Below are positions 1 through 22,889 of a DNA stretch of 22,889 nucleotides, in pieces; position 1 is the first letter of the stretch; every line of letters begins with the position of its first letter. Origin of the DNA: a virus; the IMG/VR virus record IMGVR_UViG_3300006810_000422, positions 1 to 22,889 of that record; one strand, 5' to 3'. The translations under genes were made by a program, and so were the position numbers. The notes below the pieces were generated by a model that made no database searches, was not told the origin of the DNA, and saw only the letters and a program-made list of their open reading frames with translations.

Positions 1-10
1 AAAATAAATT

Positions 11-259
11 ATGAAAGATAAACAATTACTTACAGTCACAGAGCTAGAGCATTTTATATGGCAATTAGACGTTGCTTATGCTGAACTTAAGACATTCGTG
101 GATTCAAATTATTCCGTGTCAGAAATAGATAGAGTCGATGAATGCAATACATTCTTAAGCGATGCCTTATATGAAAATTGCAAGGATTCGGAAATGACAT
201 TCCCCGAAAAACTAAAGGAGTTATTCAAGCACTTAGCATACATAGAACACAATAAATAA
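11..259 (+). CDS. Small acidic hypothetical protein (82 aa)
   Basis: An 82-residue acidic, soluble-looking protein that I do not recognise. No membrane segment or signal peptide is visible. The start is supported by the leader AAATAAATTATG, the same A-rich leader that precedes many other genes here, and no Shine-Dalgarno sequence is present. It is the first gene of a plus-strand series of small proteins in the early region and is followed 8 bases after its stop by another gene with the same leader. Such small early genes are often host-interaction proteins, but nothing in this sequence shows that. Confidence 0.7.
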   Translation: MKDKQLLTVTELEHFIWQLDVAYAELKTFVDSNYSVSEIDRVDECNTFLSDALYENCKDSEMTFPEKLKELFKHLAYIEHNK

Positions 260-267
260 AATAAATT

Positions 268-441
268 ATGACAGTACAAGAACTAATCAAAGAACTAAAA
301 ACACTCGACCCATACGCAGAGGTACGCATCCAAGAAGAGAAACCCAACGGGTGCGGGTACGTCCACGATTTCTTCGGGGTCGAAGAGATGGAAGCCACAA
401 GCACTGAGGAATCCGAAGTGTTTTTATTATTCAAAATCTAA
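268..441 (+). CDS. Small hypothetical protein (57 aa), MTVQELI-type
   Basis: ATG at 268 runs in frame to TAA at 439-441 and encodes 57 residues. It begins MTVQELIKELKTLDPYAEV and ends in a short hydrophobic strand (VFLLFKI). The N-terminus resembles a common class of short phage and bacterial proteins that start with M-T-V-x-E-L-I-x-x-L and an acidic or hydrophobic second strand; their function is unknown. The leader AAATAAATTATG is nearly identical to that of the gene before it. A palindrome cluster begins 5 bases after the stop. Confidence rests on the leader, the frame and the family-like N-terminus, not on any known role. Confidence 0.65.
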   Translation: MTVQELIKELKTLDPYAEVRIQEEKPNGCGYVHDFFGVEEMEATSTEESEVFLLFKI

Positions 442-445
442 CCTA

Positions 446-517
446 GTATCCTTAAGGATACAGTATCGTTAAGGTCAACTCTCTCTTTGTAATAGAGAGA
501 GAACTCCTTAAGGATAC
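446..517 (+). repeat. Triple CCTTAAGG palindrome cluster with central hairpin
   Basis: A perfect 16-base palindrome, GTATCCTTAAGGATAC, lies at 446-461. A one-mismatch partial copy (GTATCGTTAAGG) lies at 463-474 and a third copy (TCCTTAAGGATAC) at 505-517. Between the last two, CTCTCTCT at 479-486 can pair with AGAGAGAG at 494-501 around a 7-base loop. The cluster fills most of the 107-base gap between two small genes. It could be a set of operator sites for a dimeric DNA-binding protein, or a structured RNA. No U-run follows, so it is not a standard terminator. Confidence 0.65.
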
Positions 518-548
518 ACCTAACAATAACACAGTCAAGAAAAAAATT

Positions 549-887
549 ATGAACCAAATACACTTACCAATACTTACCCTTACTCAAAGGGTAGAAGATA
601 TGAAACGGATGCATTCCCATCTTAAGAATGATCACATCAACAATGACCTAGACTACATCATCGCAGAACTCAGAACCATAAAGTATGAGGTCGTAGAATA
701 CAAGACGAACACACTTGAAGCATACACCAAGGATGAAGCTGACTTATTCTTAGGTAGGAATCTAGACAAGGATGAGTGGCAAGAACTCAGCGATGCTATG
801 CTCGACAATTCTTACATATGGGGACAAGTCGGAGAGTACGCTAACGATTGGATACGAGATAACATTATAGATAAGGAGGAAGAATAA
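549..887 (+). CDS. Hypothetical protein (112 aa), helical and acidic
   Basis: A 112-residue protein, mostly charged and probably alpha-helical, with no membrane segment. The C-terminal half has the pattern K-D-E-A-D-L-F-L-G, D-K-D-E-W-Q-E-L, W-G-Q-V-G-E-Y-A-N-D-W, which resembles small acidic phage early proteins of unknown function. The start has the leader AAAAAAATTATG. The stop directly abuts the next ATG, and the 3' end of this gene carries that gene's Shine-Dalgarno sequence, so the two are probably translationally linked. It lies just downstream of the palindrome cluster at 446-517 and may be controlled by it. Confidence 0.75.
   Translation: MNQIHLPILTLTQRVEDMKRMHSHLKNDHINNDLDYIIAELRTIKYEVVEYKTNTLEAYTKDEADLFLGRNLDKDEWQELSDAMLDNSYIWGQVGEYANDWIRDNIIDKEEE
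873..880 (+). promoter_or_regulatory. Strong Shine-Dalgarno AAGGAGGA for the gene at 888
   Basis: AAGGAGGA ends 7 bases before the ATG at 888, an ideal spacing. It stands out because most genes in the window have no such site and instead use an AT-rich AATTATG-type leader. Confidence 0.75.
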
Positions 888-1133
888 ATGAAAGACGAAT
901 GGGCAACCACTTGGTACGATTTGATTTGCGAATCAGAACAGTTGATAGAAGCAATTGGAGAAGGTGGAAGTGAATGCTTTACACCGAGCCAACTTATGTC
1001 GATGAATATAAAATCTATTCATTTAGAGAAACAAGCAGAAGCTATACAAAAATCTTGGAAGCAAAACAGAACTGATGAGATTTGGGATGTAGCAGTCAAA
1101 CTAGACAGAATAATAAACCCCATAAAATTATGA
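888..1133 (+). CDS. Small hypothetical protein (81 aa)
   Basis: An 81-residue acidic protein with two Trp residues near its N-terminus (E-W-A-T-T-W-Y-D) and no recognised domain or membrane segment. The start is set by a strong Shine-Dalgarno sequence and by directly following the previous stop. Its TGA overlaps the ATG of the endolysin gene (ATGA at 1130-1133), so it is probably co-translated with the lysis enzyme. Its role is unknown; position alone is not enough to call it a lysis partner. Confidence 0.7.
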   Translation: MKDEWATTWYDLICESEQLIEAIGEGGSECFTPSQLMSMNIKSIHLEKQAEAIQKSWKQNRTDEIWDVAVKLDRIINPIKL

Positions 1134-1522
1134 TTACATTTGAACAAATAATATTAGCAATAGCACTAGTCGAAAGTTCCTTGAATCCCCTAGCAATAGG
1201 GGACAACGGGAACGCAGTCGGCTACCTACAAATTACACCCGCTGTAGTACAAGATGTTAACACATTCTACGGCTCGACCTACTCACTCGATGACAGATAT
1301 GATGTGGTCAAGTCAGTGAATATGTGCAAGAAGTATCTCAACTATTGGGGTGATGTATACGAACAGAAGACGGGGCTTAAACCAACTCCCGAAATCTACG
1401 CCAAGATGTGGAACGGTGGATGCTACGCTTGGAAGAAGACTGACCCCAAGGTACTGAAGAACCTTGACATCTATTGGGATAAAGTGTTGACTGAAATACA
1501 TAGACTTTATGATACAAAATGA
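1130..1522 (+). CDS. SLT-type lytic transglycosylase / endolysin (130 aa)
   Basis: A peptidoglycan-degrading enzyme of the lysozyme-like / soluble lytic transglycosylase fold. After a short N-terminal helix it shows ALVESSLNPLAIGDNGNAVG and then YLQIT. This is the family's E-S-S-x-N-P ... A-x-G-x-x-Q-I core, with E15 as the likely catalytic acid. Later M-W-N-G-G (about 100-104) and Y-W-D-K-V match the family's C-terminal part. I chose ATG 1130 because it follows the usual AAAATTATG-type leader and overlaps the previous stop; an in-frame ATG at 1082 would add 16 residues inside the preceding gene. At 130 residues it is a minimal single-domain enzyme without a signal peptide, so it probably needs a holin. 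It sits among early genes on the strand opposite to the virion genes. Confidence 0.85.
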   Translation: MITFEQIILAIALVESSLNPLAIGDNGNAVGYLQITPAVVQDVNTFYGSTYSLDDRYDVVKSVNMCKKYLNYWGDVYEQKTGLKPTPEIYAKMWNGGCYAWKKTDPKVLKNLDIYWDKVLTEIHRLYDTK

Positions 1523-1670
1523 AAACGAATGGTACGCTATGCTCGAAGAGATTGAGCAAGCATCAATGCCACACCACATAGACAAGATGGCAGAACTCCA
1601 CGATCTAGAGGTACAGACCGAGGGTCGTGTTCAAGTAATACACATAACTAAAACTAACCCACGAGGATAA
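1509..1670 (+). CDS. Small hypothetical protein (53 aa)
   Basis: ATG at 1509 opens a 53-residue frame ending at TAA 1668-1670. It overlaps the end of the endolysin gene by 14 bases. The protein is acidic, with an N-terminal helix (N-E-W-Y-A-M-L-E-E-I-E-Q) and a short beta-like end (V-Q-V-I-H-I-T-K). It fills an otherwise empty 150-base interval, and its last codons carry the GAGGA that serves the next gene. No family is recognised. A competing ATG at 1519 gives only about 20 residues and is disfavoured. Confidence 0.55.
   Translation: MIQNENEWYAMLEEIEQASMPHHIDKMAELHDLEVQTEGRVQVIHITKTNPRG
1664..1667 (+). promoter_or_regulatory. Shine-Dalgarno AGGA for the gene at 1675
   Basis: AGGA lies 7 bases before the ATG at 1675, inside the last codons of the preceding gene. 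It is one of the few recognisable Shine-Dalgarno sites in this window. Confidence 0.5.
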
Positions 1671-1674
1671 TACA

Positions 1675-1935
1675 ATGATACTTAAAATAAATACTTACGA
1701 AGAAAAGATAGCACTGCTGTCGGCACTATGGTCACGGCAAGATGTCATCAACAAAGAGATAACCGAGGCAGTAATAGAGATGGCAACTGACGCTGACTTC
1801 GGGGGCAAAGAATATTGGGTAGATAAACTTGCTGATTTAGGTTCGGACTTAAATAGGATTCGGCTCATCACGGATAGGGTAAAGCAGTTAAGCATTACAG
1901 CTATCGAGCCACCCGCAAGTGACGAACAATTATAA
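1675..1935 (+). CDS. Hypothetical protein (86 aa)
   Basis: An 86-residue, probably helical protein with no recognised domain. Its start is fixed by an AGGA site 7 bases upstream. It contains alternating hydrophobic and charged segments (A-L-L-S-A-L-W-S-R-Q-D-V-I-N-K-E-I near residues 12-28) that could form helices or a small coiled-coil. It ends about 50 bases before the nuclease gene, whose start region is folded in a hairpin. Function unknown. Confidence 0.7.
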   Translation: MILKINTYEEKIALLSALWSRQDVINKEITEAVIEMATDADFGGKEYWVDKLADLGSDLNRIRLITDRVKQLSITAIEPPASDEQL

Positions 1936-1959
1936 TAATAATAAATGGTTGACAGCGTA

Positions 1960-1994
1960 GGGTGAGCCGTTCATTAATTGTGGATGGCTCACTT
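1960..1994 (+). promoter_or_regulatory. Hairpin enclosing the start codon of the nuclease gene
   Basis: GTGAGCC at 1962-1968 pairs perfectly with GGCTCAC at 1986-1992. The stem continues inward through 1969-1973 with 1981-1985 (two G-U pairs) to a 7-base loop, TTAATTG, at 1974-1980. G-U pairs at both outer ends extend it to 1960-1994. The ATG at 1984 is buried in the stem, while an in-frame TTG (1978-1980) sits in the loop. This layout suggests control of translation start, but no experiment supports it. Confidence 0.6.
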
Positions 1995-2742
1995 CTATGA
2001 CTGCACAAAAGAGGCTAGCTTTGTAGAGGATGTTACGACACCCGCTCAAGCTAGGAAACATAATCCCAAGACATACCCTTCCGTTACTACTATACTCGGA
2101 ATAATAAAGGATGACTTCTTGGATTCAATTTACAAACCGAGGATGATGGTAGACCTCGCACGCAAGCACCCGAACCTAATGTGGCGGGACATCGAGACAC
2201 TAGTCTACGGCACGCGTGAGCATCCTACTACCGGGAACACGATCGGGTCATCCGAGTTCGGTACTGCCGTACACAAATGCATAGAGGAAATGGTAGGCGA
2301 ATTAATCTATGACATACAGCCGGATCCAAACCCTTACGATGAGTGGGCTGAACCTTTCCTTGAATGGATAGAAGAGAGTGGCACTAAGCCACTGTGCTGT
2401 GAGTACATAGTAAGTTCTCACACAATCAAGACGGCCGGATCTATAGACTTTATGGGATACGACGAGGACGATAAGTTATTCCTCGCTGACTACAAATGCA
2501 GAACTAATACCAAGGGCAAGGCTAAGACTTACCCGAAGGACTGCGAACAGTTAGCTATTGAATCCTATATGGTAATGAAGGAGGCCGGACTAGATTACTT
2601 ACCTCGGTGCATTACAGTATGCATTGACTGCGATACTAAGAAGCACTACCACAAGGAGTGGAGCGAGGCTGAGATGAAGATAGGTATACAAAATTTTAAA
2701 CACGCCAGTAAATTATTCTGGAACAAACGAATGAAAAAATAA
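1984..2742 (+). CDS. PD-(D/E)XK (RecB-like) nuclease
   Basis: Probable phage exonuclease of the PD-(D/E)XK fold, Mg-dependent and likely to process double-stranded DNA ends for recombination. Counting from ATG 1984 (252 residues), the signature set is visible: Y-P-S-V-T-T-I-L at 31-38, E-F-G-T-A-V-H near 91-97, E140, G-S-I-D with D155, D169-Y-K171 as the core metal-binding and catalytic pair, and Q189 with Y195 of the Q-x(5)-Y motif. An in-frame TTG at 1978 would add two residues. Both starts lie in the hairpin at 1960-1994, so the true start is uncertain. Downstream are an endonuclease VII-like gene and an ERF annealase, which fits a two-component (nuclease plus annealase) recombination system like lambda exonuclease/beta in concept. 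Confidence 0.85.
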   Translation: MAHFYDCTKEASFVEDVTTPAQARKHNPKTYPSVTTILGIIKDDFLDSIYKPRMMVDLARKHPNLMWRDIETLVYGTREHPTTGNTIGSSEFGTAVHKCIEEMVGELIYDIQPDPNPYDEWAEPFLEWIEESGTKPLCCEYIVSSHTIKTAGSIDFMGYDEDDKLFLADYKCRTNTKGKAKTYPKDCEQLAIESYMVMKEAGLDYLPRCITVCIDCDTKKHYHKEWSEAEMKIGIQNFKHASKLFWNKRMKK

Positions 2743-2743
2743 T

Positions 2744-2992
2744 ATGGAGAATATAAATATAGATGAATACTTAGAGGGAGCTCACGCTGACGATGCTATA
2801 CAATTAGAGGAGTTAGACTACGCTGTAGTAGGTACAAGTGGGGACGGATACTTAGTCTATGACTACAACAGAATGATTGAATGCTATGTAGCTGATGACG
2901 ATATGACTGTCGATGAAGCTATCGATTGGATTGATTACAATGTCGCAAGCCTCAAGGGATTCGTAATGCTATACAGTTATGAATCAATATGA
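2744..2992 (+). CDS. Small very acidic hypothetical protein (82 aa)
   Basis: An 82-residue protein rich in Asp and Glu (D-E-Y-L-E-G, D-D-A-I-Q-L-E-E-L-D, V-A-D-D-D-M-T-V-D-E-A-I-D-W-I-D) with many Tyr residues. Only one Lys is present, near the C-terminus. It has no recognised family. A strongly acidic small phage protein could act as a DNA mimic or inhibitor, but that is speculation from composition alone. It starts one base after the nuclease stop (TAATATG junction) and overlaps the next gene by 14 bases, so it belongs to the same transcription unit. Confidence 0.7.
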   Translation: MENINIDEYLEGAHADDAIQLEELDYAVVGTSGDGYLVYDYNRMIECYVADDDMTVDEAIDWIDYNVASLKGFVMLYSYESI

Positions 2993-3167
2993 GATATTAT
3001 ATAGACACTTTGATATGCCTACTGATTATCGTGGCTATACTCACAAGTGGGGCAATACAAAGGCTGATGCGATCAGTAAGCTGTCAGTTATTAAGCCGGA
3101 CAAACAAGGGAGGGGCCGGACTAAGAAGGGTGCGGTCATACAAATACTAGGAGTAAAAGAATTATAA
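2979..3167 (+). CDS. Small basic hypothetical protein (62 aa)
   Basis: A 62-residue basic protein with a Lys/Arg/Gly-rich segment near residues 40-51 (K-P-D-K-Q-G-R-G-R-T-K-K), suggesting nucleic-acid contact. No family is recognised. Its ATG lies 14 bases inside the preceding gene, and its TAA overlaps the next ATG as TAATG (3165-3169). It pairs an acidic upstream product with a basic one in adjacent overlapping genes. The short length keeps confidence moderate. Confidence 0.65.
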   Translation: MNQYEILYRHFDMPTDYRGYTHKWGNTKADAISKLSVIKPDKQGRGRTKKGAVIQILGVKEL

Positions 3168-3304
3168 TGGGAAAAGGAATGCAACCGAAGAAAGGCTACA
3201 ATCAAAAAGCTTATGATGAAAATTATGATGAGATAGATTGGAGCAAAACAAGAAAACAAAATGTACGTACCTCAAAACAAACTAGCAAAGTGGAGAAAAA
3301 ATAA
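3167..3304 (+). CDS. Small basic protein (45 aa), MGKG-type phage protein
   Basis: ATG at 3167 overlaps the previous stop (TAATG) and opens a 45-residue frame to TAA 3302-3304. The N-terminus M-G-K-G-M-Q-P-K-K-G-Y-N followed by Y-D-E-N-Y-D-E-I-D-W resembles a widespread, uncharacterised class of tiny phage proteins (MGKG, a proline/basic stretch, then an E/D-N-Y/F-D-x-I motif). The last 44 bases overlap the start of the endonuclease VII-like gene. The family-like N-terminus and the stop/start coupling argue that it is real despite its size. Confidence 0.6.
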   Translation: MGKGMQPKKGYNQKAYDENYDEIDWSKTRKQNVRTSKQTSKVEKK

Positions 3305-3845
3305 TACCCCAAAGGAATGCCCCGTGTTAAACAGAGAGACAGAAGATTGGGTGGTTGACCACGACCACAAGAGCGGAGAGATCCGCGGTGTGATAAGCCG
3401 GCAAGCTAACACACTGATAGGTAAGATCGAGAATATATTTACGACGATGTGCAAGGGTGATCCCCAACAATTACCTACTGTACTCGAGAACATAGCTACT
3501 TATTTGAGACAGCCCGGATCTGATTTACTTCACCCGGTTGGACTTAATCAATTGACAAGTCGGTTCAAAAATAATTTACTAAAGGATGATCAATGTTTTT
3601 TATTGGTTGTCTTGGGGTCAACTAACAGTGAAGTTAATGCTTGCATTAATGTTAAGGCTCGGGTAAAACTATTCAAACAATTGGTAAAAGATTTTTATGA
3701 CAACAGAAACACAACCACAAAAACTAATGTCGATTCAGACGGAGCTGAAAGCTCCAAAGGGTCAGACAAACAAATTCGGAGGGTACTCTTATCGCTCCGC
3801 AGAGGATATACTCGAAGCAGTAAAGCCTCTCCTACAGAAATATAA
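3261..3845 (+). CDS. Endonuclease VII-like resolvase, zinc cysteines mostly missing
   Basis: A likely structure-specific endonuclease of the recombination endonuclease VII (HNH/beta-beta-alpha-metal) family, which cuts branched DNA such as Holliday junctions. The core V-D-H-D-H-K-S-G-E-I-R-G (32-43) and the downstream Asn of A-N-T-L-I-G (N50) match the catalytic motif. The two C-x-x-C zinc pairs of T4 endonuclease VII are absent: only C20 remains of the first pair, and the second is S-x-x-A (46-49). A shorter zinc-free variant of the family is possible. The frame is 194 residues, but its last 149 bases overlap the ERF gene in another frame, and the C-terminal residues from about 145 look low-complexity (Ser/Thr/Lys/Arg). 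The functional protein may therefore be mostly the first 145 residues. Confidence 0.75.
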   Translation: MYVPQNKLAKWRKNNTPKECPVLNRETEDWVVDHDHKSGEIRGVISRQANTLIGKIENIFTTMCKGDPQQLPTVLENIATYLRQPGSDLLHPVGLNQLTSRFKNNLLKDDQCFLLVVLGSTNSEVNACINVKARVKLFKQLVKDFYDNRNTTTKTNVDSDGAESSKGSDKQIRRVLLSLRRGYTRSSKASPTEI

Positions 3846-4167
3846 ATGCGACCTAACACTCAGCGATGACATCGTCGCTGTAGGTGGTAGAGTCTACGTC
3901 AAAGCAACCGCGATGCTGTGCGACACCGATGTGATAGCAGAGGTAAGTGCATTCGCTAGAGAAGCTGAGACAAAGAAAGGTATGGACGATGCACAGATCA
4001 CCGGATCCGCTAGCTCATACGCACGTAAGTACGCACTCAACGGCCTCTTCTGTATCGATGATACGAAGGACGCTGATGCTACCAACACTCACGGTAAATC
4101 AGAAAAGATAAAATCCTACAAGGATATACAAATGACTAAACCAAAAACCAAGGAAGACTTGTTTTAA
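3697..4167 (+). CDS. ERF-family single-strand annealing protein
   Basis: A recombinase of the ERF superfamily, which anneals complementary single strands during phage recombination. The family's two landmarks are clear: K-G-Q-T-N with Y-S-Y-R-S-A-E-D-I near residues 21-38, and D-D-A-Q-I-T-G-S-A-S-S-Y-A-R-K-Y-A-L followed by G-L-F-C-I-D-D-T-K-D-A-D at about 97-127. It has 156 residues from ATG 3697. An internal ATG at 3727 (M11, S-I-Q-T-E-L) is an equally plausible start that shortens the overlap with the endonuclease VII-like gene to 119 bases. The SSB-like gene starts 2 bases after its stop. Together with the nuclease at 1984 it forms a nuclease/annealase recombination pair. Confidence 0.88.
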   Translation: MTTETQPQKLMSIQTELKAPKGQTNKFGGYSYRSAEDILEAVKPLLQKYKCDLTLSDDIVAVGGRVYVKATAMLCDTDVIAEVSAFAREAETKKGMDDAQITGSASSYARKYALNGLFCIDDTKDADATNTHGKSEKIKSYKDIQMTKPKTKEDLF

Positions 4168-4169
4168 TT

Positions 4170-4409
4170 ATGAACCAATACGATAATAATAACCGCGGAG
4201 TTCTATTCAAGAATGACCGCAAGGAAAAAGAAACTCACCCGGACTTCCGTGGAAACATAGAAGTAGACGGCAAGGAGTACTACATCAAGGGATGGAAGAA
4301 GGTATCCTCAAAGGACGTACCATTCATCTCTTTAGCAGTTGATCTAAAGGAAGCCACGAAGCCTAAAGCTCCGGCCCCGGTTGACGTTAACGACAACGAT
4401 CCGTTCTAA
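4170..4409 (+). CDS. Small SSB-like protein with acidic C-terminal tip
   Basis: A 79-residue protein beginning M-N-Q-Y-D-N-N-N-R-G-V-L-F-K-N-D-R-K. The middle part, with H-P-D-F-R-G-N-I-E-V-D-G-K-E-Y-Y-I-K-G-W, is typical of small phage beta-barrel proteins often annotated DUF736-like or as single-strand-binding proteins. After a Pro/Ala linker it ends in D-V-N-D-N-D-P-F, which matches the D-x-D-D-x-P-F tip by which bacterial SSB recruits partner proteins. It lies 2 bases after the ERF gene, the expected partner of a single-strand binder. I infer an SSB role from tip, size and neighbour; the barrel itself is not proven. Confidence 0.65.
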   Translation: MNQYDNNNRGVLFKNDRKEKETHPDFRGNIEVDGKEYYIKGWKKVSSKDVPFISLAVDLKEATKPKAPAPVDVNDNDPF

Positions 4410-4742
4410 ATGACGGAGTTCGACAAAGAGTGGTGGGATAAATTCCGATACAAAGAAGTAAAGGAAATCCTTGAACTCACTGGCAATAAGAACTCGGACT
4501 ACACGGGTGGAGACAAGTGCTCCAACCCGTTCGAGAACTTCGACGGCAGTACTGAGTTCGGGATTGATCCACTCGTCGGCCTATCCCTCCGGATGCAAGA
4601 TAAGTTCCAAAGACTTAAGGCATTCACCCGAGACGGACGGCTGTCAGTAAATTCTGATGGCGATAAACCTCGTGATATATTTCGAGATCTAATTGGTTAC
4701 TCGTTGATAGCCATAGGGATGCTCGAACGCTCGAAAAAATAA
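4410..4742 (+). CDS. DUF1599 / Nmad1-like protein (110 aa)
   Basis: A 110-residue protein with K-N-S-D-Y-T-G-G (26-33), N-P-F-E-N-F, F-G-I-D-P-L-V-G-L-S-L-R-M-Q-D-K-F-Q-R-L (50-69) and D-I-F-R-D-L-I-G-Y-S-L-I. This matches the pattern I know from the DUF1599 family (named nucleotide-modification-associated domain 1), common in phages and distantly like MazG-type nucleotide pyrophosphatases in its helical layout. A role in nucleotide metabolism or DNA modification is a family-based inference; no substrate can be read here. It starts directly after the SSB-like stop with no spacer or Shine-Dalgarno site, and it is followed by the long hairpin at 4746-4801. Confidence 0.7.
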   Translation: MTEFDKEWWDKFRYKEVKEILELTGNKNSDYTGGDKCSNPFENFDGSTEFGIDPLVGLSLRMQDKFQRLKAFTRDGRLSVNSDGDKPRDIFRDLIGYSLIAIGMLERSKK

Positions 4743-4745
4743 CAG

Positions 4746-4801
4746 TAGGGTGTGGTAGAATCTTCCCTCCACAATGATGTGGCGGGGAGTCTATCATCCT
4801 A
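4746..4801 (+). ncRNA. Long stem-loop upstream of the helicase genes
   Basis: A 56-base element folding into about 22 pairs: TAGG 4746-4749 with CCTA 4798-4801; TGGTAGA 4753-4759 with TCTATCA 4790-4796; CTTCCC 4762-4767 with GGGGAG 4784-4789; and CCACA 4769-4773 with TGTGG 4778-4782, closed by the tetraloop ATGA. Defects are a 3/1 internal loop, a 2-base bulge, a T/C mismatch and two G-U pairs. No U-run follows on the plus strand, so it is not a normal terminator. It may be an mRNA processing site, translational element or replication-related stem-loop; the sequence alone does not decide. It fills almost the whole gap between two genes. Confidence 0.7.
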
Positions 4802-4818
4802 TATAAATTAAAACCATT

Positions 4819-4992
4819 ATGTTAAACACAATACACGAAGCAACTGAAGTATCACTCAATGCATACAATGCAATAGAAACAAAGGAGATCGGCAGAGAAA
4901 ACCGAGATCGTTTTAGATTCCTCGGGCAGTGCTTAAGAAGTTTGACTAAGCAACTCGAAGAAGAGAATGATAGACTTAGCCGAACCGAATAA
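4819..4992 (+). CDS. Small helical protein before the helicase (57 aa)
   Basis: ATG at 4819 (leader AAACCATTATG) opens a 57-residue frame to TAA 4990-4992. It is highly charged and probably one or two helices: R-E-N-R-D-R-F-R-F-L-G-Q near the middle and L-T-K-Q-L-E-E-E-N-D-R-L at the end, a short coiled-coil-like pattern. It overlaps the helicase start by 26 bases and begins 18 bases after the long hairpin. The position suggests a helicase accessory such as a loader, but no loader motif is visible. I do not recognise a family. Confidence 0.6.
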   Translation: MLNTIHEATEVSLNAYNAIETKEIGRENRDRFRFLGQCLRSLTKQLEEENDRLSRTE

Positions 4993-6292
4993 CAAAGAAG
5001 CCGAAGAGAAATTAATATCGTGCCTATGTATCGAAGGGGATTCCCAAGCATATGATGGCATTGCCTCCCGGATAAACGGAGAGGATTTTTACTACTTAAG
5101 TAATAGGTTATTGTTTCAATCAATAGCTCACTTAAGCGAAACACAAACACCGATAGATGAGGTATCCATTATGGAGCACCTAAAGTCCATCGAGTGCCTT
5201 GAAGAAGTTGACGGGGTCAGTGGTATTATGGAAGTGCTCGGACGTTCAGCGTCGGGACTTCAAATGAAATACTATACTGACTTAGTACTAGAGAAGTCAA
5301 AGCTACGAACACTAAGAAGAACATACCTAATGGGTGCAGAAAATGCATCGACCGAAACTGCCAAGTCCGACGCAATCAAAGCGGATGTGGACGATCAGCT
5401 CGGCAAGGTGATGGAAGTCATAGACCAAAGCCAATCCATTAAGGATTCGGCCAATGAATTAAAAGAGGACTTCACTCAAATGCTCAACGGTGAGTTCACC
5501 AATGACGTAGTCCGGACTCATCTACCTCAGCTCGACAGTATGTTGGGTAGTGGTGGTATCGCGGCCGGAGAAGTACTAACGCTGTCAGCTCCCACGTCTT
5601 GTGGTAAGTCAGCACTAGCATTATTCATAGCCTTGAAGGCTGTCCGTAATGACGCTGTACCTACCCTTATATTCTCTTTGGAGATGCCACAGAAGCAGAT
5701 CACCAAACGTATGGTGCAATGCGTTTCTGGACGCAACGTGAGGCAGATACAAGAGCGTGTGATAACTGATGCTAATATGCAGAAGGTTAATGATGCGATA
5801 GATGAGGTAAGTAACTTACCCATATACACCGCACACACAGCCAACAGCCCACAAGATATCGTCAGCCAAACAAGAACCTTCGTTAAGAAGCACGGGGTAA
5901 AGCTAGTACTCATTGATTACTTGCAGTTAATACCGTGGTCACGTAAGGCTAACAGTAAGGCCGAGGGTATAGCTGATATATCTCACAAGATAAAACAGAT
6001 GGCACTTGAACTAAACATAAGTGTAATACTTCTATCACAAGTAAACAGAGAGGGAGCTAAGAGAGAGACCGGCCTTAGCTTATATGACCTCAAAGATTCC
6101 GGTGACATCGAGAACGATGCAGACATTGTTCTTTTACTATGGCCCAAGAACGGGGACATCGAGGGTGCTAAATCCTCTGACTCCAAGGGCCCTTACACAG
6201 ATCTCCAATACACCATAGCTAAGAACCGTGAAGGTGAGCGTGGTGTAGGCGGGTATCTTAAATTCTATCACTGCCTAGGCAGATTCCAATAA
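4967..6292 (+). CDS. dnaB: DnaB-family replicative helicase
   Basis: A hexameric 5'-3' DNA helicase that unwinds the replication fork, of 441 residues, near the usual length. The N-terminal helical domain covers roughly 1-110 (N-K-E-A-E-E-K-L-I-S-C-L; V-D-G-V near 81-84) and a linker leads to the RecA-like ATPase. Walker A is A-P-T-S-C-G-K-S at 208-215, the catalytic Glu is E239 in S-L-E-M, and Walker B is L-V-L-I-D-Y-L-Q-L with D317. S-Q-V-N is at 357-360, L-K-D-S-G-D-I-E-N-D-A-D at 375-386, and the arginine-finger region K-N-R-E-G is at 419-423. All key residues are intact. Walker A carries S-C where the family more often has S-M. GAAGAAGAG lies just upstream of the ATG. A DnaA-like gene follows 5 bases after the stop, consistent with a replication-initiation pair. 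Confidence 0.95.
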   Translation: MIDLAEPNNKEAEEKLISCLCIEGDSQAYDGIASRINGEDFYYLSNRLLFQSIAHLSETQTPIDEVSIMEHLKSIECLEEVDGVSGIMEVLGRSASGLQMKYYTDLVLEKSKLRTLRRTYLMGAENASTETAKSDAIKADVDDQLGKVMEVIDQSQSIKDSANELKEDFTQMLNGEFTNDVVRTHLPQLDSMLGSGGIAAGEVLTLSAPTSCGKSALALFIALKAVRNDAVPTLIFSLEMPQKQITKRMVQCVSGRNVRQIQERVITDANMQKVNDAIDEVSNLPIYTAHTANSPQDIVSQTRTFVKKHGVKLVLIDYLQLIPWSRKANSKAEGIADISHKIKQMALELNISVILLSQVNREGAKRETGLSLYDLKDSGDIENDADIVLLLWPKNGDIEGAKSSDSKGPYTDLQYTIAKNREGERGVGGYLKFYHCLGRFQ

Positions 6293-6297
6293 CAATT

Positions 6298-6606
6298 ATG
6301 AACTCAAGATATATATTAAATTACGTTGCTCAAATGTTTGAGGTAGATCCTACCCACGTACAGCAACAAGGCAGAGGCAGACGATCAGTAGCAAAAGCTA
6401 GGGACGTTTACTTCTACTTACTAGAAGAAACCGGCAAGAGCCACCACGAGATAGCAAAGATAGGAGGCCGGGAACGGTCAAGTGTCACATGTGCTATCAA
6501 AAGAACTAAGGAAGCTATGAAGAAAGAAAAGCTACTCAACAAGAGAGTTAAATCATTGCTAGATATAGTTTTGACTACAACAATTAACGAGCCCGCATAC
6601 AGATGA
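6298..6606 (+). CDS. Free-standing DnaA domain IV-like DNA-binding protein
   Basis: A 102-residue protein that corresponds to only the C-terminal DNA-binding domain of the bacterial initiator DnaA. Visible landmarks are A-K-A-R-D-V-Y-F-Y-L-L at 32-42, T-G-K-S-H-H-E-I-A at 45-53 and the signature G-G-R-E-R-S-S-V at 56-63 (family form G-G-R-D-H-S-T-V), followed by a basic helix. The AAA+ ATPase part is absent, so it cannot oligomerise as DnaA does. It could recognise DnaA-box-like sites in the phage origin, interfere with host DnaA, or regulate transcription. It is placed directly after the helicase, with leader CAATTATG. Its TGA overlaps the next ATG (6603-6606). Confidence 0.82.
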   Translation: MNSRYILNYVAQMFEVDPTHVQQQGRGRRSVAKARDVYFYLLEETGKSHHEIAKIGGRERSSVTCAIKRTKEAMKKEKLLNKRVKSLLDIVLTTTINEPAYR

Positions 6607-7025
6607 CGGAGCCGGAAATTGCAGAAGGTCTTATGAAGGCTTACCCGAAGATGGGTAAGCTTATTAAGGCTGAAGATGAACACTCACCATATGACTACGA
6701 GAACAACAGCTACTTGTTTGAATTCAAATCAAGGAAGGATAGTTGGAATCCTTGGATCATAGAGCAATTAAAGGTTGACACCAATATAAATATAGCCGAG
6801 AGTCTAAAGAAAGATTTCCTTTTCCTTATAGAAAACAATGGGACAGCATACGTCTGGAACATATCTCACTTAGTAAGAAACCAATATGACTTTCAATTCC
6901 ATCAGAAAAAAGTTCCTAGTGCTACGGAACTTACTGATAACCCTCACCGAAACGGAGTGATGATTACTAAACCAGTAGGATTCGTGTACGTCGAGGACGC
7001 AGAGGTAGTAGATTTAACTGGTTAG
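6603..7025 (+). CDS. Possible PD-(D/E)XK-type nuclease or unknown protein (140 aa)
   Basis: A 140-residue protein coupled to the DnaA-like gene by an ATGA overlap. The segment Y-L-F-E-F-K-S-R-K at 37-45 has an E-x-K pair (E40, K42), and W-I-I-E-Q-L-K follows at 51-57. This resembles the core strand and next helix of small phage endonucleases of the restriction-endonuclease fold. An upstream acidic candidate (D25 or D31) exists, but the full motif set is not secure. The C-terminus has a beta-like repeat (G-V-M-I-T-K-P-V-G-F-V-Y-V). It is the last plus-strand gene before the terminator. Nuclease function is a tentative inference. Confidence 0.6.
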   Translation: MTEPEIAEGLMKAYPKMGKLIKAEDEHSPYDYENNSYLFEFKSRKDSWNPWIIEQLKVDTNINIAESLKKDFLFLIENNGTAYVWNISHLVRNQYDFQFHQKKVPSATELTDNPHRNGVMITKPVGFVYVEDAEVVDLTG

Positions 7026-7078
7026 GTTCAGTTATGTTATAGTTATGTACTGTGTGTTGTACGTATGAATGGTTAAAG

Positions 7079-7120
7079 CCCAGTCCTTTTTTTCTGAATT
7101 TTTAAAGGGCTGGGTTTTTT
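7079..7120 (+). terminator. Intrinsic terminator at the convergent junction
   Basis: CCCAGTCCTTT (7079-7089) pairs with AAAGGGCTGGG (7104-7114) in an 11-bp stem with one G-U pair and a 14-base T-rich loop, followed by six T residues (7115-7120). It ends plus-strand transcription. The minus-strand product of the same stem is followed by only a short T-run, so it may also stop the virion operon, less efficiently. The U-tract overlaps the stop codon (7119-7121) of the convergent 2072-residue gene. The remaining bases of the 7026-7118 gap hold a direct repeat of AGTTATGT and nothing else I recognise. Confidence 0.85.
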
Positions 7121-10100
7121 ATTGCTTAATTAAATCCATAATGGATTGCAATGCTGGGTCATAGATAGCCTCCTTCATAGGAGTAATCACTGCGTCACCC
7201 AACGGGTCATCCCTATATATAGGAAGCTCACCGGCTCTACGTTTGTAGAATCGTTTCTTTCCTTCCTTGAATACTCCGGGGCCGTAACGGTAGTACCACA
7301 CATTTGAGTAAGGAGATAATTTAAGGAAAGGATCCATAAAGGATTGCTCTCCATCCCTTACCTTTACAAAATCATTACTCATTTGATATCCTTGAGATAA
7401 AGCTACCGGTGCAAAGTAAGATGCAACAGTACCAAATGGATCATCAGCAAATTTACCTACAGTAAATGAAGATACACCGGCTATTCTAAACGCACCGTCT
7501 GTAGCAATATCGTTTTGATATATGTCACGTCCGGAAACCAATGCCTTAAGTATATCAATAGGGAATCCTACTAATTGGAACAAGAATGCTAAGTACATAA
7601 GCCCTAGTATCGCATCCTTCTTTTCACCTAAGCTAGATTTAGTGCTAAAGATTACAGCAAGATATCTATTGCCTACCAAGTTTGCTTGTTTAATAACAAA
7701 CGATTTCATTGTGTAAAGCATACGGGTATTCGGGTTGTCGCTTACAACTAACGGCATCTCCAATCGATTGATAGGTTGTGTCTCTAATAATTTTCTTACG
7801 ACTGCCTCACGTACTCGGGGTGAGTCGTGTATGCCTTGCCTTAAATCACCTAGTGTAAGATCAGCATCGACCTCACCTTGCATATAAATTAATTCCTTAC
7901 GAAGATTTTTATACGCACGACTGTTAGTAGACAACTTACTTACTCGTTTCATTCTGTTATAGTTAGTAGTAAGATTAGTTTCCTTAAGCAACTGATCCAT
8001 ACGAGTAAATCCACCGGCCTTAAGCATTGTCCTTACGGCATCGTTCATAAATTTTTTGACACCCTTACCTTTGGGGTCAGTTACAAACTCAGCACTTACA
8101 GTAGATGTATTGATGCCGGCCATACGTAAAGTAAAGTCCTTCTTAGTAAACAATGTAGCCATTACTCGGGCTATGTTATTGTCCATACTCATAAAAGCTA
8201 TGTCATATAACTGAGACAGTGTAGTAGTAGGCTGAACCAGAAGGGAACCATAACTAAATGTTCTAGACATTTCAGCTAACATATTTTCTGAACTCTTATT
8301 CGGGCCAAACAATTGAGTCAACCCGTACTGAAGATCAATGAACTTAGTTTTATCAATCTCGCCACGTTGCATTAGCTCAACAATCTTCAATGACAATGAT
8401 CCGCTAGAATCCTTGAGGTCAATGACATCGTGGTTCTTTCCGTCAATAGTTACCGGTGCAGTAGTAGCGTTCCTCGCCTTACCTAATAGTTCTTGCTCCG
8501 CATTTGCTACTATGACAGATGACACGTACTGGCCGAGTGCTTTGGATGGATCCTCGTAGAACTCAAGCTCCTCCTCGGTTAACATATTGTTAGTCCTTGT
8601 TTTAAAATTAGCCGGTATCTTAGATGAGTTAACAAAACTTTTCTTACGCAAATATTTTTGTAACTCCACCGCCTTCTGCTCCATTGTTACTATCTGTATT
8701 TCTCCGGCCCCTTGTCTGCGTTTGTTTTCTATTCTAAGGTACTCAACAAAATCTTCTGACACAGCTTGACCGTAGTAATTCATTAACCCTTCGAGATCCT
8801 TTACTCGACGTGGGTAGTACTCAAACAAATAGTTTACATCTTGACCACTAGCAATAGCTTGTTGGTGAAGCTTATCTAACAACGGCCTTACTAGTAGATT
8901 AAAATCATTCAACAGATTATACTTACGTAGCAATGCGTTACGCTCATTGATTAGAGTATCTCTCTCGGAGTTGTTAACACTGTCAGTTTTAGGACTGTAT
9001 GTTAATAATACTTGTAACCGCTTCTTATCCTTTTTGTTTTTGATACCTATCAACCCTAGCTGAAAACTTCTTAGTACTCTAGTAGCCTCAGTCTGAGCTG
9101 TATCTATTTTATTAAAATGCCTTACTAGTTCTGTTTGTATCTCAACGTGTATATCTCTAAAGAACATACTGGCTGTTTGTAAAAATCTTTTTGCTTGTCT
9201 TCCGGCTTGGCTCAAGAGCTTTGCCATCTGCCGTTTCTGATAAGAAGGTAGCTTGCCTTCGGGTACATTGGCCGGGTTAGTAATCCTTGAAGCATCTAAA
9301 CTATTCGTCCCCTCGAGTACTGAGTTGGCCTTGTCTACAATCTTCTGGTTCACTGGCCTAGCATTCGGATCCACTGACTGTAGTAACTTGATTGAGTCAG
9401 CTATGATAAACGCTGCCTCCTTGTTGGACTCAAGCTCGGGCCCCATAATTCTAGTAAGGTAGGACTGAACGGATTTGATAAGGGACTTAACCTTCTCCAT
9501 TGCTTTGCCTTCAAACATAGTACCCTCAGTAGTTTTACCATCCAGTATTTGTTGAATAGCAAACCTAGAATACTCAGCACCGAAGTCAGTATCAGTATCT
9601 AACTCACCGTATACTTCTTGTAATAAAAGTTTCTGCTCAGTGGTAAGATCCTTACCGATGTTGGCCATTGCTTTTTCAAACGCAGCCCGAGCTGAAAGCT
9701 TAGGGTAACGTTTCATAATCACCTTGTGCATAGCCGCGTGAATAGCTTCCTCACGTAGTGCGGCCTTGGATCCCTCGCTACCACGTTTAGCTAATAGCTC
9801 CGGGTTGTACTCAATAGTTTGGGTCTCGTAGTTATACTGAGCATCCCTAGTTATATCAGTACGTGCGACAACCTTTACCCCTAGCTTATCAGCTAGCTTC
9901 TGTAGGTTAGCTACAGCCTCAGCGATTACTCCTTGCTGTTGGGACTGCTGTTGTTTCTGAGATGCAGCTACAGCGAACGGTAACTTTCTTTTAACCATTG
10001 ACTGAACAACATCTTGTGATTCTGAAACCATTGCTTGGACAGCCGGATCCGCCTTGTTTGATTTTAACTTAAGTAAATCTTTAATGTTTACAACGTCAGT

Positions 10101-13100
10101 AAATCCACCAATGCCCTTGCCTTTTATAAGATTAGGATATGCTGAGTGCTCAGAAACACCCAAGTTACTTGCGTCAGTAAAGCCTTCTTGTCCTTGTTCA
10201 AAATCAACAGCGGCCACGACATCACCAAACTTAGAATTTTTAAACTTAGGATCAACAAACATATCAACCATCTTTGATATATCCGGGAACCCTTCTTTAA
10301 CTAATCCCTTAGCACCTAACTTTGCGTCAACTTTTATAAACTGATCACCTCTGATTGCAAATGTACTTCCCTTCAGAGCTTTATTAAAATCCTCTACACT
10401 TTTAAATTCTTTTGAAAACAAAGGACGAGCGTCTGACTTTTCTCCTATCTTATTTAAAGCCCTAAGACGCATATCATTGACTACCTCCAAGAATCTTTTC
10501 TTGGAAATCTTTTTTGTTTTAATAGCGTACTTAACTTCTGCCACATAAGCCTTAAGGAAAGTTTCATTAGCCCTTAAGTTGTCATAACCGAATAAAGAAA
10601 TAACACCAATCCCCGACGAAGTGTTAATTCTGTTATTGAAATTATTAAAATTCATATTTGCAGAGAATGCCCAGCCAGCGTTACGCTTTCTGTTTGCGGG
10701 AATAAAAGCATAGCCCGGGCCACCAAGTAACTCTATCTTTATACCACTGTTCTTATTTAATCCAGTGTATGTTCCGACCTTCATACGGTCAGCAAAGAAT
10801 GTAAATACCTTAACACCTTTCAAGGAGCTCCGGGTAATTGGCTTTACATTCCCGAACTTAATAGCTTTAGAAGCACCTACTACCGGTGCATTATCGAGGC
10901 CATCACCATCAATGATAGTGTCAGCAACAGAACCGTGTTCCCCTTCGACATCACTCTCAATCTGGGAGTCAGTAAAAGTAGAAGCACCTACAATTGGTTG
11001 TTCACCTCTTATCAAAGGATCAATGCCAAATTCTGTATCTGGTAAAAATACAAATCCACTAGAATCCCTTAGGTTTCTTATAATAGCTTTGTCGTTATTG
11101 TCGTAATCCTTTATTTCTCTTACCTTAGATGTAGCTCTTTGCGATAATTGATCTTGAACATTGCTAGGATAATTAGCACGTGAATCTTTTTTCTGTTCAT
11201 CAATAGCCGGATCCGGGGTATCTTTATATTTTTGACTAGCTTCCTTAGCACTCTTAGCTGTAACATACCTTACTACTGGTTGGAACTCAGCACTGGGTTT
11301 GCCCACTGCTTTTGTAGAACCACGGACAGATGTTGTTACTCTAGTTTTTATTTCATACAATTTCTCTCCATCCGGAACTAACTTAGTTACCTTTCCATCT
11401 TCTTCTACGACCCTACCGTCATCTCTATTTGTAGTAGCATTTGAAATTTGTATAGGAGAAGCACCAGCAATAGGAGAACGAACTCCGGCCGCGGAAACTT
11501 GAGGAACTGTTTCCATATAAGCAGCATCCTCTAGCCTCATATCTATTTCGCTATCATAGTCTTGTTCGGATGTAGGTGTGTACCCACGCTTCCTTACATA
11601 AGGATTAACAGTAGCTAGTGCATCGAACGCACGCTTGTCTAACTCTCTTAGCTTAGCGTATAGTTCTTTACGACGCTTAGGTTTGTAAGGAGCATCCTTC
11701 ATTGCTTGCTCTTGAGCTCTCCTTACTTTAAATTCATTTATTATATCTAGTTGAGAAGCACCTACTGTCGGGTCTTGTTCCCTCTGTATCTTTGCTACCT
11801 CTTCTAGTGCACGTAAGCCCTCTTGTATGACAGCTTCATCGGCCGTATTAGTAGGGTCAGCCAACGCAAGTATACCCTCGTCTATAGAAGATTGATCCAA
11901 CTGACCGGTCGGATCCGTTAGAGCTTCAATGCCTTCCCTTAATGCTTCTTGGTCAAGGGTTCCGGTAGGATCATCTAGTGCAGTCAGAACTTCTTGAGCT
12001 TCGGCCCTTGCTTGTTCTCTTACTGCTATCACCTCAGCCTTTTGTTTCGGGGTAAGATCCATTGTATCTAAGTCAACGTCCTCCCCGAATATACCAACGG
12101 TTTCTGTAGGAGCAAAGTCAGTCTCTACTTCAGTCTCTACCTCCGGCTCAACAGTGGGATCAACCTCGGGCTCTACTTTAATTTCACTTACTATAATACT
12201 TTCCTTGGGTACACCATCCAGTTTACCTACTGATTCTTCTATAGTCTTTTGTGCACCCTCTAGTGAGTCAGCTTCGATAGGATCACTGATAACCTCTTGG
12301 CCATCCTTGGTATATTTTACAGAGAATTGTTTCTTGTTTCCTAATTCGGTTTCACTAACGGCTGGAGTTTCACCTACTGGTATTTCAATATCACCTATCT
12401 TGGCCATTAACTTTCCGCTACCTCCGATAACAGTAGTAGTACCACCGGCTGATAAAGAACCTACCAAACCTTGGTACATATTGTCCGTAACATTTTCTAA
12501 AGTAAATACTTCTCTGTTTGAATCCAACCCACTATGCTTAGTAAGTAAATCCAAAGAGAAAGCTTCAGCGGTTTCCGTAGCACCCTCAGCAAACATAGCA
12601 GTAGCTACATCTTGTTTTAATGAACGAACCACTTGTTGAAATTCATTCTTCTTAAGTACACCTTTCTTTAACAAAAAGTTATTTACCTTTCCCTTAATAG
12701 AAGAAGGTATAAGCTTACTAATAGCAAACATATTCAAAGCAGTACCGATTAACTGCTGACTATATCTCACCATATTAGTTTGATTAAGTTCCTCGTCAGA
12801 AAAGTCTGCCAGTTTTTTACCCGTAGTATTTTCCGCTTCTTTAACAGCTTCGCTATCCATTTGTCCAGCTATATTAGAAGCAATACCACCCGGCCCTAGG
12901 GCCAGATATGGAAGTAAAGATCCGTACTGACCCATACCTTGGATTGCTTGTCCCCCAAGAGATTGTTCAAAATCCGGATCAAGCCCTACGGTGTCGGACA
13001 TAGCGTCAGCTTCTGCTCTAAGATCCGCAGCTTTAGCTCGTAACCCGGCTTCATTAATTTCCCTCTTAGTGCCTAAGGTAGGACCACCAGCAAATGAAAC

Positions 13101-13337
13101 TTGAGAAATATAAGGAAGAATAAACTTACCGAACTGAGCCAAGTTTGACAGCTGCCCGGCACGTGAATTTAAATCACCTCTCCTAAATCCAACCTCTACG
13201 GATTTTATAATGTCACCCCCTAAGCCTTCTTGCGTAACACTTTTTAAGTAAGCATCGGGGTCAAACTCGCTATCTAAATCCGTAGGAGTAGAGACAGATG
13301 AAACACTTTCGAGATAAGCATCGGGATCAAAAGCCAT
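7119..13337 (-). CDS. Giant internal virion / ejection protein (2072 aa)
   Basis: A 2072-residue virion protein, by position and make-up the counterpart of the large internal core proteins that podophages eject with their DNA. The N-terminus has two copies of F-D-P-D-A-Y-L. Glycine-rich helices follow (about 110-190 and 290-310), then an acidic Pro/Glu region (about 385-410) and three 19-residue D-P-T repeats starting at 456, 475 and 494. The motif P-x-(V/A)-G-A-S occurs four times (523, 622, 781, 818). A metallopeptidase-like segment has E-E-A-I-H at 1196-1200, followed by long helical stretches. A hydrophobic region lies near 1905-1935 and a basic/aromatic tail follows. The C-terminal part resembles large polyvalent phage proteins. 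No transglycosylase or polymerase motif was found. It overlaps the upstream stop as TAATG (13335-13339) and ends at the terminator. Confidence 0.8.
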   Translation of the reverse strand: MAFDPDAYLESVSSVSTPTDLDSEFDPDAYLKSVTQEGLGGDIIKSVEVGFRRGDLNSRAGQLSNLAQFGKFILPYISQVSFAGGPTLGTKREINEAGLRAKAADLRAEADAMSDTVGLDPDFEQSLGGQAIQGMGQYGSLLPYLALGPGGIASNIAGQMDSEAVKEAENTTGKKLADFSDEELNQTNMVRYSQQLIGTALNMFAISKLIPSSIKGKVNNFLLKKGVLKKNEFQQVVRSLKQDVATAMFAEGATETAEAFSLDLLTKHSGLDSNREVFTLENVTDNMYQGLVGSLSAGGTTTVIGGSGKLMAKIGDIEIPVGETPAVSETELGNKKQFSVKYTKDGQEVISDPIEADSLEGAQKTIEESVGKLDGVPKESIIVSEIKVEPEVDPTVEPEVETEVETDFAPTETVGIFGEDVDLDTMDLTPKQKAEVIAVREQARAEAQEVLTALDDPTGTLDQEALREGIEALTDPTGQLDQSSIDEGILALADPTNTADEAVIQEGLRALEEVAKIQREQDPTVGASQLDIINEFKVRRAQEQAMKDAPYKPKRRKELYAKLRELDKRAFDALATVNPYVRKRGYTPTSEQDYDSEIDMRLEDAAYMETVPQVSAAGVRSPIAGASPIQISNATTNRDDGRVVEEDGKVTKLVPDGEKLYEIKTRVTTSVRGSTKAVGKPSAEFQPVVRYVTAKSAKEASQKYKDTPDPAIDEQKKDSRANYPSNVQDQLSQRATSKVREIKDYDNNDKAIIRNLRDSSGFVFLPDTEFGIDPLIRGEQPIVGASTFTDSQIESDVEGEHGSVADTIIDGDGLDNAPVVGASKAIKFGNVKPITRSSLKGVKVFTFFADRMKVGTYTGLNKNSGIKIELLGGPGYAFIPANRKRNAGWAFSANMNFNNFNNRINTSSGIGVISLFGYDNLRANETFLKAYVAEVKYAIKTKKISKKRFLEVVNDMRLRALNKIGEKSDARPLFSKEFKSVEDFNKALKGSTFAIRGDQFIKVDAKLGAKGLVKEGFPDISKMVDMFVDPKFKNSKFGDVVAAVDFEQGQEGFTDASNLGVSEHSAYPNLIKGKGIGGFTDVVNIKDLLKLKSNKADPAVQAMVSESQDVVQSMVKRKLPFAVAASQKQQQSQQQGVIAEAVANLQKLADKLGVKVVARTDITRDAQYNYETQTIEYNPELLAKRGSEGSKAALREEAIHAAMHKVIMKRYPKLSARAAFEKAMANIGKDLTTEQKLLLQEVYGELDTDTDFGAEYSRFAIQQILDGKTTEGTMFEGKAMEKVKSLIKSVQSYLTRIMGPELESNKEAAFIIADSIKLLQSVDPNARPVNQKIVDKANSVLEGTNSLDASRITNPANVPEGKLPSYQKRQMAKLLSQAGRQAKRFLQTASMFFRDIHVEIQTELVRHFNKIDTAQTEATRVLRSFQLGLIGIKNKKDKKRLQVLLTYSPKTDSVNNSERDTLINERNALLRKYNLLNDFNLLVRPLLDKLHQQAIASGQDVNYLFEYYPRRVKDLEGLMNYYGQAVSEDFVEYLRIENKRRQGAGEIQIVTMEQKAVELQKYLRKKSFVNSSKIPANFKTRTNNMLTEEELEFYEDPSKALGQYVSSVIVANAEQELLGKARNATTAPVTIDGKNHDVIDLKDSSGSLSLKIVELMQRGEIDKTKFIDLQYGLTQLFGPNKSSENMLAEMSRTFSYGSLLVQPTTTLSQLYDIAFMSMDNNIARVMATLFTKKDFTLRMAGINTSTVSAEFVTDPKGKGVKKFMNDAVRTMLKAGGFTRMDQLLKETNLTTNYNRMKRVSKLSTNSRAYKNLRKELIYMQGEVDADLTLGDLRQGIHDSPRVREAVVRKLLETQPINRLEMPLVVSDNPNTRMLYTMKSFVIKQANLVGNRYLAVIFSTKSSLGEKKDAILGLMYLAFLFQLVGFPIDILKALVSGRDIYQNDIATDGAFRIAGVSSFTVGKFADDPFGTVASYFAPVALSQGYQMSNDFVKVRDGEQSFMDPFLKLSPYSNVWYYRYGPGVFKEGKKRFYKRRAGELPIYRDDPLGDAVITPMKEAIYDPALQSIMDLIKQ

Positions 13338-14089
13338 TAGTTATACAGATTTCTGTCGGTTAAAGACTTCAGTATGTTTTCTGACCTCGGGTCGTTTGGA
13401 TTAGCTAAAGCATAATCTAGTGCCGCTTGGTCTTCGGTTCCTAAATTAACGGCTGCTGGTGCAAACCCCGGAGCAAGTTGAGGAAACGCACTGTCGAACG
13501 CATCGGGATTAGTATCACGAATAGTCATTAAAGTAGGATCTTTCCTTGCTTCCTCGAAGCTTATTGGTTTGTAGCTAGCAAAGAATCCTTTATCGTTTCT
13601 TTTAGAAGCCCTTTCTATAGTACCGTTTGGCATAATCATATAGCCTAATTTTTCAAATGAAGACGCTAATGAATTAAATGCTGTAGTGCTACCTAGTTTT
13701 CTTCGACGTTCTGCCTCATCTGCTTCCGCTTTTATTTCTGCTCCGACAACAGCGATGTTAACTTTATCCAAGAATTGCATAGCCGCCTTTGGCCCTCCCC
13801 TTGAATTTATGTAAGCTTTTAAAGCACCCTTTTGATCCGCTTCACTAGCCTCCCCGTACTCTGGGCCTAAAAATCTTTGAATCATTTTAGCAGTCCGGCC
13901 GTCACCTTGGCTTGAATTCCAAAGACTATCGATACCAGCATTTAACTCCCTAGTTTCTTTCTTCTTTTTAACGTACCCAGTTACAGCGTTTTGAATACCA
14001 GCACCTATTGCTGCACCTCCGGTAGCGAATCCGCTAACGTCAGCCCTAGCTAGTTCTGGTCTAATTTGTGATCCGGTTTGAAAAGCCAT
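13337..14089 (-). CDS. Internal virion protein candidate (250 aa)
   Basis: A 250-residue protein placed between the 279-residue glycine-rich protein and the giant virion protein, coupled to the latter by a TAATG overlap. The N-terminus has a glycine-zipper-like stretch (G-F-A-T-G-G-A-A-I-G-A-G-I, about 20-32) followed by K-K-K-K-E. The middle is helical with many charged residues (A-E-I-K-A-E-A-D-E-A-E-R-R-R-K). It ends with A-L-D-Y-A-L-A-N-P-N-D-P-R-S and I-L-K-S-L, a motif I associate with small phage structural proteins near the tail. A function as an ejected or core protein is inferred from position and the glycine zipper. No enzyme domain is seen. Confidence 0.7.
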   Translation of the reverse strand: MAFQTGSQIRPELARADVSGFATGGAAIGAGIQNAVTGYVKKKKETRELNAGIDSLWNSSQGDGRTAKMIQRFLGPEYGEASEADQKGALKAYINSRGGPKAAMQFLDKVNIAVVGAEIKAEADEAERRRKLGSTTAFNSLASSFEKLGYMIMPNGTIERASKRNDKGFFASYKPISFEEARKDPTLMTIRDTNPDAFDSAFPQLAPGFAPAAVNLGTEDQAALDYALANPNDPRSENILKSLTDRNLYN

Positions 14090-14093
14090 ATTA

Positions 14094-14933
14094 TTACATT
14101 CCTCCTATTGCGGATCCTAATCCACCTAGAGCTCCACCAATCATAGCACCTCGTCCTTGTGCTTGAGCTCCCATCAGTGACATATCTTGACCGCGTTGTT
14201 GTAAAGCCATATTGATACCAGCATTTGGATCAAACAGTTGAGGACCCATTGGCCCGGACGCTAGCCCTTGTGCTTGTCCAAACATCTGTCCACCTAATTG
14301 AATTGACTGAGAAGGCCTACCAAGAATGGTTGAGCCCAAGTCACCGGCTATCTGTCGATTCATAGCAAATGCCGGCTGTGCAAACTGAGCTGTATACGTA
14401 TCCCTTCCGAGTACTTCACTAGCCACAGATGATTCATCACCGATTCTACCTCGTGCTAAACTTCCGGCCCGAGCTTGTTGCTGTACGTTTCTTTCTTCTT
14501 CTGGTGTCAGTTGACCTAAAGCTCTTCGAGACATTCTGTCAGCAATAGCAGTAGAAAAAGGATCAGCCGCTCTGTATGCTTCCACTACTTGTGGAGAAAA
14601 TTCTTGTAAAGCAGATACATCATCAGCCCTTTGTTGAGCCAATTGTTCTCTTTGTAAATCACCGGCACGTCTAGATGAGTCAGCTAGTAAATCAAATACC
14701 CCGCCACTTCTTTCTCCGGTCTCTGGGTCAACGGCTCCTTGTGCAAATGTATTGATATCAGCTAACTCCAATGCAGCGTAACGAGGACGGAACTGCTCTT
14801 CAGCACCGATGATTCGTTCTTGCAAGCGTGGGTCAGTAATGCCACTGAATGAACTGAAGTCTTGTCCGAATAAATATTTTCCGGATGCTTCTCCCGGATC
14901 TATTGGTGGTGGTGTTTTTCCTTTTCCTCCCAT
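14094..14933 (-). CDS. Internal virion / ejection protein candidate (279 aa), Gly- and Gln-rich
   Basis: A 279-residue protein starting M-G-G-K-G-K-T-P-P-P, with a Gln/Arg/Ala-rich helical body (R-E-Q-L-A-Q-Q-R-A-D-D; E-E-R-N-V-Q-Q-Q-A-R-A-G-S-L-A-R-G-R). It ends in a glycine-zipper tail, A-M-I-G-G-A-L-G-G-L-G-S-A-I-G-G-M. Glycine zippers of this kind are typical of podophage internal proteins that insert into the host envelope during DNA ejection. Its place just before the 250- and 2072-residue genes matches the usual order of small, medium and giant internal proteins in T7-like phages. The assignment comes from composition and order; no direct sequence match is claimed. Confidence 0.72.
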   Translation of the reverse strand: MGGKGKTPPPIDPGEASGKYLFGQDFSSFSGITDPRLQERIIGAEEQFRPRYAALELADINTFAQGAVDPETGERSGGVFDLLADSSRRAGDLQREQLAQQRADDVSALQEFSPQVVEAYRAADPFSTAIADRMSRRALGQLTPEEERNVQQQARAGSLARGRIGDESSVASEVLGRDTYTAQFAQPAFAMNRQIAGDLGSTILGRPSQSIQLGGQMFGQAQGLASGPMGPQLFDPNAGINMALQQRGQDMSLMGAQAQGRGAMIGGALGGLGSAIGGM

Positions 14934-14934
14934 A

Positions 14935-15456
14935 TCAATCTTTTAGTTTAAGTAATTTAGTAAATATATTTTGTTTATAAGAAATCTTAGTAGGCTCACC
15001 GTGTCTGTGCCGGCTACCGACCAATGACTTATGTAAGCAATCCGGTTCTTTTTCTATAAATTTTAATACAAGTTTCTTGAGTGCTTGAGTAGTTGATGAA
15101 AATAAGAAGGCCATAAATATTGTATCACCCCTAGGTTTATCTTCCTCCCAGTTATAAACAAAACTCCAGCCGTCTTCTTTATCACAATTATACCACATAT
15201 AGACCCCAGCTATATTTCTTTCTGAATCATTGAGTACAATTAAAGTTCCTTTTACTTGATGGTAAGCTATCAACTGACGTAAAGTCTTACGATCCCACTG
15301 GTCAAATACTTTCCCGTTCTCGTTCTCTACGCAGTAATCAGTGACCTTGTCTACAAAATTTATAAAATCAAGGTTAGTAGTATCCTCGAGTGCAGCTACT
15401 GCTAGGTTAAGTAACTCATTGTCCGTAGTAATGGACACACGTTCCTCTGCAATCAT
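14935..15456 (-). CDS. Unknown phage protein (173 aa), possible acetyltransferase-like fold
   Basis: A 173-residue protein between the fibre-like gene and the glycine-rich internal protein. It has an alternation of helices and strands (A-L-E-D-T-T-N-L-D-F-I-N-F-V-D-K-V near 17-33; G-T-L-I-V-L-N-D then I-A-G-V-Y-M-W-Y near 70-90) and a basic C-terminal part with S-R-H-R-H-G-E-P. The strand-turn-strand pattern is reminiscent of GNAT-like phage proteins, but no acetyl-CoA loop is clearly visible. It sits in the virion operon, joined by TAATATG and TGATATG junctions. I treat it as unknown. Confidence 0.65.
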   Translation of the reverse strand: MIAEERVSITTDNELLNLAVAALEDTTNLDFINFVDKVTDYCVENENGKVFDQWDRKTLRQLIAYHQVKGTLIVLNDSERNIAGVYMWYNCDKEDGWSFVYNWEEDKPRGDTIFMAFLFSSTTQALKKLVLKFIEKEPDCLHKSLVGSRHRHGEPTKISYKQNIFTKLLKLKD

Positions 15457-15457
15457 A

Positions 15458-16345
15458 TTAAATTTCTTCTACCTTAAGAGTTGATATTGCCCTACGGTGG
15501 TCATCATCGTCACCATCTTGTTCATCTCGGTTAAGAAAAATATTATCAGTACTAGTAGCGTCAGTTCCTTGTATTTTAAATGTAAGGACGTCACCTACTG
15601 AATAAGCCGGATCTACTAATGCTACCATAAATGGAATGGCCTCTAAATGATCGTTGTTGTCTGTTGATTGTGTCGAAGAAAAATGACCCGTAAGCCTACT
15701 TCCGGCTGAGGTAGGTAAATTAAAATCTTGATAAGTTCCGCTTCCTACTTTGTATTGGATTTTAAACAAATAATTAGAACCACCATCTTTGTAACCAATG
15801 TTTATCATACCACTTACTATAAAGGTAGAGTCTGATTCTTTAGTTGTTATCGCTGTTGTTAGTGTACTTAAATCAACAAAAGTACCCTCGACACTTACTG
15901 TTATTTCGTGAGCAGTTGCCAGTGTACTGATAGCCGTGCTAGTTCTTCCGTCAACATATGCCTTAATACTTTGTTGAGTAGCTAATGATGTAGCACTATT
16001 ACTAGACATTGTGTCTTCATCGAGGATTGCAACTTCTTGAGGAGCCGCAGCACTACCAGAAGTATTGCCTAATACTTTTAAATTAGCTACGTTTTCTATC
16101 TTAGCTTTGGTAACGTTACCGTCTTTAATCTTAGCTGTTTCAACAGCATCGGTAGCTAGTTTAACAGCTGATATACCAGCGTTCTTCACAATGATAGCCG
16201 GGATAGCTGAGTCATTCAATGCGGTTGACCCATCGTCTACTGCGTTGGATGAAAACTTTGCATCGTCTACGAGAGCGTTAAGATTAGAGGAAGTTATCTG
16301 ACTTCCATTAGCGTATTCTGTTCCTTTTGTTACTACTCCAGCCAT
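15458..16345 (-). CDS. Tail fibre-like protein (295 aa)
   Basis: A 295-residue protein with the repetitive, Ala/Ser/Thr/Val-rich make-up of tail fibres. The N-terminal region has short register repeats (I-S-A-V-K-L-A-T-D-A-V, E-T-A-K-I-K-D-G-N-V, T-K-A-K-I-E-N-V-A-N-L, about 57-90), of the sort that form trimeric shafts. They are followed by L-G-N-T-S-G-S-A-A-A-P-Q and then A-T-Q-Q-S-I-K-A-Y-V-D, a segment common in phage fibre proteins. The C-terminal half looks like a beta-sandwich (about 150-295), perhaps host-binding, ending in an Asp-rich loop (E-Q-D-G-D-D-D-D-H-R-R). It follows the nozzle-like gene by one base (TAATATG). The receptor is unknown. Confidence 0.75.
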   Translation of the reverse strand: MAGVVTKGTEYANGSQITSSNLNALVDDAKFSSNAVDDGSTALNDSAIPAIIVKNAGISAVKLATDAVETAKIKDGNVTKAKIENVANLKVLGNTSGSAAAPQEVAILDEDTMSSNSATSLATQQSIKAYVDGRTSTAISTLATAHEITVSVEGTFVDLSTLTTAITTKESDSTFIVSGMINIGYKDGGSNYLFKIQYKVGSGTYQDFNLPTSAGSRLTGHFSSTQSTDNNDHLEAIPFMVALVDPAYSVGDVLTFKIQGTDATSTDNIFLNRDEQDGDDDDHRRAISTLKVEEI

Positions 16346-16346
16346 A

Positions 16347-19019
16347 TTATTCTGCCTTATCTACTGATCTAAATGATTCTATTCCGTCAACCTTTATTGC
16401 CCGTAGAATAGGACGGCCGACTGTATTGTTAATTGTTAATTGTAAACCATATGCTCGTGGATTTCCTAATCTTCCACGTATTGAAACGTCAGACCCGGAA
16501 TCCAGAGTTGTTCCATTGAATCCACTTAATGTACCTACCGGTACAGTTCTGTCAAGGTTTTCTAACTCAGCCGATATGTCAAAGTCCGATTGACTCTGGC
16601 TGGATGACTCAACGTGCATATCAAATGACCTCCACTTTTTTCTATCAAGTGTATTAAAAGTAAATTGTCGAGTACTAGCGGACCCTTGTATCTGTGGTTG
16701 CTGAGTAGCTCCACCTACTACCGTGATAACTTGGTCAATATTATCAACACGTGCTTCTAGTTTGTTGATTCCTCCTAATACATTGGTAGTATAAACCCCT
16801 ATGTTATCCCCAGTTCCGGCAATAAACATATTGTCTATAGAATAATTAGAAACGCTAACAGTATCGACTGACTCCCACTGTTGGTTTAAAAAGTTATATA
16901 CAATAATAGCGTTGTTAGATGAAGAGTTATCCAATGGTACAGCTAAGTAATACTTGTTATCAAAGTAAACACTTAGTGCTTTTGACCTATGCTCTTTGTT
17001 AATCCTATCAACGGTTGCTTGTATTGATTCACTTAACGGGACTTGTATACCACGTAGCTGGTATCCCTCAATGAACCCAATACCGTATACTCCATTGTCG
17101 GATAGGAATAAAATCTGATTACCGATCTGTTGGATTGACTTACGTGCTAAACATCCAATCTCGTCAGTCAATAGTTTGCTCGTAGCTTGGTTGAGTACCG
17201 TACTGTTTTGTATTAAGTGAATACTATTTCTGTTAAATACAATAAGAGTATCATCTGAAAAAGAATGTAAACCGTTGATAAAGTCAGCTGTTCCGGCATT
17301 GAATCGGAAGTTAGCATATATCTGATCATAGGTATCTGAGTCCAGTATGTCAGATGCTATCACTTGGTCCGATGTTCCGTTAGCTGTAAAGCTATTTGCC
17401 GCATCATTAACGGTATAATTAAAAGGCATTACCAATCTACGTTGGTGGTATGTAGCAAAAGGTGGGGCCGGCATATGTGTGAACCCCAAACCTACAGAAA
17501 CGCTTTGAATAAAAACTGGATCAGAAGCACGTACTTGTGCTTGTGTTTTAGCAGAAGTAATATCGTTAGCTTCTATTACAAATGACACTCCGGCTGCCGG
17601 GGTTACATTACCAGCTGTGTCAGTTACCGAAAATGTAGATGCTACCTCTACTTCAAACTCAGAAGTAGAATTTACTTTAGATACTATTTGGTTACCATTT
17701 ACATCTGATTGTAAGTTAGTAAAAGAGATAGGTTGATTTAAAGATAATCCGTGAGCACCGTCTGTGCCTACTGTCAAAGTAGTCCCGCTTATAGCTACAG
17801 CGTTTACTGTAACTGCAGCTGAACTAGAAAAAGTTTTATTAATAATAAATTCACTAGGCTCCGTTAATCCACAAGAAGCTGTAGGGCCGTCATCCGTTAG
17901 TGTAAGCACATCACCTACATTTAAAGACTGACTTGTATGCAATCCGCCTACTAAGTTAATAATAGCAAAATCTTTTACAGAAGTAAATATAGACAAAGGT
18001 TGTGTGTACTCACCACTTGCTACTAATGTAAATTCAGTAGACACGGTAGGGTCACTTGTAACTGTGTAGGTTTCATCTCCGCTTGCCGTTAAAGAATATG
18101 TAAATGCAGTGTCAGATGTCTTGGTAATTGTTTTACCACTTCCGTTTGGATCAGTAGTAGAAAACCCTAAGTTAGCTATAGTCACGGAATCCCCGGTAGA
18201 TAAATTGTGGTCAGTAGATGTATTAATAGTGCATACATTGCTGGATCCGACTACGGATGCTGTACTTATTGTAGAAATCTTTAGTTCATTTTCTAACGCA
18301 GTAGCACCATCATGGAATATAAATACCTTATTGAATGCTTGTATCATATCCACATTATTGCCCACTGTAGTAGAGGCCGGATACGTTAGGTCAACAGCTT
18401 TTTCTGTATTTAAATTATAAGCGATAGCTTTAGTATTAGTAGCTAGTATGATTGACTGACTATCATCTTTATTAGGATCAGAGAATGCACAAGAACCTTG
18501 TACTCCATTGATAGCATCGTCATCAATAGTTAATACTCCTAGTACTACGGTACCGCTAGGTGCGGCAGTGTATGTCTGGTTAGTTATCTTAACACTATCT
18601 GCATCTACTACAGTTATAGGAACCGGGCCGTCAACAACGGCCGGAGCTATGCCGGTTAAATTTGTTAACTCAATATCTCCAGTAGCACCGACAGTAAATC
18701 CGTGAGCTGACGCAAAGTTAATCTGTATGTTGCCAGAGGACGGTGTATTTAAATTAATAGAAGCTGAGTTAATAGTCGAGTCCCTAATGAAGCAAGGTAT
18801 AGTTAACGCTCCACTAGTAGCTATAGGTGCTAACACTAAGTCAATACCCTTACGTACTTGCCACTCACCGTTAGTACCCATACGGCCGTTCTGTGAATCC
18901 GCTAGTGTGCCCGGCTTTAACTGATCCGGCCTTAGCCTATTATTAAAACCCAAGAAGCCACGGTCACCGTCTTCCATAACCTTGTCATCCAATTTTCCGT
19001 ATGTACTATATCTAGGCAT
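16347..19019 (-). CDS. Podophage nozzle / tail tubular protein B-like (890 aa)
   Basis: A large tail-tube protein, probably the nozzle through which DNA leaves. Evidence is the N-terminal block G-F-L-G-F-N-N-R-L-R-P-D-Q-L with Q-V-R-K-G-I-D, the central Y-H-Q-R-R-L-V-M-P-F, and repeated propeller-like strands such as L-I-V-F-N-R-N-S-I-H-L-I and Y-Y-L-A-V-P with A-I-I-V-Y-N-F-L-N-Q-Q-W-E-S. Three inserted modules of about 80 residues (roughly 83-160, 252-330 and 403-480) share A/D-H-x-L/F, G-D/N-x-V/I and a terminal F-T/F-E strand, like the small beta-sandwich repeats of phage proteins. I start at ATG 19019, which forms a TAATG overlap with the preceding stop; ATG 19046 would add 9 residues inside that gene. 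Confidence 0.8.
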   Translation of the reverse strand: MPRYSTYGKLDDKVMEDGDRGFLGFNNRLRPDQLKPGTLADSQNGRMGTNGEWQVRKGIDLVLAPIATSGALTIPCFIRDSTINSASINLNTPSSGNIQINFASAHGFTVGATGDIELTNLTGIAPAVVDGPVPITVVDADSVKITNQTYTAAPSGTVVLGVLTIDDDAINGVQGSCAFSDPNKDDSQSIILATNTKAIAYNLNTEKAVDLTYPASTTVGNNVDMIQAFNKVFIFHDGATALENELKISTISTASVVGSSNVCTINTSTDHNLSTGDSVTIANLGFSTTDPNGSGKTITKTSDTAFTYSLTASGDETYTVTSDPTVSTEFTLVASGEYTQPLSIFTSVKDFAIINLVGGLHTSQSLNVGDVLTLTDDGPTASCGLTEPSEFIINKTFSSSAAVTVNAVAISGTTLTVGTDGAHGLSLNQPISFTNLQSDVNGNQIVSKVNSTSEFEVEVASTFSVTDTAGNVTPAAGVSFVIEANDITSAKTQAQVRASDPVFIQSVSVGLGFTHMPAPPFATYHQRRLVMPFNYTVNDAANSFTANGTSDQVIASDILDSDTYDQIYANFRFNAGTADFINGLHSFSDDTLIVFNRNSIHLIQNSTVLNQATSKLLTDEIGCLARKSIQQIGNQILFLSDNGVYGIGFIEGYQLRGIQVPLSESIQATVDRINKEHRSKALSVYFDNKYYLAVPLDNSSSNNAIIVYNFLNQQWESVDTVSVSNYSIDNMFIAGTGDNIGVYTTNVLGGINKLEARVDNIDQVITVVGGATQQPQIQGSASTRQFTFNTLDRKKWRSFDMHVESSSQSQSDFDISAELENLDRTVPVGTLSGFNGTTLDSGSDVSIRGRLGNPRAYGLQLTINNTVGRPILRAIKVDGIESFRSVDKAE

Positions 19020-19264
19020 TAGCAGTTCCAAGCTCTCCTTGACCAATAGTTAGCTGAAAGTTTTCCCTTACCGCCCTTGATACCAGCACTACGTGCACAG
19101 TAGCTTTTCTTACGAGCTGGACGATTTTTCTTGATTGTCATATTCGCGTCTCCGAAACGAACAATCTTTTCCTTACCATCTTGGCAAGCTTTTACAACGA
19201 ACTTCTTACCGCCTTGAACTTCTCGGCGGGGTACGTTGCATTTCATTTTGTCTTTGTCTGCCAT
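19019..19264 (-). CDS. Small basic Cys-containing phage protein (81 aa)
   Basis: An 81-residue, Lys/Arg-rich protein with M-K-C-N-V-P-R-R, K-K-F-V-V-K-A-C, G-K-E-K-I-V-R-F-G-D-A-N-M-T-I-K-K and a C-terminal N-Y-W-S-R-R-A-W-N-C. I recognise this as a conserved but uncharacterised class found in many phage and large-virus genomes, with the K-x-I-x-R-F-G-D core. Its four Cys residues could bind metal or form disulfides. It sits between the tailspike and nozzle-like genes, coupled to the latter by TAATG. A structural or DNA-binding role is possible but unproven. Confidence 0.72.
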   Translation of the reverse strand: MADKDKMKCNVPRREVQGGKKFVVKACQDGKEKIVRFGDANMTIKKNRPARKKSYCARSAGIKGGKGKLSANYWSRRAWNC

Positions 19265-19284
19265 TGTATTAAATTTTATTATAG

Positions 19285-20886
19285 TTAAGTATATATAACA
19301 CTCTGAGATGTACCATCCGTTGTGTTGCCGGATGGGCTGGTTGCACCACTTGTGTTGCCGGATCCGATAGTTGCATTATCTGCGTTTACAACCCCAGATC
19401 GCCTAGATATTATTCCGAATGCTCCGTTACTATCAACACTCGCCAAGCTAGTAGCGTGAACATAAGATGCTGATACGCTAATACCATCACTTGAATTTGA
19501 ATTAAATGTTCCGCTTGTAACTGTTGCTGTCGACGCTTCTGTCACACTTAATCCGTCCCCACTATTATTTGAAGAAATACAACCATTGGAACTCAACGAA
19601 GAACAGTTTTCCAATAAAATACCGTCAGAACCACTATGACTTACATCTAATCTGCTTCCAGAAAAATTACCATTTATTAGGTGCACTCCATAAGATCCAC
19701 AGCCTACTCCATTGCCACCGACAGTAATGTCATCACCTACAACATTTCCATTAGAAGCAATAAAAATCCCAACATCAGCTATATTTGTTAATGTAACATC
19801 TTCTGCATATATCACCCCACCCTCATTAGCTAAGATACCTTCACCCGCTGTATTGTCAGCTCTTTTTCGTATATCATTTGCGGTCCCGCCTTTGCAGTAA
19901 ATTACGCCGTTGCGGTTAGCAAAATAAGCGTCACCGTAAATAACTGAGCTAGTTGAATCCTCCGCAAAAAGAGCGGCACCTATTGATGCTACAAAAGCAT
20001 CTGAACCGCAATTATTAACATCAACCTCATTTGCTAAAATGTAAGCACCTTCATTTGAAAATACTCCATTTCTAGCAAAAAACTTAAATACCACATCTGT
20101 TCCAAACTGTAAAGCTCCACCGTTTTGAACCTTGCATCCGATGGGATCCGAACCGTTACCCGCACCCGAAGTTGGACTTCCGTTAGTATGACCAGAATAA
20201 TTATTACCATTAAACGTTATCTTATCGATAAGCTTTATATTATAATTTCCATCAAGCCCTATTGCGTACATACGTTGTGCTGCTTGCCCCGTAAAATCAA
20301 ATACTAAATTAGTAGAAGAAGAAGCAGCTCCCTCTATACTTATCATTTGACCATCTGGATGCTCGTACTGGATATTTACTCCAGCACCTTGATTAGTAGC
20401 TGTCATATCTACGTTATGAGTTCCAGCGGGTATTGATATTTTTAAAGGTGCAAGTATTCTTCGGTAAGGAAGGTAATTTGAAAATATTTCTTTGTAACCA
20501 AATGTGGTGGGAACGGTAATGGTGGTTGATGAAACAATGTTGCCAGCCGGAAATGTTTCGGAGCCAATTTTAAAATTGCCGTCACCATAAAACTTAGAGT
20601 AATCAATTGTCCCGGAAATAAGATAATTTCCAGTTGGAACAAATATTCTACTTGAAGCTGCTTCAGCAGTTTGAATAGCTAAAGTGTCATTAGTTACACC
20701 ATCACCGACTGCACCATAATCTTTTATACTAACAATGGAAGGTATCTCGACAGTTTTCCCCAACTTCACCTTAACATCATTGATGTTTATAAAGTCATTC
20801 TTTAGCCCTAAAACACCTTTAAAGTTTTGGATTGTTGAACCATCAACTTTTTCTGGTAAATTCTGTAATTTTTCTAACCGTGGCAT
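19285..20886 (-). CDS. Tailspike with right-handed beta-helix (533 aa)
   Basis: A likely receptor-binding tailspike that may cleave a surface polysaccharide. After an N-terminal adaptor (about 1-50) it has I-K-D-Y-G-A-V-G-D-G-V-T-N-D at 54-67, the entry motif of pectate-lyase-like beta-helices, then A-I-Q-T-A-E-A-A and I-F-V-P-T-G-N-Y-L-I. Residues about 230-500 are a ladder of short rungs with G-V/I-x-N and S-G/S-D-G-I/L-x-V/L units, typical of the helix coils. The C-terminus is Ser/Thr/Gly-rich and short, without a clear trimerisation domain or chaperone. Active-site residues cannot be placed with confidence, so hydrolase activity is an inference. It overlaps the preceding stop by TAATG. 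Confidence 0.85.
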   Translation of the reverse strand: MPRLEKLQNLPEKVDGSTIQNFKGVLGLKNDFININDVKVKLGKTVEIPSIVSIKDYGAVGDGVTNDTLAIQTAEAASSRIFVPTGNYLISGTIDYSKFYGDGNFKIGSETFPAGNIVSSTTITVPTTFGYKEIFSNYLPYRRILAPLKISIPAGTHNVDMTATNQGAGVNIQYEHPDGQMISIEGAASSSTNLVFDFTGQAAQRMYAIGLDGNYNIKLIDKITFNGNNYSGHTNGSPTSGAGNGSDPIGCKVQNGGALQFGTDVVFKFFARNGVFSNEGAYILANEVDVNNCGSDAFVASIGAALFAEDSTSSVIYGDAYFANRNGVIYCKGGTANDIRKRADNTAGEGILANEGGVIYAEDVTLTNIADVGIFIASNGNVVGDDITVGGNGVGCGSYGVHLINGNFSGSRLDVSHSGSDGILLENCSSLSSNGCISSNNSGDGLSVTEASTATVTSGTFNSNSSDGISVSASYVHATSLASVDSNGAFGIISRRSGVVNADNATIGSGNTSGATSPSGNTTDGTSQSVIYT

Positions 20887-21128
20887 TATGCTTTTTTTAC
20901 TTTTGCTTTGGGTGTGTTGGATACAAATTGTTTGCCTTGTGCTCCTCCAGCTTTTTTCTTTCTAGCTGTTGAAGCCCTTTCGGACTTTGTAAGACTCTTG
21001 GCCTTAGCCATTGGAAGGCACCGATCCGGGTTCTTCTTGTTCTTTGAAGTTCCGCAAGGTCCTTTAATCGACCCATCAATTGAGATGCGTACCCAGTTTT
21101 GTTTCCTCCAGTTTGCAAGCTCACCCAT
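20886..21128 (-). CDS. Small basic phage protein (80 aa) with K-G-P-C-G-T-S motif
   Basis: An 80-residue Lys-rich protein reading W-R-K-Q-N-W-V-R-I, then I-K-G-P-C-G-T-S-K-N-K-K-N-P-D-R-C-L-P, then L-T-K-S-E-R-A-S-T-A-R-K-K-K and G-K-Q-F-V-S-N-T. This pattern is familiar from conserved small phage and large-virus proteins of unknown function. The two Cys residues in C-G-T-S and D-R-C-L-P are the best-conserved part and could bind metal. It is joined by TAATG junctions to the genes on both sides, between the 46-residue protein and the tailspike. Position suggests a virion or assembly role; the sequence proves none. Confidence 0.72.
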   Translation of the reverse strand: MGELANWRKQNWVRISIDGSIKGPCGTSKNKKNPDRCLPMAKAKSLTKSERASTARKKKAGGAQGKQFVSNTPKAKVKKA

Positions 21129-21268
21129 TATTTCTTTTTGCGTTTAGAACCCTTTGCATAGTTCGGATCCTTACAGTACTTACTAGCCGCCATATTTGCA
21201 TAGGCACTAGGGTACTTGTCGAAAGTACGACGAGCCCAAGCAATTCCTTTTTTACAAATCTTAGCCAT
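21128..21268 (-). CDS. Small basic Cys protein (46 aa)
   Basis: ATG 21268 opens a 46-residue frame to TAA 21128-21130. It reads M-A-K-I-C-K-K-G-I-A-W-A-R-R-T-F-D-K-Y-P-S-A-Y-A-N-M-A-A and then K-Y-C-K-D-P-N-Y-A-K before a Lys/Arg tail. I recognise the W-A-R-R-x-F-x-x-Y-P-S-A-Y-A-N core as a conserved mini-protein in phage genomes of unknown function. It is chained to its neighbours by TAATG on both sides. Two Cys residues and the basic tail fit nucleic-acid binding. The tight junctions and the recognisable core make it convincing despite its size. Confidence 0.7.
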   Translation of the reverse strand: MAKICKKGIAWARRTFDKYPSAYANMAASKYCKDPNYAKGSKRKKK

Positions 21269-21363
21269 TAACACTTCTTGCGTTTACCTTTACCCATCTT
21301 AGCTTTTACTCCAAGCTTTGGTCTTCCTACTTTACTTCCGTATGTTCCTTTTCCTTGTGGCAT
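21268..21363 (-). CDS. Tiny basic protein (31 aa), GKGTYG-type
   Basis: A 31-residue frame from ATG 21363 (leader AATATAATATTATG) to TAA 21268-21270. It reads M-P-Q-G-K-G-T-Y-G-S-K-V-G-R-P-K and ends K-M-G-K-G-K-R-K-K-C. The G-K-G-T-Y-G-x-K-V-G-R-P core is a motif I know from tiny, strongly basic proteins in marine phage genomes. It is the first of three consecutive basic mini-genes coupled by TAATG before the tailspike. It lies 14 bases after the stop of the PEP-CTERM-like gene. Function unknown. Confidence 0.6.
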   Translation of the reverse strand: MPQGKGTYGSKVGRPKLGVKAKMGKGKRKKC

Positions 21364-21377
21364 AATATTATATTTGT

Positions 21378-21674
21378 TTATTTGTTTATTAGTTTACGTA
21401 CTACCATTATACCAACGACAACCGCCATTAGCAATGAAGTACAAGATGGTTCCGGGACTGTTCCCTTGTATTCAACCCCTAGTCTAAAGTCAAATTCATC
21501 CCAAGTGTATTGCACGCCCTCGAACATTAAGCCGTCAAACTCTTGTCTTAGGTAACTAGGCTCGTCCGGGATAAGAAAAAATCCATAGCTTGTGGTTTCT
21601 GGTCTTACGGGTTCTAACTGAATCAAAGGAAACTCTTCCTCTTCTGTTGGGAATAATTGGTATTCGTGGCTCAT
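21378..21674 (-). CDS. Protein with PEP-CTERM-like C-terminal sorting tail (98 aa)
   Basis: A 98-residue acidic protein (E-E-E-E-F near 11-15) ending in V-P-E-P-S-C-T-S-L-L, a hydrophobic stretch (M-A-V-V-V-G-I-M-V-V) and the basic end R-K-L-I-N-K. That order of V-P-E-P-S, membrane helix and basic tail is the layout of the PEP-CTERM signal, which bacterial exosortases recognise and cut. Such proteins normally also have an N-terminal signal peptide; none is visible here. It overlaps the previous stop as ATGA, immediately after a one-helix membrane protein. I infer a possible surface or membrane-anchored phage product in an exosortase-bearing host. A chance resemblance of a simple tail-anchored protein remains the main alternative. 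Confidence 0.68.
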   Translation of the reverse strand: MSHEYQLFPTEEEEFPLIQLEPVRPETTSYGFFLIPDEPSYLRQEFDGLMFEGVQYTWDEFDFRLGVEYKGTVPEPSCTSLLMAVVVGIMVVRKLINK

Positions 21675-21841
21675 TTTTTAAATAAGGATGTTATGATTGA
21701 TGCACATTCTCTAAATATTCTAGAGAATATATTGTTCTTAGGTAAGAACATTACTACGATTGATATGATACCAATGTAAGCAAATGTCATACCTAGTATG
21801 TTGTCTTGATAGTGTGTAAATATATAAGTAAAAAATTCCAT
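21671..21841 (-). CDS. Small single-helix membrane protein (56 aa)
   Basis: ATG 21841 overlaps the previous stop (TAATG) and gives a 56-residue frame ending at TGA 21671-21673, which overlaps the next ATG. Residues 16-33 (L-G-M-T-F-A-Y-I-G-I-I-S-I-V-V-M-F-L) form a clear transmembrane helix, followed by P-K-N-N and a basic amphipathic tail ending S-L-F-K-K. It lies near a holin-like gene and directly before the PEP-CTERM-like gene, so a lysis or envelope role is possible. Two tandem inverted repeats lie inside its coding sequence. An A6 run at the stop could allow a -1 slip into the next gene. Confidence 0.6.
   Translation of the reverse strand: MEFFTYIFTHYQDNILGMTFAYIGIISIVVMFLPKNNIFSRIFRECASIITSLFKK
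21706..21750 (-). repeat. Two tandem perfect inverted repeats inside a membrane-protein gene
   Basis: ATTCTCTA (21706-21713) and TAGAGAAT (21721-21728) are an 8-base inverted repeat with a 7-base loop. Four bases on, TGTTCTTA (21733-21740) and TAAGAACA (21743-21750) form a second 8-base inverted repeat with a 2-base centre. In the minus-strand mRNA they can fold as two back-to-back hairpins just upstream of the PEP-CTERM-like gene. Both lie within the coding sequence of the 56-residue protein. Confidence 0.5.
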
Positions 21842-22629
21842 TACATTACTGGTGATACTATTGTTGTGTCATCTTCGTTTATGGGGGTCTCTACCCTAGG
21901 TAGTTCCTCCTTGACTTCTTTTGTTTCTTCCTCTAACTCTTCTTCTAATGATTCTTCCAACTCTTCTTCTTCTTCTTTTTCTAATTCTGTTTGTTTTTCT
22001 AGCTCGGGCTCTTTAGATGACTCTTCTTCATTTGACTCCTCCGGTTCTGCATCTGTTTCTAGTTCTGTATCTTCTTCTGTATCTGTTTCTGATTCATCAC
22101 TTTGATCCTCGGAGACAACGGGCACGGGCTCGTCGACGGGTTCGGCGATTTCTTCGGCACTGCTTTCGACGATAGTCTCTGCTTTCTCAACAAAGGTCTG
22201 AGCAACTTCTAGCTTTTCTTGGATGACTCCTTGTCCCCAGTGGTCAATGTCCTCAAAGGTTACAAATGTTTCTACTACAGCTGAAATGAACATAGGGGGC
22301 TCTATACGCTCCTCTACGATGTCATTAGCTACTGAGGCTACGAACACCTCAGTTTGATCCAAAGCGACTCCAGTCTGTGCTACAGCGGCTGTAGAGACAG
22401 CAACGCTTCCGGCCGTTCCTAACTCACTTACTTTCTGTACTACCGGAAAGTCTTTTACCCTTTCGATGAAAGATTTTTTAAGAGCTGAACTAGCTTTTCT
22501 AGCTGACTTAATAGCATCCGCGGACTGCTTCTTAATGTCTTCAGAACTTTCGTAGCTCTTTCCATCCAGTACTTCGGACAGAGAGTCACGCAGTTCTTTG
22601 AGTTTCTTGTTGGCAGTTTGCTTATCCAT
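21841..22629 (-). CDS. Acidic-tailed protein (262 aa), possible virion-assembly factor
   Basis: A 262-residue protein in three parts. Residues 1-65 are a charged, Lys-rich helical region. Residues 66-125 are Ala/Val/Thr-rich and moderately hydrophobic, with no convincing membrane helix. From about 155 onward is a long acidic tail in which Glu and Asp dominate (for example E-K-E-E-E-E-E-L-E-E-S-L-E-E-E-L near 217-232). Such tails occur in scaffolding-like and chaperone-like phage proteins, but no family is recognised. It starts 22 bases after the holin-like gene's stop and couples to the next gene by TAATG. The Ser-rich frame on the opposite strand is its mirror image and not a gene. Confidence 0.7.
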   Translation of the reverse strand: MDKQTANKKLKELRDSLSEVLDGKSYESSEDIKKQSADAIKSARKASSALKKSFIERVKDFPVVQKVSELGTAGSVAVSTAAVAQTGVALDQTEVFVASVANDIVEERIEPPMFISAVVETFVTFEDIDHWGQGVIQEKLEVAQTFVEKAETIVESSAEEIAEPVDEPVPVVSEDQSDESETDTEEDTELETDAEPEESNEEESSKEPELEKQTELEKEEEEELEESLEEELEEETKEVKEELPRVETPINEDDTTIVSPVM

Positions 22630-22651
22630 TTACACAATTTACACTTCATAG

Positions 22652-22889
22652 TTACTTCACTGATGATGATCCAAAGTAGAACCCTACGATGGCTAATACT
22701 GTTTGTCTAATCTCGGGCAGTATTACATACCCGTGTAAAGTCTGATAGCTTGTTCCCTTTGCAAAGCCGAACCACTTGCTGTACTCATCCGCTACTGTAA
22801 CACCTTCGCCACTGTGAGCCAATAGGAATGGAGCAATGATAGCTCCGAACATTACAGTACCTACGATGAACCTACGGACTATAGCACCA
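22652..22889 (-). CDS. Holin-like small membrane protein, 5' end outside window
   Basis: The frame ends at TAA 22652-22654 and stays open to the window edge. ATG 22852 is a possible start (66 residues), but 12 further in-frame codons upstream (including R-R-F-I-V-G-T-V) look like the natural start of the first membrane helix, so the gene is probably cut by the edge. It has two likely helices, I-V-G-T-V-M-F-G-A-I-I-A-P-F-L-L and T-V-L-A-I-V-G-F-Y-F-G-S, joined by a polar segment with W-F-G-F-A-K-G. The size and topology fit phage holins, which form the pore that releases the endolysin. Another small virion-operon membrane protein is equally possible. Confidence 0.6.
   Translation of the reverse strand, partial: GAIVRRFIVGTVMFGAIIAPFLLAHSGEGVTVADEYSKWFGFAKGTSYQTLHGYVILPEIRQTVLAIVGFYFGSSSVK

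Follow-up and report, generated by a model that had tools for sequence, protein, structure and literature searches.

The window analysed here is a stretch of 22,889 bases, a virus record that encodes DnaB, an SLT transglycosylase, a pectate-lyase-type spike, a head-closure protein and very long virion-like proteins. Its largest open reading frame (7119-13337, minus strand) specifies a 2,072-residue protein without a family match of note, and the SLT-type lytic transglycosylase (146 residues; 1082-1522, plus strand) has no obvious signal peptide and is located on the strand of the replication genes, far from the holin-like gene described below. Our main concern is PEP98, a protein of 98 residues encoded on the minus strand (21378..21674). 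It begins with an ATG start codon and comprises a body (residues 1-72) followed by VPEPS, a hydrophobic helix and RKLINK, so that its C-terminal sequence reads ...GTVPEPSCTSLLMAVVVGIMVVRKLINK. The first-pass annotation had described a tripartite PEP-CTERM-like layout without an N-terminal signal peptide, and both halves of this description hold. P-E-P near the C-terminus, the hydrophobic core, RK and a short tail are all in place (VPEPSCTSLLMAVVVGIMVVRKLINK, residues 73-98; 21381..21458, minus strand), and the acidic body of about 66 residues lacks any N-terminal hydrophobic segment or signal peptide. In a structure model (pLDDT 62, with low confidence for the body), a C-terminal helix occupies residues 76-97 and starts directly after P-E-P. 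The first 76 codons differ between the window and its relative L004 by 12 synonymous and 0 non-synonymous changes, which indicates purifying selection on the body. PEP98 scores 15.6 bits against TIGR02595, just under the cut-off of 16, and 13.2 bits against PF07589, below the cut-off of 20.7. Because it thus fails the cut-off as well as the signal peptide, two defining features of PEP-CTERM proteins, we speak of a PEP-CTERM-like tail and leave the protein itself outside the family; for the idea that it functions as a PEP-CTERM protein, its relatives provide the basis.

PEP98 is the last gene of a conserved three-gene module, which the earlier reading, correct about the PEP-CTERM-like tail, had overlooked together with the signal-peptide-bearing cargos that may take its place. 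The module opens with acid262 (21841..22629, minus strand), whose product has a basic, helical N-terminus, a weakly hydrophobic middle and a very acidic C-terminal half (75 D+E, 25 K+R), and continues with TM56 (21671..21841, minus strand), a single-helix membrane protein of 56 residues, whose stop overlaps the PEP98 start by 4 nt (ATGA). The usual upstream neighbour, outside the strict module, is a gene for a holin-like membrane protein (phrog_38283; 134 residues in L017), of which the window, cutting it at its end, holds the C-terminal part (22652..22889, minus strand). Wherever more than 2.5 kb of upstream sequence is available (52 loci), an acid protein and TM56 precede the cargo; 39 of these loci carry a cargo of the PEP98 kind (type A) and 13 an alternative cargo (type B); the TM56 stop overlaps the cargo start by 4 nt in type A and by about 25 nt in type B. 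Starting from TM56 instead, the best 80 of 145 relatives, which are not independent because many are contigs already seen, include 78 in which the complete next open reading frame ends in a PE-type tail. The remaining two are L301, which ends with its contig, and L299, where a reading of the frame gives a body ending in VPEPNDLGLVMGLILFALLFPIKWLKKYF. Searches of PHROGs and Pfam returned no function for TM56, the acid protein or the cargo bodies. The ATGA overlap fits translational coupling of TM56 and PEP98. A frameshift fusion of the two, conceivable as a source of the signal, was rejected, since relatives do not preserve the run of A at the overlap (L004 has AAGAAATGA, L081 AAACGATGA) and the sequence lacks the phase usual for -1 slippage. 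The module has tail-fibre-like genes on one side and the head-closure gene on the other. Of the 16 relatives whose sequence reaches far enough upstream of the latter, 10 lack the module, and hence we regard it as accessory.

How well is the tag kept? An initial scan of viral contigs found 14 relatives of PEP98, and wider scans yielded 69 type-A loci and, for the other cargo, 26 type-B loci, carried by a group of phages that are uncultured and mostly marine. The annotation had suggested looking for the same tail in related phage contigs, and across this large family it is indeed kept. [VI]-P-E directly precedes the hydrophobic core in all 49 distinct type-A proteins, 44 of which have P-E-P, and the loss of P-E-P from close homologues, raised as an objection, is not seen; close and distant homologues alike retain it. 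All 49 also share a hydrophobic core of 15-18 residues and a net positive C-terminus, behind bodies of about 66 residues whose net charge ranges from -7 to -16 and none of which contains a signal-like hydrophobic stretch (highest 15-residue mean 1.04). Among the loci fetched at that stage, P-E-P before a C-terminal hydrophobic segment occurred exclusively in open reading frames of this module, with 23 instances of PEP and no more than 6 for each other P-x-P in the same set (redundant copies counted). A match to the PEP-CTERM models above threshold, which PEP98 itself narrowly misses on TIGR02595, is found in other family members: L156 (...TVPEPSTYALLAGFAVLIFTMIKRRNK) exceeds both curated cut-offs (TIGR02595, 21.4 against 16; PF07589, 21.8 against 20.7) and L144 that of TIGR02595 (17.5 bits), most other homologues scoring below. 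The wider phage group, reached through the head-closure protein, contains PEP98-type proteins with more canonical tails. Aligned at the DNA level, type-A genes are nearly identical up to P-E-P and then continue into one of two tails, SCTSLLMAVVVGIMVVRKLINK or ADAGFITALIMTTFVAFCYFKNKQGKK, the second being without a match to the PEP-CTERM models. Class-2 tails (PEPADAG...FVAFCYFKNK) and type-B tails score poorly on these models and hardly resemble host tails.

The same slot accommodates unrelated cargos: the acidic body of about 66 residues without a signal peptide on the one hand, and beta-sandwich proteins of about 200 residues with one on the other. Type B, a protein of 205 residues, occupies the PEP98-type slot in the wider phage group and varies in its motif (6 PEP, 8 PEL, 9 PEM). 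Its structure model (pLDDT 66) shows a signal helix, a beta-sandwich body and a C-terminal helix. Matches of this fold to carbohydrate-binding-like proteins (Flo adhesins, CBM35) were weak, no PDB match having an E-value below 0.001, and therefore we do not take them as evidence. Type C (L271, L278), also with a beta-sandwich body, measures 197 residues, has a signal peptide and is 38-39% identical to type B in its body; for types B and C alike, the N-terminal signal peptide is indicated by hydropathy and by the model. The tail of the type-C protein of L271 shares 83-85% DNA identity with type-A tails, whereas type-C and type-A bodies show no DNA similarity above that of shuffled sequences. 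As judged from these sequence comparisons, tails have been exchanged between unrelated bodies.

Are the phage tails related to those of bacteria? We made a search profile of 58 PEP-CTERM tails from Verrucomicrobiota, collected with TIGR02595 only, and ran it against 6,712 distinct phage open reading frames. Cargos of the module took ranks 1-43, with L156 at the top (E=9e-13) and PEP98 at 14.8 bits (E=0.008); the first open reading frame from outside the module reached 8.4 bits and the best shuffled sequence 8.7 bits. A variant that included ten further host loci gave the same picture and is slightly circular, as those loci had been found with a phage profile. Verrucomicrobiota tails such as VPEPSTYALIAGFAAFLFVAIKRRK and their variants VPES, VPET and IPES mirror the phage tails, including the PES variants of the latter. 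Tails from small-genome members of the order discussed below, for example VPEPSTYALIAGFAAFLFVAIKRRK and VPESSTYALILGAVALGFAIRRCK, are close to the best phage tails and have the PES variant in common with them.

No exosortase was found in 16 phage contigs or in phage C75C1. Relatives of the head-closure protein occur in one Spartobacteria, one Flavobacteriales and one Saccharibacteria metagenome-assembled genome (MAG), in 2 of 388 Verrucomicrobiota genomes and in 6 of 273 genomes of one order in that phylum; among 277 Bacteroidota genomes the seed genome alone had one. One of those six lies in a 3.75-Mb contig that encodes about 60 PEP-CTERM proteins. There, a block of head and tail genes (L194; G147 C1:3066000-3085500) surrounds the distant head-closure relative and is probably a prophage; a simple motif search revealed no clear integrase in it. 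In the Verrucomicrobiota order with distant phage relatives, 93 of 132 genomes encode an exosortase, and many of the listed genomes that do not are 1 Mb or smaller. Homologues of type A, type B and TM56 were absent from the bacterial genomes and named phages searched, the bacterial matches that did appear being ordinary host PEP-CTERM tails, and the MAG phage regions with a head-closure protein lacked the module. Because the module is absent from all host genomes and MAG phage regions searched, the host is deduced from distant relatives only, and a Verrucomicrobiota host is likely but not established; a host of the Puniceicoccales or Opitutales kind would be our own suggestion. The window contains no tRNA gene that could have helped with host prediction.

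Display of a phage product by a host sorting enzyme would have an analogue in Gram-positive bacteria, whose phages also carry LPXTG/sortase surface proteins; the enzyme and the motif are unrelated, and the envelope in question here is Gram-negative. The closest named phage, C75C1 (OQ984151), has head-closure, DnaB, holin-like and Lys-rich genes in a similar order, whereas the module of acid protein, TM56 and tagged cargo was not seen in its small-gene region. Among the closest parallels is the PEP-CTERM/exosortase system (EpsH; TIGR02595/PF07589 with PF09721), with which the phage proteins share the C-terminal position, P-E-P, the hydrophobic helix and the basic end, the use of one tag on unrelated bodies and, for some relatives, scores over the curated cut-offs. 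They differ in that the tag is encoded by a phage without an exosortase, that type-A cargo has no signal peptide and that the acid protein and TM56 always come before the cargo. PEP-CTERM proteins are said to always carry an N-terminal signal peptide (PMC3237569). Other tripartite C-terminal tags, namely GlyGly-CTERM/rhombosortase, MYXO-CTERM/myxosortase and PGF-CTERM/archaeosortase (PMC3237569, PMC11980579), have the same succession of motif, helix and basic end but other signature motifs.

How might the module act? From the three-gene module, the conserved tag, its exchange and the absence of exosortase from the phage contigs searched, all of which rest on comparison of sequences, we infer a scheme of topology, cleavage, surface location, purpose and host, and we favour, with moderate confidence, the reading in which PEP98 serves as cargo in a mobile, phage-borne surface-display module that uses the host exosortase. 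We envision that the C-terminal helix of PEP98 would insert in the inner membrane of the host so that the body faces outwards and the basic end inwards, and that the host exosortase would cut at P-E-P and pass the body to the cell surface or the exopolysaccharide layer. The altered surface would most likely help the phage late in infection, for instance by keeping further phages from adsorbing, or progeny from attaching to a cell that is already doomed. We know of no description of an export route for PEP-CTERM proteins that lack a signal peptide. Speculatively, the short and strongly acidic body might cross the membrane as an N-terminal tail without one, perhaps assisted by TM56. In a more general form, which we offer only tentatively and think rather doubtful, phages of exosortase-bearing hosts might carry a mobile display cassette whose TM56 and acid protein help to export cargo without a signal peptide.

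The exosortase reading has to contend with the lack of a type-A signal peptide, with the scores of PEP98 below both cut-offs, with the poor likeness of class-2 and type-B tails to host tails, with the occurrence of PEL and PEM in type B and with the absence of the module from the host genomes searched. Conceivably, PEP98 is a small envelope protein that stays in the inner membrane and acts there alongside the acid protein and TM56, a possible task being lysis or the remodelling of the membrane, while P-E-P merely forms a helix-capping linker. In favour of a plain anchor of this kind are the lack of a signal peptide in type A, the tolerated variation after PE, where P, S, Q, F, L, M and V all occur, the predicted start of the helix right after the motif, the holin-like gene near the module in most loci and the weak performance of class-2 and type-B tails on the PEP-CTERM models. 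It leaves unexplained, however, that several tails are near-identical to bacterial PEP-CTERM tails, that some exceed curated cut-offs and that one tag occurs on unrelated bodies, some of which have a signal peptide and others not, and we consider it possible but unlikely. A spanin composed of the acid protein and PEP98 was considered as well and not retained.

Alternatively, type A might act as a decoy: by occupying or jamming the exosortase of the host, it would cause mis-sorting of the cell's own surface proteins, and the body itself would not be meant for display. This would suit a protein that amounts to an acidic peptide plus a sorting tail, without a signal peptide and with a mostly low-confidence structure; but the secreted beta-sandwich proteins with signal peptides in the same slot resemble genuine cargo and the type-A body shows strong conservation, and such a role therefore seems improbable to us. 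Even less credit is due to the notion that the products are part of the particle, as virion or ejection components: the genes do have a place among head and tail genes, with tail-fibre-like genes and the gene for head closure on either side, yet membrane-spanning tails are unusual for virion proteins, and the absence of the module from 10 of the 16 relatives, together with the failure to see it in C75C1, makes this very improbable.

On the favoured reading of host-exosortase display, the system is a phage-borne form of an already known sorting pathway, set apart by its unusual pair of partners and by a cargo that lacks a signal peptide. The annotation knew of no described phage system of this kind, and our search of the open-access literature agrees, having found no phage-encoded exosortase substrates. 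If true, this phage use of the exosortase system, of which that literature yielded no report, would supply short, testable substrates for an enzyme family of poorly known chemistry, a pointer to the host of a large uncultured phage group and an example of a sorting tag that spreads by recombination among unrelated bodies. The cargo without a signal peptide would also put to the test whether exosortase substrates need a standard export signal.

The region next to the module has features of its own. Two small Lys-rich proteins (20886-21128 and 19019-19264, minus strand) belong to PHROGs 23735 and 7595, of unknown function; such proteins are very conserved across the phage group and are partly present in phage C75C1, and several related ones end in RRxWxC. 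In the window and in L001, a pectate-lyase-fold spike of 533 residues (19285-20886, minus strand) lies between the two Lys-rich genes. The close relatives L002 and L016 have no such gene at this position, which would fit a gain by insertion or a loss.
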